The position numbers and the translations under genes are program-made. From Geitlerinema sp. PCC 7407 (GTDB lineage Bacteria > Cyanobacteriota > Cyanobacteriia > PCC-7407), in contig NC_019703.1 in assembly GCF_000317045.1 (NCBI RefSeq), forward strand, positions 2,220,501 to 2,284,500: 64,000 bases of DNA, written 5' to 3'. The notes below the pieces were generated by a model that was given only the letters and a program-made list of their open reading frames with translations, had not been told where the DNA came from and did not search any database. This document shows, one piece after another, positions 1-64,000 of this stretch (the first letter of the stretch is position 1; each line of letters begins with the position of its first letter).

Positions 1-114
1 CTCCTGTAGAGACTCGTTGTATTTCATCATGGCCTCAACCGCCTTTGCATCCGGCATCGCTCCTGGAGCGGCATTCTCGTAACCCTTGGGAATCATGAGC
101 AGCATAAATCGCAT
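1..114 (-). CDS. YCII/DGPF-family protein, 3' part outside window
   Basis: The first 38 codons are visible from an ATG at 114, opening MRFMLLMIPKG; the rest lies left of the window. This opening beta strand followed by a PDAKAVEAMM helix is typical of YCII-related (DGPF) proteins, small dimeric ferredoxin-like folds whose biochemical role is mostly unknown. It lies 66 bp downstream of a second DGPF gene on the same strand, and both diverge from an ECF sigma gene. DGPF genes are the standard neighbours of ECF42 sigma factors, so this is probably the second gene of an ECF42-controlled operon. The DGPF motif itself would lie in the missing part. Confidence 0.75.
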   Translation of the reverse strand, partial: MRFMLLMIPKGYENAAPGAMPDAKAVEAMMKYNESLQE

Positions 115-180
115 ATAGATCTCCTTGGTTCTCGGGTTCTCGGAAGAGATTGTGGACAGTGAATCGGGGCGATCGGCAGC

Positions 181-564
181 CTAAAGGGAAAGAGAGCGAG
201 AAAACGCGGTCGTTTCTGGCAGGCCTGCAACTTCGATCACAGGACGGATTTCAACTGTGCCCACTCGCGCACCTGGAATCTGAGAGGCGATCGCGATCGC
301 CTCATCGAGATCCTGAGCATTAACGAGGAAGAATCCGCCCAGCTGTTCGCGGGTTTCGGCAAATGGGCCGTCCGTTACCAGTGGTTTGCCGTCACGCACG
401 CGGACACTCGTCGCCGTGGACACGGGATGGAGAGGAGTGGCTGCGAGATACTGTCCTTTGGCGTCGAGCTCTTGGGCGAGCTGGGTTGATTCCCCATAGC
501 AATGCTCTCGTTCGGCTTCGCTCAGGACGTTTTCGTCGGTATAAATCAGCAGCAAATATTTCAT
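181..564 (-). CDS. YCII/DGPF-domain protein
   Basis: This 127-residue protein opens MKYLLLIYTDE and contains the family signature DGPFAETREQLGGFF around residues 64-80, which defines YCII-related DGPF proteins. They are soluble, small and of unresolved chemistry; some relatives bind or degrade small molecules. The start is well supported by GGAGG 9 bases upstream (574-578). Two ECF-type promoter elements lie just upstream (583-617 and 664-698), and the divergent neighbour is an ECF42-like sigma factor. That is the conserved arrangement in which the sigma factor drives the DGPF genes. The family call is firm; the function is open. Confidence 0.9.
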   Translation of the reverse strand: MKYLLLIYTDENVLSEAEREHCYGESTQLAQELDAKGQYLAATPLHPVSTATSVRVRDGKPLVTDGPFAETREQLGGFFLVNAQDLDEAIAIASQIPGARVGTVEIRPVIEVAGLPETTAFSRSLSL

Positions 565-582
565 GCGCTTGCCTCCTTTATC

Positions 583-617
583 AGTCAGTCGAGCGGGGAT
601 TGCTCAAATCGACAGCT
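583..617 (-). promoter_or_regulatory. ECF42-type promoter, copy 1 (gene-proximal)
   Basis: On the minus strand the element reads AGCTGTCGAT, 15 bases, then TCGACTGACT. TGTCGA (609-614) and TCGACT (587-592) are 16 bases apart, a normal -35/-10 spacing for an ECF promoter. From memory, published ECF42 work describes a TGTCGA -35 and a CGA-type -10 ahead of DGPF genes. The -10 is about 20 bases from the start codon at 564, leaving a short leader that carries the GGAGG ribosome site. The same two boxes recur with identical spacing at 664-698, which supports function. Confidence 0.65.
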
Positions 618-663
618 CGCTAAAATTTTTCAATGAGTACGATCGAGCTTTGCCTCTTTTGTA

Positions 664-698
664 AGTCAGTCGAAGGAAAGCAGATCAGATCGACAGCT
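664..698 (-). promoter_or_regulatory. ECF42-type promoter, copy 2 (distal)
   Basis: This is a second copy of the promoter element 81 bp further from the DGPF gene, with identical 10-base boxes (689-698 and 664-673 on the minus strand) and an unrelated 15-base spacer. Similarity runs on past the -10 box into a TGCCTC/CTTTT stretch (about 648-660) matching the ribosome-site region of copy 1 (568-580). This suggests that a promoter plus gene start was duplicated and a further DGPF gene was later lost. It could still be active as a second start point or sigma-binding site. Confidence 0.55.
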
Positions 699-776
699 TT
701 AGATAAATCAAATTATATAGTACAACTGTTCTGTCTTGTCGTCGACACCCAGTTCAAAAAACTTTGATGTCTTTTC

Positions 777-2045
777 GTGACAGCTATGACTTCACCCCTA
801 CAGGCAGATGTCACCCAAGCGATCGCACACACATACCGCACTGAGTGGGGAAGTATTGTCGCTATCTTGATTCGGTTAATCGGAGACTTTGAACTGGCGG
901 AAGAGGCAGCCCAAGAGGCTTTTGCCGCCGCAGTTAACCAGTGGAAAACCAGCGGTATTCCCGATCTTCCCCGCGCCTGGATTATCCGAACCGCTCGATA
1001 CAAAGCGATCGATCGCCTGCGACGACGAACGCGATTGGCCGAAAAGCTGGAGTCCTACGCGGCATCCGAGTTAGGAACGGCGAGCGAGGAACCCGCCTAT
1101 GACAGTGATGAGATTCCCGACGATCGCTTGCGGTTGATCTTCACCTGTTGCCATCCTGCCCTGGCGATCGAGACTCAGGTTGCATTGACTCTACGAATGC
1201 TGGGGGGACTAGAAACTGACGAAATTGCCCGCGCGTTTCTCGTACCGACCGCCACAATGGCGCAACGCCTCGTACGCGCTAAACGAAAGATTCGCCATGC
1301 GGGCATTCCTTTTAAAGTGCCTGAAACAACTGATCTCCCCCTCCGGATAGAAGCCGTACTAGCAGTCATTTATCTCATCTTCAATGAAGGCTACGCGGCA
1401 ACCAAAGGAGATTTGATGGCGCGGGCCGATCTCTGCACCGAGGCGATTCGGCTAGGGCAGCTGCTGCGACAATTGCTGGCCCCTCACCCCCCGTCTGAGG
1501 TCACGGCGCTGGTGGCGCTGATGTTGCTCCATGATTCGAGGCGAGAAGCCCGTCTAGATGCAGATGGCGATCTCATTTTGCTGGAAGACCAGGATCGAAG
1601 TCGCTGGAATCATCAACAGATTGCTGAGGCGTTACCCTTGGTCGAAGAGGCCCTGCGCGGCGGAACGGGGGTCTATGCCCTGCAAGCTGCGATCGCCGCT
1701 CTCCACTGTCAAGCGGCGATCGCCGAAGAAACAGACTGGGCGCAAATCGCGCGGCTCTATGAGGTATTGGAGCGATCGCAGCCTTCACCCATCGTGACCT
1801 TAAATCGGGCCGTGGCGATCGCGATGGCAGACCATCCTCAAGCAGCCCTAGATCTCATTGATAGGCTGACCCCAGATCTCGACAGTTACCATCTCTTTCA
1901 CGCGACCCGTGCAGACCTATTGCGGCGCATCGGAGCATTCGAGGCAGCAGCCCAGAGCTATACCCAGGCTCTACAGCTGGTTACCAATGACAGTGAGCGT
2001 CGCTTCCTAGAGCGTCGACTAAACGAAGTCCAGTCCCGCAGTTAG
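777..2045 (+). CDS. ECF-family RNA polymerase sigma factor, ECF42-like with TPR-type C-terminal extension
   Basis: The product has 422 residues from GTG 777; an ATG three codons later at 786 is an alternative start. Region 2 spans roughly residues 15-85 ([12 protein letters not shown], then [20 protein letters not shown]). Region 4 is near residues 125-175 ([25 protein letters not shown]). A long helical extension of over 200 residues follows ([12 protein letters not shown], then alanine-rich helical repeats), as in the SigJ/DUF6596-type ECF42 group. Ordinary ECF factors are about 190 residues, so the extension is diagnostic. No anti-sigma gene is adjacent; in this group the extension is thought to control activity. 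Divergent DGPF genes complete the ECF42 arrangement. Confidence 0.9.
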
Positions 2046-2184
2046 TTCAGCTAGGCAGCTTGCAGAAGTCGGGCTTGAGTAAGCCAAATATTTGCAAGAG
2101 ACCGGATTTAGAAAATAGCTTACAAGTTACTGATTGTTTACATCTTCTAGTCATGCCAGAGAGCATTATTCAAACCGATAAAAT

Positions 2185-2400
2185 CGCACTCACCCCTGTA
2201 ATGGCTTATCTCAGCTTAGCTTCGTTGAAAGTAATGAAGGCCACAAGGGACTTGATGGCACAAGCTAATCTGTGCACTTGGGTGATTTAGTTGGGGCAAC
2301 TGCACTACCAAGCAAAGCGCGTCGAAGAAACAGGCTAGGCTAAAAATCGCGCGATTTCATAAGGTATTGGAGCAAGTGATTTCTTTACCGAAAAGTTCAA
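2185..2400 (+). pseudogene. Decayed second ECF42 sigma gene fragment
   Basis: The stretch reads as a broken copy of the C-terminal half of the intact sigma gene just upstream. An AATGAAGG...GACTTGATGGCACAAGC block (about 2232-2264) matches 1382-1425, and the following LGQL codons match after an in-frame stop TAG (2288-2290). A block from GTCGAAGAAACAGGCT to AAGGTATTGGAGC (about 2318-2372) matches 1721-1773, with roughly 250 bp deleted in between. Frameshifts and stops remove any coding capacity. It is either a tandem duplicate or the remains of a second sigma/DGPF pair. Confidence 0.7.
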
Positions 2401-2433
2401 GCAATAAATTCAGCAGTACTTGAATGTTCAAGA

Positions 2434-3816
2434 TTACTTCCTGCCAAAGCAGATAGGACACCATGAACCAACGTTTTTGACGTTGTCAGGCCTCGCTTCC
2501 CACTCATGACCATAAGCACATTGCCATCTAAGCTTTGTTTGAGAACTTACGTATACATTTGACAGACATTTTCCGTTACGGCTGCTTGCGATCAGCTGCA
2601 TTTCCTCGATTGATCCTTTGCGACGAGCACGAGAACATTCTGGACACCAAGTGCCCTTCATAATATCTGTAGGTGCAGCAAACCACAGATGGCCTTGTTG
2701 ACACTGCCATTGATACTTATGATTTACAGATTGAAAGCTTTTCGATAAGAACTTTCCCTTTCTTTCTGCGGCTATCAACGCCATTGTTTCCACAGAGTGC
2801 TTTCTATTGCTCTTTCCAATTCTTTCTGGCTTACAATCTGGGCACCATGTTCTGATTTTTACGTTAGAGGCTGTTGCTTCCCATTCATGGCCTTTGGCAC
2901 AACGAAAACGATGTTTTTTGGTTGTGCCTAAATATTGTTTAGATAGACACTCACCACCTCTTTCGCGGGCAATTGCTTGCAGCTCTCTAAGCTCTGAACT
3001 AGGGAGGTAAGCACAGTCTTTATTGTGATGAATTTGCTTAAGAGTTGATGTAGGCAAAGTTTCACTTAATCTTCTGTATATCCAGGCAGCCAAATCATTT
3101 CTATCAATATAAAATGGCACTAAAATTAGCAATACGTTGTTTTGAGCGCATAATTCAATTTTTTGTCGATCATTTTCAATTCTTCTAGCAAAGGCATCCA
3201 AGGATCGACTAAAATAAGGCACCTCGTCATAGTGTTGCGATCCTTGATGCTCAAAAGCTATTTTTAAGGGCTCGCAGTAGCCATCAAGCTCCATACGATT
3301 TCCAAAGGAGTTTGTAAGCCATTTCGGCCTAATTTTTGGAAAGCTACAGCCAGTTATACTTTCAAAATAGTGACGACATAGGCGTTCTCGAACACCTAAG
3401 TTACACTCAGGGCACCAAGTTCCTTTCTTAACATCTGAAAATGCTGCCCGCCACTGATGACCATTCAAACACTTCCAAGTCATTGGGGTAGCAGCAGAAA
3501 CATAGTTATCTGATAAACACTCTCCTTCTCGGCTAGATGCAATTTTTTTAGCTTGATCCAAGCCATCAGAGAGTTTCAGATGTTTGCCAGCATGGTTTTT
3601 ATTCCAACATTGTCTACACCAAGAGCCAGCGAGGACTGAGCTTGGATTGGTTTCCCATTCGTGACTTTCTGAGCATTTAATTTTTATTAGTGTACGTTTA
3701 TTTACATATGAACTTTTATCAAAGTATCCTCCTTTAGATTCTATAATTTCTTGTACACGATTTGCCATGATCGCTCTTCGCTCAGATGGCGTATAGGAAT
3801 TAATGTGTCGGTTCAC
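2434..3816 (-). CDS. Zinc-ribbon repeat protein with embedded restriction-fold nuclease domain
   Basis: The 460-residue protein has five repeats of about 45 residues, each reading roughly GECLS..Y......W.C..GHEWEA....V..GTWCP.C (near residues 25-70, 92-138, 280-325, 333-380 and 393-440). Each repeat has cysteine/histidine pairs suited to a zinc knuckle. Between repeats 2 and 3 is a Vsr/homing-endonuclease-like core: MELDGY (D178), 10 residues, then FEHQG (E189-x-Q191), followed by HYDEVPYF. This resembles a PD-(D/E)xK site with Q in place of K. Such proteins are usually annotated as zinc-ribbon or homing nucleases and probably bind and nick DNA. The gene is AT-rich, lacks HIP1 sites and stands alone, suggesting transfer. 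The cellular role is unknown. Confidence 0.7.
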   Translation of the reverse strand: MNRHINSYTPSERRAIMANRVQEIIESKGGYFDKSSYVNKRTLIKIKCSESHEWETNPSSVLAGSWCRQCWNKNHAGKHLKLSDGLDQAKKIASSREGECLSDNYVSAATPMTWKCLNGHQWRAAFSDVKKGTWCPECNLGVRERLCRHYFESITGCSFPKIRPKWLTNSFGNRMELDGYCEPLKIAFEHQGSQHYDEVPYFSRSLDAFARRIENDRQKIELCAQNNVLLILVPFYIDRNDLAAWIYRRLSETLPTSTLKQIHHNKDCAYLPSSELRELQAIARERGGECLSKQYLGTTKKHRFRCAKGHEWEATASNVKIRTWCPDCKPERIGKSNRKHSVETMALIAAERKGKFLSKSFQSVNHKYQWQCQQGHLWFAAPTDIMKGTWCPECSRARRKGSIEEMQLIASSRNGKCLSNVYVSSQTKLRWQCAYGHEWEARPDNVKNVGSWCPICFGRK

Positions 3817-4003
3817 TTAGAATCCTTAGTAAAATTCTGGTTAAGAAGCAAGCAGGGCATAAGGTTTCATTCAATTTAGGGGTATCGCTCCTCAAAGGCA
3901 GCAAAAAGCTGCACAGATATATTTTGGCGAGATTAAATATCAACCCTTGCATATCTCAAGTATTTTTTAATATTTAGTTCAATGGTTTTTATAGAAACGC
4001 AAC

Positions 4004-4027
4004 AAAAAAGAGGCTTGTTAGCCTCTT
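4004..4027 (-). terminator. Rho-independent terminator of the WGxxGxxG gene
   Basis: A perfect 8-bp stem (AAGAGGCT at 4008-4015, AGCCTCTT at 4020-4027, loop TGTT) is followed on the minus strand by a run of six T. It lies 55 bp past the stop codon of the gene at 4082-4363. Confidence 0.85.
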
Positions 4028-4081
4028 AGGTTGGTTGGAAGGTTTTACAACACAAAGTCACAGCAATAAACGCCGCTCAAT

Positions 4082-4363
4082 CTAGTCGCGGTAGCTAGTG
4101 CCAGTGCCCGTCGTGCGGTGGACCTCAGGTTCGCGATAGCGGACATCGTCATCCCGCTTCTTGCCTGCCAGTCCTGCCAAGCCAATCAGGCCCAGCAAGC
4201 CTAACCATCCCCAGTCAAAAGCATCATTTGCTTGCACATCGGCTGAAGGAGTGGTGTCCTCAGGTGCGTTTTGGGCTGAGGCGCTCTGAGCCATTGGCAA
4301 CACACCAAGGCTGATGGACAGCAAACCAATACCCATTAGCTTGGTCAGATTAGAAAGCTTCAC
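4082..4363 (-). CDS. WGxxGxxG-type small exported protein
   Basis: The 93-residue product has an N-terminal signal peptide (hydrophobic GIGLLSISLGVLPMAQSASA, cleavage after ASA near residue 30). A short acidic linker follows, then the WGWLGLLGLIGLAGLAGKKR segment: the WG..G..G hydrophobic helix followed by basic residues typical of WGxxGxxG/CTERM-like sorting tails. A hydrophilic tail rich in R, E and T ends the protein. It is predicted to be membrane-anchored or surface-sorted; the family has no assigned biochemical role. GGAG lies about 9 bases upstream of the ATG. It is a single-gene unit with its own terminator at 4004-4027. Confidence 0.8.
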   Translation of the reverse strand: MKLSNLTKLMGIGLLSISLGVLPMAQSASAQNAPEDTTPSADVQANDAFDWGWLGLLGLIGLAGLAGKKRDDDVRYREPEVHRTTGTGTSYRD

Positions 4364-4980
4364 AGTTTTTCTCCTCTCTCAGTTGAGTATTCAACTTGAA
4401 CAATCTTGTCAAAATCTATTCAGTTTTGCCTTCTCTCATGAAGGAACAAATCAGGTTCTCTGACCGTTCTTTCCTCACAGTAGTCACCTGCCATTCATTC
4501 TCAATCAACCCTTAGCTAGAAACCACTAATTCTCGAAGGTATAACTAAAGAGATAGGGTGAAAATACAAAGCTTAACAAGAACAATATTCTTGACTCTTT
4601 TTTTGCTCAAAGCCTTATATTTGGTTTTATCAATACCGATAAGAGAGTATCAAAACTATTACTGAAATTCAGAAATTACTGAGTTAGGATTTAGCGTTTT
4701 TGACCTTTCACAGAGCAAACACGCACTTCTCTCACAGAGCAGCAGATACGCCGCTTGATCCATGCTGGTAGCCAAACCAAAATTGAGGCAATCTTGGCTA
4801 TTTGCCGCGATCGCACACACGCCAAAGTCTCCAAGCCTCAGGTCAGAGGTCCCTGGAGAACCATGCATCGAGTGAATAAGGGCGATCGCGGCTTGCGCAC
4901 CAATGGGAATCCCTGAAGGCGATCGCCTCTAACAAACGTATTCCAGACGCCCCAAAACTCCTCTAAGGGGCGATCGCGCT
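4364..4980. other. 617-bp intergenic region without a supported gene
   Basis: An AT-rich leader lies upstream of the WGxxGxxG gene (to about 4660), followed by HIP1-rich sequence. A 69-codon open frame on the minus strand (4659-4868) has no ribosome site, an unusual cysteine-rich duplicated LLCERSACLLCERS stretch and no recognisable fold, so I do not call it. Confidence 0.5.
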
Positions 4981-5124
4981 CTACTGAAGAAAAAAGCCGG
5001 CTAGCAGCAGCGGCAGCAGTAAGAAAGCAAAGACCACAAGGGCCAACGTACCGGGTTCAACGTTGACAATGTTGCGATCGACTTGTTGGTCTAGCTTGGA
5101 TTTCTCAGTTTCGGGATCGGTCAT
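4981..5124 (-). CDS. Small single-helix membrane protein (47 aa)
   Basis: ATG at 5124 to TAG at 4981 encodes a charged N-terminus (MTDPETEKSKLDQQVDRN) followed by one hydrophobic helix (TLALVVFAFLLLPLLLAGFF, residues 26-45) ending right at the C-terminus. The layout, a soluble head of about 24 residues and one membrane span, resembles accessory subunits of photosynthetic or respiratory complexes, but I cannot match it to a named Psb, Pet or Ndh subunit. It lies 76 bp downstream of moaE on the same strand. The coding character (clean start, good frame, hydrophobic design) makes it likely real despite its size. Confidence 0.6.
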   Translation of the reverse strand: MTDPETEKSKLDQQVDRNIVNVEPGTLALVVFAFLLLPLLLAGFFLQ

Positions 5125-5200
5125 TACTCGTCACCAGCTCGCCCTTTTTCCCCAACATCATACAGGCTCAGCCTTGGCGACAAGACTGCTACCGCTCCCT

Positions 5201-5692
5201 TCAGCAGCCCACCTCAGACTGCTCACACGCGCCAATGCTGACCCAGCTGCTCGAGCCGTCCTGCCAATGTTCCTTCTTCCAGATCGGCGCGTTGTGCTTG
5301 AGCGTGTCAATGGCATACTTGCAGGCCGCAAACGCCTCGCCCCGGTGGGGGCAGCCCACCGCCACCAAAACGCTCACCTCTCCAATGGAGAGCTTGCCCG
5401 TGCGGTGGTGAATGACCACGTGGGTCACCTGGGACCAGAACTGGCGGATCTCCGCAGCGATTTGCTGAAACACCGCGATCGCCATCGGCTCGTAGGCCTG
5501 ATATTCCAGGGCGACCACCGGCTTACCGTCCGTTTGGTTGCGCACCATCCCGCTCATCACCACGATCGCGCCGTTCGCCTGATCGTCCGCTAGGCGATAC
5601 ACCTCCTCGAGGGACAGGGGCGCAAAAGTCATTCGGAAGTCGTCCGCTGGATGGGTTGCGCGCAGCACGGCAGCAGTAGGCGTTTGGGTCAT
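5201..5692 (-). CDS. moaE: Molybdopterin synthase catalytic subunit MoaE
   Basis: The family match runs over about 145 residues: GAIVVMSGMVRN near the start, LEYQAYEPMA, then VVIHHRTGKLSIGEVSVLVAVGCPHRGEAF, and IWKKEHW near the C-terminus. The last carries the catalytic lysine region that meets the MoaD thiocarboxylate. MoaE transfers sulphur from MoaD to precursor Z (cPMP) to make the molybdopterin dithiolene, in the cytoplasm. The open frame extends upstream to 5788, but that stretch is low-complexity and cysteine-rich; the ATG at 5692 (MTQTPTAAVLR) gives a normal length of 163 residues. No moaD is adjacent. Confidence 0.93.
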   Translation of the reverse strand: MTQTPTAAVLRATHPADDFRMTFAPLSLEEVYRLADDQANGAIVVMSGMVRNQTDGKPVVALEYQAYEPMAIAVFQQIAAEIRQFWSQVTHVVIHHRTGKLSIGEVSVLVAVGCPHRGEAFAACKYAIDTLKHNAPIWKKEHWQDGSSSWVSIGACEQSEVGC

Positions 5693-6557
5693 TGGGAAAT
5701 GAGGTAAGAAGGCCAGAGAACAAAGAACACAGAAAAGACGAGCCCCAGAGGCTGAGCAAGCTGAGCAACAAAACTCGGGCGATCGCACGTCTCCCGCTTC
5801 TACTATATCTCCCCAACAGCCTAGTACCGCGCGGCCTTACCCACCCTCTTTTTCAGGCAGATTCCCGCAGTCTTTGGCCTTCGGAGAAACTCAACACCAG
5901 CAGCCATACCCTAGCTTCTTATATTTTTCAAGATTGTTCGTTTCTAGGAATAAGAATTTATCAACTCTTGATCACATTCAATACCCAAACCGATTGGATA
6001 TATCAATTAATAGATTAAAACACAACCAATCATGAATTATCAATTGTTGACTTTCTAAAGCTTTAATTAAAATTTCAAAAAATTAAAACTTGAACTACTG
6101 CCTAGAATCCTTGTAAAACTGAGCTTTTGGAGTTTTACAATCTCGCCTAGACGAACAACTCTTCAATTTTGTTCCAGTGCATTAAATGTTTTTCTAGATT
6201 AGAAATTTAAAGTCATTTTCCTGGGTAGACGGGATCAAAGAAATACGTTAATCTCTTCTTAAACACGAGAGAAGCAAGGAAAAATTGACAAAAAACTTTC
6301 GACACAAAACCTTCAAAGCAAGGGGTTACTAACAGCAAGCCAACATTTTTAGTTTATTTCCCAAGATTGAGACAGACAGCAGCAAACTCTGCAAAAAGGT
6401 AGATGTTGAACCGTGCTGTCTGTGAACCAGTCCAATGATTTATGCGGCCACAGCAGCGTCCTGTCAGCCCGCCAGACGGCATCTCCCATCGGTTCCTTTT
6501 GCCTTCTCTAGCCGCGATCGCTCATTTTCCCACTTTGTTATCTATTTCGAGGTTCCG
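5693..6557. other. 865-bp intergenic region between moaE and the glycan cluster
   Basis: From about 5900 to 6360 the sequence is strongly AT-rich, with no convincing open frame and no HIP1 site. It should hold the divergent promoters of moaE and of the glycosyltransferase block. The clearest internal structure is a 10-bp inverted repeat at 6372-6423, listed separately. The annotated glycosyltransferase start at 6558 was chosen over an upstream in-frame ATG at 6435. Confidence 0.6.
6372..6423 (+). promoter_or_regulatory. 10-bp inverted repeat ahead of glycan cluster
   Basis: ACAGACAGCA (6372-6381) and its exact reverse complement TGCTGTCTGT (6414-6423) are separated by 32 bases. The repeat lies 134 bp before the first glycosyltransferase start. 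It could be a long-loop RNA hairpin in the 5' leader or a pair of protein half-sites. No T-run follows, so a simple terminator is unlikely. Confidence 0.45.
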
Positions 6558-7865
6558 ATGAACAAACTTTTGCCCCCTGTTTGTTGTGACGCTCCGCAAC
6601 CTCTCTCCAGCCCGCCGCTCCGGCTAGGTGCTTCCTCACCACGCTCCACGCAAAACAGCCCCTCCCCCGCCCGACGCTGGCGGATCGCCCTGTACTCCCA
6701 CGACACCATGGGCCTAGGGCACAAGCGACGCAATCTGCTGATCGCCCAGACCTTGGGAGACTCCGATCTCCAGGCTGATATTTTGATGATCAGCGGCATG
6801 CGGGACGCCAGCAGCCTGCCCACACCCCCCGGCGTAGACTGCCTCACCCTTCCTGCGCTCTACAAGCACACCGACGGCCAGTATCAATCCCGCCGTCTCG
6901 AGATTTCCCTAGCAGAAATTATTAGCCTGCGATCGCAGGTGATCTGTAGCGCTCTCCAGGCGTTTCAGCCCGATATCTTCATCGTTGACAATGTGCCTCG
7001 GGGCGCTGTGCGAGAGCTCGATTTGGCCCTCGAATGGCTGCATTTGCACAGCCACACTCGCTGCATTCTGGGGCTGCGCGACATCCTTGACGCTCCCAGC
7101 ACCATCCAGCGAGATTGGCAGCGGGACGCCAACGAAGAAGCCATTCGCACCTACTACGATGAGGTTTGGGTGTACGGCGACGCCCAAGTCTATGACATCA
7201 CCGCCGCCTACGGCTTCCCAGCGGATGTCACGGCCAAAGTTCACCATTTGGGATATCTCGATCAGCGGCATCGCCTCCAGCACGCCCGCCCCCGAGATTA
7301 CGATCTGCTCCACAGTTTGCAGCTGCCGCCCGGCGAGCTGGTTCTGTGCACCGTTGGGGGCGGCCAAGACGGCGCGAATCTGGCTCTGGCTTTTGCTCAG
7401 GCGCAGCTTCCACCCAACACCAACGGCATCATTGTGACTGGTCCCTTCATGCCAGCGGAGGCACGCCAAAAAATCTCTCTCTACGGACAGAGCAATCCCC
7501 GCCTGCGGGTGCTGGACTATGTGGAGGAACCGACGCTGCTGCTAGATCAGGCCGATCGCGTGATTGCCATGGGCGGCTACAACACGGTTTGCGAAATTCT
7601 CTCCTTTGAGAAGCAGGCGCTCATCGTGCCCAGGGTGCAGCCCCGCCAGGAGCAGCTCATTCGGGCTGAGCGCCTGACAGAAATGGGGCTCATCAGCATG
7701 CTGCATCCGGATCGGGTAACGCCCGAGGCGATCGCCCAGTGGCTCCAGCAGCCCAGAGAGACGCCGAAAGGCCGCGATCGCCTGAATCTCCAGGGCTTGC
7801 AGGCTTTACCCCAGCGCATTCTTCAGATCTTGGCAAAGCATCACCCTGCCCAAGAAGTCTCTTAA
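6558..7865 (+). CDS. COG4671-type predicted glycosyltransferase (MurG/GT28-like fold)
   Basis: The 435-residue protein has a two-Rossmann GT-B layout. The N-terminal half has RIALYSHDTMGLGHKRRN (glycine loop, about residues 40-57) and FQPDIFIVDNVPRG. The C-terminal half has LCTVGGGQDGA, GIIVTGPFM and ADRVIAMGGYNTVCEILSFEK, a sugar-nucleotide-binding GGYNT-x-E motif like that of MurG. The product is probably a cytoplasmic glycosyltransferase. The ATG at 6558 is preceded by GAGG and removes a serine/proline-poor false extension from 6435. It is the first gene of a co-oriented block of three glycosyltransferases, an ABC exporter and a kinase. The substrate is unknown. Confidence 0.8.
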   Translation: MNKLLPPVCCDAPQPLSSPPLRLGASSPRSTQNSPSPARRWRIALYSHDTMGLGHKRRNLLIAQTLGDSDLQADILMISGMRDASSLPTPPGVDCLTLPALYKHTDGQYQSRRLEISLAEIISLRSQVICSALQAFQPDIFIVDNVPRGAVRELDLALEWLHLHSHTRCILGLRDILDAPSTIQRDWQRDANEEAIRTYYDEVWVYGDAQVYDITAAYGFPADVTAKVHHLGYLDQRHRLQHARPRDYDLLHSLQLPPGELVLCTVGGGQDGANLALAFAQAQLPPNTNGIIVTGPFMPAEARQKISLYGQSNPRLRVLDYVEEPTLLLDQADRVIAMGGYNTVCEILSFEKQALIVPRVQPRQEQLIRAERLTEMGLISMLHPDRVTPEAIAQWLQQPRETPKGRDRLNLQGLQALPQRILQILAKHHPAQEVS

Positions 7866-7978
7866 TTTCATCCCCCGATCTTTTGCCCAAGCCTCTTGTT
7901 GACCAACGGCGTCGGAAACGGCTTCCTTCCTGAGTTCCGGCGCTTTGGGTCTGTCCTTTTGAACCTTTGAAGTGATTC

Positions 7979-9301
7979 ATGAGCCGCGTATCTACTCTCT
8001 CTCCGCGAATTGGCTATGTCCTCAAGCGCTATCCTCGATACTCTGAAACCTTTGTGGTTCAGGAGATCTTGGCCCATGAGGCGGCTGGCTTAGATATTGA
8101 GATATTCGCGCTGCGTCCCCCGTCGGATACCCATTTTCAGGACATCATTGCCCAGGTGCGCGCCCCCGTCACCTATCTGCGCAAACCCACCCAGGGGCGC
8201 GTCAGCCCTTGCCTCACCAGCGATGCGCCCACCGCAGCGAGCTATTTTTGGGCAGAGCTGCAAGAGGCCAGTCAGCTCATTCCCCAGTTCTGGCAAAAGC
8301 TGGCCGCCGCCGAAGGAGAGAGAGCCAGTACCGTCTATCAGGCGGCTTGGCTCGCGCGGGAAATCATTCGCAAAGAGATCTCTCATCTCCACGCCCACTT
8401 TGGCACCGTGGCCACCAGCGTGGCCCGTCTAGCCGCTCACTTCACCGGCATTCCCTACACCTTCACAGCCCACGCCAAAGATATCTTTCACGACAGCATC
8501 GACCCCGCCGATCTCACCCGCAAGCTCCAAGATGCCGCCGCCGTGATCACCGTCAGCGACTATAACGTGGCCTATCTGCGCGATCGCTACGGTGAGGCCG
8601 CCGCCAAGGTCGAGCGCATCTACAACGGCCTGCCCCTCGAGCGCCTGCCCTACCAGTCTCCCGAAGCGCGATCGCCCCGCATTCTCTCTGTCTGTCGCCT
8701 GGTGGAGAAAAAGGGAGTTTCAGTCTTGATCGAGGCCTGCGATCGCCTGCGGCAGCGCGGCCTTCCCTTCTCTTGCGAGATCATCGGCTCCGGCCCCCTC
8801 GAAGCGGCTCTCCAGTCCCAGATCACCACCCTGGGTCTGACGCCCTGGGTGAAAATTCTCGGTCCCCGGCCCCAGGGCGAAGTCTTTCAGCACCTCCAGC
8901 AGGCCGCCGTGTTCGCCGCGCCCTACATCATCGGCCAGGACGGTAACCGCGACGGCCTGCCGACGGTCTTGCTGGAGGCCATGGCCCTGGGAACGCCCTG
9001 CGTGGCCACCGATGTGACCGGCATTCCGGAGGTGGTCCAGCCGGAGATCACGGGGCTGCTGGTGCCCCAGGGAGACGCCGCCGCCCTCGCCACCGCCCTC
9101 GAGCGCTTGCTCCAGGACGCCCCTCTGCGCACTGCTTTGGCCGCCCGAGCCCGCGAAAATCTAGAAGCTCAGTTTGACATTCATCGCAATGCGGCCCAGC
9201 TGCGATCGCGCTTTGGGCTATCGGGAGCGTCCCCTGCTGCTAGCGAGTCCACCGACCTACTAAACGACGCACCCTCTCCCAGCACTGTCAGCGTCTCATG
9301 A
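7979..9301 (+). CDS. Glycosyltransferase family 4
   Basis: The product has 440 residues. The N-terminal Rossmann domain begins RIGYVLKRYPRYSETFVVQEI, the usual start of GT4 enzymes related to colanic acid WcaL. HLHAHFG and PYTFTAHAKDIF follow. The C-terminal domain carries ILSVCRLVEKKGVSVLIEA and the EX7E region (DGLPTVLLEAMALGTPCVATDVTGIPE). The enzyme is predicted to be a retaining cytoplasmic transferase using a nucleotide sugar. It is separated from the previous gene by 113 bp and followed after 49 bp by another GT4 gene. The poorly ordered serine-rich tail after about residue 415 is unremarkable. Confidence 0.9.
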   Translation: MSRVSTLSPRIGYVLKRYPRYSETFVVQEILAHEAAGLDIEIFALRPPSDTHFQDIIAQVRAPVTYLRKPTQGRVSPCLTSDAPTAASYFWAELQEASQLIPQFWQKLAAAEGERASTVYQAAWLAREIIRKEISHLHAHFGTVATSVARLAAHFTGIPYTFTAHAKDIFHDSIDPADLTRKLQDAAAVITVSDYNVAYLRDRYGEAAAKVERIYNGLPLERLPYQSPEARSPRILSVCRLVEKKGVSVLIEACDRLRQRGLPFSCEIIGSGPLEAALQSQITTLGLTPWVKILGPRPQGEVFQHLQQAAVFAAPYIIGQDGNRDGLPTVLLEAMALGTPCVATDVTGIPEVVQPEITGLLVPQGDAAALATALERLLQDAPLRTALAARARENLEAQFDIHRNAAQLRSRFGLSGASPAASESTDLLNDAPSPSTVSVS

Positions 9302-9350
9302 AACAAATTTGAGACTCACATCAAGACTTATCTAAGAAGAAATTGCGATC

Positions 9351-10544
9351 ATGCGAATTGCCTATGTATGCGCTGACCCCGGCGTACCTGTCTTTGGTCA
9401 AAAGGGCTGCTCCATTCACGTTCAGGAAATTCTGCGGGCCTTTTTGCATCAAGGGGCTGAGGTAATGCTGTTTGCGACGCGGCTGGGGGGATCGGCTCCT
9501 CCCGATTTGGCAGATATTCCCCTCTGCCGTCTGCCGTCCATCCCCCGGGGCGATCGCGCCACGCGCGAAGAAATCGCCCTCTCCATCAATCCCGATCTCA
9601 CCCTCGAACTGAGTCTCGCCGGTCCCTTTGACCTGGTGTATGAGCGCTATTCCCTATGGAGCTACGGCGCGATGACCTACGCCCAGGCAGCGGGAATTCC
9701 CGGTCTGCTGGAGGTGAATGCGCCGCTGATCGAGGAGCAGGCCGAGCACCGGGGTCTGGTCCACCGCCAGGAGGCCGAACAGGTGGCGGAGCGGGCCTTT
9801 GGGAGCGCGACGGCCCTGATCGCCGTCTCAGCGGAGGTGAAGCGCTACCTCCAGGAGCGGACCGGGGGCGATCGCCCGATCCACGTGGTGCCCAACGGCG
9901 TCAATCCCCAGCGCTTTGCCCAGACGCTCCAGCCGCCCGCGCCCCAGACCAGCGGGGCTTTCACCGTCGGGTTTGTGGGCACCCTCAAGCCCTGGCACGG
10001 TCTTCCCCACCTGATTGATGCGTTTGAAACCCTGATTGCGCGGGTGCCGGAGGCGCGGCTGCTGCTGGTGGGCGACGGGCCAGAGGGAGAGACGCTCAAG
10101 GGCGATATTCGCGATCGCGGCCTCGCCGAGGCGGTGGAGTTTACCGGGGCGGTGGCGCCGGAGGCGGTGCCGGGCCTGCTGGCTGCCATGGACGTGGCGA
10201 TCGCGCCCTATCCCGCAGGCGATCGGTTCTACTTCTCGCCGCTCAAGGTCTATGAATACATGGCCGCTGGTCTGCCGGTGGTGGCCAGTCGCCTAGGCCA
10301 GATCGAGGAGCTGATCGAGTCAGGGGTCAATGGTGTGCTCTGTCCGCCGGGGAATTCGGTGGCCCTGGCCGAGACGCTCGAGCACCTGTGGCGATCGCCC
10401 GATTTGCGTCAGCGCCTGGGTCAGGCTGCCCGCCGCACCGTGATCCAGCGCCACACCTGGGACGCCGTCGCCCAGCGAATTTTGGCCCTGGCCCAGAGTC
10501 AACCAGCGGTTTCGAGCCTCGCCTCAGGAGGCAAGCAATGGTAA
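9351..10544 (+). CDS. Glycosyltransferase family 4
   Basis: The 397-residue GT4 enzyme opens MRIAYVCADPGVPVFGQKG with a GCSIHVQEILRAF helix, as in glycosyltransferases that work on large sugars. The C-terminal domain has FTVGFVGTLKPWHGLPHLIDAF, the donor-binding FYFSPLKVYEYMAAGLPVVAS (E-x7-E type) and a helical tail. The gene's last 7 bases overlap the start of the ABC transporter gene, indicating translational coupling. With the two upstream transferases it probably assembles one oligosaccharide or glycosylated product exported by that transporter. Confidence 0.9.
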   Translation: MRIAYVCADPGVPVFGQKGCSIHVQEILRAFLHQGAEVMLFATRLGGSAPPDLADIPLCRLPSIPRGDRATREEIALSINPDLTLELSLAGPFDLVYERYSLWSYGAMTYAQAAGIPGLLEVNAPLIEEQAEHRGLVHRQEAEQVAERAFGSATALIAVSAEVKRYLQERTGGDRPIHVVPNGVNPQRFAQTLQPPAPQTSGAFTVGFVGTLKPWHGLPHLIDAFETLIARVPEARLLLVGDGPEGETLKGDIRDRGLAEAVEFTGAVAPEAVPGLLAAMDVAIAPYPAGDRFYFSPLKVYEYMAAGLPVVASRLGQIEELIESGVNGVLCPPGNSVALAETLEHLWRSPDLRQRLGQAARRTVIQRHTWDAVAQRILALAQSQPAVSSLASGGKQW

Positions 10545-12373
10545 CCTCTGCATCCGTTCGTCAGGCGGTCCCCGGCCTTGGGCGCGTGGTGCACCGCTTC
10601 TGGCCCTACATCCGCGCCGAGAAGGGCTGGCTGTGGCTGTCGGCGATCGCCCTAGGGGCCGACGTCGGGCTGCGAGTCCTGGAGCCCTGGCCCCTCAAGC
10701 TTGTCTTCGACTACGTTTTGATCCCGGCCCAGGGCGGCGACTCCCCGAGGTTGCCAGGCTTTGAGGCTCTAGATCCGGTGGTTCTGCTCACCTTTTCGGC
10801 CCTCAGCGTCGTCGGGATCACGGGTCTGCGGGCGATCGCCTCCTACTGGAGCACCGTCAGCCTCGCCATCATCGGCAGCCGGGTGATGACCACCGTGCGC
10901 AACCAGCTTTACCAGCACCTCCAGAGCCTGTCCCTGCGATACCACACCCGCGCCCGCAGCGGCGACCTGATCGTCCGGGTCAGCAGTGACGCCAGCCGCC
11001 TCCAGGAAATCTTGATCACCGCCGCCCTGCCCCTGGTGGTCAGCCTTTTGACGCTGCTGGGGATGGTTGTGGTGATGTTTTGGCTCGATGCCAATCTCAC
11101 CCTGCTGTCCCTGGTGACTTTTCCCTTTTTCTGGCTAGCCGCAACCCGCCTGAGCGATCGCATTCGCCAGTCTTCGCTCCAGCAGCGCAAGCGCGAGGGA
11201 GCCGTGGCCGCCACCGCTGCCGAGGCGATCGCCGCCATCAAGCTCGTCCAGGCCCTCTCCCTCGAAGACGCCTTCGCCGACACCTTCTCTCAGCAAAATC
11301 GCCGCAGCCTCGAAGAAAGCGTCGAGACCAAGCGCCTCGCCGCCCACCTCGAGCGCACGGTGGATGTGGTGATCGCCATCGGCACGGCTCTGGTCCTGTG
11401 GCACAGCGCCCGGCTCGTCCTGCGGGACGCCCTCAGCCCCGGAGACGTGATCGTCTTTCTCACCTATCTCAAAAACGCCTTTAAACCCGTCCAGAATTTC
11501 GCGAAATACACTGGCCGCCTCGCCAAAGCCGCCGCCTCCGGCGAACGTATTCTCAATCTGCTCGACGAGGAGCCCGACGTCTACAATCTCCCCGGCGCCC
11601 AGCCAGCCCAGCCCTTCCACGGAGCCATCACCCTCGATCAGGTCCGCTTCGCCTACGAGCCGGGCCACGACATCCTCAAAGGCATTAGCCTTCACGTCGA
11701 GCCCGGTCAGCAAGTCGCCCTGGTGGGAGCCTCGGGCAGCGGCAAATCAACCCTGATGAGCCTGCTTCTGCGCCTGTATGACCCCACTGCCGGATCCATT
11801 CGCATCGATGGAAGAGACCTGAGGGACTATACCCTCGACAGTCTGCGGCCCCAGATCAGCGTGGTGCTGCAAGATAGTTTGCTCTTTGCCGCCACAATCC
11901 GCGAAAACATCGCCTACGGCATTCCCCAGGTGAGCGAGGAGGAGATCATCGCCGCCGCCCAGTTGGCCAACGCCCACTCCTTTATTCAGGCGCTCCCCGA
12001 AGGCTATGACACGCCCGTGGGAGAGCGCGGCACCACGCTCTCAGGCGGCCAGCGCCAGCGCATCGCCATTGCGCGGGCCGCCATCCGCAACACGCCGATT
12101 TTGATTTTGGATGAGCCGACCACGGGCCTGGATCAGGCCAATGAGCAGGCTGTGATGGAGGCGCTGCGACGCATTTCTCGCGATCGCACGACTTTCTTGA
12201 TTACCCACGATCTCCACACCGCCACCCGCGCTGACGTGATTGTCTATCTGGAAGGAGGAGAGATCTTGGAGCAGGGCACCCACGCAGAACTCATGGCCCG
12301 CAACGGTCACTACGCCACGCTCTACCAAATGCAGTCTGCGGTCCGCCGCGATCGCACCTCAGCTCCCTCTTAG
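10538..12373 (+). CDS. ABC exporter, fused membrane and ATPase domains
   Basis: The 611-residue half-transporter of the MsbA/lipid- and peptide-exporter type has six membrane helices over about residues 30-320, including the EAIAAIKLVQALSLE coupling helix. The nucleotide-binding domain carries Walker A GASGSGKST, Q-loop VVLQDSLLF, signature LSGGQRQR, Walker B ILILDEPT and the H-loop ITHDLH. It should work as a homodimer in the cytoplasmic membrane. The start at 10538 has a strong AGGAGG site and overlaps the preceding glycosyltransferase by 7 bp. It presumably exports the product built by the upstream transferases. Confidence 0.93.
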   Translation: MVTSASVRQAVPGLGRVVHRFWPYIRAEKGWLWLSAIALGADVGLRVLEPWPLKLVFDYVLIPAQGGDSPRLPGFEALDPVVLLTFSALSVVGITGLRAIASYWSTVSLAIIGSRVMTTVRNQLYQHLQSLSLRYHTRARSGDLIVRVSSDASRLQEILITAALPLVVSLLTLLGMVVVMFWLDANLTLLSLVTFPFFWLAATRLSDRIRQSSLQQRKREGAVAATAAEAIAAIKLVQALSLEDAFADTFSQQNRRSLEESVETKRLAAHLERTVDVVIAIGTALVLWHSARLVLRDALSPGDVIVFLTYLKNAFKPVQNFAKYTGRLAKAAASGERILNLLDEEPDVYNLPGAQPAQPFHGAITLDQVRFAYEPGHDILKGISLHVEPGQQVALVGASGSGKSTLMSLLLRLYDPTAGSIRIDGRDLRDYTLDSLRPQISVVLQDSLLFAATIRENIAYGIPQVSEEEIIAAAQLANAHSFIQALPEGYDTPVGERGTTLSGGQRQRIAIARAAIRNTPILILDEPTTGLDQANEQAVMEALRRISRDRTTFLITHDLHTATRADVIVYLEGGEILEQGTHAELMARNGHYATLYQMQSAVRRDRTSAPS

Positions 12374-12410
12374 GATTCCAGCGCCCTCAGTTCAGCTATT
12401 GGAGGCTCTA

Positions 12411-13436
12411 GTGACGCTTTCTCTCAGTCCCCCCAATCTCGATCCAGCCATCCCCTTTTTGGCCGATGCCCTGGATCCAGCGATCGCCCAAGCGCAGATT
12501 CAGCAGCAGATCCCGGCCCTCGCAGACCACCGAGTCACCGCCGCGCGCCTCGTGCGCCACAAGGTCGGGAGACGCTGCCTGATCGAGTATCACTTAGAAC
12601 TTTCTACCTCGCGATCTGGAAACGTCACCTCACCCAAAACTCTCGCCATTTTGGGAAAAATTCGCGCCAAAGGCCTCGATCGCAAAAGCTATACGCTGCA
12701 ACAGGCCCTTTGGCAGCAGGGCTTCGATGACCAGAGTCCCGACGGCCTGTCGGTCCCAGAGCCTCTCGGCATAATTCCACCGTGGGAAATGTGGCTCCAG
12801 CGCAAGGTTCCCGGCGTTTCGGCAACTCAGGTGTTGCCCACCGCCGAGGGAGCCTGGGCTGCGCCCCCCATCGCCGCGATCGCCCACAAGCTGCACCAAA
12901 CCGGCATTCTGTCCCAGCGACGTCATACCCTAGCCGATGAGCTGGCGATCCTAGCGCAGCGCCTCACCCAGGTGAGCCGAGACTTTCCTCAATGGGCGAG
13001 ACGCTTAGACAGGATCTATGCCCAGTGCGCAGCCCTGAGTCAGTCTCTCCGAGAAGGCAAAACCTGCGGCATTCATCGAGATTTCTACAGCGATCAGGTG
13101 CTGGTGAGCGGCGATCGCCTCTATCTGCTGGATCTAGATCTCTACTGTGAGGGATCCCCTGCCCTGGATATCGGCAACTTCATTGCCCATCTCACCGAGC
13201 AGGGGCTGCGCACCCTCGGCGATCCGGATGCCTTTCTCGCGCGAGAAACCGCCATCACAGCGTCATTTTGTCGTCTCACCAGCCCCGATCTGGCCGAGGC
13301 GATCGCCGTTTACAAGACGCTTACCCTCGTGCGTCATATCTCCCTCAGCACCCAGATTCCCGGACGCCAACACACCACCGAGGCCCTGCTGCACCTCTGT
13401 GAACAGCGCCTCCAAGCCAGTCTTGTCAGTCGCTAA
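12411..13436 (+). CDS. APH-fold phosphotransferase (aminoglycoside phosphotransferase family)
   Basis: The start is GTG at 12411, preceded by GGAGG (12401-12405); the open frame further upstream overlaps the ABC gene and is not used. The product has 341 residues. The catalytic loop GIHRDFYSDQVLV and the metal site LYLLDLDLYCEGSPALDIGNF match the H-x-D-x5-N-like and D-x-D elements of APH/choline-kinase-fold enzymes, although the usual asparagine is replaced by Q. It is likely to phosphorylate a sugar or amino alcohol in the cytoplasm. Its position 37 bp after an exporter gene suggests self-protection or priming of the exported glycan. True antibiotic resistance cannot be inferred. Confidence 0.8.
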   Translation: MTLSLSPPNLDPAIPFLADALDPAIAQAQIQQQIPALADHRVTAARLVRHKVGRRCLIEYHLELSTSRSGNVTSPKTLAILGKIRAKGLDRKSYTLQQALWQQGFDDQSPDGLSVPEPLGIIPPWEMWLQRKVPGVSATQVLPTAEGAWAAPPIAAIAHKLHQTGILSQRRHTLADELAILAQRLTQVSRDFPQWARRLDRIYAQCAALSQSLREGKTCGIHRDFYSDQVLVSGDRLYLLDLDLYCEGSPALDIGNFIAHLTEQGLRTLGDPDAFLARETAITASFCRLTSPDLAEAIAVYKTLTLVRHISLSTQIPGRQHTTEALLHLCEQRLQASLVSR

Positions 13437-13517
13437 ACATTTGCCTGATTTTCTCTCTTTTTGCCATCTCTTTCCTTTGTTCGTTTGTCCCCTCACGATT
13501 GGTTGATTTTTAGAACC

Positions 13518-15116
13518 GTGAAGCGTGCCGCGATCGCCCTAAGTTTTTTGGGCTGTCTATCTCCCTCCCTCCTGCCCCAAACCGTCCTGGCCCAAGAACC
13601 GAGCCTTTCTCCAGAAGCCGATCGCCTTGCCTCGATGGACTCGTGGCCGCCCATTCCTCAGCCGGACCCAGCCCTCTTTCGCCCCCGCGATCGCTGGCAG
13701 AGTGTCCACCAGCTAGACGCGATCGCCCCCAGCAGCTGGGAGTTTCAGGCGTTTGGGGAGCTGGCGGAGCGTCACGGCTGCTTTGCCGGTCTGCCAGCGG
13801 ACGCCTACGCAGGCGACGCGCCCCTGTCCCGAAGCGCCTTTGCGGTGGGGCTGAGCTATTGTCTCGCCCGCATCGAGCAGCAGATCCAGAATGGGGCCAC
13901 GCTCACCACCGATGAGCTCGCGGCTCTGGAGAGACTTCAGGCGACATTTGCGGCAGAGCTCGCGGGTCTGGGGCAGCCAGTCTCTAACTTGGAAGCGCGC
14001 GCTGCCACTCTGGAGCGCCAGACTTTTTCGTCTACGGCCGAGCTGGAGGGTCAGGCGATCTTTGGGCTGGGGGGCATCTGGGGGCGATCGCGGGCTGATG
14101 ACGGCGATCGCGCCATTCCCAGAAATCTCTTTTTGGGCGATCGGGTTGAGCTGACCCTAGAGGCCAGCTTCTCTGGCTCCGATGAGTTAGAGATCACGCT
14201 TCAGGGCCGCAGCGTTCCAGAGCTCGACGCGGTCACCGGCACCCCCATGGGCAATTTGGGCTTTGATGGCGCTGATGACAATGAGGTCACCCTCGACGAG
14301 TTGGGCTATGAGTTTCCCGTGGGCGATCGCACCACGATCAGCCTGGGAGCGGTCGGCACCGGCGTTGGCGATCTGCTCCCCACGATCAACCCCGATTTCA
14401 GCGGCAGCGAGGACGGCTCTATCTCTACCTTTGGCCGCGAAAATCCGATTCGGCGGCAGGGCGAAGGGGCCGGGCTGGGCATTACCCATCGCCTCAGCGA
14501 AGCTGCCACGCTGTCTCTGGGCTACGTCGCCAGCGACCCCAGCACACCCGAAACTGGCCTGACCCAGAGCCCCTACAGCGCGATCGCCCAGCTCACGCTC
14601 CAGCCCAGTGAGGCGGTGAGCCTCGCCCTGAGCTACCTTCACACCTACAACAATGTCTCTACAGGCACCGGCAGCAATCTGGCCAATCAGCCCTTTGGGG
14701 AGGACGCCGACGATCTGATCGGTGACTCCCTGGGGGGAGAGATCGCCTGGAACATCAGCCCCCAGACAACCCTAGGGGCGCGTCTGGGCTGGACACGGGC
14801 GATCGCCTCTGATCTGCCAGATGAGCCCAGCGCCGATCTCTTCACGTGGGCATTGATGGCAGCGGTGCGGGACATTGGTCAGGAGGGAGATCTGGCAGGG
14901 TTGCTGGTTGGTCAACCGCCTAAGGTCATCCGCAACAGTCTGGGGGACGACGCGACAGACCCCGGAACTTCGCTACACATTGAGGCGTTCTACCGCTTTC
15001 CCGTGGGCGATCGCCTCTCGCTTACCCCCGGCTTTTTCCTGATCACCCAGCCTGACCACAACGCCGACAATAAGCCTCTCTATATTGGCGTTCTGCGAGG
15101 TACTTTTACCTTTTAA
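13518..15116 (+). CDS. Cyanobacterial iron-uptake-type porin (SLH plus OprB beta barrel)
   Basis: From GTG 13518 the product is 532 residues; an in-frame TTG at 13461 would add 19. A signal peptide (AAIALSFLGCLSPSLLPQTVLAQ) is followed by an SLH-like segment (WEFQAFGELAERHGCF, residues about 70-125) and a coiled coil (LERLQATFAAEL). The C-terminal barrel of about 330 residues is rich in alternating strands such as DRVELTLEASFSGSDELEITLQG and ends in RGTFTF with a terminal phenylalanine. This is the layout of the abundant cyanobacterial outer-membrane porins that anchor to peptidoglycan and pass ions, including iron. No regulatory box is evident. Confidence 0.88.
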   Translation: MKRAAIALSFLGCLSPSLLPQTVLAQEPSLSPEADRLASMDSWPPIPQPDPALFRPRDRWQSVHQLDAIAPSSWEFQAFGELAERHGCFAGLPADAYAGDAPLSRSAFAVGLSYCLARIEQQIQNGATLTTDELAALERLQATFAAELAGLGQPVSNLEARAATLERQTFSSTAELEGQAIFGLGGIWGRSRADDGDRAIPRNLFLGDRVELTLEASFSGSDELEITLQGRSVPELDAVTGTPMGNLGFDGADDNEVTLDELGYEFPVGDRTTISLGAVGTGVGDLLPTINPDFSGSEDGSISTFGRENPIRRQGEGAGLGITHRLSEAATLSLGYVASDPSTPETGLTQSPYSAIAQLTLQPSEAVSLALSYLHTYNNVSTGTGSNLANQPFGEDADDLIGDSLGGEIAWNISPQTTLGARLGWTRAIASDLPDEPSADLFTWALMAAVRDIGQEGDLAGLLVGQPPKVIRNSLGDDATDPGTSLHIEAFYRFPVGDRLSLTPGFFLITQPDHNADNKPLYIGVLRGTFTF

Positions 15117-15179
15117 TGGGTTAGATCTTCTTTTAATTGATTAGATCTTAATTAATTCAACTGCTGCTCATATTTCTGT

Positions 15180-15222
15180 TGAACCCATTGATCTACTTAA
15201 CTCAACTAGCTCAATGGGTTCA
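15180..15222. terminator. Convergent intergenic hairpin, probable bidirectional terminator
   Basis: A perfect 12-bp stem (TGAACCCATTGA at 15180-15191, TCAATGGGTTCA at 15211-15222) with a 19-base loop lies between the 3' ends of the porin (plus) and catalase (minus) genes. There is no strong T-run on either side, so termination is inferred from position and stem strength. Confidence 0.55.
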
Positions 15223-15407
15223 GTCGATTAGAGCCGCAGATAAGGGAAGCGTTGAGTAAGTCTTTCAGGTGATCAGAGCGTTTATTCCCAAGGTTCTCTA
15301 TATCTTTCAAAATTAGAGGCGATCGCCCTCTGATATGTCAGAAAGCGATCGCCCTTCCAGATCTCTCTTAAAACTCTCTTTTAGAGAGATCTCTCAAGCA
15401 GCCAACG

Positions 15408-16904
15408 CTATGACTGAACCGCTTGAGGGTGATTTTGCTGATTTTGTTGCAGCATTGCCGGATCGATTTCGATATTCAGCGCCCGCGCAACCCGCTGGCC
15501 ATAGTCCATATCGGCGCGGAAGAAGTGGCACAGCTGACGCATTTGGATATCTTGGCGAGCGCATCCCAGCGCCCCTGCGATCGCCTGGGCCGTGCGGTTT
15601 TTCTCCTCCTCTGAGAAGATCCGCCAGAGATTTCCGGGCTGGGTGTAGTCATCTTGATCCCGGGACTCATAGCGATCGGCCACCACATCCCCCAGGGGCA
15701 GACCGGGCTCCCGATACTCCGGGGCCTCCTTGGGGGCGCTGTCGTCGCTGTTGGGATAGTAGTTGGGGCTGCTGCCGCCGTAGCCCACCGACATCGCGCC
15801 ATCGCGCTGGTAGTGCATCACCGGGCAGCGCGGCTGGTTGACCGGCAGCTGCTGGTAGTTGGTGCCGATGCGGTAGCGCTGCGCATCGGGATAGGACATC
15901 AGCCGCGCCTGCAAAACCTTGTCCGGGCTCGGGCCGATCCCCGGCACAAAAGACCCCGGACCGAAGGCCGCCTGCTCCACCTCGGCGTGGTAGTTGACCG
16001 GGTTGCGGTTTAGCTCCAGCACCCCGATCTCCATCAGCGGAAAATCGCTGTGGGGCCACACTTTGGTCAGGTCAAAGGGATTCCACTGGAAGGTCTGAGC
16101 CTGAGCCTCGGTCATCACCTGAATCTTCACCGTCCACTTGGGAAACTCGCCCCGCTCGATCGCTGTGAAGAGATCCCGCTGGTGAGACTCGCGATCGACG
16201 CCGATCAGATTGGCCGACTCCTCGCCGGTCAGGCACTTCACCCCTTGCTGGGTCTTGAAGTGGAACTTGCACCAGAAGCGCTCACCCTGAGCATTGACAA
16301 AAGAAAGCGTGTGGCTGCCGTAGCCGTTCATGTGGCGGTAGCTAGCGGGCAGACCGCGATCGCTAAACAGAATCGTGATCTGGTGCAGAGACTCCGGATT
16401 CAAGGACCAAAAGTCCCACTGGGCGTTGGCGTCTCGCAGATTGGTTTGGGGATGGCGCTTCTGGGTATGGATGAAATTCGCAAATTTGTGAGGATCGCGA
16501 ATGAAAAACACCGGCGTGTTGTTGCCGACCAGATCCCAGTTGCCTTCCTCGGTGTAGAACTTGAGAGCAAAGCCGCGAACATCGCGCTCTGCATCCGCAG
16601 CGCCCCGCTCTCCAGCCACCGTCGAGAAGCGCAAGAAGACTTCGGTTTGCTTACCCACCTCTGAGAAAAGCTTGGCTCTGGTGTATTCCGGAATCGCCCG
16701 GGTCACCGTGAAGGTGCCGTAGGCCCCAGACCCCTTGGCGTGGACGACCCGCTCTGGAATGCGCTCCCGGTTGAACTGCTGCATCTGCTCCAAAAGCTGC
16801 ACATCCTGCATCAGCAGCGGCCCCCGCGGGCCGGCAGTCATAGAGTTTTGGTTGTCAAAAATGGGGCAACCGGTCGCTGTTGTGAGCTTTTTCTCTTCAC
16901 TCAT
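15408..16904 (-). CDS. katA: Monofunctional haem catalase
   Basis: The 498-residue enzyme is a small-subunit, clade 3-like catalase. It has the distal histidine in [14 protein letters not shown] (H55), the distal asparagine in [11 protein letters not shown] (N128) and the proximal haem tyrosine in [14 protein letters not shown] (Y338). It converts hydrogen peroxide to water and oxygen in the cytoplasm. Many cyanobacteria rely on the bifunctional KatG instead, so this gene is patchily distributed in the phylum. The upstream region has an imperfect palindrome (16970-16984), and an ArsR-family regulator is divergently placed 390 bp away. The start ATG has AGGAG 8-12 bases upstream. Confidence 0.95.
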
Positions 16905-16969
16905 TCTGGTCGTGACTCCTGTGGTAGGGGGGTGCGAGCACTGATTGGTTTGGTCAGATTGTCATATCG

Positions 16970-16984
16970 TACTCATAACGAGTA
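16970..16984. promoter_or_regulatory. Palindrome in the catalase promoter region
   Basis: TACTC, five bases (ATAAC), then GAGTA form a perfect 5-bp-arm palindrome with partial outer matches, 66 bp upstream of the catalase start. Its TACT/AGTA core resembles the palindrome ahead of the neighbouring ArsR-family gene, so it may be a site for that or another redox regulator. Confidence 0.35.
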
Positions 16985-17233
16985 TGACTTGTAAGTCCTG
17001 CTTCAAGTATTTTTAGAATTCGCAACAGAGCCTGCCAGAGCAAACTCTAGTCCCCTTTGAGCCTAAGACTCTCAGCCCCAGCTCTGAGCAGGTTTCAGAT
17101 TCTTTTTAGCTATTTTTAAACGCACAGATTATTGAGGGCGATCGCCCGCTATCTCTAACCACAGAAAGTTGTTCTCAGCAGGCGATCGTGCTGACGTTTA
17201 ACCAGATACCTTGAAGCTCTATTAGTTAGCTAT

Positions 17234-17249
17234 ACTACTTTATAGTAGT
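17234..17249. promoter_or_regulatory. Palindromic operator candidate before arsR-type gene
   Basis: ACTACT-TTAT-AGTAGT is a perfect 6-bp-arm inverted repeat 43 bp upstream of the ArsR-family start codon. ArsR/SmtB dimers usually bind such AT-rich imperfect 12-2-12 or shorter palindromes overlapping their own promoter, so autoregulation is the simplest reading. Confidence 0.5.
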
Positions 17250-17291
17250 GAATTTCTTTATTGCCCCTTTAGACCGCCCCAGCCAAACGCT

Positions 17292-17648
17292 ATGTCTCTG
17301 CCTCCTGCCGCCCTGAGCCAAGTTGCTGATTATTTCAAAGTCCTGTCTGAGCTGAGCCGCCTCCAGGTGCTGTGCGCCCTCAAGTCCGGCTCCAAAAACG
17401 TCACTGAAATCATGGAAGAAACTGGCCTGGGCCAAGCCAACGTCTCCAAGCACCTCAAGATCTTGGCCCAGGCGGGCATCGTGTCGCGAACCCCCCAGGG
17501 CGTGAGCGTCTACTACGAAATTGCTGAGCCGCTGATCTTTGAACTGTGCGAGCTGGTGAGCGATCGCCTCTCAAATCGCCTCGCGGCCCAGTCCCAGCAG
17601 CTGCGCCAGCTAGAAGGCCTGGGAGTCACAACTCCCAGCAAGTCCTAG
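17292..17648 (+). CDS. ArsR/SmtB-family winged-helix transcription regulator
   Basis: The 118-residue protein has an N-terminal helix (VADYFKVLSELSRLQVLCALKSG) and a winged HTH (VTEIMEETGLGQANVSKHLKILAQAGIVSRTPQG). The beta wing is VSVYYEI, and the C-terminal dimer helix (IFELCELVSDRL) is long and glutamine-rich. Only two cysteines are present, C36 in the N-terminal region and one in the C-terminal helix; there is no classical CxC metal box, so sensing may be redox or organic rather than arsenic. It lies between a catalase gene and cysH, with a palindrome just upstream, and it may control itself and the divergent catalase. Confidence 0.9.
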   Translation: MSLPPAALSQVADYFKVLSELSRLQVLCALKSGSKNVTEIMEETGLGQANVSKHLKILAQAGIVSRTPQGVSVYYEIAEPLIFELCELVSDRLSNRLAAQSQQLRQLEGLGVTTPSKS

Positions 17649-17774
17649 ACTCTGTGGGTTTCGCCGCTCAAGCAAGCTGCTGGCAAGGGTTGCCGGGGTC
17701 TGTCACCTGCCAGAAACCACCGCTTGATAGAATGTGATGTGCACTAAACGATCCTTTCCTGCAAGAGACACATC

Positions 17775-18521
17775 ATGGCGCAGATCCCTGGGCAGACCCT
17801 GTCCGACCTCGATATCCCCAGCCTAGAGGCGGAGCTCACCAACCAGAGCCCCCAAAAAATTTTAGAGCGGGCCTTGAGCCTGTTTGACAACCTCTCTATC
17901 TCCTTTAGTGGCGCAGAGGATGTGGTCTTGATCGACATGGCCCATCGTCTCAACAAGCCCTTCAAGGTTTTCAGCTTGGACACGGGTCGCCTGCACTCGG
18001 AGACCTATCAGTTCCTCGAAAAAGTCCGCAAGCACTACGGCATCACCATTGACGTGATCTATCCGGAGAGCGGAGCCGTGGAGGCGCTGGTGCGCGAAAA
18101 GGGTCTGTTTAGCTTCTACGAAGACGGCCACACGGAGTGCTGCAACGTGCGCAAGGTGGCTCCCCTGCGTCGTCACCTGGGCACCCTCGACGCCTGGATC
18201 ACGGGTCAGCGCAAGGACCAAAACCCCTCGACCCGCGCCAGCGTGCCGGTCGTGCAGGTGGATGGAGCCTTTTCTAGCGGCGATCGCAGCCTGATCAAGT
18301 TCAACCCCCTGGCCAACTGGTCCTCGGCTGACGTCTGGATGTACATCCGCTCCTACGAGGTTCCCTACAACGCGCTCCACGAGCGCGGCTTTGTCAGCAT
18401 CGGCTGCGAGCCCTGCACGCGCCCCGTCCTCCCCAACCAGCACGAGCGCGAAGGCCGCTGGTGGTGGGAAGACGCCGGTAAGAAAGAGTGCGGTCTCCAC
18501 GCCATCAACCAAAAAGCTTAG
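17775..18521 (+). CDS. cysH: Assimilatory (P)APS reductase CysH, with Fe-S cysteine set
   Basis: The 248-residue product reduces adenylylated sulphate to sulphite using thioredoxin in the sulphate assimilation pathway. The nucleotide-binding part has [13 protein letters not shown] and [13 protein letters not shown], and the redox tail has KKECGLH (C239). It also carries C122-C123 and C211-x-x-C214, the pair set that binds a 4Fe-4S cluster in APS-type enzymes and is absent from classical PAPS reductases such as that of E. coli. APS may therefore be the true substrate, although cyanobacterial proteins are usually labelled PAPS reductase. A strong terminator follows at 18561. Confidence 0.93.
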
Positions 18522-18560
18522 GCAGATTAAATTCGCTGCTCTAGCCATTTGAATCAGAGA

Positions 18561-18595
18561 TGGGATGCTAGTCAATTCAGCATCCCATTTTTATA
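18561..18595 (+). terminator. Rho-independent terminator of cysH
   Basis: TGGGATGCT (18561-18569) and AGCATCCCA (18579-18587) form a perfect 9-bp stem with a 9-base loop. A T-rich tract (TTTTTAT) follows, 40 bp beyond the cysH stop codon. Confidence 0.9.
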
Positions 18596-18884
18596 GCTTT
18601 TTATTCTTGGATGACTATCTTTCCCTTAGGAAAGACACAAACATCAAAAGATAGATTTCAAAAGCAGTAGTGTAAAATTCTCCATTTTGCAAAAATTTAT
18701 GCTTTTTTCCAGGCTATCCCCTCTGATAGAGGAGTCATGATTTTGAGGTGGATAGCCTTATTGTGTTCGTGAAATGAGTCGGGTCTTTAATTCACTTTCT
18801 TTCAGCATTCAATGCATAGATTTTAGGAAAATTTTTGACCCTTCTTTCTCGAATTACTGTTCTGATTATTTCAAATATCTGATC

Positions 18885-19235
18885 ATGAAAAACTGCATCA
18901 ATCAAGCCATGAGCTTCTTTAGATCGATAGCGGCTAGACTATCAATCAAACAGATTTTATCAGTGGTTTTGGTGGGCTTCTTGGTGTTGACAACCAGTAA
19001 CGCTCCCAACGATCGCAATAAGGCTGCTACCAAGCGGATTGACACGATCATTCAAAGAGACGACTCTGATCGGCCCAAGACCACGGGCGAGTGGCAAGAA
19101 GAAGCTGAAGAGATTGATAATATGGGCGATCGCCTTCAGCGAATTGGCAAAGAATCAGCCGAAGCCATCAAGGACTGGGCTGGCCTCTACCCTGATACCG
19201 CTGAGCGCAGTGCTGAGGCCCTCGGCAGAGACTAG
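18885..19235 (+). CDS. Small cyanobacterial membrane-anchored protein, unknown function
   Basis: The product has 116 residues from ATG 18885; 18909 is an alternative, and the open frame reaches 18774 without a ribosome site. A basic N-terminus leads into one hydrophobic helix (ILSVVLVGFLVLTTSN) that could be a signal or anchor, followed by a strongly charged helical part (EWQEEAEEIDNMGDRLQRIGKES). Similar short proteins with one helix plus an acidic soluble domain are common in cyanobacteria, with no known role. It stands alone between the cysH terminator and the converging N-ATPase operon. Confidence 0.6.
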   Translation: MKNCINQAMSFFRSIAARLSIKQILSVVLVGFLVLTTSNAPNDRNKAATKRIDTIIQRDDSDRPKTTGEWQEEAEEIDNMGDRLQRIGKESAEAIKDWAGLYPDTAERSAEALGRD

Positions 19236-19331
19236 AGCCCTGAAACCTGGCTTATGCAGTAGGCGATCGCCCGTCACAAACCATCGGCGATCGCCAATTT
19301 TTTAATTCACTATTTTTGAGTTTTTAGAGCG

Positions 19332-20297
19332 TTAGCCTGGCTTTTTCAGGGCCTCAAATCCTGACACAATATCCAGCAGTTCCCCCGTAATCGAATTTTG
19401 GCGCTGCTGCCGATACTGAGCATTCAAATTGCTCAAGCGCTCCTCAATATTTTTCTCAGCCGCCTGCATAGACGCGAGCCTGCCGGCGTTTTCGCTGGCG
19501 AGGGACTCCACCGTCGCGCGGTAGAGCGCCACAAACAAATATTGGCGAATCAGCGCCGAAAAAAGCCCCTCCCAGTTCACGTTCAGCATCGGCATCGAGA
19601 CAGAATCCCAGGGACGTTTTTCAAGCTGCGATAGCCAGAGTGGATCGAGGGGCAACAGCTGCAACATCACCGGCTGATAGACCGTGGTGGAAAGCGATCG
19701 GTTATAGAACAGCAACACCTGTTCGACATCCGGGTGAGGCGTCTCTAAAGCATCCGCGATCGCCAACAGAGAAGATCCCTCCAGCGGCTGACGAAAGCGC
19801 CAGTGATCGATCGCCTCCAATAGGTCTTGGATCAGGCGGGGAGTGCCCGCGAGAGAGCTTGGCAGCGAGAACTGGGTATAGGCCGGCTGGCTGGCAATCT
19901 CCAGGTGGGGCAGCAGCCGCGCCCCCACAGCCGCAATGAGACGCTGAGAGGGGGAGATTTGGCGCTGGTCCAGCGTTTCTAAGACATAAGTCACAATTTG
20001 CTCATTAAACTGGCCACACAGCCCATGATCAGACCCAAATAAAATCACTCCCACCGGTCCCGTTGTGGGACGCAGATGGGCCTGGGGCAGCGGCCCTGTC
20101 AGGGTTTCAGAGAAACGTCGATGGTGCAGCAAGGCCTGCAATCCCAGCTCGACCGTTTCGTTATAGTTTGCGAGAGATAGGCGGGCTTTTTCGTACTGAC
20201 GAATGCTCACCATGGCCAGAGCCTTCATGGTTCTAACCACCGCTCGCAGATCTTCGATGCTATTGATGGTGTTGCGGAGAGATTCCAGGGTTTGCAT
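19332..20297 (-). CDS. atpG: N-ATPase gamma subunit
   Basis: The 321-residue central stalk subunit has an N-terminal coiled helix (LRNTINSIEDLRAVVRTMKALAMVSIRQYEKA), FGSDHGLCGQFNEQI in the middle and a C-terminal helix LNAQYRQQRQNSITGELLDIVSGFEAL. It matches the gamma family but is more divergent than housekeeping AtpC/G proteins, as expected for the N-type enzyme. It is the last gene of the nine-gene operon, 25 bp after atpA. It rotates inside the alpha3-beta3 head and couples to the c ring. Confidence 0.9.
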   Translation of the reverse strand: MQTLESLRNTINSIEDLRAVVRTMKALAMVSIRQYEKARLSLANYNETVELGLQALLHHRRFSETLTGPLPQAHLRPTTGPVGVILFGSDHGLCGQFNEQIVTYVLETLDQRQISPSQRLIAAVGARLLPHLEIASQPAYTQFSLPSSLAGTPRLIQDLLEAIDHWRFRQPLEGSSLLAIADALETPHPDVEQVLLFYNRSLSTTVYQPVMLQLLPLDPLWLSQLEKRPWDSVSMPMLNVNWEGLFSALIRQYLFVALYRATVESLASENAGRLASMQAAEKNIEERLSNLNAQYRQQRQNSITGELLDIVSGFEALKKPG

Positions 20298-20322
20298 AGA
20301 GAGGTTTAGGGCATAGAGAGGT

Positions 20323-21873
20323 TTAGGGAGCGTTCATTACCGCTTGGAGAGCCTTGAGCAGGAGGTCGCGATCGCCCTCCGTAAAGGGTTTGCCCGTATG
20401 AATGCGATCGCACAGATCCGGCATCTGCCGCCGAACCCCCTCACAAATGCGCTGCTCCGCCACCTCGATTTGATCCAGGGGGACAGCGTCTAGTTGTCCA
20501 TGGGTCACCGCCATCAGGATCGCGATTTGCTCCGCTGCCGAGAGCGGGCGAGACTGCGGCTGCTTGAGGACCTCCCGAATGCGGCGGCCGCGCTCTAGGG
20601 TTTGCTGGGTCTGCTCATCGAGCTGCGTGCCAAAACGAGCAAAAATCTCCACCTCTTGGAACTGGGCATAGGAGAGGCGCAAGTCTCCGGCGATCGTCTG
20701 GTAGGCCGGTAGCTGGGTTTTGCCGCCCACCCGCGACACCGATTTCCCCACATCCACCGCCGGAAAAATACTTTTCTGAAAGAGATCAGGCGAAAGATAG
20801 ATTTGACCATCAGTGATAGAGATCAAATTGGTTGGAATATAAGCTGAGATATTTTGGGCCTGAGTTTCAATAATTGGCAGAGCCGTGAGAGAGCCGTCCC
20901 CCAGCTCAGCCGACAGGTGAGTCGCTCGCTCCAGCAGCCGCGAATGGAGATAAAAGATATCGCCCGGATAGGCCTCGCGGCCGGGAGGACGGCGCAGCAG
21001 CAAAGAGAGTTCGCGGTAGGTGCGGGCGTGGTGGGTGAGATCGTCGTAGACAATCAGCACATCTCTCCCCTGCTCTGCAAAATACTCAGCCATCGTCGTG
21101 GCCCCGTAGGGGGTGATATATTGCAGTCCCAGGGGATCTTGCCCCGCAGCTACCACCACCACGGTGTAGTCCATCGCGCCCTGCTCGCGCAGCGTGGCGA
21201 TCACCTTGGCGATCGCCGCCGATCGCTGCCCAATGGCACAGTAGATACAGAGCACATCTTTATCTTTTTGATTGAGAATCGTGTCAATGGCGATCGCCGT
21301 TTTTCCCGTTTGGCGATCGCCGATGATGAGTTCCCGCTGGCCTCGCCCAATGGGAATCAGCGCGTCGACCACCTTCAGGCCCGTTTGCAGCGGTACCGTG
21401 ACAGGGGCGCGATCGAGGATGGCCGGAGCCTCCCGCTCCACAGGGCGGCGCTCCGCGATATCTAGGGCACCGCGTTCGTCCAGAGGCTGCCCCATGACCG
21501 TCACCACTCGCCCCAGCAGCGCATCTCCCACCGGCACATCCACCACTCGCTCTGTCCGATAGACCTCATCTCCTGCTTGCAGATGCTGACTATCTCCCAG
21601 CAAAATCACGCCCACCTCCTCAGGGTCGAGGTTGAAGGCAATGCCCAACAGGGGCTCTCCACTCGCCTCCGCGCCGGCCTTGGGAAAACACACCAGCTCA
21701 TCCGCTCGCACCCCCGGCAGGCCCGTCACCCGGGCAATTCCGGGCCGGACGGACTGGACCAGTCCCGTTTCCCGCAGGGTGAGCGCCGCTGGGTAATGGG
21801 TTAAAACTTGGGCAATGATGGCGCAGGCATCATGACAGACGGCCTGCACCCGCTGAGAGGTGGAGTTCATCAT
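20323..21873 (-). CDS. atpA: N-ATPase alpha subunit
   Basis: The product has 516 residues from the paired ATG at 21873/21870. The P-loop GDRQTGKTA, the sequence [14 protein letters not shown] and the SVSRVGG motif of the alpha/beta interface mark it as the non-catalytic nucleotide-binding alpha subunit. Unusually, its start lies 44 bp inside the 3' end of atpF, giving an extended overlap in another frame that suggests tight translational coupling. The upstream extension of the frame to 22086 is simply the shadow of atpF. Confidence 0.93.
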
Positions 21874-22639
21874 GAGAGGCTCCCCCTTGTCTGAGGGCGG
21901 TAGAGAGATGCTGCTCAAGGGTTTGGAGATAGGTATCCAGGCTCCAGACAATTTCCTGGCCAGGCAGCTTGATTTCGATCCCGCAGAGCAGGCTGGGGGA
22001 GAGCCCAAACTCCAGGGCAGGGGCGATCGCAAACTGGGCTTGTAGCGCTTCCATGACCTGATGGCGCAGGTCCGGCGACATCTCAAAACTGCTGCGAATC
22101 GCGATAGGCTGATGAGTTTGGTCCAGGGCCTGGGCGATCGCCTGCTGCTGGGGCTCCTCCAGATGACGCAGGCGATCGCAAAACCGGCGAACGATCTGCT
22201 GCTCTAGCTCAGCACCTGCCAGATCGCTCAGGGCTTGGCGAGCGATCGCCCAGGTTTGATAGATCACTTTTTGGCGCAGAGTCCGCAAAAATGCCTCCTG
22301 TTCCTGAGAGAGCTCCGCTTGCCACAGCGCCCGCCGATCGGCCATTTCCTGGCGAATCTGGGCCAGCTGCTGATAGCGCTCCTGGTCTGCCGCCACCTGC
22401 GCCTCTGCTAGCAGCGCAGCCCGCTGATTTTGGAGATCTTGCTGCTGTTGCTCATAGACTGCGATCGCCTGCTGAGCCTCCGCTTGCAGCCGCTCAGCCG
22501 CCTGCCATCGCTCCTCCAGCTGTGTCTGGCGCTTGTGCATCACCTTGAGGATCGGCTTATAGAGCAGCCACCGCAGCAGCAGCACCAAGATCAGAAAATT
22601 AAACACTTGGGCAAAGACAGTAAACCACTGAATTAACAC
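21830..22639 (-). CDS. atpF: N-ATPase b subunit with long delta-like C-terminal part
   Basis: The start is GTG at 22639, one base after the atpE stop (TGA-T-GTG); the frame further upstream overlaps atpE. The product has 269 residues: one membrane helix ([20 protein letters not shown]) followed by YKPIL, a long coiled coil rich in Q, E and A, and a folded tail of about 90 residues ending in [21 protein letters not shown], which resembles the C-terminal part of delta subunits. The operon has no separate delta gene, as in other N-ATPases, so this tail probably provides the stator-to-head link. Confidence 0.88.
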
Positions 22640-22640
22640 A

Positions 22641-22910
22641 TCAGTTCCCCAAAAAATGATTCCAAAATGGATTAACAAACAGCAAAATCATTGACACAAC
22701 AAAGCAATAAATTGCCGTTGATTCCACCATGGCCAGCCCGACAAATAATGTGCGGGTAATGGTATTCGTTTTGTCGGGCTGCTGAGCGATCGCGCCCAGC
22801 GCTCTCGCCACCGCCATTCCCTCGCCCAGAGCTGGTCCGATCGAGCCGATCGCGATCGTCAAACCGGCCGTCACCATTGAAACTGCGCCAATCAAGGCTA
22901 GATCACTCAT
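22641..22910 (-). CDS. atpE: N-ATPase c subunit, Na+-type ion site
   Basis: The product has 89 residues and two membrane helices. Helix 1 contains GSIGPALGEGMA (P26, E30) and helix 2 contains AMVESTAIYCF (E63, S64, T65, Y68). The glutamate on helix 1 plus the E-S-T...Y set on helix 2 are the ligands of Na+-binding c rings; proton-type cyanobacterial c subunits lack the S/T and tyrosine. The ring is therefore predicted to carry Na+, or H+ at low Na+. The ATG at 22910 overlaps the end of atpB by 8 bp; the frame extension to 23000 is a shadow. Confidence 0.94.
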   Translation of the reverse strand: MSDLALIGAVSMVTAGLTIAIGSIGPALGEGMAVARALGAIAQQPDKTNTITRTLFVGLAMVESTAIYCFVVSMILLFVNPFWNHFLGN

Positions 22911-23610
22911 GACCCGTCTCCTGTGTAGAAACCGAGTGAGATTGGTGCTGGACACTAGCCGCCGAAGCGATATAGACCAAGGCCAGCATTGCGAAAACAT
23001 AGGCCTGAATCAACCCAAAAACCAGCCCTAAAACATGCATTGCCACCGGCACAAACAGAGGCACTAGAGACAGCAAAATTGCCGCCAACAAATTGCCGCT
23101 CATAATATTGCCAAACAGCCGCACCGCCAGCGCCAAAGTCCTCGAAAATTCCCCAATTATCTGAAATGGCAGCATGATAGGAGTGGGTTCTATATAGGCC
23201 TTTAAATAGCGCTTTAGGCCCTGCTGACGAATGCCAAAAATGGGAACTGCTACGAAGACACAGAGCGCCAAAGCCACTGTGGTCGACAGAGATCCCGTGG
23301 GAGCTTGATAGCCAGGAACCACCGTCAGCAAATTTGAAGTCACAATAAATAGAAAAAGCGTCCCAACAAACGATAAATAGGGCTCTGGATCTTGCTGAGT
23401 AATCTCGCCAATCTGGCTGTACATGCCGTCGACAATCATCTCTAAAAAGTCTTGCCAGGGAGGCAGCTGGGGGCGAACGGCTAGTCGCTGGGTTACCCAA
23501 CCCGACAGCACCGCCAGCAGCGCCATGGTCAGCCACGTAAAGATCAGCGTGGCATTGATAACCATCATCTCCCAGGCATAAAACACCACATTATCAGGAC
23601 TCACTTCCAT
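22903..23610 (-). CDS. atpB: N-ATPase a subunit
   Basis: The 235-residue membrane protein has about five to six helices. The essential arginine lies in LALAVRLFGNIMSGNL, next to the c ring. The N-terminus MEVSPDNVVFYAWEMM is typical of N-type a subunits, and PPWQDFLEMIVDGMYSQI marks the first cytoplasmic loop. It forms the ion half-channels. The ATG at 23610 follows GGAGG closely and sits one base after the atpR stop; the end overlaps atpE. Confidence 0.93.
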   Translation of the reverse strand: MEVSPDNVVFYAWEMMVINATLIFTWLTMALLAVLSGWVTQRLAVRPQLPPWQDFLEMIVDGMYSQIGEITQQDPEPYLSFVGTLFLFIVTSNLLTVVPGYQAPTGSLSTTVALALCVFVAVPIFGIRQQGLKRYLKAYIEPTPIMLPFQIIGEFSRTLALAVRLFGNIMSGNLLAAILLSLVPLFVPVAMHVLGLVFGLIQAYVFAMLALVYIASAASVQHQSHSVSTQETGHE

Positions 23611-23611
23611 C

Positions 23612-23926
23612 TCACTCCTCCAGAGGTCGAAGCGCAATGAGAGATGTTTGGGGTCGCCAGCGAGCGATGAGCAAGCTGCGCGCCACCAGAAATCCCCCCA
23701 GAGCCAGCAGCAGGCGCTCCCAGCGGCCATCCACCAGCCAATAGAAACCCACCAGAGCAGTACTCAGGCGCACCACGCCACTACCCACCATCAGCAGCAC
23801 AGGGTGACGAGTTCGGACCAGGTGCTGCACGGTGAACCACAGACAGCTGAAATAGAAGATTCCCAAGCCAAACCCAAGGGGGAATACCACCATATGCGGT
23901 AATAGCCTGTGAATGAAAAGATCCAT
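23612..23926 (-). CDS. atpR: N-ATPase accessory membrane protein AtpR
   Basis: The 104-residue protein has three predicted membrane helices (VVFPLGFGLGIFYFSCLWF, VLLMVGSGVVRLSTALVGFYWL, RLLLALGGFLVARSLL). AtpR occurs only in N-ATPase operons, between atpQ and atpB, and is thought to help assembly or fill the role of atpI-type proteins; it has polar and arginine residues within helices. The start at 23926 is supported by AAGGAGG. The 154-bp gap before it (23927-24080) is the only sizeable space in the operon. Confidence 0.85.
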   Translation of the reverse strand: MDLFIHRLLPHMVVFPLGFGLGIFYFSCLWFTVQHLVRTRHPVLLMVGSGVVRLSTALVGFYWLVDGRWERLLLALGGFLVARSLLIARWRPQTSLIALRPLEE

Positions 23927-24080
23927 GGGGAATCCTCCTTCAAGATCCCGATTTAGCTTAAGGTTAGAGAAGCGTGATATGAGCAAGACGATACAAGTTG
24001 AGCTGTCTAGTCTGTATCCACTCCTTCGAGCAATAGAGTTTTAGTAAATCAGGGAGAGATCAGAGAGAAATCAGAGCCTA

Positions 24081-24408
24081 TTAGCGCTGCTGCTCTCGCT
24101 GCATCCAATACCAAGCGCTCCAGCACCCCAGCACAATCCCCACAAATAGCCCCATCAGCGTCCACGAGTAAGAACTGGGAAAGCGCCGATCTATCCACAT
24201 CCCCAGCGCAACCCCTGCTAGCGTTGGCATCGTCACCGACCAGCCAACCATGCCAAATAAGCCCAGACCAGACCAAATGCTGCGATCGCCCTCTGCTCGG
24301 GCCTGTACCTTACGCCTTGATTTTTCTTTCACCTGCTGCTCATATATCACCGGCTGAGTTGATTTATGTCGGCCTTTGCGCTTCTCTGAGGACTCCGGAT
24401 CCGAAGAA

Positions 24409-24422
<14 letters not shown>
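24081..24422 (-). CDS. atpQ: N-ATPase AtpQ (AtpI-like) membrane protein
   Basis: The product has 113 residues. A hydrophilic, strongly basic N-terminus (residues 1-45, KSRRKVQARAEGDRS) precedes two membrane helices, MPTLAGVALGMWIDRRF and WTLMGLFVGIVLGCWSAWYW. This is the AtpQ/AtpI-like assembly factor found after atpC in N-ATPase operons, and it may deliver Mg2+ or aid c-ring assembly. The ATG at 24422 lies 14 bp inside the end of atpC. Confidence 0.85.
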
Positions 24423-26738
<2,316 letters not shown>

Positions 26739-27632
26739 CTAGCAGCGCGGCGGTTCCTCATAATAAGTGCCGATGCACTGCTGCCACTGCAAAAGCGATC
26801 GCTCTCGACAAAAAACTTCCAAAAGGAGCAGTGAAGAACCCGGACGATCAACAGGAATCGCTTGCAAAACAATGTAGTGGCGAAGCGTCTGGGCGGAGTC
26901 GAGAGGCCGCAAGCCTCTGGTTGCCAGCCAGTCAGGTTCAATAGAGGTTTTGGTTTGGCAACTGGGCGGTAATGCAAGGGATTCTTTATCTATCGATAGG
27001 CTGTCTGAGGAGACAGGTCTACCAGAATCAGTCGATGTCTTGACGAGAGCTGCCTGTCCACTCTCAGGAACGAGCGTGATTAAAGCAGAGGAGCGTTTGT
27101 CGCTGGCCCGCAAGGCTTGGTGACTGATCGCTACTCCACCCGCGTACCAACTATGGTGATCAATCTGGACCCACAAAGTTCGATCTGCTTCAGACCATCC
27201 CATTTGAAGCGCTAGCGAGGAGCCCTGGCAGCTCTCATAGCGAAAGGTCGGTAAATAAAAAGGGAGAGTTAGCCAGGGGGTGGTGTGGGCTATCTGGCCG
27301 GTCGTGCTGCTGAGGGCCACAAATCGGCACTGTCTTGGCGTCCCGGCTTCAGGCGATCGCCGCCCTGTGCGCCCAGCCTCAGCAGCGCCAATCTCCAAAA
27401 GCCACAGATGAGGCCCGATGATCGCTAGCAGCGTCCCAGGCAGCGGTACACTCCACAACAGATCGTCAGAGGCCAGCGATCGCTTGACAAGCCATTGCTC
27501 ATTTTTTTGATAAAAAATACATGTCTCCTCAGCATCTACCGCTACCCCTGGAAACAGCAGGGGACCGACTGTCGCTGCGCTGTTCCCATCGTTCCGAGGC
27601 GATCGCTCCCTTCTCCAAAAAAGAAATGGCAT
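26739..27632 (-). CDS. Hypothetical protein, possible beta-propeller-like
   Basis: The 297-residue protein is not one I recognise. It has no signal peptide or membrane segment. Several short strands with aromatic endings (LLWSVPLPGTLLAIIGPHLWLLEIG, GQIAHTTPWLTLP, RTLWVQIDHHSWYAGG) recall PQQ-like or WD-type repeat blades that read out W-x-x-x-L. The middle (about residues 185-230) is low in structure and serine-rich. A double WRRERS basic start and a CIGTYYEEPPRC end are unusual. It lies 35 bp downstream of the GGDEF/EAL gene on the same strand, so it may belong to that signalling unit. Confidence 0.5.
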   Translation of the reverse strand: MPFLFWRRERSPRNDGNSAATVGPLLFPGVAVDAEETCIFYQKNEQWLVKRSLASDDLLWSVPLPGTLLAIIGPHLWLLEIGAAEAGRTGRRSPEAGTPRQCRFVALSSTTGQIAHTTPWLTLPFYLPTFRYESCQGSSLALQMGWSEADRTLWVQIDHHSWYAGGVAISHQALRASDKRSSALITLVPESGQAALVKTSTDSGRPVSSDSLSIDKESLALPPSCQTKTSIEPDWLATRGLRPLDSAQTLRHYIVLQAIPVDRPGSSLLLLEVFCRERSLLQWQQCIGTYYEEPPRC

Positions 27633-27666
27633 TTTCTCAACTCCTCAAAGGGGAAAATGGGGCCTT

Positions 27667-29877
27667 TTAATTCAAGTTAAAGGGTCGGAGGGACTGGAGA
27701 AGGTGGGTTGCTGCCGCAGCCTCTAGGGGAGGCGCAAAGAAATATCCCTGGCCGAGCTCACACTGAAGCAACCGTAGATAGTTAAATTGTTCCAAGGTCT
27801 CTATTCCCTCTGCAACAACATCCATATCTAGGGTCTGCGCCAGCATAACAATCGCTTTAACAATGCCCAAGCGATCGGCGCTGTTCTGGATCTGATTAAT
27901 AAACGAGCGATCGACCTTGAGGGTATTAATTGGGAAACGATGAAGATAGCTTAGAGAAGAATATCCTGTCCCGAAGTCATCAATGCTGAGCTGAATGTGG
28001 CGATCGCGGATATGAGTTAGGGTCATCATGATCTGATCCGTTCCCTCCAGCAGCGTGCTTTCAGTGATCTCGAGCTTGAGGCTGTGGGGCGCGAGGTGCG
28101 TCTGGGCCAACACCTGATCGAGATAGTTCAAAAAGCCGGGTTCTCGGATTTGCTGACTTGCCAAATTGACGCTCATAAAGAGATCCGCCGCGCAGGACAG
28201 CGACGCTTGCCACGCTCGCATCTGCTGGCAGGCCTCCTGCAAGATCCAGGCTCCCAAAGGCACAATCAGCCCCGAATCTTCAGCCACCGGAATAAACTGG
28301 TTTGGGCTCACCAAGCCGCGATCGGGCTGATTCCAGCGCACCAGAGCTTCAAATCCTCGCAATTGACCACTGGTCAGCTCTACGATGGGTTGATAGTAGA
28401 GAAGAAACTCTTGCTTTTGGAGGCCTTGGCGCAGATCATTTTCGAGCTTGAGCAGATGGAGCACTTCGGCGTGCATCGCTTTATCGAAGATCTCATAGCG
28501 CGATCGCCCGGCTCCCTTGGCGCGATACATCGCCAGATCCGCGTCTCGCAGCAGCTCTGACCCGTGCTGATACTCCGCTGAGCTGAACACAATCCCAATG
28601 CTGGCCGTTGTAAAAACCGTGTGGCCTTCGACCTGAAGAGGCGTCTGAAGGCACTCTAGAATTCGCTGCGCGACCTTGAGAGCATCGGTAAAGTCATCAA
28701 TCTCATCCAGCAAAAGGGTAAATTCATCTCCGCCCAGGCGGGCCACCGTATCGACATCTCTCACCAGACTCTCGAGGAGACGGGCGATCGCCACCAGCAG
28801 GGCATCCCCGATCGCGTGGCCCAGGCTATCATTGACCAGCTTGAAGCGATCGAGGTCAATAAAAAGCACCGCAAAGGCGTATCCTTCATGGCGCTTGAGG
28901 CGGCGCACCGCCAGCTCTACCCGCTCCATAAACAGCACCCGATTGGGCAAAGCCGTCAGCGCATCATGGAGAGCTGTATAGGTGAGGCGCTCCTCCGCCA
29001 AGACCCGCGCCGTCACGTCCCGAGACGTCGTCACAAACTGAATCGTTCGCCCCTCACTATCTCGCACCGCCTGGGCGATCGTCTCCAGCCAAATATAGTC
29101 GTTAGACTTTCGGCGGACGCGGTACACTAGCGGCGGCGCACCGGGCTGGAGATCGGCTGAGATCGTCAGACGGCCGTGCTGGAGATCTTCTGGATGGATC
29201 AGGTCATAGATACTCGTATTGAGAAGCTCATCCGGCTGGAAACCCAGCACTGACTGGCAGGAAGGGCTGAGATAGAGATAGCGACCGTCGACGGATTGGA
29301 GACACACCAAATCGCTCATATTCTCCGCAATCAGGCGAAAGCGAGCTTCGCTAGCCTGTAGCGCCTGATTTTTTTGGCGGATCTCCTCGGTGCGCTGCTG
29401 GACGCGCTGCTCCAGATCCGCATTGAGGTGACGAATCTCCGCTTTGGCCGTTTGGAGATTGAGGTGGGTCTCGACCCGGGCCAAAACCTCAGCCACCTGA
29501 AAGGGCTTGGTGATATAGTCCACCCCCCCTGAACTAAAGGCCCGCACCTTATCGAGCACCTCATCGAGGGCGCTCAAAAAGATCACCGGAATTTCTTGGG
29601 TCGCGGGGTATTCCTTGAGCTGGCGACAGACTTCATAGCCACTCAGATCGGGCATTTTGATATCGAGCAAAATGAGATCCGGCGGCGCCGATCGGGCCAC
29701 GCGCAGCGCCATTGCGCCATTGATCACCCCTCGCACTTCATATCCATGCTCGGTCAAAGTGGTTGAGAGAAGATGTAGGTTGTCAGGGGCATCATCTACG
29801 ATCAAGATGTTTCCCTTGGGAGTTTCATGGGGCACGATATCCATCCAGTTGCTCAACCAAGTCAATAATTTTGTCAC
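27667..29877 (-). CDS. Response regulator with PAS, GGDEF and EAL domains
   Basis: The product has 736 residues. A receiver domain (about 22-140) has NILIVDDAPDN and phospho-acceptor D72 in LILLDIKMPD. A coiled linker (RHLNADLEQRVQQRTEEI) is followed by PAS (about 180-300, ASEARFRLIAENMSDLV). GGDEF at ARLGGDEFTLLLDE is intact and has an RxxD product-inhibition site five residues before it. EAL has GFEALVRW and DDFGTGYSSLSYL, also intact. It is potentially bifunctional in making and degrading cyclic di-GMP. The start overlaps the end of the hybrid kinase gene by 53 bp (20 bp if the second ATG at 29844 is used), so the two are co-expressed and the kinase probably phosphorylates D72. Confidence 0.93.
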   Translation of the reverse strand: MTKLLTWLSNWMDIVPHETPKGNILIVDDAPDNLHLLSTTLTEHGYEVRGVINGAMALRVARSAPPDLILLDIKMPDLSGYEVCRQLKEYPATQEIPVIFLSALDEVLDKVRAFSSGGVDYITKPFQVAEVLARVETHLNLQTAKAEIRHLNADLEQRVQQRTEEIRQKNQALQASEARFRLIAENMSDLVCLQSVDGRYLYLSPSCQSVLGFQPDELLNTSIYDLIHPEDLQHGRLTISADLQPGAPPLVYRVRRKSNDYIWLETIAQAVRDSEGRTIQFVTTSRDVTARVLAEERLTYTALHDALTALPNRVLFMERVELAVRRLKRHEGYAFAVLFIDLDRFKLVNDSLGHAIGDALLVAIARLLESLVRDVDTVARLGGDEFTLLLDEIDDFTDALKVAQRILECLQTPLQVEGHTVFTTASIGIVFSSAEYQHGSELLRDADLAMYRAKGAGRSRYEIFDKAMHAEVLHLLKLENDLRQGLQKQEFLLYYQPIVELTSGQLRGFEALVRWNQPDRGLVSPNQFIPVAEDSGLIVPLGAWILQEACQQMRAWQASLSCAADLFMSVNLASQQIREPGFLNYLDQVLAQTHLAPHSLKLEITESTLLEGTDQIMMTLTHIRDRHIQLSIDDFGTGYSSLSYLHRFPINTLKVDRSFINQIQNSADRLGIVKAIVMLAQTLDMDVVAEGIETLEQFNYLRLLQCELGQGYFFAPPLEAAAATHLLQSLRPFNLN

Positions 29878-32605
29878 AACGGAAATTACGAACCCACTGC
29901 AATAGTGTTCGCGCCAAAGTTACCTGCTGTTCGGGGATTTGAGCGATCAGCTCAGAGAGACGCCGGTTATCGACTTGGTTGGCCGCATCGTAGAGTTGGT
30001 CAATCCAGCTCGGGGGCATACTCAGCAGCAGATCCGCCGAGAGGCCATCAGAGGCGATCGCAACGGGCTGGGGCGCTATCTCTTCGTAGATATACCGGAC
30101 GCCCAAAAACTGAGCCATCTTGCCAAAAATAATATTCTCGCGCATGGGCTTGCGAACAAAATCATCACATCCTGCCGAAAGGACGATCGCCCGCTCCTCA
30201 TCGAAGGCGCTGGCCGTGAGCGCAATAATGATCGTGGCCTGGCCGCGCAGATGAGCCTTGATCTGGCGCGTGGCCTCGTAGCCATCCATCACCGGCATCC
30301 GCATATCCATCCAGATCAGGTGTGGTTGCCACGCTTCCCACACCGCCACCGCTTCTTGGCCATTTTGGGCCTCCCTCACCTCAAAGCCCAGAGGCCGCAG
30401 CAGCTGCAATAGGAGCTGACGATTCGTCAAGCGATCGTCCACCACCAGAATGCGATAGGTCGGCTGATCGGGCTCCAGGCCGACGACCCGCTGGGTGAGG
30501 GCCTGGGTATCGAGATCCGCCGACTCCGCAGTGTGAGCATAGATATCGAAGCTGAAGGTGCTGCCTTTCCCCAGCGCGCTGCGTACCTGGATCGTGCCGC
30601 CCATGAGCTGCACAAATTTGAGACTGATCGGCAGGCCCAGCCCTGTCCCTTGGTCGGCCTTGCGGCCCGCCTCTGTCTGGGCAAAGGCCTCAAAGATCGA
30701 GTCTATTTCCGCCGGCGCAATGCCAGGCCCCGTATCGCTCACCTCAAACAGGAGATGCACCTCAGTGTCGTCGGCTTCCTCGGGGCGATCGCCCGCAGCC
30801 AGATCGCTCTCCGAAATAATCCGCTGGACTGAGAGCTGCACATGCCCCGCCTCAGTGAACTTGATCGCGTTACCCAATAAATTGATCAAGACCTGGCGCA
30901 GTTTCTTTTCGTCAGAGTGCAGATAGCGCGGCACATTGTCGGCGTGGGTGATGCTCAGCGTGAGGCCCTTCGAGCTGGCGCGTAGCTGTAACATATCCTC
31001 AACGGCTTCTAGCAGCCGATAAAAATCAAAGTTGATCGCCTGATAGGTCAGCCGACCCGCCTCAATTCGGGACATTTCCAGAATGTCATTGATCAGATCG
31101 AGTAGATGCTCACCGCTGCGACTAATAATGCTCAGCTCATTATTGCCGCTCTGCATCTCTGGATTATGGAGCAGGAGCTGCGTGAAGCCCAAAATCGCGT
31201 TCAGGGGCGTGCGCAGCTCGTGGCTCATCCGCGCCAAAAAGTCACTCTTGGCGCGATTGGCCGAATCTGCCAGGTCCTTGGCGGTGCGCAGCTCAGCGGT
31301 GCGGGCTTCTACGCGGGTCTCCAGCTCCTCAAAGGAAGCCCGCAGCTCCGAGGCCATTTGGTTGAAGGAGTTGGCCAAGATCTCCAGTTCTCGGATATTT
31401 TCGACCTCGACGGTCTGCCGCAAGTCCCCTTGCTTGATGGCGCGGGCAGCCGCATTGAGGCGGAGAATCGGCTGGGCGATCCAGCGGGCGGTGAGATTGC
31501 CAAGAGCGATCGCCACTATCAGGGCCAGCAGGGTCAGCAGGATGGTGCGATGGGTGTTGGCCTGGATCTCTTCCATGAAGTCGGCCTCAGGCACGACCAC
31601 CACGATCAGCCAGTCCAGGCCGCGCCCGTCCTGGTAGGGCAGCACCTGCAAAAACTGGCGATCGCCCGCCAGCCGAAACTCGAGCTGGGCCGATTCACGA
31701 ATCTGGCGGAAGTCACCGAACTGCTGCCGCAAATGGCGAGCCGTCGATCGCAGCAGTGGATCGGCGCTGTTGACCGCTTCGATGCGCTTGGCGACGCCGC
31801 TTTCCACAACAAAAGGCCTGTCCAGCGTAGAGCTCGCAATGATCAGGCCTGAGCGATCCAGGATGAAGGTCTGACCGCTTTTGCCAATTTTGAGGGTTTT
31901 GAGAAAGTCGCTAATCTGCTCGAGAAAAAAGTTATTCGCGATCACGCCCTGGAGTCGACCTGAGCGATCGAACACGGGCGCTGAGGCCGGAATCGCCATG
32001 GAGGGAAAGGCCTGAAAGGTAAATATCTCGCCCCAGGTCGGCTTGCCAGTTCGCAGCGCAGCGGTGTACCAGGGCCGCTGACGCACCAGGAAATTGGGAG
32101 ATGACTGGATCAGTCGGCCCGGATTGCCCTCAGCGTCAGCCACATAAAAGCGAATCAGGTTGGGCTGGTCCTGGCTGACGATCTGGACCTGGAGCGGCGC
32201 GTCGCGCCCCTCGGGCCACCCTCCCCCGGCAAACTCTCCCTCCGCTGTCCCATAAAAGATGAAGTCCACAGGCCCAAAGGCCGCTGCCTGGCGGGTAAAG
32301 TATCGCCGCAGGGCGGGCAGATCGTTGACATCCAGGATTCCCAGGGCGATCGCGTCTAGGTTGATCTGGTTGATCAAAAAAGGCACAGCCAGATACTGAT
32401 CGAGCTGCTGCTGGATGCGGGCCATAGTCTCCTGGCGCAGCTGAGCGGCGACGTTGTTCACGGCCTGCTGACCATTGCGCAGGGACAGGTAGCTGGTCAG
32501 TCCCACCACCAGAGCCACTTGCAGCACAAAAGGCACCACCAGAACGGAACCGAGGGAGACTTTGCGGGGCAGCCGCAGCCGGCGAGGAATGGAAAGAGAG
32601 GGCAT
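29825..32605 (-). CDS. Hybrid sensor histidine kinase (Cache-HAMP-HisKA-HATPase-REC)
   Basis: The product has 926 residues. Membrane helix 1 (about 18-40) precedes a large extracytoplasmic dCache-like sensor (45-345, with RPWYTAALRTGKPTW typical of Cache domains) and helix 2 (352-373). HAMP (374-425), a coiled coil and HisKA with H462 (MSHELRTPLNAILG) follow. HATPase has N579 (LINLLGNAIKF) and GTGLGL, and REC has D767 in WMDMRMPVMDG. A short helical tail after 835 lacks a clear HPt histidine. Cache sensors bind small organic ligands in the periplasm. Output probably passes to the overlapping GGDEF/EAL response regulator. Confidence 0.93.
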   Translation of the reverse strand: MPSLSIPRRLRLPRKVSLGSVLVVPFVLQVALVVGLTSYLSLRNGQQAVNNVAAQLRQETMARIQQQLDQYLAVPFLINQINLDAIALGILDVNDLPALRRYFTRQAAAFGPVDFIFYGTAEGEFAGGGWPEGRDAPLQVQIVSQDQPNLIRFYVADAEGNPGRLIQSSPNFLVRQRPWYTAALRTGKPTWGEIFTFQAFPSMAIPASAPVFDRSGRLQGVIANNFFLEQISDFLKTLKIGKSGQTFILDRSGLIIASSTLDRPFVVESGVAKRIEAVNSADPLLRSTARHLRQQFGDFRQIRESAQLEFRLAGDRQFLQVLPYQDGRGLDWLIVVVVPEADFMEEIQANTHRTILLTLLALIVAIALGNLTARWIAQPILRLNAAARAIKQGDLRQTVEVENIRELEILANSFNQMASELRASFEELETRVEARTAELRTAKDLADSANRAKSDFLARMSHELRTPLNAILGFTQLLLHNPEMQSGNNELSIISRSGEHLLDLINDILEMSRIEAGRLTYQAINFDFYRLLEAVEDMLQLRASSKGLTLSITHADNVPRYLHSDEKKLRQVLINLLGNAIKFTEAGHVQLSVQRIISESDLAAGDRPEEADDTEVHLLFEVSDTGPGIAPAEIDSIFEAFAQTEAGRKADQGTGLGLPISLKFVQLMGGTIQVRSALGKGSTFSFDIYAHTAESADLDTQALTQRVVGLEPDQPTYRILVVDDRLTNRQLLLQLLRPLGFEVREAQNGQEAVAVWEAWQPHLIWMDMRMPVMDGYEATRQIKAHLRGQATIIIALTASAFDEERAIVLSAGCDDFVRKPMRENIIFGKMAQFLGVRYIYEEIAPQPVAIASDGLSADLLLSMPPSWIDQLYDAANQVDNRRLSELIAQIPEQQVTLARTLLQWVRNFRCDKIIDLVEQLDGYRAP

Positions 32606-32995
32606 AGTAGCAAAACGCGAGAAAAAGCGTGAGCGTCCTGCCCAGCAAATCTGTCAGGAAACCACCGCAGCATAAGGCTACTCTTAGCATTCCTCTCCAA
32701 TTTGAAGAAATAATTTAGGCGTGTATAAAATTTAATAACTTTTCAACTTTCTTGACCTGGATTTTACGGGCGATCGCCCTTCATCTCTGAGGGATGAATC
32801 CCCAGCTTCAGCAAACTTCCTGAGTCCTGATGATGCTTCGGTCATTTCAGACACTTCCTATCCTCGAAAATATACTGACTTTTTCTTACTGACACTTAAG
32901 AAAATTTCTGGTTATATCAGAAGCGTGTCTACATAAAAGTCTCGCGGAGCCAAACCAGTTCAGAGACTTTTTCCCTTAGCTCAGGAGCGATCGCC
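32606..32995. other. 390-bp intergenic region between divergent genes
   Basis: This stretch holds the promoters of the hybrid kinase (minus) and the small protein at 32996 (plus). HIP1 sites are the only repeated pattern. An AGGAG at 32981-32985 serves the plus-strand gene. I see no further gene or strong hairpin. Confidence 0.5.
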
Positions 32996-33226
32996 ATGGA
33001 CCCCAGCACGCTGTTTCTACAAGAGACGCCCCAAGCAGCCAATAACCCCCGAGTGTTTCGGCGCAGCTTGGCCGATGCCCAGGGGACGCTCTGCGCCACC
33101 TACGACATCACGGCTCTCGACGAGAAAGCGCAGTTGCTGGCCTGGGATGAGCTAATTGCCCTATGCGCTGACCTTTCCGCCGTCTACGACGAGCCTAGGC
33201 AAGAGGCGATCGCCCCCATCCCATAA
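32996..33226 (+). CDS. Small cyanobacterial protein of unknown function (76 aa)
   Basis: The 76-residue soluble protein has AGGAG 11 bases before the ATG. It contains SLADAQGTLCATYDITALDEKAQLLAWDELIALCADLSAVYD, a helix-rich hydrophilic block with no recognised domain. The short length and HIP1-flanked ends suit the many small conserved cyanobacterial genes. It is monocistronic; the next gene is on the opposite strand. Confidence 0.6.
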   Translation: MDPSTLFLQETPQAANNPRVFRRSLADAQGTLCATYDITALDEKAQLLAWDELIALCADLSAVYDEPRQEAIAPIP

Positions 33227-33293
33227 AAATCATCCTTTTTCTGAGCCTAACTCGTAGATCTTTACTGTTAATTTGGAGGCTATGATGTAACAA

Positions 33294-34064
33294 TCAAGGC
33301 ATCAAATCAGTAATATCAACATTTTCCAATTCGATAGCCTCTATGAAAGCAGTATTCTCAAAGACTTCATTCCAAAATCCATAAAATCTTTTTTTCTTTT
33401 CTATCTTATTTGAGCAATTCATTATTTTTCTAATATCAGACCTGCCAATACGAATAACATTAAATCCTTGACGTTTCAGAAATAGATCCTTGCGACAATG
33501 AAGAGCATATCCCTCTTCATCAACTTTATAGCTTTTCGTTCTCTCATTATATTTCGCATAATGGGAGGGGCCATCTATTTCAATAATTGTAGTTTTACCA
33601 CTTTCAATGGACTTGTGTTTGAGCAAGAAATCTACAATGTAGGGTTCTTCTTTTTTACTTCGTTCATTTGGCTTAGAGTACCAATTTACATATACATTCG
33701 GCACTAAGGCTGGGCCAATGGCTGGAGGTTCACTAAAAGCACCTTCTATTGATATTGAAACAAACATGTTGAAAAAGAAACGTTCTACATCTGATTTCTC
33801 ATTACAGAAAGAATGAAGTTCATCGAATAAATTATTGAGTGGATACTCATGCTGCTCTCGCTCATCCGAGTTATTTATCCATAGAGACCATTTCTGTCTC
33901 GTTGCATCATCCACCAAGTCGAGCCATCTTATATCTTCTTTAGCAAGAATTACAGACTTAACACCAGAAAACTTCATATCAAGATGACCATCTGGTGTTT
34001 GTGTTAGGTGTTCTAATGCTGGTTGACAGAAGCAGCCAGGCCTTCCATACAAAAATACTCTCAT
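33294..34064 (-). CDS. Putative PD-(D/E)xK-type nuclease, AT-rich
   Basis: The C-terminal half of this 256-residue protein has YIVDFLLKH (D145), 16 residues, then TIIEIDGPSHY (E162-x-D164-G), followed by KRQGFNVIRIGRSDI. This succession (strand with D, strand with E-I-D-G, helix, strand with V-I-R-I) is the layout of DUF559/Vsr-like nucleases. The N-terminal half (residues 1-115) is unrecognised. The gene is much more AT-rich than its neighbours and lacks HIP1, a strong sign of transfer. It has no partner methylase and no visible toxin/antitoxin companion. Role unknown; a mobile or defensive nuclease is plausible. Confidence 0.55.
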   Translation of the reverse strand: MRVFLYGRPGCFCQPALEHLTQTPDGHLDMKFSGVKSVILAKEDIRWLDLVDDATRQKWSLWINNSDEREQHEYPLNNLFDELHSFCNEKSDVERFFFNMFVSISIEGAFSEPPAIGPALVPNVYVNWYSKPNERSKKEEPYIVDFLLKHKSIESGKTTIIEIDGPSHYAKYNERTKSYKVDEEGYALHCRKDLFLKRQGFNVIRIGRSDIRKIMNCSNKIEKKKRFYGFWNEVFENTAFIEAIELENVDITDLMP

Positions 34065-34389
34065 AGCTTGAGTTTAAGTTTTGAAATTAAGGATTTGACA
34101 CTACAGAATCAGTTCAACTACGCAATAGACATAACATCTGTAAGATGAGGTCTATATTTTCCATATTATTGAGCATATTCACTGAAAAATGTTCATTTTT
34201 TAAGAAATCAAAAAGAAGACCTAACCGACAAGCTCGGGGTTTCGGGATATTAGCCAACAAATATGATGATTAATCCTGTCCGTCAAAAGTTCTGGCTAAC
34301 ATCCTTTATATCGAGGTTTAGCGATCGCCCCTCATTACAAATAGTTAACTTCTCTATCAACACTTCTCATGAGCTAGCCCCTGATTCAA
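34065..34389. other. 325-bp intergenic region, AT-rich
   Basis: The stretch is upstream of the AT-rich nuclease gene and downstream of the lysE-type gene. Its base composition matches the nuclease gene, so the transferred segment may extend to about 34320, where HIP1-bearing DNA resumes. No gene or hairpin is seen. Confidence 0.45.
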
Positions 34390-35013
34390 CTAGGGTTTGG
34401 CGATCAAGAAAGCGCCCACGGCGATCAGGATGACACCAGCGAGGCGGTTGAGAGACTGGGAGGCAGTGGGGCTGATCAGCGATCGCGCGCGATCGGCCAG
34501 GAAAGCATAGATGAGCTTGACACCGCCCACCGCGAAGATCGTCACCGCCGCAATGATCGCCGTGTCTGCATAGGAGATCTGGGAGAGATCGAGAAAAGCC
34601 GGGAAAAACCCAAGATAAAAGAGAGTCGCCTTTTGGTCAGCGAGAGTGATCGAGAGCCCCGCCAAAAAGCTAGAGAGCAGCGAGGATTCTGGTGCTTCAG
34701 AGGCCCTGAGAGAGCCAGCCTGGGCTCGCCACAGACTCACGCCCAAAAAGATCAGATAGGCACCGCCGAGATACTTGATCCAGATCGAGAAACCGCCCAG
34801 CGTCTCCGTCAAAAAAGAGAGCCCCCAAAGGGCGATCGCGATAAAGATTAGATCTCCTAGGACAATGCCCGCCGCCGTCAAAGCTCCGTGCAGAAAGCCA
34901 GCGCTCGCCGATCGCGTAGAAACCGCCAAAACGCTGACGCTGGGCAGAGCCGCCAGCACCACCATTGCGCCAAAAAGAGCCAAAATACTGCCAAAAGATA
35001 GGGTGCTTTGCAT
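34390..35013 (-). CDS. LysE/RhtB-family amino-acid exporter
   Basis: The 207-residue protein has six predicted membrane helices. Family features include the N-terminal PSVSVLAVSTRSASAGFLHGALTAAGIVLGDL (helices 1-2) and the central KYLGGAYLIFLGVSLWRA. These transporters expel amino acids or homoserine lactone-like compounds by proton exchange. The exact substrate cannot be read from sequence. The gene is divergent from the SRPBCC gene, 163 bp apart; the two share a promoter region. Confidence 0.88.
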   Translation of the reverse strand: MQSTLSFGSILALFGAMVVLAALPSVSVLAVSTRSASAGFLHGALTAAGIVLGDLIFIAIALWGLSFLTETLGGFSIWIKYLGGAYLIFLGVSLWRAQAGSLRASEAPESSLLSSFLAGLSITLADQKATLFYLGFFPAFLDLSQISYADTAIIAAVTIFAVGGVKLIYAFLADRARSLISPTASQSLNRLAGVILIAVGAFLIAKP

Positions 35014-35176
35014 AGCGATCGCTCTCTACAGGTTCTCTCCAAGCTCTTCAGCCGTTCTCTACCCTTCTCCAAAACCACTCGATCCCTCTCAAGCCAGAAT
35101 ATCCAAAAATTTGGATGATTTGACGGATTTGTGCGAAAAGGAGATTCTGGAGGCATTGTGCTGGACATCGCTCCCC

Positions 35177-35662
35177 ATGACTCTGCAAACGCTGGCCCAA
35201 ACAACCATTCAAGCGGATATTGAACGGGTATTTGACTACTCCACCGATTGCCAAAATATGCCCAAACTGTTTACGGGGTATCAGATCATTCCGGGCATCG
35301 CGAGCGCCACGACAGATGACGGGTTGCCCCTGCGTGAAGGGGGACAGCGAATTGTGCGAAACCAAGACGGTTCGGTCCTCACAGAGATCATTACCAGACT
35401 TCAGCGGCCCCATCTGCAAGCCTATCAGTTTGTGGGAGGGCTCAAGGCACCCCTGAGCTGGCTGGTGAGCGCAGCAGGGGGCGAGTGGCGCTATGAGCGA
35501 GTCGACCAGGGGACATTGGTGAGCTGGAAATTTTGGTTTGATACGCGCAATGCCCTGGCGAATTTTATCTTTGATGCTTTGATTCGCGAGACCTTCCAGG
35601 GGGCTCAGCAACAGTGCTTGGAGCAGCTAAAACAGCAGCTAGAAAGCGAGAAATCAGACTAG
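35177..35662 (+). CDS. SRPBCC/START-like ligand-binding protein
   Basis: The product has 161 residues from ATG 35177; the open frame upstream to 34775 overlaps the opposite-strand lysE gene and is not used. The opening QTTIQADIERVFDYSTDCQNMPKLFTGYQ is the classic polyketide-cyclase/SRPBCC first strand and helix, and the C-terminal ALIRETFQGAQQQCLEQLKQQLE is the closing long helix. Such helix-grip folds bind hydrophobic ligands or lipids. No enzyme activity can be assigned. Confidence 0.85.
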   Translation: MTLQTLAQTTIQADIERVFDYSTDCQNMPKLFTGYQIIPGIASATTDDGLPLREGGQRIVRNQDGSVLTEIITRLQRPHLQAYQFVGGLKAPLSWLVSAAGGEWRYERVDQGTLVSWKFWFDTRNALANFIFDALIRETFQGAQQQCLEQLKQQLESEKSD

Positions 35663-35879
35663 ATTTCGCTTTGAGGTTAAGTTTAAAAGATTTAACGGTG
35701 CCTCTCTAGGGAGCTGACTAAGATTTAGGTAGAGAGAGGTTTTTAAAAAATTTGTGTAGCTGACAAGCTAGTGCCCCCTGGCGAAAGCTGTTGATCTTTC
35801 TCTCGGGGCGATCGCCCTTTTAGATCTGTTGGAGCGCGATCGCCCCTGCCCCATTCCAGCGTAGGTAGGCGCGATCGCC

Positions 35880-36545
35880 ATGCGACTCCGAAACCGACAA
35901 GAGGCGGGCCGCCTGCTCGCCAAGCAGCTTCTGGCCTACGCCCGCCGACCCGACGTGATCGTGCTGGCGCTGCCGCGCGGCGGCGTGCCGGTGGCCTTCG
36001 AGGTGGCTCAGGCGCTGCAGGTGCCGCTGGACCTGTGTCTGGTGCGCAAGCTGGGCGTGCCGGGTCAGCCCGAGCTGGCCATGGGAGCGATCGGCAGTGG
36101 TGACGTGCGAGTGCTCAACCGCGAGATCGTCGAGGGCCTGGGGATTTCGGTGACAGCGCTCAATGCGGTCGCAGCGGAGGAGTTGCAGGAGCTGCAGCGG
36201 CGCGATCGCGTCTATCGCGGCGATCGCCCGTTTCCTGACCTGCGGGACCAGATCGTGATCTTGATGGACGACGGAATTGCGACCGGCTCCACGATGCGGG
36301 CCGCCATCCAGGTGATCCAGGCGCGATCGCCTCAGCAGCTCATCGTGGCGGTGCCCGTGATGCCCCGATCGGTCTACGACCAGCTCATCCAAGAAGTCGA
36401 TGGCATCGTAGCCCTGCTAGTCCCCGAGTATCTCTCATCGATCAGCGTGTGGTATCGCGACTTTGCGCAGACCAGCGACGAAGAGGTTTGCCAGCTCCTG
36501 GCGATCGCCCGCGGCGAGCAGCCTCACTTCCTAGGCCGACGCTGA
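35880..36545 (+). CDS. Phosphoribosyltransferase-fold protein
   Basis: The 221-residue protein has the PRPP-binding motif VILMDDGIATGSTM (about residues 121-134), with the acidic pair DD and a TGST loop. It also has an N-terminal VIVLALPRGGVPVAFEVA and the flexible-loop VRKLGVPGQPELAMGAI. This group, found next to dienelactone hydrolase or erythromycin-esterase domains elsewhere, is related to ComF-type transferases but lacks the zinc finger. The substrate base is unknown. The next gene, cryptochrome DASH, is co-oriented 90 bp downstream. Confidence 0.87.
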   Translation: MRLRNRQEAGRLLAKQLLAYARRPDVIVLALPRGGVPVAFEVAQALQVPLDLCLVRKLGVPGQPELAMGAIGSGDVRVLNREIVEGLGISVTALNAVAAEELQELQRRDRVYRGDRPFPDLRDQIVILMDDGIATGSTMRAAIQVIQARSPQQLIVAVPVMPRSVYDQLIQEVDGIVALLVPEYLSSISVWYRDFAQTSDEEVCQLLAIARGEQPHFLGRR

Positions 36546-36635
36546 CGAAATTGCAGATTTTCTGAATACTGAAAGAAAGTCCTGGACCAAACCCTTGGCA
36601 ACGGACCCCAACCTTTCATCCTGAGTTTCTGCAAC

Positions 36636-38132
36636 GTGGCCGATACCCCGATTCTTCTCTGGTTTCGTAATGATCTGCGGCTCCATGATCACGAGCCGCT
36701 CCAGCGCGCCCTCAAGCAAAAAACGGCGATCGCTCCGGTTTACTGCTTCGATCCGCGCCATTTTGGCAAAACCCCCTACGGTTTCCCAAAAACCGGCGCA
36801 TTCCGGGCTCAGTTCCTGCTCGAGAGCGTAGCGGATTTGCGAGCCTCCCTGCAAAAGCGAGGCAGCGACCTGATCGTGCGCGTGGGCAAGCCGGAGGAGG
36901 TGGTGCCCGCGATCGCCCGCGATCTGGGAGCCACCGCCGTCTATTTCCACGAAGAGGCCACCGCCGAGGAGATCGCCGTCGAGGAGCGCCTGATCCAGGC
37001 GCTCAAGGATCAGGGCACCGCTCACCAGTCCTTTTGGGGCGCTACGCTCTATGCCCCCGACGATCTGCCCTTCGGGACTGACGAAATTCCCGAGGTCTTC
37101 ACCCAGTTTCGCAAGCGGGTGGAGAGCCAGAGCGACGTGCGATCGCCCTTCGCCAGCCCCAAGGCGTTGCCGGCCCTAGGGGCGATCGCCCTCGGAGAGC
37201 TGCCCACCCTGGCAGACCTGGGCCTAGAGCCGCCCAGCCCAGACAAGCGGGGCGTTTTGGCCTTTCGGGGGGGCGAGACAGCGGGCTTGGCGCGGCTCCA
37301 GCACTATTTTTGGCAGAGCGATCGCCTCAGCGTCTACAAAGAAACCCGCAACGGCATGCTGGGGGCCGACTATTCCTCCAAGTTCTCTCCCTGGCTGGCC
37401 CTCGGCTGTCTCTCCCCCCGCTACATCCACGACCAGGTGCTGACCTACGAAGACGATCGCACCGCCAACGACTCCACCTACTGGCTGATCTTTGAGCTGC
37501 TGTGGCGCGACTATTTCCGCTTCATCTGTCTCAAGCACGGCAACCAGATTTTTCGGGCGGCGGGGCTCCAGGGCGTCGAGATCCCTTGGAAAGAAGACTG
37601 GCCGCGCTTCGAGCTGTGGACGCGCGGCGAAACGGGCTTTCCCCTCGTGGACGCCAATATGCGAGAGCTGGCCGCCACGGGCTTCATGTCCAATCGCGGC
37701 CGCCAGAACGTGGCCAGCTTCTTGACCAAAAATCTGGGCATCCACTGGCACATGGGCGCAGAGTGGTTCGAGTCCCTGCTGATCGACTACGACGTGTGCA
37801 GCAACTGGGGCAACTGGAACTACACCGCTGGCGTCGGCAACGATGCGCGGGGCTTCCGGTTTTTCAACATTCTCAAGCAGTCGAAGGACTACGACCCGGA
37901 CGGTCGCTACGTGAAGCACTGGCTGCCAGAACTGGCCGATGTGCCCGGAGCGAAGGTCCACGAACCCTGGAAGCTCCAGCCCGTGGAGCAAAAGCGCTTT
38001 AATCTGCGGCTGGGCGTGGACTATCCCAATCCGGTGGTGGACCTATTTAAGTCGGCCCAGGAAAACGAAAAGGTCTACAACGCTGCGGTGTCGCGCCATG
38101 CGCCGCCCCGCCCCAAGACGAAGCGACGCTAG
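36636..38132 (+). CDS. Cryptochrome DASH / photolyase family
   Basis: The product has 498 residues from GTG 36636 (no ATG suits the conserved N-terminus ILLWFRNDLRLHDHEPL). The alpha/beta antenna domain comes first (about 1-130). The FAD domain contains YSSKFSPWLALGCLSPRYIH, the lesion/FAD pocket ELLWRDYFRF and the tryptophan-rich NWGNWNYTAGVGNDARGFRFFN. DASH members repair cyclobutane dimers in single-stranded or looped DNA and may signal blue light. A G/C-rich palindromic repeat follows at 38232-38258 and could end transcription. Confidence 0.93.
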   Translation: MADTPILLWFRNDLRLHDHEPLQRALKQKTAIAPVYCFDPRHFGKTPYGFPKTGAFRAQFLLESVADLRASLQKRGSDLIVRVGKPEEVVPAIARDLGATAVYFHEEATAEEIAVEERLIQALKDQGTAHQSFWGATLYAPDDLPFGTDEIPEVFTQFRKRVESQSDVRSPFASPKALPALGAIALGELPTLADLGLEPPSPDKRGVLAFRGGETAGLARLQHYFWQSDRLSVYKETRNGMLGADYSSKFSPWLALGCLSPRYIHDQVLTYEDDRTANDSTYWLIFELLWRDYFRFICLKHGNQIFRAAGLQGVEIPWKEDWPRFELWTRGETGFPLVDANMRELAATGFMSNRGRQNVASFLTKNLGIHWHMGAEWFESLLIDYDVCSNWGNWNYTAGVGNDARGFRFFNILKQSKDYDPDGRYVKHWLPELADVPGAKVHEPWKLQPVEQKRFNLRLGVDYPNPVVDLFKSAQENEKVYNAAVSRHAPPRPKTKRR

Positions 38133-38155
38133 AGCTGGGTCTTCGTTCTCTGATT

Positions 38156-38275
38156 TCTTCTCCCAGATCGGGGGAATTTCCCTCATTCCCCGATCTCTTC
38201 TCCCAAATTGGGAATTTCCCTCATCCCCTGGCCCCTTCTCCCAATGTGGGAGAAGGGGAAGGGACTAACGAGATT
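38156..38275. repeat. Dispersed cyanobacterial TTCTCCC/GGGAATTTCCCTC repeat cluster
   Basis: Three imperfect units (TTCTCCCAGATCGGGGGAA, TTCTCCCAAATTGGGAA, then CCCCTTCTCCCA-ATG-TGGGAGAAGGGG) are joined by TTTCCCTCATCCC-like spacers. The last unit is a perfect 12-bp palindrome (38232-38243 with 38247-38258). A related single unit occurs at 53007-53057. Repeats of this type are widespread in cyanobacterial intergenic DNA; here they end the cryptochrome transcript region. Confidence 0.65.
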
Positions 38276-38424
38276 TTTTGCTTGCCTGGAATCTTCCCCT
38301 CCATTGCCACAGAAATATAGTCATTTGAAAACCTTCAGCAATTCACCAGAAGCTTAATTTTCTCAATTTTGGCAAGCGATATACTTTGAGAGAGGATTAA
38401 CCGTTCTTCGTCGAGGGGAGTTTC

Positions 38425-40695
38425 GTGATCCATCTCGATCAGCTGATTGCCACATTGATGCAAGTGGTGATCGAAAATACAGGAGCCGAAACCGGCGCTC
38501 TGGTTCTTCTGGAAGAGGCTCAACTCACCGTAGTGGCTCAATGCAGCAGAAATAAACCGTGTGACCTGGAAAAGCTAGCTCTTACTGACTGTGCAACGAT
38601 TCCTGTCTCCGTCATTCGCGCGGTAGAACGCACTCAAAAAACTTTGGTGCTTGAGGATGCAGTCAGCGAACCGTCTTTTTCCACTGATCCTTATATTCAA
38701 CGCCAACAGACGCGATCGCTCCTATGTATGCCCATTCTTCAGCAAAGCCAGCTGATCGGCATTCTTTATCTAGAGAGCAACCTAAGTACTGGAGTGTTTG
38801 CCCGCGATCGCTTGCAGGTTCTGAAACTGTTAATGGCTCAGGCAGCGATTTCACTAGAAAATGCTCGGTTTTGTGAACAGTTAGAAGACTATACGAAAAC
38901 ACTGGAACGGAAGGTAGAAGCACAAACTCAAGCCCTTCAGCAGGAGATCATCGATCGCGAACGAACAGAAGCCGCATTACGACAAAGTGAAGCGAATTAT
39001 CGCAACCTGCTACAAACCGCGAATTCAGTCATCATTCGCTATGATCCGCAAGGACGGATTCACTACATCAACGATTATGGAATAAAACTCCTCGGCTATG
39101 AAGAAGATCAGATTCTAGGGCGAACGTTATTTGAAACCATCATTCCAGAAGTCGAACTCTCTGGACGCGACGTAAGACCTATGATCCATGATTTACTTCG
39201 TCATCCTCAATCGTACCCGCAAGGTGAGGGTGAAAACCTGTGTCGAGACGGTCGGCGAGTTTGGATGGCCTGGTCGAACCAAGCCATCTTCAATGATCAG
39301 GGAGATGTCGTTGAAATCTTATCGGTTGGCAATGACACCACTCAGCGTAGACAAGCAGAAGAAGCATTGCAACGCAGTGAAGCTAAGTTCCGCAACATCT
39401 TTGAAAACTCGCAGGTTGGCATCTACCGAACCCGCACCGGTGATGGATTAATTCTCAATGCCAATCAACGCTTTGCCGATCTGTTTGGCTTTGATTCACC
39501 CCAAGAGATGATTGGGATTGAACACACCATAGGCTATTGGGTCGATCCCAGCGATCGCCAACAAGGCATTGAGGTGATGAAGCGGGAGGGGGAAGTGCGA
39601 AGCTATGAAGCACAGATGCGAAAACGAGATGGGACAGTGTTTTGGGGGCTTTTCTCTTCTTATTTGAATGCAGCCGAGGACTACATCGAAGGGGTAATTG
39701 CAGATATTAGCGATCGCAAACAGGCAGAAGTCGCGTTGCAAGCCTCTGAAGCGGAACTGCGGGCGCTCTTTTCGGCCATTCCCGATCCGCTATGTATCAT
39801 CAATACTGAAGGGCGATTGCTCTGCACAATCAAAGGAACTTCATCTTATGGAGAGGAGTGTACTGGCAAAACGCTGCATCAACTTTATGCTAAAGAACAA
39901 GCCGATGAATTTCTGAGCTACATTCAGCAGTCGGTGAGAACTCAACAAGTCCTCACCGTTGAATACAGCGATTGGATCGCTGGACGAGAAATCTGGTTTT
40001 CGGCTCGCATTGCCCCGATTCAGCACGAACAGGTGATTTGGTTGGCGCGAGATATTACACCGCAAAAGCAAGCAGAAGCCACCTCAATTCTGGAAGAACG
40101 CAACCGCATGGCACGGGAAATTCATGATACCCTTGCCCAGGCATTTACAGGCATTCTGGCTCAGGTGGGAGCGGCAAATCAGGTGCTAACAGATGATGTC
40201 GAAGCAACTCAAGCACATCTAGACCTGATCAAAGAATTGGCGCGAACTGGACTGACTGAAGCACGGCGATCGGTTGCCGCGCTCCGTCCTCAGCTTTTGG
40301 AGGAAGGCAGTCTACAGAGCGCTCTCCATCGTCTCGTCGCTCAGACTAGATCGGCTGCAATGGATACCACTTTATACTATGAGATTGAGGGTGCAGTGTA
40401 TTCTCTACCTACCGAAGTCGAGAATAACCTACTACGGATCGTACAGGAAGCCTTAACCAATGTGATCAAGCACGCCAACGCTGACGAAATTCGAGTGGAG
40501 CTAATCTATGAGCATGATCAGTTTTGCTTGCGCGTGAAAGACAATGGACAGGGCTTTGGAGTTGGAAGTATTCCATCCTCTGAGGGATTTGGCTTACTCG
40601 GCATGAGCGAGCGGGCAGAGCGCATCGGCGCGCAGCTCACGATTCGGAGCCAACCGGGGCGGGGAACAGAGATTGTAGTAGTGGTTGGGGTGTAG
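38425..40695 (+). CDS. GAF-PAS-PAS-PAS histidine kinase, NarX/LiaS type
   Basis: The product has 756 residues from GTG 38425. A GAF domain opens the protein (residues 1-150, IHLDQLIATLMQVVIENTGAETGALVLLEE), followed by a coiled coil. Three PAS domains follow (about 185-310, 315-435 and 440-550). The dimerisation/HisKA_3 region has H567 in MAREIHDTLAQAFTGIL, and HATPase has NNLLRIVQEALTNVIKHANA and GFGLLGMSERA. There is no membrane segment. The GAF has almost no N-terminal margin, and in related long cyanobacterial proteins it follows kinase/AAA domains, so this may be a cut-down descendant. The LuxR-type regulator starts 4 bp after the stop. Confidence 0.92.
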   Translation: MIHLDQLIATLMQVVIENTGAETGALVLLEEAQLTVVAQCSRNKPCDLEKLALTDCATIPVSVIRAVERTQKTLVLEDAVSEPSFSTDPYIQRQQTRSLLCMPILQQSQLIGILYLESNLSTGVFARDRLQVLKLLMAQAAISLENARFCEQLEDYTKTLERKVEAQTQALQQEIIDRERTEAALRQSEANYRNLLQTANSVIIRYDPQGRIHYINDYGIKLLGYEEDQILGRTLFETIIPEVELSGRDVRPMIHDLLRHPQSYPQGEGENLCRDGRRVWMAWSNQAIFNDQGDVVEILSVGNDTTQRRQAEEALQRSEAKFRNIFENSQVGIYRTRTGDGLILNANQRFADLFGFDSPQEMIGIEHTIGYWVDPSDRQQGIEVMKREGEVRSYEAQMRKRDGTVFWGLFSSYLNAAEDYIEGVIADISDRKQAEVALQASEAELRALFSAIPDPLCIINTEGRLLCTIKGTSSYGEECTGKTLHQLYAKEQADEFLSYIQQSVRTQQVLTVEYSDWIAGREIWFSARIAPIQHEQVIWLARDITPQKQAEATSILEERNRMAREIHDTLAQAFTGILAQVGAANQVLTDDVEATQAHLDLIKELARTGLTEARRSVAALRPQLLEEGSLQSALHRLVAQTRSAAMDTTLYYEIEGAVYSLPTEVENNLLRIVQEALTNVIKHANADEIRVELIYEHDQFCLRVKDNGQGFGVGSIPSSEGFGLLGMSERAERIGAQLTIRSQPGRGTEIVVVVGV

Positions 40696-40699
40696 GGTG

Positions 40700-41338
40700 A
40701 TGACGATTCCACACCCCACACCCCCCATTCAAGTTCTGATTGCAGACGATCATGCTATTTTTCGGCAAGGTTTAGCCACGATTATTGACCGTGACCCAGA
40801 GATGCAGGTGATTGCCCAAGCCGAAAATGGGGAACAGGCGATCGCGCTCTTTGAGGCACACCAGCCGGATGTCACGCTGATGGATCTGCGAATGCCAGAA
40901 GTGGAAGGAGTTGCCGCCATTGCTGCAATTTGTGCGATCGCTAAATCTGCCCGGATTATTGTGCTGACCACCTATGATAGCGACGAAGATATCTATCGGG
41001 GATTGCAGGCAGGCGCAAAAGGATATCTGTTGAAAGAAACTGAACCAGACGAACTTCTGAATGCCATTCGCACCGTTCATCGAGGTCAGCAGTATATTCC
41101 GCCGGATGTGGGCGCAAAGTTGGCACAGCGCCTCAGCAATCCAGAACTGAGTGAACGCGAGCTAGAAGTACTCCGCTCCCTAGCACAGGGAATGAGTAAT
41201 GCCGATATTGCGGATGCTTTGAGTATTGGTGAAGGTACGGTCAAATCTCATGTCAATCGGATTTTGAATAAGTTAGATGTGAGCGATCGCACCCAGGCCG
41301 TAATTGTTGCTGTCAAACGCGGCATTGTCAGTTTATAG
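40700..41338 (+). CDS. NarL/LuxR-family response regulator
   Basis: The 212-residue protein has a receiver domain at 10-125 (VLIADDH, phospho-acceptor D62 in LMDLRMPEVEG, VLTTYDSD) and a LuxR-type HTH at about 150-210 (LSERELEVLRSLAQGMSNADIADALSIGEGTVKSHVNRILNKL). It is the cognate partner of the upstream kinase, 4 bp away. The start ATG at 40700 is chosen because the receiver domain begins right after it; the frame reaching 40685 overlaps the kinase. It probably regulates nearby accessory genes. Confidence 0.93.
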   Translation: MTIPHPTPPIQVLIADDHAIFRQGLATIIDRDPEMQVIAQAENGEQAIALFEAHQPDVTLMDLRMPEVEGVAAIAAICAIAKSARIIVLTTYDSDEDIYRGLQAGAKGYLLKETEPDELLNAIRTVHRGQQYIPPDVGAKLAQRLSNPELSERELEVLRSLAQGMSNADIADALSIGEGTVKSHVNRILNKLDVSDRTQAVIVAVKRGIVSL

Positions 41339-41514
41339 GATGCACTTTCGATCCCATGGGGATTCTAACTTAAGTTAGAGTCAGCCTTCTACTTTGCGAT
41401 AGAAAGGTTACTCTATCCATTTCTACTAGATAACTTTCAACTCGCTATAGACGACAGTTTGAAAGTGATTTTCTATATTGAATTTATGCAAACAGTTATG
41501 CAGTCAGACAATAA

Positions 41515-41769
41515 ATCGATGATCAGAGCGGCAATGCGCTCATTCAACTGACGGATGTAGCCATCTACTACGAGCTGTCGAACTATCCCCATCAAAAAGG
41601 GACGCTTGAATAGTTGCGATCGCAACTCTCTCGTTCAGTTTCAGGTGAATTTGCTCGCTGCCCGCAAAATCCATTTCAGCGTAAGTTCAAGGATCATCTT
41701 GAACACTCGGCGATTAGAATTCGCCAAAGCACATTGAGCGATTTCTTATCTCGAGCTCACCTTAAATAG
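41515..41769 (+). pseudogene. Decayed coding fragment with internal stop
   Basis: One frame reads IDDQSGNALIQLTDVAIYY, ELSNYPHQKGTLE, an in-frame TAG (41611-41613), then LRSQLSRSVSGEFARC, PQNPFQRKFKDHLEHSAI and RQSTLSDFLSRAHLK before TAG. Protein-like sequence continues cleanly on both sides of the stop in the same frame, suggesting a recently broken gene of unknown family. No start codon or ribosome site remains. I cannot name the parent gene. Confidence 0.4.
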
Positions 41770-41801
41770 GCTTTAGAAATTATTTAAATAGGAGTATAAA
41801 A

Positions 41802-42239
41802 GTGCCTCAGGCAAGCTTTTTACAGCGTTTGTTAGCTTGGTTGATTGATCAAGCGATCCTCATCATTCTCTATTCGCTAGCGATGTTTATCATTGGATTA
41901 GCTATTGGAGTTTATAAACAGAGTCAAATACAGATTCCCAACTTAATACTGTTTATAGGCTTGATCGGATTTCTGTTTGTCCTCTGGCTTGAGCATTTTT
42001 TATACTTTGGCTACTTTTGGAGTCATCGAGAACGATCCATTGGGATGGGAATGATGAGTATCCGAGTTGTCAAAGCTGATCACACTTCTTTGTCTTTTAT
42101 AGGAGCAGGTTTGCGCGGTTCGATCGGATACTACCTGAGTGGTCTGATCTTTTGTTTAGGTTACCTCTGGTTCTTTATCGATGAACAGCAGCAAACTTGG
42201 CACGACAAGATTTTTAATACGGTCGTGTTGAAGGGATGA
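41802..42239 (+). CDS. RDD-family membrane protein
   Basis: The 145-residue product starts at GTG 41802. The family signature is LLAWLIDQAILIILYSLAMFI (R and D of the RDD motif in helix 1). Three to four membrane helices follow, and the C-terminal QTWHDKIFNTVVL is the usual RDD end. Some relatives act as Na+/H+ antiporters, but most are uncharacterised. It precedes a thioredoxin-fold gene by 49 bp in the same direction. Confidence 0.82.
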   Translation: MPQASFLQRLLAWLIDQAILIILYSLAMFIIGLAIGVYKQSQIQIPNLILFIGLIGFLFVLWLEHFLYFGYFWSHRERSIGMGMMSIRVVKADHTSLSFIGAGLRGSIGYYLSGLIFCLGYLWFFIDEQQQTWHDKIFNTVVLKG

Positions 42240-42288
42240 ACGTTGAACCAGAAGATATGCGACAGAGTTCCCTGCCTGATATAGAAAG

Positions 42289-42846
42289 ATGAATGACTAT
42301 CATAGCCACAGTCCTTTACTTGTACCCCCTTCAACCCAAGATTGGATGCAAGGTGTGCTGAGTGCCAGGGTAGTACTGGTGATGTATGGAGATTATCAAG
42401 ACCCCAGAAGTGCGGATGCTTACAAGCTGATTAAAGGAATCAAACAAAAGCTTAGTGCTTCTTTTGGCGAAGATTATTTATGCTTTGTCTTCCGTCATTT
42501 TCCGCAAACACACATTCATCCTCATGCTCAACGAGCTACCGAAGTTGCTGAAGCCGCCGCTGCCCAAGGACAGTTTTGGTTAATGCATGACACTTTATTT
42601 GCCCATCAACAGAAGTTAGAGAACGGCTACCTTGTAGAGTATGCCAATGATCTGGGACTTGATATTCCTCAGTTTCTCAAAGACTTGTCTAAACACGCGC
42701 ATGTCGATCGCATCAACAAAGATATCGAAGGTGGAATAAACAGTGGAGTGACAACGGCTCCAGCCCTATTCATTAATAGCATTCGATATACCGGATGCTG
42801 GAGAATGACAGAGTTAATGACAGCCATTGGCGCTGCAAATCACTAA
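42289..42846 (+). CDS. DsbA-like thioredoxin-fold protein lacking the CxxC site
   Basis: The 185-residue protein follows the DsbA/NhaA-C-terminal pattern: VVLVMYGDYQDPRSADAY where active members have YGDYECPYCG, then FVFRHFPQTHIHPHAQRATEVAEAAAAQGQFWLMHDTLF, and the cis-proline loop GVTTAPALFIN. Both active-site cysteines are replaced (DPRS, residues 38-41), so a thiol oxidase role is unlikely. It may bind a ligand or have a glutathione-transferase-like or scaffolding function. No signal peptide is present. Confidence 0.8.
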   Translation: MNDYHSHSPLLVPPSTQDWMQGVLSARVVLVMYGDYQDPRSADAYKLIKGIKQKLSASFGEDYLCFVFRHFPQTHIHPHAQRATEVAEAAAAQGQFWLMHDTLFAHQQKLENGYLVEYANDLGLDIPQFLKDLSKHAHVDRINKDIEGGINSGVTTAPALFINSIRYTGCWRMTELMTAIGAANH

Positions 42847-42956
42847 GCTCTATTCTGCCTAATCTGCTTGGTGGCGCTCGTAAGACATCTAATGTCAATG
42901 ACTAGTTTTCGTCTTTTTCTTCACACTAGTATGTGATTCAAAAGCGGGTAGAACAA

Positions 42957-43244
42957 ATGAACAAGATTCTGTCCAGGTTTCAACAATCCCCACGAGTCAT
43001 CTCAGCAATAATCCTAGCTGGCCTATTGCTGCTGTTCAGTTTTCCATCCCTGGCTCAAATTCGTCCACAAGTGATTCCCAGAATTGAAGTGATTGGAAGT
43101 TCTGAAGAAATTCTACCCGCTTACCGTTTAGTGATTAGCCGACCTCAGGACATTGTGTATGTTTTCTGTCCTGCGAATTTTGAGCCTGAGTTGAACTATC
43201 TACGAAATGTGAAAGCAGTTCAGTGTAAGCGCTATCGCAGGTAA
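42957..43244 (+). CDS. Small exported protein of unknown function
   Basis: From ATG 42957 (GTG 42933 is an in-frame alternative) the product is 95 residues. A signal peptide (VISAIILAGLLLLFSFPSLAQ, cleavage after SLA) is followed by a mature part of about 65 residues with two cysteines (YVFCPANFE...VKAVQCKRYRR) that could form a disulphide. No family is recognised. It sits between the thioredoxin-fold gene and an exported CMD-family gene, all exported or redox-related. Confidence 0.6.
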   Translation: MNKILSRFQQSPRVISAIILAGLLLLFSFPSLAQIRPQVIPRIEVIGSSEEILPAYRLVISRPQDIVYVFCPANFEPELNYLRNVKAVQCKRYRR

Positions 43245-43264
43245 CTAGCGAAGGAACAATCGCC

Positions 43265-43810
43265 ATGTCAACTGATGAGAACAAAGTTATCGCACCATCT
43301 CGACAGACTATGGATTCGAGAAACCTCATCAACAAGATAATCACTGCTTTAGGATGCATTTTTGTGACGTTACTCGTTGTGTTTTTACCTGCTACTACTA
43401 CTGCACAAACTCGACCAGCAATGATTGCACCACAAGCTCAACCAGAACAGAGCCGCCGTGAGCAAGGCAATCAAGTTATCAATAAGCTAACCGGGGGAGC
43501 AGGACAACCCGTACTCAATGCTCTCCGTCAGGATTTTCCGTTTCTTGCAGATGCGATCGTAGACTATTCCCTCGGTGATGTCTGGTCACGTCAGGAACTA
43601 GACGATCGCACCCGTCAGCTTGCCACCGTTGCTGCCTTTGCCGCCGCTGGAAATCTGCCACAACTGAAAATTCATGCGGGCTATGCCCTCAGACTTGGCG
43701 TAACGCAAAACGAACTTAAAGAAATCATTTACCTCACCACAGTAACGGCTGGTTTTCCGCGCTCAATTGATGCGGCACAAGCAATGAGAGAAGTCTTCAC
43801 CGCGCAATAA
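43265..43810 (+). CDS. Exported carboxymuconolactone decarboxylase-family protein
   Basis: The product has 181 residues. An N-terminal anchor/signal (about 20-48, IITALGCIFVTLLVVFLPATTTAQ) precedes a CMD/AhpD-like helical domain: DFPFLADAIVDYSLGDVWSRQELDDRTRQLATVAAFAAAGNLPQLKIHAGYALRLGVTQNELKEII. The histidine of HAGYAL is kept, but the AhpD C-x-x-C cysteines are absent, as in 4-carboxymuconolactone decarboxylases. Export is unusual for this fold. It lies 20 bp after the small exported protein and 63 bp before an SDR gene. Confidence 0.83.
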   Translation: MSTDENKVIAPSRQTMDSRNLINKIITALGCIFVTLLVVFLPATTTAQTRPAMIAPQAQPEQSRREQGNQVINKLTGGAGQPVLNALRQDFPFLADAIVDYSLGDVWSRQELDDRTRQLATVAAFAAAGNLPQLKIHAGYALRLGVTQNELKEIIYLTTVTAGFPRSIDAAQAMREVFTAQ

Positions 43811-43873
43811 AACGCTTTAGCACTGCACCATAAGTTCGCTCGATAACCGCAAAATAAATAGGAGATAAGGCTC

Positions 43874-44614
43874 ATGACGGCGAATGAAGACACTCAAAAA
43901 GTTATTGCGATTACTGGAGCCAGTAGCGGGATTGGTGAAGCAACGGCTAGATTGCTGGCCCGTCAAGGTTTGCGGGTTGTGTTAGGGGCGCGGCGCACCG
44001 ATCGACTAGAGGCGATCGCTACCGAAATTCGCTCTAAAGGTGGCGAAGCAGAATACCGTACCCTGGATGTTACCAACCTTGAAGATATGCAAGCCTTTGT
44101 CGAGTTTGCCCAAGCTAAATTTGGTCGCCTTGATGTTGTGGTGAACAATGCAGGCGTGATGCCACTCTCCAGGCTAGAGATGCTAAAGATCGATGAATGG
44201 AACCGCATGATTGATGTCAACATTCGCGGTGTCCTTCACGGCATTGCTGCTGCGCTACCTCTCTTTAAGCAGCAACGATCAGGGCAGTTTGTCAATCTAT
44301 CCTCGATCGGCGGACACAACGTCTATCCAACCGCTGCCGTATACTGCGCCACTAAGTTTGCAGTATGGGCGATTTCTGAGGGACTACGGCAAGAATCGAC
44401 CGACATCCGGGTTACGGTGATTTCGCCTGGAGTGACGGCCACTGAACTGGCCAGCACGATCACAGATGCTGAAGCAGCGGCATGGGTGGAGGAATTTCGT
44501 GGGGCCGTGATTCCAGCCGATGCGATCGCGCGGGCGATTGCCTTTGCGATCGCGCAACCCCTAGAGGTGGATGTAAATGAAATCATTGTTCGACCGACTG
44601 GGCAAATGAGCTAA
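43874..44614 (+). CDS. Short-chain dehydrogenase/reductase
   Basis: The product has 246 residues. The cofactor motif is ITGASSGIGEATA (TGxxxGxG, residues 13-25), NNAGV is at 91-95, and the catalytic set is S144, Y157 and K161 (VYCATKFAV). The basic residue in GARRTDR after strand 2 favours NADPH. It resembles YdfG/clavulanate-dehydrogenase-type SDRs that reduce aldehydes or 3-hydroxy acids, but the substrate is unknown. AGGAGATAAG precedes the ATG. The tail of an aldo/keto reductase follows immediately. Confidence 0.92.
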   Translation: MTANEDTQKVIAITGASSGIGEATARLLARQGLRVVLGARRTDRLEAIATEIRSKGGEAEYRTLDVTNLEDMQAFVEFAQAKFGRLDVVVNNAGVMPLSRLEMLKIDEWNRMIDVNIRGVLHGIAAALPLFKQQRSGQFVNLSSIGGHNVYPTAAVYCATKFAVWAISEGLRQESTDIRVTVISPGVTATELASTITDAEAAAWVEEFRGAVIPADAIARAIAFAIAQPLEVDVNEIIVRPTGQMS

Positions 44615-44615
44615 A

Positions 44616-44700
44616 TCTCGGATTACCCTTACACCGGAAGATCTGCAGCGCATTGGAATAGTTGCACCAAAAGGAATTGCTTTTGACAACACACCTTGTT
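44616..44700 (+). pseudogene. 3' remnant of an aldo/keto reductase gene
   Basis: One frame reads RITLTPEDLQRIGIVAPKGIAFDN, the C-terminal end typical of aldo/keto reductases of the YdhF/AKR13 type (...LTPEDLxRIxxIAPKG...). No upstream part of such a gene is present; the SDR gene ends directly before it. A GGGAGTT tandem follows at 44699-44716. It is left over from a deletion or replacement event. Confidence 0.6.
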
Positions 44701-44792
44701 GGGAGTTGGGAGTTGGGATCGGCAGTGAGTCCGTTGATTCATGAACCCATCAGTAACTTGAATCAGCAACTCGATCAAAGGAGTTTATCACC

Positions 44793-45518
44793 ATGTCTAA
44801 AGTATCTTCTAACCACCCACAAAAGCCCCCTGCCGCGATCGCACCAAACAGGGTTTCCCGTCCAGGCTGGCTTGAGATCGTTGTCGGCCTCGTCGTCTAT
44901 TTAATCGTAGGGTTCGGAGGCGTCCGGTTGTTCGAGCAATTCGGTCTTGACCCCGTAGTTCACGGTCTGATCTTGACTGCATGGACTGGCGTCGCCACGC
45001 TGAGCGCGTTCGCAGTGGCTGCGCGGCTGCGGATTCATTCCCTGAGTGCCTTCGGCGTGCGTCGGACCTCCGGACGCTGGCTCCTGATCGGCGTCGGAGT
45101 AGGACTGGTTGCCTTCGTGCTCAAGAGTCTGGCGATCCTAGCCTGGGTTCAGATCACTGGGGACACGAACAATGTCCAGGATGTTTATGGAGATGGCGCT
45201 CGCGGCGGGTTACTGTCTCTGGTTTTGAGCACGGTGTTCATTTCCGTCTTCTCACCCCTTGGTGAGGAACTGCTCTACCGAGGCATTATCACCAACGCGC
45301 TGCTGCGCTACGGTTCATTCGTTGGGGTCGTGGGCAGTACTGTGATCTTCGCTCTCATGCATGGGATCAACAACATCTTTCCCGCTGCTGTGGTGGCTGG
45401 TCTCGCCACTGCCGAGGTCTTCCGCCGCAGCGGATCGATCTGGCCCGGTCTCGTCGTCCACTTCGTTTTTAACCTGCCCTCATTCCTGTTGATGGTGTTG
45501 TTCAGCAGCACGGGCTAA
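44793..45518 (+). CDS. CPBP-family intramembrane glutamic protease
   Basis: The 241-residue protein has seven or eight helices. Catalytic motif 1 is SPLGEELLYRGIITNAL (EE-x-x-x-R), motif 2 is VIFALMHGINN (histidine), and LVVHFVFN provides the terminal H-x-x-x-N. CPBP proteins include Rce1-like CAAX proteases and bacteriocin-immunity proteins. AAAGGAG lies well placed before the ATG. Its G/C-rich codons and lack of HIP1 differ from its neighbours and point to a separate origin. A second CPBP gene follows 28 bp later. Confidence 0.9.
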   Translation: MSKVSSNHPQKPPAAIAPNRVSRPGWLEIVVGLVVYLIVGFGGVRLFEQFGLDPVVHGLILTAWTGVATLSAFAVAARLRIHSLSAFGVRRTSGRWLLIGVGVGLVAFVLKSLAILAWVQITGDTNNVQDVYGDGARGGLLSLVLSTVFISVFSPLGEELLYRGIITNALLRYGSFVGVVGSTVIFALMHGINNIFPAAVVAGLATAEVFRRSGSIWPGLVVHFVFNLPSFLLMVLFSSTG

Positions 45519-45546
45519 TAGGACAGATCATCTGGAGATTAAACCA

Positions 45547-46335
45547 ATGGCAATTCTGAAACAATTCGGGATTTTATTTGTATTGGGCAGTATAGGGATT
45601 GTGATGTTTACGATCACGTCTATTCCTTTAATCGAGCAACAGTTAGCGAAACTATCTCCAGAAAAACTGGAAACAGTGCCACCATTGGGGATTTTAATGC
45701 TTCTGCAAGGACTACAATATTCAGTTCTACTAGCAATCAGCATTCTAATCGGCATTGGTTGTGCCTATCGCGTTGGATTACGCTCTCATTTGATTGATCA
45801 TTGGGTGTTTCATACCGCTCATTCTCTATCTTTTGTTGTTGAGATAAAGTGGAGCTTGGGTGTGGGCGCAGCGACAGCAATCGTTCTCTTCTTGCTCGAT
45901 CGGCTGATGCAGCCTGCCTTACCTGAAGCACTACAGGCAGCCAATACAGAGCCAAGTGGGTTGAATTTGCTCACAGCAATGTCCTATGGCGGCATCACTG
46001 AGGAGATTTTGATGCGCTGGGGTTTAATGTCGCTGCTTGTTTGGATCGCGTGGAAAGGGCTAAAACAAGGCGTTACGCTGCCCAGTCAAGGGATTTACCA
46101 GAGTGCGATCGTTCTAGCCGCGTTGGTATTTGGACTGCTACACCTGCCAGCGACTGCCGCGATCGCTCCCCTCACTCCAATTGTGATTATTCGGGCGTTG
46201 TTACTGAATGGGATTGCGGGAGTCGCGTTTGGCTGGCTCTTTTGGCAATATTCGCTAGAGGCTGCAATGTTAGCCCACATCAGCGTTCACGTTCTTAACT
46301 CTGTTCTTAGCAGTTTATCGGCAAAGTTGGCTTAA
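45547..46335 (+). CDS. CPBP-family membrane protease-like protein
   Basis: The 262-residue protein carries GGITEEILMRWGL (EE-x-x-x-R), FGLLHLPATAA with the second-motif histidine, and AHISVHVLNSVL (H-x-x-x-N) at the end. A long N-terminal part with two helices is separated from the catalytic core by a basic loop. It is only distantly similar to the CPBP protein just upstream, so the pair is not a recent duplication. GGAG is 9 bases upstream of the ATG. Role unknown; protein maturation or bacteriocin immunity are family precedents. Confidence 0.85.
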   Translation: MAILKQFGILFVLGSIGIVMFTITSIPLIEQQLAKLSPEKLETVPPLGILMLLQGLQYSVLLAISILIGIGCAYRVGLRSHLIDHWVFHTAHSLSFVVEIKWSLGVGAATAIVLFLLDRLMQPALPEALQAANTEPSGLNLLTAMSYGGITEEILMRWGLMSLLVWIAWKGLKQGVTLPSQGIYQSAIVLAALVFGLLHLPATAAIAPLTPIVIIRALLLNGIAGVAFGWLFWQYSLEAAMLAHISVHVLNSVLSSLSAKLA

Positions 46336-46477
46336 GGTTTGGCATAGATCTCATAGGGCTATCACTGCCCAAAAAGCTTTACCGTGAAAGGTTTTACAAA
46401 AAAGGCTTTAAAGATAGTGGGCGATGCCTACCACTTGAATTGATGCTCAACTCTACGGTTTTACGGTGGTAAATCAC

Positions 46478-46765
46478 ATGATTCAGTACAAAGATTTTGC
46501 GCCTCGGATTACTGAACGGGGACCCTTTGGCGGAGCTTCCGATTATGAATCTTTCTCTGATGTTGTGAGTGCTGTTAATCAGTGGATCGGAAGTGCAGCG
46601 ATACAGGTGATCAATGTTGAAACTGTTGTTTTACCCGATCGCATCGAAGGCACAAGTGATGGTGTCTACGGATTGACGACCAGTAATGCTTTCTACCCAG
46701 TGATGATCAGCCAGGGGCTTGCAATCAACTACTTTCAATGTGTGCGTGTGTGGTACAGAGAATAG
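46478..46765 (+). CDS. Small cyanobacterial protein with INVETVVLP motif
   Basis: The product has 95 residues from ATG 46478 (GTG 46466 possible). It contains FAPRITERGPFGG, VVSAVNQWI, VINVETVVLPDRIEGTSDG and a closing CVRVWYRE. Small proteins with a VN-x-W helix, VINVETVVLP and F-x-RVWYR ending recur in cyanobacteria, with no assigned function. A decayed copy of this gene lies 5.2 kb downstream (51790-51970), there directly ahead of ridA. This shows that the gene was originally paired with a RidA gene. Confidence 0.7.
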   Translation: MIQYKDFAPRITERGPFGGASDYESFSDVVSAVNQWIGSAAIQVINVETVVLPDRIEGTSDGVYGLTTSNAFYPVMISQGLAINYFQCVRVWYRE

Positions 46766-46793
46766 GCTTTGCTGGAGAAGAAACAACGATTTA

Positions 46794-47158
46794 CCTTGTT
46801 TACTTTCCTGTATCTTGCGCCGGGAGTTTGCCTGAGGGCGATCACGCTTGGATACCCAAACCTGCCTTCGGGTCTTTAAACCAGCCTGTTGATCAGCGCA
46901 GGAGTATCCTACTTTGTTTGTATTCTCAGTACCTTCCCATTTTGGCGGGAGGCGACGAGCCGCTTCTACCGCAGACGGAATTCAGCAATCACTCTGCCCT
47001 GGTTGGTGATTGGAGTGAACATGATTGTGGCGGTCTGGGAGCTTCAAAGTCAGAACTGGACAATGGAAGCCATTTTACAAGCGTTTTCGCGTCTATTAGC
47101 CGTCTTAATACTTGCAGAAATCATTGTGATTACATGGCGAGTGAATCCTGAACCTTAG
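46794..47158 (+). pseudogene. Interrupted small membrane-protein gene
   Basis: One frame reads FTFLYLAPGVCLRAITLGYP, NLPSGL, an in-frame TAA (46878-46880), then TSLLISAGVSYFVCILSTFPFW, NSAITLPWLVIGVNMIVAVWELQ and LLAVLILAEIIVITWRVNPEP, ending at 47158. Three hydrophobic helices with sensible loops suggest a four-helix membrane protein broken by the stop; a TTG at 46889 might still start the second half. It lies exactly where the parallel copy at 51970-52015 has only about 50 bp between the INVETVVLP gene and ridA, so it was inserted there. Confidence 0.45.
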
Positions 47159-47183
47159 TATCTAAATCAGAACAAGGAACACC

Positions 47184-47228
47184 ATGAATAAGCCCAAGTT
47201 TTTTATCAACCGCTTTCATACAGGTTGA
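47184..47228 (+). pseudogene. 5' remnant of a ridA gene
   Basis: ATGAATAAGCCCAAGTTTTT and the preceding GGAACACC match the start of the intact ridA gene at 52024 (ATGAATAAGCCCGAATTTTT). After nine matching or near-matching codons the frame runs into INRFHTG and a stop at 47226-47228. The rest of the gene has been replaced by the next membrane-protein gene. Confidence 0.7.
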
Positions 47229-47277
47229 GCCGAATAGTACAGATATAGAGTTGAAGTGCAACTCTGGGGTGAGCATT

Positions 47278-47892
47278 ATGGTGGAGCATGAATGGCAAGA
47301 TGAGACACGACCGTTGGCGATCGCGCCGCGCCTGTGGCTTTGGTGGACATTGGCTACTACAGTTGCGGGGGCGATCGTCGGAACACTAGAAGCATCAGGC
47401 TTTGAGTTTGTAGCAACCATATTTTTTACAGGTTTATTGATTGGCATAGCCCAATGGCTCGTTTTGCGCCCGTACATTCCCAAAGCCTTTTGGTGGATAG
47501 TGGTTAGCACCCTGGGATGGACTTTTGGGCAAGTGCTGGTGAGTTATTACATATCTCTTTTTGACCCACTTATCCAATTCCTAAATACGCTTGGCGCATG
47601 GTACGTTTTTTGGATGAATTTGGTCATTCAGCCGATTATATTGGCTATTTTTAGCGCGGCTCAATTTCCAATTTTGAGACAGTTTGTCCGTGAAGCGCAT
47701 TGGTGGATTTTGGTCAGCGCTTTAGGAGGTGCCCTAGAAGGAGCAAGTGGCTCAACGGTCTCATACATTTTGCAGCCAGGGCTACTGCCAGCACCATTCC
47801 CAACAGCATTGATCTATGGATCAGGTTGGCTCAGCTACGGCATCGTTACCGGAATTTATCTGCAGTGGCTGCTGCGTCATCACCCCCGCTAG
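47278..47892 (+). CDS. Cyanobacterial multi-helix membrane protein, unknown function
   Basis: The product has 204 residues from ATG 47278 (GTG/TTG at 47251 would add nine). About five hydrophobic helices are seen: WTLATTVAGAIVGTLEASG, FVATIFFTGLLIGIAQWLVLR, FWWIVVSTLGWTFGQVLVSYYI, then AWYVFWMNLVIQPIILAIFS and HWWILVSALGGALEGASGSTVSYI. The repeated (A/G)QWLVLR...WWI pattern marks a cyanobacterial family of internally duplicated membrane proteins with no assigned role. Confidence 0.7.
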   Translation: MVEHEWQDETRPLAIAPRLWLWWTLATTVAGAIVGTLEASGFEFVATIFFTGLLIGIAQWLVLRPYIPKAFWWIVVSTLGWTFGQVLVSYYISLFDPLIQFLNTLGAWYVFWMNLVIQPIILAIFSAAQFPILRQFVREAHWWILVSALGGALEGASGSTVSYILQPGLLPAPFPTALIYGSGWLSYGIVTGIYLQWLLRHHPR

Positions 47893-48071
47893 GGCAACAC
47901 AGCATAAAGACCAGTGTAGAACAGGCAGCAATCGGCAAAGTTCTTCTCATGAGCAAGGAATGAGCAAGTTTAGAAGCCGCTTAAGATCCTTACCTTTCGG
48001 CATCAAACTTGCGATGAGCGCCGAGGCGCAGCTCCAAAGAAACCACAGTATCCCTCAATCAGAAATTCACC

Positions 48072-48725
48072 ATGCAATATCTTTCACAGGACTTAATCCT
48101 GCTTGCACTCAATCCCCAAACTGGGAAAACTCGCTTCTCTTGGTACTCTGCACTGGACTATGGCCTGGTCGGTTCTTTATTACTAGACTTAGTCCTGCAA
48201 GGCAAACTTGAGATCAACAACGACAATCGTGTGATTGGCGCGATCGCCGGCAGCACAGACAATGAATTCTTGGATCAACGCCTCAGTGAGATTCTGTCAT
48301 CGTCTCGTCCTCGAACTGCTAGGTTCTGGGTGACCCGCTGGAGACGAAGATACCTAGGCATTCAAGCGATTATATTGCAGAGTTTAGTTGATTTAGGGGT
48401 TTTAGAACGACAAGAGCAGCGCATTCTTGGACTATTCCCAACGCAGCGATATTTTCTAACCGATGAATCTATTCAACGCGAGATTGTCCAGCAAGTTCGT
48501 GCAGCCGTGTTAGAAGGCGTTGGGCTGGATGCTCGGATGGCAGCATTAATTAGCTTGATGCAAGCGTCTCACCTGACCGATGCAGTATTCAGGCCTGAAG
48601 AACGTCCGGAAGCGCGATCGCGAATTCAAGCGATCGCAGAAGGAGAGCTGGTCGGCAAAGCAGTTTCAAAGGCAATTTTCATCATTCAAGCAGCCACGGC
48701 TCTGGGTGCAATCAATGGCGGATGA
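48072..48725 (+). CDS. GPP34/GOLPH3-Vps74-like protein
   Basis: The 217-residue helical protein has LSQDLILLALNPQTGKTRFSWYSALDYGLVGSLLLDLVLQGKLEI at the start, the GPP34 first motif with a substrate-like strand. RFWVTRWRRRYLGIQAIILQSLVDLGVLE (a basic patch that binds phosphoinositide in eukaryotic Golgi members) follows, and AALISLMQASHLTDAVF near the end. Bacterial GPP34 proteins are widespread in actinobacteria and cyanobacteria; proposed roles include acidic-lipid binding at the membrane. Function here is unproven. Confidence 0.88.
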   Translation: MQYLSQDLILLALNPQTGKTRFSWYSALDYGLVGSLLLDLVLQGKLEINNDNRVIGAIAGSTDNEFLDQRLSEILSSSRPRTARFWVTRWRRRYLGIQAIILQSLVDLGVLERQEQRILGLFPTQRYFLTDESIQREIVQQVRAAVLEGVGLDARMAALISLMQASHLTDAVFRPEERPEARSRIQAIAEGELVGKAVSKAIFIIQAATALGAINGG

Positions 48726-48960
48726 AAACGAACCCGCTCTTTCCCCACCTTGCTCGCATTGAGACGCGAGCAGAACATGGTGCAGGCAAGCTCCTCGACA
48801 AGCCTCTTAAGAAAACGGCAGATATGTGAGCTTTTGCCGCTCACTGCATGGGGATACAGGTGAAATAAGCGAAACGATCGCAGACGATTTATGACCACGG
48901 ATGCAGTGGTTTTCACGCTTGAGCATCACTGCATCCATCACCAAATATCGGAGCTAAAAG

Positions 48961-49656
48961 ATGTCACGCAAAACGAACGCTACCCAAAACCAGTTTCCAC
49001 AACGACCCCTTACTCCCAGTGCCAAACACCCGCTTCGGCGATCTCTTCGCAAACCCTTTCAGATCATTCGCACTAATTTTCGCGCCTACCTCACCATCAA
49101 CGCCATTGTGTATGGCTTAGTCATCATCGGGTTCGTAGCAGCGATGGTCTTCCCCAACCTGAACGCAACTCAGGTAGCCATCCAGGAAGACAACGGAACG
49201 GCGGATCTTGTCCGATCGCTATTCAATAACCCGTGGCTGTTCTCGCTGACTATCCTAGGAGTCAACCTCGCGACCGGCGCGCTGTGGATCGTACTCCCTT
49301 CGCTGATCGTTCCCTTCGCTGGCATCGCCACATTTGCGTATAAGACGTTCACTCTCGGTTTAGTTATGGCTCCGACTACCAAGACCATGGCGGTGGCACT
49401 GATCCCGCACTCGCTGACAATACTCATCGAACTCCAAGCTTACGCTCTCCTGATGTTTGGCGCATACATCCTTGGTCGGTCTTGGGTTCGCCCCGCAACC
49501 ATCGGCACTCGGAACCATCGTCAGGGTTATGTTCGTGGGCTGCAACAGCTCGGTTGGCTGAGTCTGTCCACACTCCCACTGTTCATCGTCGGCGCGATCT
49601 GGGAGGCGTTCTCGCTCCGCTACCTGGTTCATCCGCTGACCCAATGGTTGTTGTAG
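48961..49656 (+). CDS. SpoIIM/DUF95-like membrane protein
   Basis: The 231-residue protein has a soluble basic N-terminus (residues 1-35) and then FRAYLTINAIVYGLVIIGFVAAMVF. Two central helices follow, and PHSLTILIELQAYALLMFGAYILGRSW matches the SpoIIM-family H-x-x-x-E-L-x-A motif with a helix in an intramembrane position. In sporulating bacteria SpoIIM aids septal peptidoglycan removal; bacterial relatives outside Firmicutes have unknown roles. GGAG is 8-11 bases upstream of the ATG. G/C-rich codons and absence of HIP1 suggest separate acquisition. Confidence 0.75.
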   Translation: MSRKTNATQNQFPQRPLTPSAKHPLRRSLRKPFQIIRTNFRAYLTINAIVYGLVIIGFVAAMVFPNLNATQVAIQEDNGTADLVRSLFNNPWLFSLTILGVNLATGALWIVLPSLIVPFAGIATFAYKTFTLGLVMAPTTKTMAVALIPHSLTILIELQAYALLMFGAYILGRSWVRPATIGTRNHRQGYVRGLQQLGWLSLSTLPLFIVGAIWEAFSLRYLVHPLTQWLL

Positions 49657-49684
49657 CCAATAGAGTGGGTACTGCCTACAAAAC

Positions 49685-49732
49685 CTTACTGGAGCATCGC
49701 TGGTGATTGACGGTGGATACACAGCGAACTGA
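49685..49732 (+). pseudogene. 3' remnant of a short-chain dehydrogenase gene
   Basis: The frame LTGASLVIDGGYTAN, ending in TGA at 49730-49732, is the well-known C-terminus of SDR enzymes (...VTGASLVVDGGYTA). Only about 15 codons remain, 28 bp after the SpoIIM-like gene and overlapping no other gene. It is a leftover of a deleted reductase. Confidence 0.7.
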
Positions 49733-49842
49733 AAGCCATCAAGCTAGTCGTTTTCGGACCATTGCAACTTGTCGAATATTTGTTTCAAAAACTTCTGTTG
49801 TGTAGAGCAGAGGAATGCTCAAAATCTCATTAGGAGATTCAA

Positions 49843-50721
49843 ATGATCCTAGTAACGGGCGCAACTGGAAATAACGGGCTGGAGATACTCCAGCGTCTCG
49901 CCTCGCAAAACGTTCAAGTTCGCGCGATGGTGCGCGATGCCTCTGGCACCCAAGAACGTGCTCGCAATCGAGTTCAGGCAATTGCAGATCTGGGCATCGA
50001 AATGGTCGAGGCTGATTTCGATCGCCCTGAAACACTGCTCTCTGCCCTGGCAGGGGTCGATCGAGCCTTCCTTGTCACCAACTCAACAGAACACGTCGAA
50101 GCACAACAACTTGCGTTTGTCGAAGCAGCGAAACAAAGCGGTGTCAAGCACATCGTTAAACTGTCGCAGTTCGCCGCCAACGCTGACTCACCCGTGCGTT
50201 TTTTGCGCTACCATGCAGCTGTCGAATCGGCGATCCAAGCCTCAGGGATAGCGTACACGTTTCTGCGCCCCAATCTGTTTATGCAGGGCTTGTTAAACTT
50301 CCGATCGTTGATTGCTGAGCAAAACACCTTTTACGCCGCGATCGGTGATGCGAAGGTGAGCGTAGTAGATGTCCGCGACATTGCTGACGTTGCTGTAGCT
50401 GCTCTGACCGAAGCGGGACATGAAGGAAAAATTTATGATCTTACGGGTTCGCAGGCGCTAACACATACCGAGATGGCAGAATATCTCTCCGCTGCCCTGA
50501 AGCGCCAGATTGCGTTTGTCGATATCTCACCCGAACAGATGCGGGAAGCAATGGCTGGCGTGGGGATGCCAGCTTGGCAAGCCGATGGACTGATCGAAGA
50601 TTACGCCCATTATCGACGCAATGAGGCAGCAGCGATCGCTTCAGGGATAGAGGATGCGACTGGCAAAGCGCCGCGTCAGTTTAAGGACTTTGCTCACGAT
50701 TATGCAACAGCCTTTAGCTGA
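49843..50721 (+). CDS. NmrA-type NAD(P)-binding oxidoreductase
   Basis: The 292-residue protein has the N-terminal nucleotide loop ILVTGATGNNGLEILQRLASQNVQVRAMVRDAS (GxxGxxG, with basic RD after strand 2 favouring NADP). ADFDRPETLLSALAGVDRAFLVTN and IAYTFLRPNLFMQGLL follow. It lacks a clear YxxxK, as in NmrA-like redox sensors and quinone-type reductases (QOR2-like). AGGAG precedes the ATG at 7-11 bases. It probably reduces a small carbonyl compound or senses NADPH/NADP balance. Confidence 0.88.
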   Translation: MILVTGATGNNGLEILQRLASQNVQVRAMVRDASGTQERARNRVQAIADLGIEMVEADFDRPETLLSALAGVDRAFLVTNSTEHVEAQQLAFVEAAKQSGVKHIVKLSQFAANADSPVRFLRYHAAVESAIQASGIAYTFLRPNLFMQGLLNFRSLIAEQNTFYAAIGDAKVSVVDVRDIADVAVAALTEAGHEGKIYDLTGSQALTHTEMAEYLSAALKRQIAFVDISPEQMREAMAGVGMPAWQADGLIEDYAHYRRNEAAAIASGIEDATGKAPRQFKDFAHDYATAFS

Positions 50722-50783
50722 CTTTTGAAACTGGACGATCGACAAGTATCACTCTAGCCGTTCGCAACCCTGGTTTCATAAAT

Positions 50784-51761
50784 ATGATCCGAGTGCTCAA
50801 AAAAGACTGGTTCTATTCATGTTGCCTGTTTCTTCTAAGTGTTTTACTGACTGTTGGGTGCACAGGCATTAACGCCGGAAATAGAGAAGTTACCTCAAAC
50901 CGCCCAGCAGCGCCGGCAAGCGAGACTACAGCAGCCACGACCGAGCGCACAGACCCATTACGCGATCTCCTCAATGAGATCGCTCAAGCGGCTCAAGGGC
51001 GGGTTGGAATGACAGCTACCGTGCTGGAATCTGGAGAGTCAGTGTCTCTGAATGGGAATGAGCGCTTTCCAATGCAAAGCGTTTATAAGTTGCCGATCGC
51101 AATGGCGGTTCTGAATCAAGTCGATCAAGGGAACCTCAAGCCAGACCAGAAGATTCGGATCGAGGCCAGCGATATTGTCCAGGGAAGTCAAGTACTCGAT
51201 GAGAATTCGCAAGGAAAAGGATTCAGTCTGTCTGAACTCTTGCAATATATGGTTTCTGAAAGCGACAACACCGCCTGTGATGTACTGCTGCGGCTCATTG
51301 GTGAGCCGCAACGCGTCACGGAATATTTAAGCAGCCTTGGTATAAACGACATCGTTGTAGCGAACACGGAGCAGGAGCTAGCGCAAGATCCAGCCGTGCA
51401 GTATCGCAACTTTGCCACACCCGATGCAGCAGCAGTGTTACTGCGCACATTGCAGGAAGGACGAGGACTTTCACAATCCAGTCAGGCGCTACTGTTGCAA
51501 TGGATGACAGAGACTCCGACAGGTCTAAAGCGTATCAAAGGGCTGTTACCAGAGGGAACGGTCGTGGCACACAAAACAGGGACTTCGGCTACTGTGAGTG
51601 GAGTAACGGCGGCAACCAATGATGTGGGACTTGTAACGCTTCCAAGTGGACAACATTTGGCGATCGCAGTGTTTGTTTCAGATTCTCAAGCCGCTGATGT
51701 AATTCGAGAGGAAGTCATCGCAAGGATGGCAAAGGCAGCCTGGGATGAATGGAGCAGATAA
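50784..51761 (+). CDS. Class A beta-lactamase, lipoprotein, subclass A2-like
   Basis: The 325-residue serine hydrolase has the nucleophile motif S99-x-x-K102 (MQSVYKLP), S160-D161-N162 (SESDNTACD) and K264-T-G (HKTGTS). The omega loop has E196 placed like Ambler E166, with the VQYRNF spacing seen in PER/VEB/CepA-type A2 enzymes rather than TEM. A lipobox-like LLTVGC puts the lipid on C26, so the mature enzyme is membrane-tethered, followed by a serine/threonine-rich linker (30-55). It should hydrolyse beta-lactams; the spectrum cannot be read from sequence. It is not adjacent to any visible regulator or mobile element. Confidence 0.92.
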   Translation: MIRVLKKDWFYSCCLFLLSVLLTVGCTGINAGNREVTSNRPAAPASETTAATTERTDPLRDLLNEIAQAAQGRVGMTATVLESGESVSLNGNERFPMQSVYKLPIAMAVLNQVDQGNLKPDQKIRIEASDIVQGSQVLDENSQGKGFSLSELLQYMVSESDNTACDVLLRLIGEPQRVTEYLSSLGINDIVVANTEQELAQDPAVQYRNFATPDAAAVLLRTLQEGRGLSQSSQALLLQWMTETPTGLKRIKGLLPEGTVVAHKTGTSATVSGVTAATNDVGLVTLPSGQHLAIAVFVSDSQAADVIREEVIARMAKAAWDEWSR

Positions 51762-51789
51762 AGTTTCTTTCGTACTCAGGGCACTCGTG

Positions 51790-51970
51790 AGGCTGTGAGT
51801 GCACCAATCAGTGGATCGAAAGTATATCGACACAGGTAATCAATGTTGAGACTGTTGTTTTACCCGACCGGATTGAAGGCACAAGTGACGATGTCTACGA
51901 AGTGACGGTCAGTAATGATTTCTATGCGGCGATGATCAGTTAGGGCATTACAATCAATTGCTTTTAATGT
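51790..51970 (+). pseudogene. Decayed copy of the INVETVVLP-type small gene
   Basis: This stretch aligns with the second half of the gene at 46478-46765: GTGAGTGC...AATCAGTGGATCG (about 51797-51820), CAGGTAATCAATGTTGAGACTGTTGTTTTACCCGA (51834-51868), then GTGTACGTGTTTGGTACAGAG near the end. Frameshifts and a TAG (about 51941-51943) remove the frame, and the first half of the gene is missing. It directly precedes ridA. Confidence 0.8.
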
Positions 51971-52023
51971 GTACGTGTTTGGTACAGAGAACAAGCTTCA
52001 CCAGGGAAGAAATAAGGAAGACC

Positions 52024-52425
52024 ATGAATAAGCCCGAATTTTTTGTTACCCCCGGCTATGGGGAATACATGCTGAATGAATTGCATTACTCGCAAGCGGT
52101 AAAAATTGGCGATCGCGTGGAAACATCCGGTCAAGGCGGCTGGGATGACAACCTGCAAATTCCCGAATCGCTCGCGGATGAGATTGCCCAAGCGTTTCGG
52201 AACGTAGAGCGAACCTTGGCAACTGCCGGTGCAGGCTGGGAGCACGTTGTTCACGTCAATTCTTACCACGTTGGCGGGTTGCCCCCAGAAGTTAACGATG
52301 TGATGGTTCAGCTATATCGCCATTACATGCCCAACCATGCCCCCATTTGGACACAGGTAGGAGTCGCGGCGCTTGGATTGCCAACGATGCGGATTGAAAT
52401 CCGCGTGACTGCCATTGTTCCGTGA
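52024..52425 (+). CDS. ridA: RidA/YjgF-family protein
   Basis: The product has 133 residues from ATG 52024, with GGAAG closely upstream. The family region LADEIAQAFRNVERTLATAGAGWEHVVHVNSYHV and the terminal strand LPTMRIEIRVTAIVP are present, and the arginine of RIEIRVTAI corresponds to the R105 type that hydrolyses reactive enamines and imines in RidA. It is a trimeric cytosolic protein. The upstream decayed INVETVVLP gene forms a unit with it, matched by the broken unit near 46478-47228. Confidence 0.88.
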   Translation: MNKPEFFVTPGYGEYMLNELHYSQAVKIGDRVETSGQGGWDDNLQIPESLADEIAQAFRNVERTLATAGAGWEHVVHVNSYHVGGLPPEVNDVMVQLYRHYMPNHAPIWTQVGVAALGLPTMRIEIRVTAIVP

Positions 52426-52549
52426 GTTTTGCATTAGCGACAGCGCTGCTCTACACCGATCAAAGTAAGTCATCGAAGTATATAGATGAAGTAATAACTC
52501 TGACCCGAAATTGATGCTAACTAGCACTGATCCATCAGCAGGACAATCC

Positions 52550-52969
52550 ATGAAACTTCAAACCATTTTCAGATTACTAACGATCGCCGTAGGACTGCTC
52601 GGAGGTTCATTCACTCAGCCAGCGATCGCACACAGCCTTGCTTCACAGCAAACATCACCCGTTCTGATCGCAACTGCCTACACCGATTTGACCTTACCTA
52701 CCCTGCGCCAAGGAGATCGCGGCAGAAGCGTGGAACTGTTGCAGAATATTCTTCTTGATAATGGCTTTTTAGGAGCCGCAGGCGTGAGGTTAGGCAATCC
52801 ACAGGGTGCGATCGTCGATGGCATCTTTGGTGAGATCACAGCTGCTGCGATACGGGATTTGCAGCGACGGTACGAAATCCCAGTCACAGGGCAAGTCAAT
52901 CCTACAACGTGGGAAGTCCTGGATATGTACGAAAACCCCTATCGATCGCCTCTCCCTTGGAAACAATAG
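52550..52969 (+). CDS. Exported peptidoglycan-binding protein
   Basis: The 139-residue product has a signal peptide (LLTIAVGLLGGSFTQPAIAHS, cleavage after AIA). It carries one PG_binding_1 domain (about 55-130): LRQGDRGRSVELLQNILLDNGFL, then VDGIFGEITAAAIRDLQRRYEIPVTGQVNPTTWEVL, with the conserved G-D-R-G, D-G-I-F-G and F-Q-like QRR positions. It is predicted to bind peptidoglycan in the periplasm. No hydrolase domain is attached. It is the last plus-strand gene of the accessory region. Confidence 0.9.
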   Translation: MKLQTIFRLLTIAVGLLGGSFTQPAIAHSLASQQTSPVLIATAYTDLTLPTLRQGDRGRSVELLQNILLDNGFLGAAGVRLGNPQGAIVDGIFGEITAAAIRDLQRRYEIPVTGQVNPTTWEVLDMYENPYRSPLPWKQ

Positions 52970-53006
52970 AGCCAGCAAAGTATGCAGCTGGAATTTCGAC
53001 TCAGGT

Positions 53007-53057
53007 GAAATTTCCCTCATCCTCCGGTCCCTTCTCCCAGGTTGAGAGAAGGGGATT
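53007..53057. repeat. Dispersed repeat unit between convergent genes
   Basis: GAAATTTCCCTCATCC, then CCCTTCTCCCA-GGTTG-AGAGAAGGGG and a TTTTGG tail, is the same repeat type as at 38156-38275. It lies between the converging peptidoglycan-binding and hisA genes, where its hairpin could end transcription of both. Confidence 0.65.
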
Positions 53058-53068
53058 TTGGAGGAGAG

Positions 53069-53836
53069 TTAGGCGATCGTGCCGAGGTCGGGGGGGACGT
53101 CTTGCCAGCGGCCCTGGCCCACGGCGCGGATGGCTTCTTTGAGATCGACGTCGCCGGTGTAGATGGCGCGGCCAACGATCGCGCCAGTGACGCCCTGGGG
53201 CTCGAGGGTGAGCAGGCTGAGCAGATCGCTGACGGAGCTGACGCCGCCGGAGGCAATCACAGGAATCGAGATGGACTGGGCCAGCTCGCGCAGGGCCTCC
53301 AGGTTGGGGCCTTGGAGGGTGCCGTCGCGGTGGATGTCGGTGTAGATGATGGCGGCAGCTCCGAGGTCTGCCATGCGCTGAGCCAGCTCGGTGGCCATGA
53401 CTTCGGAGGTTTCGAGCCAGCCCCGAGTGGCGACTTTGCCATTGCGGGCGTCGATGCCAACGACGATCTGGCCAGGAAACTCCTGGCACAGGCTGGCGAC
53501 CAGCTCGGGCTGCTCGACGGCGACGGTGCCGAGGATGACTCGCTCGACGCCGAGGCTCAGCAGGTCGGCGACGCGCTGGCGATCGCGCAGACCACCGCCG
53601 ACCTGGACGGGAACCGACACCGCAGCGGCGATCGCGGCAATCGACGGCGTGTTGACGGGCTGGCCGCTTTTGGCACCGTCTAGATCCACCAGGTGAATGC
53701 GGGTTGCCCCCTGGGCTTCCCAGTCCTTGGCCACGGCAACGGGGTCTTCATTAAAGGTTTGGGCTTGGCCGTAGTCTCCTTGGTACAGGCGGACACAGCG
53801 CCCTTCCAGCAAGTCGATCGCTGGGATTACTTCCAT
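53069..53836 (-). CDS. hisA: HisA, ProFAR isomerase of histidine synthesis
   Basis: The 255-residue TIM barrel converts ProFAR to PRFAR, the fourth step of histidine biosynthesis. It opens [22 protein letters not shown] (catalytic D8), has [16 protein letters not shown] and [13 protein letters not shown], and contains the second catalytic D130 region [17 protein letters not shown]. Length is as expected. Codon use and HIP1 density match the host core genome, so the right border of the accessory region is here. No other his genes are adjacent, as is usual in cyanobacteria. Confidence 0.96.
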
Positions 53837-54501
53837 AACGTCCTAACTTTTCTCTGCAATTGGGCCAAACTGCACGGCAGTTCCTTTGCCATTGTCTCTG
53901 ATTGGGGTCCCCACCTACACAGCGACTCTCGTTTAGATTCGGGGCGATCGCGCAGCTCCAGGCCTGAGCAAACCCAGTCTTGATTGAACACGGCGATCGC
54001 TGTGAGCAAGAACAGGGTTAATATTCCTCAAGCCAACGCTCAAATCAAGCAGATATTAATCATTCATGGGCTTGATTTCTAGGTGAATTTATCTAAAGGG
54101 ATTGTCAAAGCCCCAGCCAGCGCCTTTTGCGGATCTATCCTTAGATACTGCTTCGATCGCCATCGCTAGATATACTCATGATGGGCAGATCAGGGTTCTC
54201 TTTTTGCCAGATCAGTCATAGATGACATTTATCGAGAAGAAACTGAGCTGGCAATAGGTTTCCAAGATCACAGACAGTATCGTGCTGCTTCTGGCTGGAT
54301 TTCAGGCTATGGGAATAAGAGAAATTATTCTTATATCAATCATGGTAGTGGATTGAGTCATTGCCCCATTCTCGGCGGTTGTCTACCTAAACTCATTCTA
54401 TCTACTTTGGAGGCAAAGGCTTAATCGTCAGAACACAGTCATTACGTTCTGCCATTAGAGATCTTCGGTTATTGCAAAAGTGGTAGCAAACCATAATCTG
54501 T
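53837..54501. other. 665-bp intergenic region
   Basis: This stretch lies between divergent hisA and the DUF2254 gene. A 79-codon stop-free stretch (about 54186-54424, plus) containing DDIYREETELAIGFQD and GWISGYGNKRNYSYINHG has no start codon and no known relative, so it could be a gene remnant at most. Apart from HIP1 near 53940-54000 I see no other structure. Confidence 0.4.
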
Positions 54502-55839
54502 ATGAAAAACATCAGGCTGGCCAAACTGTGGGATTCGCTTCGTTCTAGCTACTGGTTCTTACCTGGCTTGATGGTATTAGGAGGAATGGCGCTGGCCTTT
54601 GGCGCACTAGCTCTCGATCACACCAGTCAGCTAGAGGCTGAGGAGCTGAACTGGATTTATCGAGGCGGAGCGGACGGCGCACGCGCATTGCTCTCTACGA
54701 TTGCTGGTTCAATGGTGACGGTAGCAGCAACGGCTTTTTCTATTACGATCGTTGCCCTCCAGCTTGCCGCTTCCAACTTCGGACCGCGACTACTCCGAAA
54801 TTTTATGCAAGATACAGGCAATCAGGTTGTATTAGGTACTTTTATTTCTACCTTTCTTTATTGCCTTCTGGTGCTGCCAACGGTTCGTGGAGAGGATTAC
54901 AACCAATTTATCCCCCAGTTTTCAGTGACGATTGGGATTGGCCTTGCGATCGCCAGCACTGGAGTGTTGATCTACTTTATTCATCACGCTTCAACCATTA
55001 TCCAAGCTTCTCATGTGATTGCAGACGTTGCAGACGATTTGGATCGCGCCATCGAACGGCTGTTTCCCAAAGAGATTGGACACGGCAAATTACAGTCTCA
55101 GCAGCTAGTTGGCGAAATTCCTCAAGATTTTGATTCTAATGTTTGCTTCGTTCGAGCCAAAAATACAGGTTATCTACAAGTTATTGACGATCAGGCACTC
55201 TTAAAGACGGCTTGCAAGCATGACCTATTGCTGCGTCTCCAAGCCAGACCCGGTAAGTTTGTGAGCGAAGGTAATATTTTGGTGCAAGTCTATCCAGAAA
55301 AGCGAGTGAATCAGCAATTGATTAACAAGATTCACAGCACCTTTTTACTGGGTAACGAGCGGACTGAGCAACAAGATGTTTCATTTCCGATCGATCAGCT
55401 AGTCGAGATTGCTGTACGGGCACTTTCTCCCGGAATCAATGACCCCTTTACAGCAATTCGGTGTATCGATCGTCTTGGCACGACACTATCTTTTCTGGCA
55501 GAGCGAGAATTTCCATCTCCCTACCGTTTCGACCATGAAAACAATTTACGCATTATTGCCAAACCCGTAGAATTTGATCAGCTCGTGGACGTAGCGTTTA
55601 CTCAAATTCGACATTATGGAAAGGCTGATGTGCGGGTCATCATTCGCCTACTGGAGGCAATAGAGCAAATTGCCTCATGCGCTCATCGCCCCCACGACCG
55701 TTTCGTCCTAGAACAGCAGGCTGAAATGATTTTGCAGGATCACTACGAAGCGGCTTCTCAAGAAAAAGATCGAGAAAGAGTAGCTGAAAAGTATAACCAG
55801 GTGATCTCTGCCATAAAGCAGGTACGAACCTACTCCTAG
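54502..55839 (+). CDS. DUF2254-family membrane protein
   Basis: The product has 445 residues. Four membrane helices lie in the first 170 residues (PGLMVLGGMALAFGALALDH, LLSTIAGSMVTVAATAFSITIVALQLA, VLGTFISTFLYCLLVLPTV, IGIGLAIASTGVLIYFIHH). The S-T-I-A-G-S-M and S-N-F-G-P-R-L-L signatures and a large soluble part with V-x-A-L-S-P-G-I-N-D-P-F-T-A are the DUF2254 hallmarks. The family is widespread but of unknown function; related predictions suggest channel-like proteins. Confidence 0.88.
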   Translation: MKNIRLAKLWDSLRSSYWFLPGLMVLGGMALAFGALALDHTSQLEAEELNWIYRGGADGARALLSTIAGSMVTVAATAFSITIVALQLAASNFGPRLLRNFMQDTGNQVVLGTFISTFLYCLLVLPTVRGEDYNQFIPQFSVTIGIGLAIASTGVLIYFIHHASTIIQASHVIADVADDLDRAIERLFPKEIGHGKLQSQQLVGEIPQDFDSNVCFVRAKNTGYLQVIDDQALLKTACKHDLLLRLQARPGKFVSEGNILVQVYPEKRVNQQLINKIHSTFLLGNERTEQQDVSFPIDQLVEIAVRALSPGINDPFTAIRCIDRLGTTLSFLAEREFPSPYRFDHENNLRIIAKPVEFDQLVDVAFTQIRHYGKADVRVIIRLLEAIEQIASCAHRPHDRFVLEQQAEMILQDHYEAASQEKDRERVAEKYNQVISAIKQVRTYS

Positions 55840-56190
55840 CCTCTTTAGGATTGATTCATTTCTCAATTTATGAGTTAGACGCTGGGCTTGAGTCTTTTGG
55901 GGCTTGAGTCTTTGATGCTAAGGACATCAGCCCACCTTGGGGACAACATTCCTATTAAGACTAAAGAAAGCGATCGCACCTCTTGCCCCATTGTGAGCTA
56001 TCCAAGCGCTAAATAGCTTAGCTAAACATCATTGAGTTGCTGTGGTTCTTGAAGCAGCCAACTGATCGATTTACTATCACTATTTATTGTCATGAATTTT
56101 TAAATAAAAGACGAAATCTTTGAATCTAAAAGAAGAAATTAACTAATGTTTTTTAAATCCTGAAAGCCTTTTAAAACCTGAATTACCCAT
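55840..56190. other. 351-bp intergenic region before the protease module
   Basis: The second half (from 56080) is AT-rich, rich in TTTAAA-like tracts and may hold the promoter of the unknown gene that follows. The first part contains a GGGCTTGAGTCTTTTGG duplication (55885-55914). No gene is seen. Confidence 0.4.
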
Positions 56191-57576
56191 GTGGGTACTG
56201 TGGATTTTTATCGATCAAACTTAGGTTTTAAAGGTCTTTTGAGTTTGGTTATTAATTCAATGCCTACTTTTTCAAACCTGCTCCTCATTCAGCCTGATCT
56301 GTTGAATATCAAGCCTATGATGAGTGAAGATGCATCCGTCGAAGAGCTCGATGGAGAACTTCGAAAAATCGCCGAGGACGTGTTGAACGCGGCGCAATAT
56401 TCCATCACGGCGATCGCCGCAGAACCGGATGCAAAAGTTCGGCCAGATACCCTAGAAGCTGATTTTCAAACCGCATTTAAATCTGTGCAGCCAAGCCTGA
56501 GAACCAGCGCCACCGCCCAAGCGGTAGAGCTGGTCAAAGCGCCGGTAGCCGTGCGAAAAACCGTCTTTGGTCGCTATGGAGAGCTGCCCGCTCAGGCCGT
56601 GGTGACCGATGGATTTGCGCGCCTCAAAGATGGACTGCCACCGCTTCAAGTAGATCGGAAGCTGTTGGGTTTTCCAGAAGCGCAAATCTCGGTTCCGGTC
56701 TCTCAAATCACCGCCACACCAACGGGATTGCTGATTCCTCAAGCAAATTTGCCGGGTAATTTTGCAGACTTTGAGAGCGCCACTCAAGACTCCATGGCAG
56801 AAGCAGGCAAAGCAGGGGTGCTCGATCGCGATCGCTTTGCCCAAGTGTGGGGTGAAACCTACGAAGGCGATATTTTTGGGCGCATGGATGGCCCCAATGA
56901 AGACTTCGAAGGTCAAGCGACCACCGATAAATTGAGTCTTTGGATTCGCAAGATCAAATGTGAAGATGAAACCAATCCCGAGTGGTGGGGAGATGATGAA
57001 ATCGCCCTAGCCGGAGTCTCCACCGATGAAGATGGAGACGTCAAACCCATTGGTGAGCGGTTTATCGGCGGCGGTTTCAAAGATGGTCGTGAAAAAGACT
57101 ATCCCAACTGGCAGTATCACTTCTTTAGCATGCGCGAAGGCAAGCACTGGCCCAAAAAATACGGGATCACGCTGATCTTGGCAGAGAAAGATAATGGGGG
57201 TCTCTCTAGCTTCCTGAACAATCTCTGGCAACGCGTTCGAGACCAGGTAAAAGCAGCCATTGAAGCAGCCCTGACTGCGGCTGGCGGCGTGGTTGGGGGG
57301 ATCTTTGGTTCCTCAGAACTGGGAGCGGCGATCGGCAAAGCGATCGGCAAAGCAGTTGCCTGGATCGTGGACAAGCTGGTCGGCTGGCTGATCAAACTCT
57401 TCCAGGACGATATCTTCAAGCCCTTCACCGCTTGGTGCACGGTGCCTTCCTTTGGGGCGCGCTGGAACTATCCCAACGGGACTTGGGGCAACCCCTGGTC
57501 ACCCATTAACACGGTGCGTTTCCACGGCTTTGGCGGACGCTATCGCGTGGACTATCAGTGGTATATCTCTGCGTAG
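56191..57576 (+). CDS. Unknown protein with glycine-rich hydrophobic segment, protease-linked
   Basis: The product has 461 residues from GTG 56191; ATGs at 56260 or 56317 would give 438 or 419, and none has a clear ribosome site. I do not recognise the family. The N-terminal half is acidic and helical with repeated AKVRPDTLEADFQTAFK-type amphipathic stretches. The middle has aromatic-rich strands (DKLSLWIRKIKC, YPNWQYHFFSMREGKHWPKKYGITLILAEK). Then comes a helical, glycine-zipper segment (ALTAAGGVVGGIFGSSELGA, AIGKAIGKAVAWIVDKLVGW) like those of pore-forming or colicin-type proteins, and a strand-rich WNYPNGTWGNPW end. Two subtilase genes follow in the same direction, so it may be their substrate. 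Confidence 0.55.
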   Translation: MGTVDFYRSNLGFKGLLSLVINSMPTFSNLLLIQPDLLNIKPMMSEDASVEELDGELRKIAEDVLNAAQYSITAIAAEPDAKVRPDTLEADFQTAFKSVQPSLRTSATAQAVELVKAPVAVRKTVFGRYGELPAQAVVTDGFARLKDGLPPLQVDRKLLGFPEAQISVPVSQITATPTGLLIPQANLPGNFADFESATQDSMAEAGKAGVLDRDRFAQVWGETYEGDIFGRMDGPNEDFEGQATTDKLSLWIRKIKCEDETNPEWWGDDEIALAGVSTDEDGDVKPIGERFIGGGFKDGREKDYPNWQYHFFSMREGKHWPKKYGITLILAEKDNGGLSSFLNNLWQRVRDQVKAAIEAALTAAGGVVGGIFGSSELGAAIGKAIGKAVAWIVDKLVGWLIKLFQDDIFKPFTAWCTVPSFGARWNYPNGTWGNPWSPINTVRFHGFGGRYRVDYQWYISA

Positions 57577-57613
57577 TGATATCTAGGCCGATCGCTTCTG
57601 CGATCTAGAGATA

Positions 57614-57644
57614 GTGGGGGAGCACACGCCTTTGTGCTCCCCAC
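57614..57644 (+). terminator. Strong hairpin between unknown gene and first subtilase
   Basis: GTGGGGGAGCACA (57614-57626) pairs with TGTGCTCCCCAC (57633-57644) with one bulged G and a 6-base loop. It lies 38 bp past the stop of the unknown gene. No T-run follows, so it may slow or partly end transcription, or set the ratio of unknown protein to proteases. It also occupies a false GTG start of the protease frame. Confidence 0.65.
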
Positions 57645-57682
57645 CCCATTTCCCCAAACTCTCTCTTCAAAGGTCTTGTCCT

Positions 57683-58471
57683 GTGAATATTTCCAGCTTT
57701 TCATCGATCGCGCATGAATTCGTTGATCCGGCCTGCCACCTTGCCGCTTTGTTGCAGTCTTTTGGGAGGCAGAGAGAAGACTCTCGGCTGGTCCGCTGGT
57801 CTCCCCGGTTGGCGGGAGGAACGGGGGCAGGGGTGCGGGTGGCGCTGCTCGATAGCGGCCTGGATCGAGAACATCCTGGGTTGAGGAATGCTCGGGTGAT
57901 CGCCGAGGATTTCACGGGTCAGGGCAGCTTGGCCGATGGGACAGGCCACGGGAGCCAAATGGCGGCGCTGCTGGTGGGCCAAGGGTTAGAGGCGTCTGGC
58001 GGATTGGCTCCGGAGGCAACGCTGCTGTTTGGTAAGGTTCTCCGGGCTTCGCTTTCTGCCAAAACTGAAGACTACATTGCCCGAGGGATTCGCTGGGCGG
58101 TGCAGCAGCGGGCCGATATTTTGGTGTTGCCTTTGGGGCGATCGCGCGCTTCTCGGGTGATCTATCAGGCGCTTCAGCGGGCGATCGCCGCAGGAGTCCA
58201 GATCTTTGCGGCGGCAGGCAATGGGGGACCTCAGCGGATCCTGTTTCCGGCCAGCCTTCCGGGGGTCGTCGCGGTGACCGGTGCCAATCTGGCAGGAGAG
58301 ATCTTGCCGGAGTGCGCTGCTGTGGAGACGGTGGACGCGATCGCCCTGGGAGATGTCCCCGCCCCCGGGGGAATGGGGCCTGGGGCTCGGCTTGTGGGCT
58401 CTTCGCCTGCGACGGTCCTGGCAGCAGCGATCGCAGCCTTAGAGCTCTCTCTTTACCGGTCTTCTCCATGA
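57683..58471 (+). CDS. Subtilase-type (S8) serine peptidase, compact
   Basis: The product has 262 residues from GTG 57683, past the intergenic hairpin; the frame opening at 57614 lies in that hairpin. The core fold is complete: D57 in VALLDSGLDREHPG, H89 in GTGHGSQMAALL, oxyanion N180 in AAAGNGGPQ and S241 in VGSSPATVLAAA. The serine motif is GSSPAT rather than GTSMAT, an unusual change in the invariant triplet that could alter activity. No signal peptide is seen, so the enzyme may act in the cytoplasm. The stop overlaps the ATG of the next subtilase (ATGA), showing translational coupling. Confidence 0.85.
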   Translation: MNISSFSSIAHEFVDPACHLAALLQSFGRQREDSRLVRWSPRLAGGTGAGVRVALLDSGLDREHPGLRNARVIAEDFTGQGSLADGTGHGSQMAALLVGQGLEASGGLAPEATLLFGKVLRASLSAKTEDYIARGIRWAVQQRADILVLPLGRSRASRVIYQALQRAIAAGVQIFAAAGNGGPQRILFPASLPGVVAVTGANLAGEILPECAAVETVDAIALGDVPAPGGMGPGARLVGSSPATVLAAAIAALELSLYRSSP

Positions 58472-60594
58472 ACCTATCTTTGGTAACCCTAGAAACGAGG
58501 CTGAGCTTTGTGCTGGGCCTTGAGCCTGCGATCGCCCAGCGCATCATCGCGCGACAGGCCACGCTGACGGATCTGCTGATGGCCCAGACCCAGAGCCATC
58601 TGGCCCTAGAGGTGATTTTTCAGATCTTTCTGCAACCCGAAAAAGTTTTAGACCAACGCTTAAACCCTAATTCTTTAACAGAGGCCCAGTTGCGTCAGTT
58701 GCCGGGGCTCGGGGACAGCGCAAGACAAGCCATACAGGAAAGTCGCCCCTTTTTCTCGCTGACAGAAGTGGAAATCGCGACGCAGCTTCCCCAGGTGCTG
58801 CTCCAGGAGCTGCTGGAGCTGCCGACCTATCAGTGGCTCGACAAGCCCCAGGGCACTCGCTCCACAGTGCGCCCCGTGTCTGGGGTCTACACGGCGATCG
58901 CCGATTCGGATGAGTTTGAGGCGGTTCCCGAAGCGGCCCAGGCGGGCTTTGCAACGACGACTATCCACCAGGATCGCCAGCGCATTCTGGTTTTGGAGGC
59001 GAGCGACTTCGAGGCCCCAGCGGTCGATCCCCACCGGCTCAAGCAGTCCCTGGCGGGGCGGATTTGTCCGGCGCTGCGAGACGCCCAGGGCATGATCCGC
59101 TATCTGGTGCCCCTCTCGGTCGATCTGTGGTTTCGGCCAGAGACACCGCGCGATCGCGTGGAGGCGATCCTGGCGGCTCTCCAGTTGCGCCTCGTGGAGC
59201 CGGTCACGGAGACCTTGGCAGCCATGGGATATTATCGGGCGGTCATTCCCGGCTGTCCCGTCGATACCGATCCCCTCAGAGCGGTGCTGGAGGTGGTGCA
59301 GCTGGCCGGACAGTATGAAGAAATTCGCTTTGCGGAGCCGGAGCAAATCGGCCTGAATGACTTTGGGCCGGATACGACGCATCTGGCGGGGAGGGAGAGT
59401 GACTTTGAGGCGGTGGGACGCTACTGGAATCATGACGTCATTCAGCTAGGGGCGGCCCATCAGCTCACCCAGGGATCAGACAAAGTGACGATTTTTGTGA
59501 TTGACAGCGGGGTAGATACAGAGCATCCGGCGATCGCCCCAGTACTGCGCCCCGACTGGCAAAGGGTCGATCTCAACTTCACCTTGAGCGATCCGGAAAG
59601 TGCCCTCTCTCCCCAAGAAATCAGCGTGAGTCACGGCACCCAGGTGACGAGTGTGGCGATCGCCCAAGGCCCCGAAAATGGAGAGATCGTGCGGGGAATT
59701 GCGCCGCTGTGTCGGGTCTTGCCGATCAAGATTTCTGGCTCTATGGGGTATGGTCTGCGGGCGGCGGCGATTCGACAGGCGATCGCCCTTTTGCAACCGG
59801 GAGAGAGAGGAATTCTCAATCTCAGTTGGCGGACCAATGGAGAACATATTGGCATCCGGGAAGCGTTGCAGGAAGCCGATCGCCGGGGTTTTGCCACCGT
59901 CACATCGGCGGGCAACTACAGCGCTGGAGAACGCCAGATCGCCAATGATCTCCACTATCCCTCGGCCCACGGCTATCGCTATCCCTATCTGCGATCGCTC
60001 TGTGTGGTGGCGGCCTCTACGGTGGAAAATCGGCGCGCTAGCTATTCCTACTTTGGCTCAGAAAGTATCACTCTGGCAGCGCCGGGGGGTGAGGCCGGAT
60101 CGGCGGGTTCGGCGATCTATGTCGCGAGTCCTCGGGGCCAGCATGCCTACGTTTGGGGGACGTCTTTTGCGGCTCCCCATGTGGCGGGTCTACTGGGGCT
60201 AATGTTTGCTCGCAATCCCCAGCTTTCTGCCCCGGAGGCGATCGCCTGTCTCCAGCGCACAGCCCAGTCTCTGCCTGCCTCCGAGCCCGCCCCCCTGGGC
60301 CACGGCATCGTGAATGCCTACGCGGCGGTGATGGCGGTGCCGCTGCCTCAGGAGGTCTCGGAAAATCCGCCAGCAGAGCCACCCCAGGAGATCCATCACG
60401 CTGGCAAGATCAATCTCAATACGGCCACTGCGGAGGAGCTAGCGAAGCTATCTCTCATGAATGACTGGCGAATCGATCACCTGCTTCGCTATCGCCAGAC
60501 CCAGGGGCCTCTCCAGTCGATCTGGGATCTCCTCTATGCAGGCGCTTTTGATCTATGGACAATCCGACATCTCCAGGATCAGGTCAGTCTATAG
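58468..60594 (+). CDS. Subtilase (S8) with helix-hairpin-helix motifs at both ends
   Basis: The product has 708 residues. An N-terminal helical region contains an HhH-like motif (residues 65-92, LNPNSLTEAQLRQLPGLG). An unrecognised beta-rich part (130-330) precedes the subtilase domain (335-625), which has D346 (VIDSGVDTEHP), H389 (SHGTQ), N483 (SAGNY) and S566 (GTSFAAPHVAG). The C-terminal motif KINLNTATAEELAKL, followed by WDLLYAG, is a ComEA-type HhH (648-700). HhH motifs usually bind DNA or make protein contacts, so this mix is unusual. There is no signal peptide. It overlaps the first subtilase by 4 bp and ends 6 bp before the CRISPR array. Confidence 0.82.
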   Translation: MNLSLVTLETRLSFVLGLEPAIAQRIIARQATLTDLLMAQTQSHLALEVIFQIFLQPEKVLDQRLNPNSLTEAQLRQLPGLGDSARQAIQESRPFFSLTEVEIATQLPQVLLQELLELPTYQWLDKPQGTRSTVRPVSGVYTAIADSDEFEAVPEAAQAGFATTTIHQDRQRILVLEASDFEAPAVDPHRLKQSLAGRICPALRDAQGMIRYLVPLSVDLWFRPETPRDRVEAILAALQLRLVEPVTETLAAMGYYRAVIPGCPVDTDPLRAVLEVVQLAGQYEEIRFAEPEQIGLNDFGPDTTHLAGRESDFEAVGRYWNHDVIQLGAAHQLTQGSDKVTIFVIDSGVDTEHPAIAPVLRPDWQRVDLNFTLSDPESALSPQEISVSHGTQVTSVAIAQGPENGEIVRGIAPLCRVLPIKISGSMGYGLRAAAIRQAIALLQPGERGILNLSWRTNGEHIGIREALQEADRRGFATVTSAGNYSAGERQIANDLHYPSAHGYRYPYLRSLCVVAASTVENRRASYSYFGSESITLAAPGGEAGSAGSAIYVASPRGQHAYVWGTSFAAPHVAGLLGLMFARNPQLSAPEAIACLQRTAQSLPASEPAPLGHGIVNAYAAVMAVPLPQEVSENPPAEPPQEIHHAGKINLNTATAEELAKLSLMNDWRIDHLLRYRQTQGPLQSIWDLLYAGAFDLWTIRHLQDQVSL

Positions 60595-60600
60595 GCTGGC

Positions 60601-62306
60601 GTCTAAAGGGGCCGCATTTTGAGATTGCGGTGAGACTTGAACGTTACGGTCTGGGAGGTATCGCCGCCAGTAGCGCTTCAAAGGGGCCGCATCTTGAGAA
60701 TGCGGTGAGACCGCTGGCGTTCCAGTCAAAGTTTTTGAGTTGCTCGCTTCAAAGGGGCCGCATCTTGAGAGTGCGGTGAGAGACGCAAAAGTGGGCGAGG
60801 TGATCGTTGCCGAGGGGCAGCTTCAAAGGGGCCGCATTTTGAGATTGCGGTGAGACTCCAAGCATTTTTTGCTGTCCGAAAGCACTCTCTCGGCTTCAAA
60901 GGGGCCGCATTTTGAGATTGCGGTGAGACGGTAGCTTTGAAAGATGCCCTTGATCTGATCCTTGCTTCAAAGGGGCCGCATTTTGAGATTGCGGTGAGAC
61001 CCTAGGGTGTAGGTGGCATAGTCCACCGTGTTGATGCTTCAAAGGGGCCGCATTTTGAGATTGCGGTGAGACGGTTGGGGCTCCGCAGCTGCGGCTTCGG
61101 GTGCCACGCTTCAAAGGGGCCGCATCTTGAAAATGAGGTGAGACATCGGAGCTGCTAATGAAGACGGCGAAGGTGCCATGGCTTCAAAGGGGCCGCATCT
61201 TGAGATTGCGGTGAGACAGCATTTTAGGGTGCCATTAGCCAGTTTGGCCGCTGCTTCAAAGGGGCCGCATCTTGAGATTGCGGTGAGACAATGATCCGCT
61301 CTTCGGGGATCTCCCGATTTGGGATGCTTCAAAGGGGCCGCATCTTGAGATTGCGGTGAGACAGCTTGAATATGGGATCTGGAGCAAATGGCTAGAAGCT
61401 TCAAAGGGGCCGCATCTTGAGAATGCGGTGAGACCTCATAAGAGGGGAGGAAGGAGTTGAGGACCGTGCTTCAAAGGGGCCGCATCTTGAGAATGCGGTG
61501 AGACTGCTGGCTGCTCGGCTCGACGCACCAAGGTTGGTGCCCCTCTTCAAAGGGGCCGCATCTTGAGAATGCGGTGAGACGCAATCAATCGCGTCAGCGG
61601 GCGATCGATTTGATTTCTTCAAAGGGGCCGCATCTTGAGAATGCGGTGAGACCCTTCCAGTTGCCGTCCAAAAGTCGTGCACGCTCTCTTCAAAGGGGCC
61701 GCATCTTGAGAATGCGGTGAGACAAGCCGTCGGGCGGCCTGAGCCGTCGTCCTCGAATCTTCAAAGGGGCCGCATCTTGAGAATGCGGTGAGACCTCAGC
61801 GCTCAGCTTCACGGCACCACCCACTCATCTCTTCAAAGGGGCCGCATCTTGAGAATGCGGTGAGACGCCCAAGTCCGATAGACCCCAATCTATATCAAGT
61901 GTCTTCAAAGGGGCCGCATCTTGAGAATGCAGTGAGACGTGGTCGAAATCGGCTCCCTGCGCCGTCTCCAGGTCTTCAAAGGGGCCGCATCTTGAGAATG
62001 CGGTGAGACAACGGTTGCTGTGTTCCCGCTCGCAAAGCGGTCTGCTCCTCTTCAAAGGGGCCGCATCTTGAGAATGCGGTGAGACCGCATAGCCGATGTC
62101 GTTGTCATCGTCGTACTGGTCTTCAAAGGGGCCGCATCTTGAGAATGCGGTGAGACGTGCTGATTTTAGGCCTAATTTTAGGCAAGTCTGTTCTTCAAAG
62201 GGGCCGCATCTTGAGAATGCGGTGAGACCTACCAGGGTTCTTCCCTCTACCTGCACTGATGGCTATCCGTCTTCAAAGGGGCCGCATCTTGAGAATGCGG
62301 TGAGAC
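60601..62306 (-). CRISPR. CRISPR array, 24 repeats, type I-G-associated
   Basis: Twenty-four repeats of 36 bases begin at 60601, 60676, 60747, 60821, 60894, 60965, 61037, 61109, 61182, 61254, 61327, 61399, 61469, 61545, 61617, 61688, 61759, 61831, 61903, 61974, 62050, 62121, 62193 and 62271, with 23 unique spacers of 34-42 bases. On the plus strand the repeat runs CTTCAAAGGGGCCGCAT, TTGAGA, ATGCGGTGAGAC, with a CCGCAT/ATGCGG stem. The base before it is G in repeats 2-13 and T in repeats 14-24, so 37 bases may be the true unit. The leftmost repeat is worn (GTCTAAAGG start). Minus-strand transcription is inferred because only 6 bp separate the left end from a gene. The adjacent gene is csb2. 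Confidence 0.97.
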
Positions 62307-62535
62307 AGCGAGCGGCTGAAAAGCAGAGAGGATTTAGTTTTCAAGGTTCTGATGCGCGAATCGGTCTCAAAAAGAGCGATCGAGCAGACTGGTGGGCCTA
62401 GCATAGAGCCCGAAAGACCCCAAAAAACTTCCAGGCAACAAACCTTTGAGAAAGGGCGCGGACCTTTTGGATCGCCACAGAGCGCGATCGCCCTTCCCGT
62501 CAGGCTTTGGGCCACCAGCCTCACTCCTCTTCCTC
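62307..62535 (-). promoter_or_regulatory. Probable CRISPR leader
   Basis: The 229 bp between the last intact repeat and the csb2 stop codon lack a gene and flank the end with the newest, most uniform repeats. On the minus strand this is the upstream side of the array, where leader and promoter belong. An A/T-richer part near 62325-62350 may contain the promoter. Co-transcription with the cas operon is also possible. Confidence 0.6.
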
Positions 62536-64000
62536 CTACATCCCCCGATCCGCGCCCCCATCGACCGGCAAAAAGACCCCCAGCCCAAAGTGAGCCCCAT
62601 AGCCCAGAGCGATCGGCCCCTGGCGAGGCTCCGCAAACTCCAGCTCTAGCCAGTATCCGCACTCCGACGATCGACTCCCCTCACCCGAGTAGCGCCGCCG
62701 CCGAAACTGCTTCCAATGCAAATGCTTGGAAGGATCGTCGCTGCAAGCCTTCTTCTCATCATCAGAGAGACAGCGTACCTTGACCAGCTCCTTCCCTTGG
62801 GCATTTACATAACGCAGCCAATCCTCTTCCCCATCCTCCTTAGACTGCACTTTCTCGCAGCCCTCCAGCGACTCATCTTGGTGCAGCGACTTCAGGAGAT
62901 TCTTGAGCAGATAGAGCGCCTGGTCCTCCGGTCCCTCCCGCTGAAACGGCGTTTCGCCAATGCACTTGGGATTGTTGCGGCGATCGAACTTTGGATGACG
63001 CGGCAGCACCATCGGCGTCAGCGATCGCCAGCGACGCCCCCACCCCAGCAGCGGCGAAACCCCCGGCCCATTCGACCGGTACTCCTCCGCCCGCCCCAGC
63101 GACACCAGCACCATCTGAAAGCGATCTTGCTCCTTTTGGTTGAAATACCTCAGACGCCCCAAAGTCGCGATCGCCCGCTCCGAGAATCCCCCCGCCGCAT
63201 AGACCAGCACATGATCGATCTTGCCCTGGCGATTTGGCTCCGGCAGATACCACGCATGCTGATGTCCCTTCGCTTCCTGCTCAACCTCCTCCCCTTCCTC
63301 CGTCGTCACCCACTGGCGACCGCTAAAAACCGCCTCCGCCGATTGAGGCTGGTCACCATTGCTGAGACTCGTCAACGTCTTGTGAAAGCGATCGCCCAGG
63401 GTCAGCGCCTCCGTCAGATTGGGCAGCACACTCGACCACAGCGCAAAGCGAGCCACCGTAGGAGCAAGCGATCGCGATCGCTGAGCAGACGGGGCCAGTC
63501 GGTCCGGCTCCGCCACCGGCTCCAGACCATAGGTCACCCACCGCGCCCCCGGAATCCCGCTCCAGCCCTGGGCATAGAGATCACTCGTATCCAGCTCCAG
63601 CACCTCCAGCAGATCCGCCGGGATCTTCCACTTCGCCTTGCCCCGCTTTGGCTTCGGCATCAGCGCCAGCGCCCCCCGAAATCCCTCCAGCCCCTCCGTC
63701 GTCAGCGGAGCCAGCACCCTCACCGGCTCTCCCTGACCAGAGGACTCTGGCTCGGCCAGGGGCCGCATCTGGAATGAGACCTGCTCAGCCTCCAGCTCCT
63801 GCGACGACAGAAGCTGAATCTCGACCCAAGACTCTGCCCGCCCCAGATAGCTAATCTGGCCGCACAGACGGCGCAGCAGATTCTTTTCTTCCTCTGTGGC
63901 CTCTACCCCCGGCCACATCACCCACAGCTTGGCCTCCGACGACAGCGCTCCCCCCGGCAGCGCATAAAACGTATCCAGCACTTTAGTCGTGGTCGATTTT
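62536..64000 (-). CDS. csb2: Csb2, Cas5-Cas6 fusion of type I-G (I-U) CRISPR-Cas, 5' end outside window
   Basis: The frame runs off the right edge: six codons (KSTTTK) precede the first internal GTG at 63981, giving 487 visible residues. The opening K-VLDTFYAL is the conserved Csb2 strand after the missing N-terminus. HQHAWYLPEPNRQGKIDHVLVYAAGGF near residues 245-270 and the terminal glycine loop GPIALGYGAHFGLGVF are hallmarks of the GSU0054 family, in which Cas5 and the crRNA-processing Cas6 are one chain. It should process pre-crRNA from the adjacent array and cap the crRNA 5' handle in Cascade. Other cas genes (csb1/cas7, cas8g, cas3, cas4-cas1, cas2) are expected to the right. Confidence 0.93.
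   Translation of the reverse strand, partial: KSTTTKVLDTFYALPGGALSSEAKLWVMWPGVEATEEEKNLLRRLCGQISYLGRAESWVEIQLLSSQELEAEQVSFQMRPLAEPESSGQGEPVRVLAPLTTEGLEGFRGALALMPKPKRGKAKWKIPADLLEVLELDTSDLYAQGWSGIPGARWVTYGLEPVAEPDRLAPSAQRSRSLAPTVARFALWSSVLPNLTEALTLGDRFHKTLTSLSNGDQPQSAEAVFSGRQWVTTEEGEEVEQEAKGHQHAWYLPEPNRQGKIDHVLVYAAGGFSERAIATLGRLRYFNQKEQDRFQMVLVSLGRAEEYRSNGPGVSPLLGWGRRWRSLTPMVLPRHPKFDRRNNPKCIGETPFQREGPEDQALYLLKNLLKSLHQDESLEGCEKVQSKEDGEEDWLRYVNAQGKELVKVRCLSDDEKKACSDDPSKHLHWKQFRRRRYSGEGSRSSECGYWLELEFAEPRQGPIALGYGAHFGLGVFLPVDGGADRGM

Follow-up and report, generated by a model that had tools for sequence, protein, structure and literature searches.

What does a putative nuclease gene with finger repeats on both sides of its catalytic core do in the chromosome of Geitlerinema sp. 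PCC 7407, and how did it come to be there? The gene occupies positions 2434–3816, minus strand, of the 64,000-nucleotide stretch of DNA that was analysed (termed the window), and is assigned here as a whole to the treble-clef/Vsr-core (EDxHD-type) endonucleases. It encodes 460 amino acids from a GTG start codon, and the sequence AGGA, read directly from the DNA, is found 6 nt upstream of that codon. There is one copy in the 4,681,111-base genome. A sequence-only reading had described a nuclease domain embedded in five zinc-ribbon repeats, and had proposed a homing or DNA-repair endonuclease.

The pattern C-x3-H-x-W/F...W-C-x2-C is present five times in the protein, at residues 48–70, 116–138, 306–328, 372–394 and 433–456, whereas none of 20,000 shuffled versions of the sequence contains it even once. 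The earlier count of two repeats before and three after the core is thus upheld. All repeats are on the minus strand. Repeat 1 extends over 3595–3762 (residues ∼19–74; pattern ligands C48, H52, C67 and C70) and repeat 2 over 3397–3558 (residues ∼87–140; C116, H120, C135 and C138). On the other side of the core are repeat 3 at 2827–2991 (residues ∼276–330; C306, H310, C325 and C328), repeat 4 at 2626–2793 (residues ∼342–397; C372, H376, C391 and C394) and repeat 5 at 2443–2610 (residues ∼403–458; C433, H437, C453 and C456). Pfam DUF4379, labelled 'Probable Treble clef zinc finger', matches four stretches of the protein (E 2.9e-21; 75.9 bits vs a gathering cut-off of 24.5), the best of which is repeat 5. 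In the full-length AlphaFold2 model (mean pLDDT 89.8, pTM 0.60), each repeat forms a beta hairpin and then a helix that starts at or beside the CxxC. Treble clef is therefore a better name than zinc ribbon, because of both the Pfam label and the hairpin-helix shape in the model; the repeats stand, and the name first given to them does not. The fingers would be expected to bind zinc. DUF4379 domains are also known from another setting: mt-SAF33, a DUF4379 protein, is chain Fd in trypanosome mitoribosome assembly structures (PDB 6sga/9hny), and this type of finger therefore also works outside nucleases.

The Vsr/EDxHD-type nuclease core lies between repeats 2 and 3 (3052–3396, minus strand; residues 141–255) and contains E144, D178, E189, H190, H195 and D216. 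Its conservation was assessed in an alignment of this protein and 40 others, the 41 being taken from 77 distinct core open reading frames and hand-picked for completeness and spread, with reading frames from the genome-search loci left out. In this sample, no variation is seen at E144, D178, A187, F188, E189, G192 or H195; the aspartate of D216 is kept in 40 of the 41 sequences and the lysine of K219 in 39. Position 191 is occupied by Q (22 sequences), N (13) or H (6), and position 190 by H (21) or Y (20). Of the motif D178...E189-x-Q191 that had been proposed from the sequence, D178 and E189 are confirmed by their invariance and Q191, with 22 of 41, drops out; the motif also overlooked E144, H195 and D216, and so was not complete. 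The EDxHD motif consists of active-site E, D, H and D in that order. The core has the conserved order E-D-x-H-D, represented by E144, D178, H195 and D216, an order read from the sequence alignment.

Structure prediction, which had been put forward as a check, gave a core-only model when the core was folded with relatives (pLDDT 93.5, pTM 0.86). Solved structures were compared by VIA re-alignment of the first 1000 Foldseek chains. Among these chains, rank 1 is Escherichia coli Vsr with DNA (1cw0_A; Z 10.3, rmsd 2.6, 106 residues aligned), rank 2 is the EDxHD homing endonuclease I-Bth0305I (3r3p_A; Z 9.8, rmsd 3.2, 95 of 97 residues aligned) and rank 3 is free Vsr (1vsr; Z 9.6, rmsd 2.5, 103 aligned). 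These three scores amount to a tie. A Toxoplasma mitoribosomal protein comes next at Z 9.0, less than 1 below ranks 2 and 3; further matches are an endonuclease-like protein, 3hrl (Z 8.8), and FASTKD4 (Z 8.4). With the full-length model, Vsr holds ranks 1 and 2 by VIA (Z 10.0 and 8.9), and I-Bth0305I is absent among the best 50 matches listed. Foldseek without VIA gave no matches at E ≤ 0.001 for either model, and sequence searches of solved structures produced no match to Vsr or I-Bth0305I and no relevant nuclease. As modelled, then, the core has the Vsr/EDxHD nuclease fold, and the check agrees with the type of enzyme that had been suggested.

Both of the nearest structures differ from the protein outside the fold. 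In an hhalign alignment with E. coli Vsr, H190 falls opposite H64, H195 opposite H69 and D216 opposite D97; its probability is just 0.9%, so that the alignment speaks for register and not for kinship. PMC11879112 names D51 and H69 as an active-site pair of Vsr. Unlike the present protein, however, Vsr is a short repair enzyme without finger arrays, and its gene is beside dcm. I-Bth0305I, which would share the catalytic fold with the modelled core, comes from a phage and, according to PMC3943268, binds DNA through regions of other kinds; it has no sequence match to this protein. The same paper ascribes a two-metal type of hydrolysis to EDxHD enzymes. The resemblance in fold extends to the order of active-site residues, the motif being compared by name: we take the active-site positions of I-Bth0305I to follow the EDxHD order. 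I-Bth0305I and the family were reportedly first described in Taylor 2011 and Dassa 2009.

The mitoribosomal proteins seen in these comparisons raise the question of whether the protein binds RNA or is associated with the ribosome. Mitoribosome structures include RAP proteins that are Vsr-like as well as a protein with DUF4379, the repeats resemble chain 9hny_Fd (56 residues aligned, rmsd 2.7, Z 4.9), whose chain name is that of the DUF4379 protein mt-SAF33, and the core resembles the Toxoplasma protein and FASTKD4 at the Z scores given above. Yet the active-site residues are invariant in the 41 aligned sequences, which suggests catalysis, and relatives are encoded at viral loci, so a role of this kind appears very improbable. 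Still harder to credit is an HNH endonuclease, the name that PHROG gives to its phrog_559. This family is the best PHROG match to the protein (E 7.7e-53), several phage records are labelled in the same way, and one of the 41 relatives matches Pfam HNH (E 0.0033); but no Pfam HNH model matches the protein itself at E ≤ 1, and the modelled fold of the core is Vsr-like. The other PHROG matches are phrog_7140, 'intron encoded nuclease' (E 2.5e-6), and phrog_9084, 'homing endonuclease' (E 3.5e-4).

Relatives of the core are found in phages. The core profile matches four of five phage proteins tested, with E values from 6.3e-12 to 1.1e-19. These are iepA and iepB of phage Twort, the 'VSR homing endonuclease' of phage Quidividi and the 'homing endonuclease' of Bacillus phage BvP. 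By annotation, the two Twort proteins are encoded by introns of the terminase gene, and the Quidividi gene sits within a terminase gene that two introns interrupt. In all, 78 loci on viral contigs encode relatives. On one viral contig (L083) two Vsr-core endonuclease reading frames, 1853–3313 on the plus strand and 3301–4641 on the minus strand, are convergent and overlap at their 3′ ends.

The joining of such repeats to a Vsr core is already in print. According to PMC12350094, certain phage-intron homing endonucleases have three to five CapR/DUF4379/DUF723-like domains of ∼60 amino acids and an EDxHD/Vsr-like nuclease, which the paper places at the C-terminus; its four cases come from group II introns. 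The protein studied here is like these enzymes in its CapR/DUF4379-like repeats and its EDxHD/Vsr-like nuclease. It differs from them in having its nuclease between fingers and in being encoded by a seemingly free-standing gene in a bacterial chromosome. The same applies to phage relatives: Twort iepB and the Quidividi endonuclease have repeats before the core, some of them weak (E 0.0008–0.17), whereas in both Twort proteins and in Quidividi the nuclease is last and the gene is annotated within terminase introns. In the literature searched, mostly passages of papers, no enzyme was described as having a finger array on each side of its core.

How common this arrangement is was estimated with a finger profile built from 32 repeats and counted at E ≤ 0.01. 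The loci were drawn by similarity to this protein, so the counts do not describe the family at large. Among 71 complete, distinct core open reading frames, 34 carry fingers both before and after the core, 30 only before it, one only after it, and six have none detected. Finger number varies from 0 to 9, and the exact layout of two plus three is present in 3 of the 71, this protein being counted. Of the 41 aligned sequences, 35 match DUF4379 and 17 match CapR (E ≤ 0.01).

Repeats of the same type also occur with what may be another type of nuclease. Klebsiella phage KpV79 gp54 (L128, 2456–3292), the fifth phage protein tested, has, like the present protein, DUF4379 repeats in three stretches (E 5.2e-16); unlike it, gp54 has a T5orf172 domain at its end (E 2.4e-8) and a GIY-YIG match below threshold. 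Two annotated DNA polymerase pieces flank its gene. A reading of gp54 as a relative that splits a polymerase gene was dropped, since the protein does not match the Vsr core; it is used here for the repeats only. In the match listing, Escherichia phage ZCEC13 covers the KpV79 stretch with 2133 bases where the query has 2958, and is thus without most of the insert.

Evidence for mobility comes from two viral contigs, L093 and L117. They have four genes in common, in the same order and at ∼75% identity, of which the fourth is represented by only 207 bases in L117. L093 carries its endonuclease gene between genes 3 and 4, and L117 between genes 2 and 3. Neither contig has an insert at the site used in the other: there the matched flanks are 12 and 35 bases apart. 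The two endonuclease genes are 70% identical in DNA. This pattern is the behaviour of free-standing mobile endonuclease genes. By the custom profile, from which the finger counts of both proteins were taken, the L117 endonuclease has three fingers; Pfam DUF4379 gave no match to it at E ≤ 0.01. When 96 pairs of flanks were compared between loci, the two comparisons of L093 and L117, one in each direction, had the gaps of 12 and 35 bases, and further comparisons had gaps of 120 to 373.

Relatives in four genomes (G008, G060, G576 and G496) revealed no clean empty allele, the flanks being one-sided or separated by other DNA. The genes of G008 and G060, which belong to different families, are 73% identical in DNA vs 67% for a neighbouring G060 gene that is also in G008. 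With one gene compared, this excess of sequence identity is a hint of possible transfer.

The distribution of the gene is patchy in both phylum and class. Matches to the whole protein are present in 12 of 386 genomes of the phylum and matches to the core in 9 of 388 genomes of the class, its own genome being counted in each; the family and the order are represented in the genome set by this one genome. One core relative (L163, 5877–7022, minus strand), without a Pfam match at E ≤ 0.01, lies downstream of what by eye appear to be ndh genes, and congeners match the ndh stretch, after which the sequence differs.

Base composition is also unusual. The GC content of the gene is 0.411 vs 0.541 for the window, and its GC3 of 0.328 (median 0.648) is the second lowest among the 37 open reading frames of at least 200 amino acids in the window. 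It contains no HIP1 sites, a weak sign, as 86 of 1253 stretches of the same size also have none. The gene looks as if it entered the chromosome from outside, with phage or other bacteria as the inferred origin. The lowest GC3 of the 37 reading frames, 0.293, belongs to a 256-amino acid open reading frame at 33294–34064 (minus strand), which has a RAP domain (E 1.7e-5) and a DUF559 match below threshold, and which may be another nuclease-like gene of foreign origin in the window. In two Thermosynechococcus strains, PMC9403480 reports a DUF559 gene that belongs to the EDxHD family. Elsewhere, at 6107–6594 of locus L027, there is a DUF559 gene (E 9e-32), pieces of which recur many times in related genomes in the manner of a repeat.

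Spread and composition bear on whether the enzyme serves its host, as a nuclease of DNA repair or defence that makes a Vsr-like nick at mismatches or restricts phage while its fingers read DNA. The core is as close to the repair enzyme Vsr (Z 10.3) as to I-Bth0305I (9.8), and the gene stands alone in the chromosome, both of which such a role would allow. On the other hand, there is no methylase among the four neighbours examined, and a PADLOC scan of the protein alone found no family for it at E ≤ 1. The patchy occurrence, the odd GC and GC3 values, the annotation of relatives in introns and the reciprocal empty sites of L093 and L117 likewise count against a host function, which is considered unlikely, and they agree with a homing endonuclease of Vsr/EDxHD type.

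The neighbours examined are, on the left, genes for a YCII protein and for a sigma factor with DUF6596 and, on the right, genes for a 93-amino acid protein and for MoaE. All of these open reading frames are whole. Downstream of the sigma-factor gene (777–2045) there is a decayed partial copy of it at 2206–2390 on the plus strand (nhmmer E 5.9e-9 and 1.9e-5), which has a local alignment score of 69 vs a maximum of 39 in 200 shuffles and which ends 43 bases short of the 3′ end of the endonuclease gene. The landing of the endonuclease gene may have broken this copy. A remaining half was not found in the right flank at 3817–4081, where the score is 20, a value reached by 185 of 200 shuffles. Over 3817–5200 a score of 37 was obtained at 4882–4977, but 5 of 200 shuffles scored as high and the alignment contains many GCGATCGC-like sites; a search of the right-hand stretch with the sigma profile gave nothing. 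Insertion of the endonuclease gene into a sigma gene was considered as well, but an intact second half of the sigma gene was not found to the right; since the sigma profile finds nothing there and the right flank has no convincing counterpart, such an insertion is not claimed. Three genomes encode full-length sigma proteins with 81–83% identity, and in these the similarity in DNA ends at the sigma stop codon (0.4 to 1.5 kb compared).

An intron around the gene was also looked for. An Rfam search of positions 1–8000 of the window gave no matches at E ≤ 1, a search that also misses the annotated Twort and Quidividi introns, and at E ≤ 10 positions 1900–4400 gave only weak matches to unrelated families. 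Rfam searches of 14 loci and of 20 of the 78 viral loci likewise found no introns, but because the method misses the control introns these negatives say little. Rfam 15 is blind to the terminase introns of Twort and Quidividi (L125 and L126) at gathering scores and at E ≤ 1 alike. The neighbouring reading frames are whole, and this argues against an intron around the endonuclease gene. The earlier remark that no intron adjoins the gene is not contradicted by this insensitive search. There is no sign that the gene lies in an intron or an intein, and it seems to be free-standing. In the literature, intergenic endonuclease genes that stand free are described as generally common.

The gene is accordingly read as a free-standing homing endonuclease of the Vsr/EDxHD type, with a probability of about 0.8. 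This reading is favoured because of the fold match, the invariant residues, the intron annotation and empty sites of relatives, and the odd composition. Of the two functions first suggested, homing or DNA repair, an endonuclease in this general sense, with presumed extended DNA recognition, is supported by the match of the core to Vsr and I-Bth0305I, by relatives in introns and by the reciprocal empty sites. Flanking the core, the treble-clef fingers would bind a long specific DNA target, and the Vsr-fold core, with E144, D178, H195, D216 and metal ions, would cut it. Repair from the gene-bearing allele would then copy the gene into the cut site.

The enzyme may also be a decayed or domesticated homing endonuclease, with its frame intact and its homing lost. 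This alternative overlaps with the preferred one and differs from it on present activity; it applies within the probability given for the homing type, of which it takes the smaller part, and is possible but not the expected state. Homing genes commonly decay once they are fixed, and the present gene is a single copy in its genome and adjoins a decayed copy of a sigma gene. However, the frame is complete, and nothing is missing from the five finger patterns or from the conserved active-site residues. The failed intron control leaves the odds of the homing type and of its loss unchanged, because these rest on the core and on the relatives.

The gene alone alters no established view, as its kind of homing endonuclease is already in print. 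A broader proposal, rather doubtful at present, is that of a two-armed modular homing nuclease, in which arrays of fingers grow and shrink, another nuclease type is joined to such fingers (T5orf172/GIY-YIG-like, in KpV79 gp54), targets shift by gain and loss of repeats, and the sigma copy was wrecked on landing. If this is true, the modular arrays, with 0 to 9 repeats, would resemble a natural zinc-finger nuclease. The spread of repeat number among the relatives makes them convenient material for studying how arrays of treble-clef fingers recognise DNA.

What the first reader, a model, noticed from the sequence alone, without database searches (positions are those of the whole stretch)
56191..60594. 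Unknown protein plus two coupled subtilases, one with helix-hairpin-helix motifs, next to a CRISPR locus
The three genes form one co-oriented unit. The two proteases overlap by ATGA, both keep a full D-H-S triad, and neither has a signal peptide. The first has an altered GSS serine motif. The second joins a subtilase to HhH motifs at both ends, a combination that suggests nucleic-acid or partner-triggered proteolysis. The leading 461-residue protein has a glycine-zipper hydrophobic segment like pore-forming proteins. A nucleic-acid-sensing protease releasing a membrane-active effector would be a coherent defence or cell-death module, but this is inference; a secreted-peptide pathway is another option.
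Basis: partly seen in the sequence, partly recalled or inferred. Interest (0 to 1): 0.8.

Follow-up and report, generated by a model that had tools for sequence, protein, structure and literature searches.

The report
Protease-linked C2-like membrane protein module
A cyanobacterium carries a three-gene set, also found in distantly related bacteria, in which subtilisin-type proteases sit beside a protein with a predicted membrane-binding C2-like domain and share its short Phe-Glu motif, which suggests (but does not prove) that the protease switches the membrane protein on.

Summary
Three co-oriented cyanobacterial genes encode an unannotated protein (56260 or 56191 to 57576), a small subtilase S8a (57614-58471) and a subtilase S8b with helix-hairpin-helix at both ends (58468-60594). 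The trio is not a local accident: full-length relatives of the unknown protein occur in 7 genomes of 3 phyla, each beside a subtilase, and S8b's N-terminus marks the same genomes in three surveys (281, 182 and 201 genomes). The unknown protein's C-terminal half is predicted to be a C2-like beta-sandwich with the glycine-rich segment as a helical hairpin in a membrane-facing loop (weak model, consistent matches). An acidic-Phe-Glu motif lies 15-17 residues before the C2-like domain and at S8b's pro/mature junction in every full-length system; distant relatives without S8b lack it at that place. Distant relatives sit with other subtilases, caspases or STAND receptors. Best explanation: S8b processes itself and the C2-like protein, releasing a membrane-active domain for defence or cell death (about 0.5). 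DNA-triggering is weakly supported, since the HhH hairpin glycines are not conserved. The CRISPR neighbour is peculiar to this genome. New variant of a known kind; function untested.

The parts
56260..57576 (+). C2-like protein ('unk'): N-terminal helical bundle, disordered linker, C2-like domain with helical-hairpin insertion (ORF open from GTG 56191; ATG 56260 fits the homologues)
   Evidence: no Pfam, NCBIfam or PADLOC match
56353..56628 (+). N-terminal helical bundle of unk (conserved also in distant relatives)
   Evidence: AF2 model, pLDDT mostly 55-79; alignment A1
56767..56775 (+). Asp-Phe-Glu motif 1 in the disordered linker of unk
56902..56910 (+). Asp-Phe-Glu motif 2, 17 residues before the C2-like domain's first-strand Cys motif (15-17 in all 7 homologues)
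56923..57573 (+). C2-like domain of unk, with conserved acidic residues in loops 1 and 3
   Evidence: Foldseek, VIA-align 2 Z 9.5-8.1, invariant columns
57199..57399 (+). glycine-rich helical hairpin inserted in loop 3 of the C2-like domain
   Evidence: AF2 model, hydropathy
57614..58471 (+). S8a: small subtilase without propeptide (probable start 57682), D-H-S triad with GSS serine motif
58468..60594 (+). S8b: HhH + beta region + propeptide-like domain + subtilase + HhH
58651..58842 (+). N-terminal HhH region of S8b
   Evidence: hhalign against ComEA-type HhH, probability 95%; weak hits of this segment to HhH of PLD-family proteins
58912..58920 (+). Glu-Phe-Glu motif in the pro-region of S8b
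59005..59013 (+). Asp-Phe-Glu motif in the pro-region of S8b
59026..59352 (+). propeptide-like domain of S8b
   Evidence: model aligns with unprocessed pro-subtilisin E over 439 columns; also the part similar to the Methylobacter 301-aa protein
59401..59409 (+). Asp-Phe-Glu motif at the pro/mature junction of S8b; Phe313 and Glu314 invariant in all five aligned S8b
59479..60300 (+). subtilase catalytic domain of S8b
   Evidence: Pfam PF00082, E 1.6e-35
60400..60591 (+). C-terminal HhH of S8b
   Evidence: Pfam HHH_3, E 8e-12; hhalign probability 96%
60600..62306 (.). CRISPR array (24 repeat units); its far end abuts the S8b stop codon. Neighbour only, not part of the conserved unit
62536..63999 (-). 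type I-G Csb2 (runs off the window). Neighbour only

Best explanation
A conserved protease-plus-effector module. The first gene encodes a latent membrane-active protein: a helical N-terminal domain tied by a disordered linker to a C2-like, probably Ca2+-dependent membrane-binding domain whose membrane-facing third loop carries a glycine-rich helical hairpin. S8b is made as a zymogen with a propeptide-like domain, and its HhH regions probably dock a partner or sensor. On a trigger, S8b cuts at acidic-Phe-Glu sites, first at its own pro/mature junction and then in the effector's linker, freeing the C2-hairpin domain to insert into the inner membrane and damage or remodel it. S8a (in Methylobacter, a protease-less relative of S8b's pro-region) is a helper or regulator. 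The likeliest purpose is defence or self-killing. Shown: conserved gene unit, intact catalytic residues, HhH, co-occurrence, shared motif at fixed positions. Predicted: C2-like fold, hairpin, propeptide. Inferred: cleavage at the motif, membrane action, defence role.
For: Full-length relatives: window, G280, Myxacorys, two Methylobacter, Palleronia and an acidobacterium, all adjacent to a subtilase. In both Methylobacter genomes the neighbouring S8b is the only S8 of the genome. Strong matches (E below 1e-40) to S8b's N-terminus occur in the same genomes as full-length unk: 3 of 281 cyanobacteria, 1 of 182 and 1 of 201. C2-like fold: the top 39 rows of VIA-align 2 are C2-domain structures, Z 9.5-8.1, over model residues 227-443, and Foldseek agrees in kind. 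[DE]FE occurs 5 times in 1,146 aa of unk+S8b against 0.3 expected in shuffles (0 of 2000 reach it) and 1 in 14,639 aa of other window ORFs; the last site lies 15-17 residues before the C2-like domain in 7 of 7, and one lies 33-40 residues before the catalytic Asp in 6 of 6 S8b. It is absent at that place in six distant relatives that lack S8b. Distant relatives pair with S8a-like subtilases (G017, G280 second copy, G1221), with caspases on both sides (G059: caspase-nSTAND1-WD40 and caspase-DUF7379) or with STAND/EAD4 genes.
Against: The AF2 model of unk has mean pLDDT 48 and Foldseek E-values no better than 0.09; a sequence profile of the domain finds no C2 protein in the PDB. The hairpin is only moderately hydrophobic. 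The Phe at S8b's junction could be the structural Phe seen near the mature N-terminus of ordinary subtilases, and a shared short motif may be for docking, not cleavage; in Methylobacter the acidic residue before Phe at the junction is Asn, and the strict [DE]FE count there is not significant. One distant relative without a known S8b (G228) has a DFE about 37 residues before its C2-like domain. Known defence genes are not consistently near the full trio: the Methylobacter loci lie among metabolic genes, and NACHT genes are so common in these cyanobacteria (14 in G033) that one near the Myxacorys trio means little. No experiment exists.
Confidence: 0.5

Rival explanations
1. Maturation or export pathway: the C2-like protein is a secreted or surface protein (or a scaffold) that the subtilases trim, as PatA/PatG, QhpE or mycosins do in their pathways. 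Membrane binding then serves envelope function, predation or adhesion, not self-killing.
For: S8a's best NCBIfam relatives are mycosin, QhpE and PatA, all below cut-off. Distant relatives fuse the C2-like domain to LGFP, tectonin-like or other repeats that often bind carbohydrate.
Against: No signal peptide is evident on any of the three proteins; no secretion apparatus, radical-SAM, QHNDH or precursor-peptide gene was noticed next to the trio in the loci examined, though neighbours were not exhaustively annotated; relatives sit with caspase-STAND genes, which are expected to act inside the cell.
Confidence: 0.22
2. Ca2+-dependent membrane repair or remodelling: the C2-hairpin protein patches or bends the plasma or thylakoid membrane under stress, and the proteases control its turnover.
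For: Conserved acidic residues in the two C2 loops that bind Ca2+; C2 domains in eukaryotes (dysferlin, perforin) act at damaged or target membranes (established knowledge; these are among the structural matches).
Against: Very patchy distribution (3 of 281 cyanobacterial genomes) suits an accessory conflict gene better than a repair function; present in non-photosynthetic bacteria; linked to caspases and STANDs in relatives.
Confidence: 0.13
3. Nucleic-acid-triggered protease: the HhH regions of S8b bind invading DNA or RNA and turn the protease on.
For: HhH regions at both ends are real and resemble ComEA-type DNA-binding HhH; a CRISPR array is adjacent in this genome.
Against: The hairpin Gly-x-Gly is not kept in either region (N-terminal: PGLG, PGLN, PHLR, PRID, PQIA; C-terminal: SLMN, PGMN, PSIG, PGIN, PGMG). 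The CRISPR neighbour is not conserved.
Confidence: 0.12

Closest known systems
Bacterial gasdermins (bGSDM) with neighbouring proteases
   Same: Latent membrane-active protein encoded beside a protease that is thought to release it; patchy distribution; proteases can be caspases (from memory of the published work; a review, PMC10989679, was found but not read)
   Different: No sequence match to gasdermin in Pfam; predicted fold is C2-like with a hairpin insertion; the protease is a subtilase with HhH, and the freed part would be the C-terminal half
Peptidase-centred conflict systems of Kaur et al. 2020 (NucA-trypsin 'System 3', EACC1-caspase 'System 4'; PMC7159879)
   Same: Proposed proteolytic cascade or autoproteolysis releasing an effector; subtilase domains occur in some System 3 polypeptides; membrane-linked component with a glycine patch in System 4
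   Different: No NucA, trypsin, EACC1 or EAD domain found in the trio; 'C2-like' and 'helix-hairpin-helix' do not occur in that paper; the trio is defined by the C2-like protein and S8b
QhpE, PatA/PatG and mycosin subtilases
   Same: S8a is most similar to these among curated families
   Different: All scores are well below the curated cut-offs; partner genes of those pathways were not seen
IetAS and PADLOC 'subtilase' models
   Same: Subtilase in a defence context; weak matches of both proteases
   Different: No IetA ATPase partner in the trio; the match covers only the common subtilase core
C2 domains (cPLA2, dysferlin, perforin C2, Delta/Jagged N-terminal C2)
   Same: Predicted 8-stranded sandwich; acidic residues in loops 1 and 3
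   Different: About 70-residue helical hairpin in loop 3; no detectable sequence similarity

Membership tests
C2 domain | eight-stranded C2 beta-sandwich | tested here: inconclusive
   Low-confidence AF2 model (pLDDT 48), but the best structural matches are C2 domains, Z up to 9.5, rmsd 3.0 over 115 residues; Foldseek E 0.09
C2 domain | acidic residues in loops 1 and 3, as in Ca2+-binding C2 domains | tested here: met
   D21, E84, D86 of A4 invariant in 12 divergent members, D158/D159 nearly so; Ca2+ binding itself not testable here
C2 domain | sequence similarity to known C2 families | tested here: not met
   No Pfam C2 hit at E<1; profile search of PDB sequences finds none
Subtilase S8 (both proteases) | Asp-His-Ser triad and oxyanion Asn in the S8 fold | tested here: met
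   among homologues, S8a of G1221 has Asp->Glu and the acidobacterial S8a of L012 lacks the oxyanion Asn
Helix-hairpin-helix (ComEA type) | HhH profile match | tested here: met
   C-terminal: Pfam HHH_3; N-terminal and C-terminal hhalign 95% and 96%
Helix-hairpin-helix (ComEA type) | Gly-h-Gly hairpin used for DNA backbone contact | tested here: not met
   Not conserved across six S8b
Bacterial gasdermin systems | gasdermin-family effector | tested here: not met
   No Pfam or PADLOC match of unk
Bacterial gasdermin systems | protease cleavage activates a membrane-disrupting protein | not testable with these tools
   needs biochemistry; the shared Phe-Glu motif is only suggestive
QhpE / PatA / mycosin | score above curated NCBIfam cut-off | tested here: not met
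   S8a: 72.7 of 165, 44.3 of 421, 95.7 of 279 bits
IetAS | IetS subtilase with IetA ATPase | tested here: not met
   IetS match weak, E 1e-5 and 4e-4; no ATPase gene in the unit

The most novel reading that the evidence does not exclude
A gasdermin-like logic built from unrelated parts: a bacterial C2-domain effector with a hairpin in its Ca2+ loop, released by a self-activating HhH subtilase through a common acidic-Phe-Glu site, with related C2-like proteins plugged into caspase-NLR systems elsewhere. It would be a new class of protease-activated membrane-damaging effector.
Probability: 0.33. Interest if true: 0.85.

Novelty: new variant of a known kind. Interest (0 to 1): 0.62.

Why it matters
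If true, bacteria evolved a second, structurally unrelated way to switch on a membrane-active protein by proteolysis, using a C2-like domain, a fold best known from eukaryotes, and linked in relatives to the caspase and STAND genes thought to drive bacterial cell death. The shared Phe-Glu motif gives a concrete, cheap test of the protease-substrate link. The family has no Pfam or NCBIfam model, so its members now go unannotated.

Tried and rejected
Pfam, NCBIfam, PHROGs and PADLOC give nothing informative for the unknown protein. Viral contigs gave no relative, alone or with an alignment, so the module is not phage cargo as far as seen; plasmid records hold one Streptomyces relative and one S8b-like protease in Nonomuraea in which no HhH, Phe-Glu motif or C2-like partner was found. 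A profile search of the domain against PDB sequences found only chance helical matches. The gapped 10-row alignment was a poor query for whole genomes (2 hits) compared with the single sequence (7 hits). The hit in G251 lies in a glycosyltransferase frame and is taken as spurious; the weak one in G629 was not resolved. CRISPR adjacency was considered as part of the system and rejected: no CRISPR array in the four trio loci or two wider loci checked. A NACHT-HEAT gene near the Myxacorys trio was not taken as evidence because such genes are common there. Literature searches found no paper on such a C2-like/subtilase pair; papers outside the held library were not searched.
Full report
WHERE IT IS. 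The window lies in a 4.68-Mb single-contig genome that is the only member of its order in the held set. Its class contains Myxacorys californica (G033 and L010 are the same contig by length and content), so it is a cyanobacterium.

OBSERVATION. The three genes are as described: an unannotated protein ('unk'), S8a and S8b, the last two overlapping by ATGA at 58468. Homologues begin at MPxx, so unk probably starts at 56260 and has 438 residues. Both proteases have intact catalytic residues. S8b has a confirmed C-terminal HHH_3 domain and an N-terminal HhH region at residues 62-125 (hhalign 95% against a ComEA-type HhH). Upstream is a DUF2254 gene; downstream are a CRISPR array and a type I-G Csb2.

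THE UNIT IS CONSERVED. Full-length relatives of unk (about 38-70% identity) occur in another cyanobacterium (G280), Myxacorys, two Methylobacter (Gammaproteobacteria), Palleronia (Alphaproteobacteria) and an acidobacterium: with the window, seven genomes of three phyla. In six of the seven the next genes include S8b; in the acidobacterium S8a follows and the contig then ends. S8a is present in four. In Methylobacter its place is taken by a 301-residue protein that resembles only the pro-region of S8b (BLASTP E 6e-5; its HhH part weakly by hhalign). In Palleronia S8b follows unk directly. Both Methylobacter genomes have a single S8 protease, the one beside unk. In separate surveys, strong matches to S8b's N-terminus (E below 1e-40; weak matches to the HhH segment alone are set aside) were found in exactly the genomes with full-length unk: 3 of 281 cyanobacteria, 1 of 182 in the order of Palleronia, 1 of 201 in the order of Methylobacter. 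The occurrence is rare, patchy, spread over phyla and linked.

WHAT UNK IS. An AlphaFold2 model from five sequences is poor overall (pLDDT 48) but shows a helical N-terminal bundle, a disordered middle, and a C-terminal beta-sandwich with a long helical hairpin between strands 5 and 6. Structure comparison gives mostly C2 domains: Foldseek E 0.09 for perforin C2, and VIA-align 2 Z 9.5-8.1 for Delta/Jagged, cPLA2, dysferlin, PI3K and others, over residues 227-443. The conserved acidic residues (D21, E84, D86 and D158/159 in A4) lie in the loops before strand 2 and after strand 5, where C2 domains of the cPLA2 topology bind Ca2+ (established knowledge), and the hairpin grows out of the third loop, one that dips into membranes in ordinary C2 domains. 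This is inference on a weak model, and a sequence profile finds no C2 relative.

A SHARED SHORT MOTIF. Acidic-Phe-Glu (mostly Asp/Glu-Phe-Glu, followed by a small or acidic residue) occurs five times in unk plus S8b, against about 0.3 expected and once in 14,639 residues of other window ORFs. The last copy in unk is 15-17 residues before the C2-like domain in all seven homologues; one copy in S8b is 33-40 residues before the catalytic Asp, at the pro/mature junction, in all six, with Phe313 and Glu314 invariant. Distant relatives of unk without S8b do not have it at that place; one of them (G228) has a DFE about 37 residues before the domain. The simplest reading is a common recognition or cleavage site. 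Cautions: ordinary subtilases also have a Phe near the mature N-terminus; the residue before Phe at the junction is Asn in Methylobacter, where the strict count is not significant; and motif conservation in related proteins is not independent evidence.

THE WIDER FAMILY. More distant proteins with the same N- and C-terminal domains occur beside S8a-like subtilases (G017, a second copy in G280, and the acidobacterium G1221, whose S8a has Asp->Glu), between two caspase genes, one a caspase-nSTAND1-WD40 protein and the other carrying DUF7379 (G059), or among STAND-like genes (Streptomyces plasmid; an EAD4-NB-ARC gene beside the G280 copy); one proteobacterial copy stands alone and one lies on a short contig. 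Several carry LGFP, tectonin-like or other repeats. Kaur et al. 2020 (PMC7159879) describe caspase, EAD and STAND genes of this kind as conflict systems in which proteolysis releases effectors.

MECHANISM. The best-supported account is a latent membrane-active C2-like protein released by a self-activating subtilase. The trigger is unknown. The HhH regions have lost the glycine hairpin needed for DNA contact in most members, so partner binding is likelier than nucleic-acid sensing. The CRISPR neighbour was not seen in related loci. Rival accounts, secretion/maturation and membrane repair, remain open because no experiment has been done.

VERDICT. Observation confirmed; interpretation partly supported and sharpened by the C2-like prediction, the co-inheritance and the shared motif. 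New variant of a known kind.

Noticed in passing
L010:13908-16652 (Myxacorys, minus strand): NACHT-HEAT protein about 1 kb from the trio with 11 repeats of 93 nt in its HEAT part, most of them 92-99% identical, as expected of a fast-changing receptor.
   Followed up: partly
L025:2930-13536 (G059): Caspase-nSTAND1-WD40 gene, a C2-like/LGFP protein and a caspase-DUF7379 gene in a row: a candidate caspase version of the same module.
   Followed up: partly
L009:9442-10347 and L011:9493-10398 (Methylobacter): A 301-residue protein resembling only the HhH and pro-region of S8b replaces S8a; possibly an inhibitor or adaptor.
   Followed up: partly
L044:9651-10505 (acidobacterium G1221): S8a-like subtilase with catalytic Asp replaced by Glu, beside a C2-like protein; may be a pseudo-protease.
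   Followed up: no
window 60594-60600: The far end of the CRISPR array starts about 6 nt after the S8b stop codon, with a degenerate first repeat.
   Followed up: no
window 46577-46789 and 51806-52018: A 213-nt stretch repeated at 81% identity at two places about 5 kb apart.
   Followed up: no
L041:7785-10331 (Nonomuraea): Unannotated subtilase with a related pro-region and C-terminal repeats, without recognisable HhH or Phe-Glu motif.
   Followed up: no
window 57614-60594: Both subtilases match PHROG 3677, a phage protease family (E 6e-24 and 1e-30).
   Followed up: no
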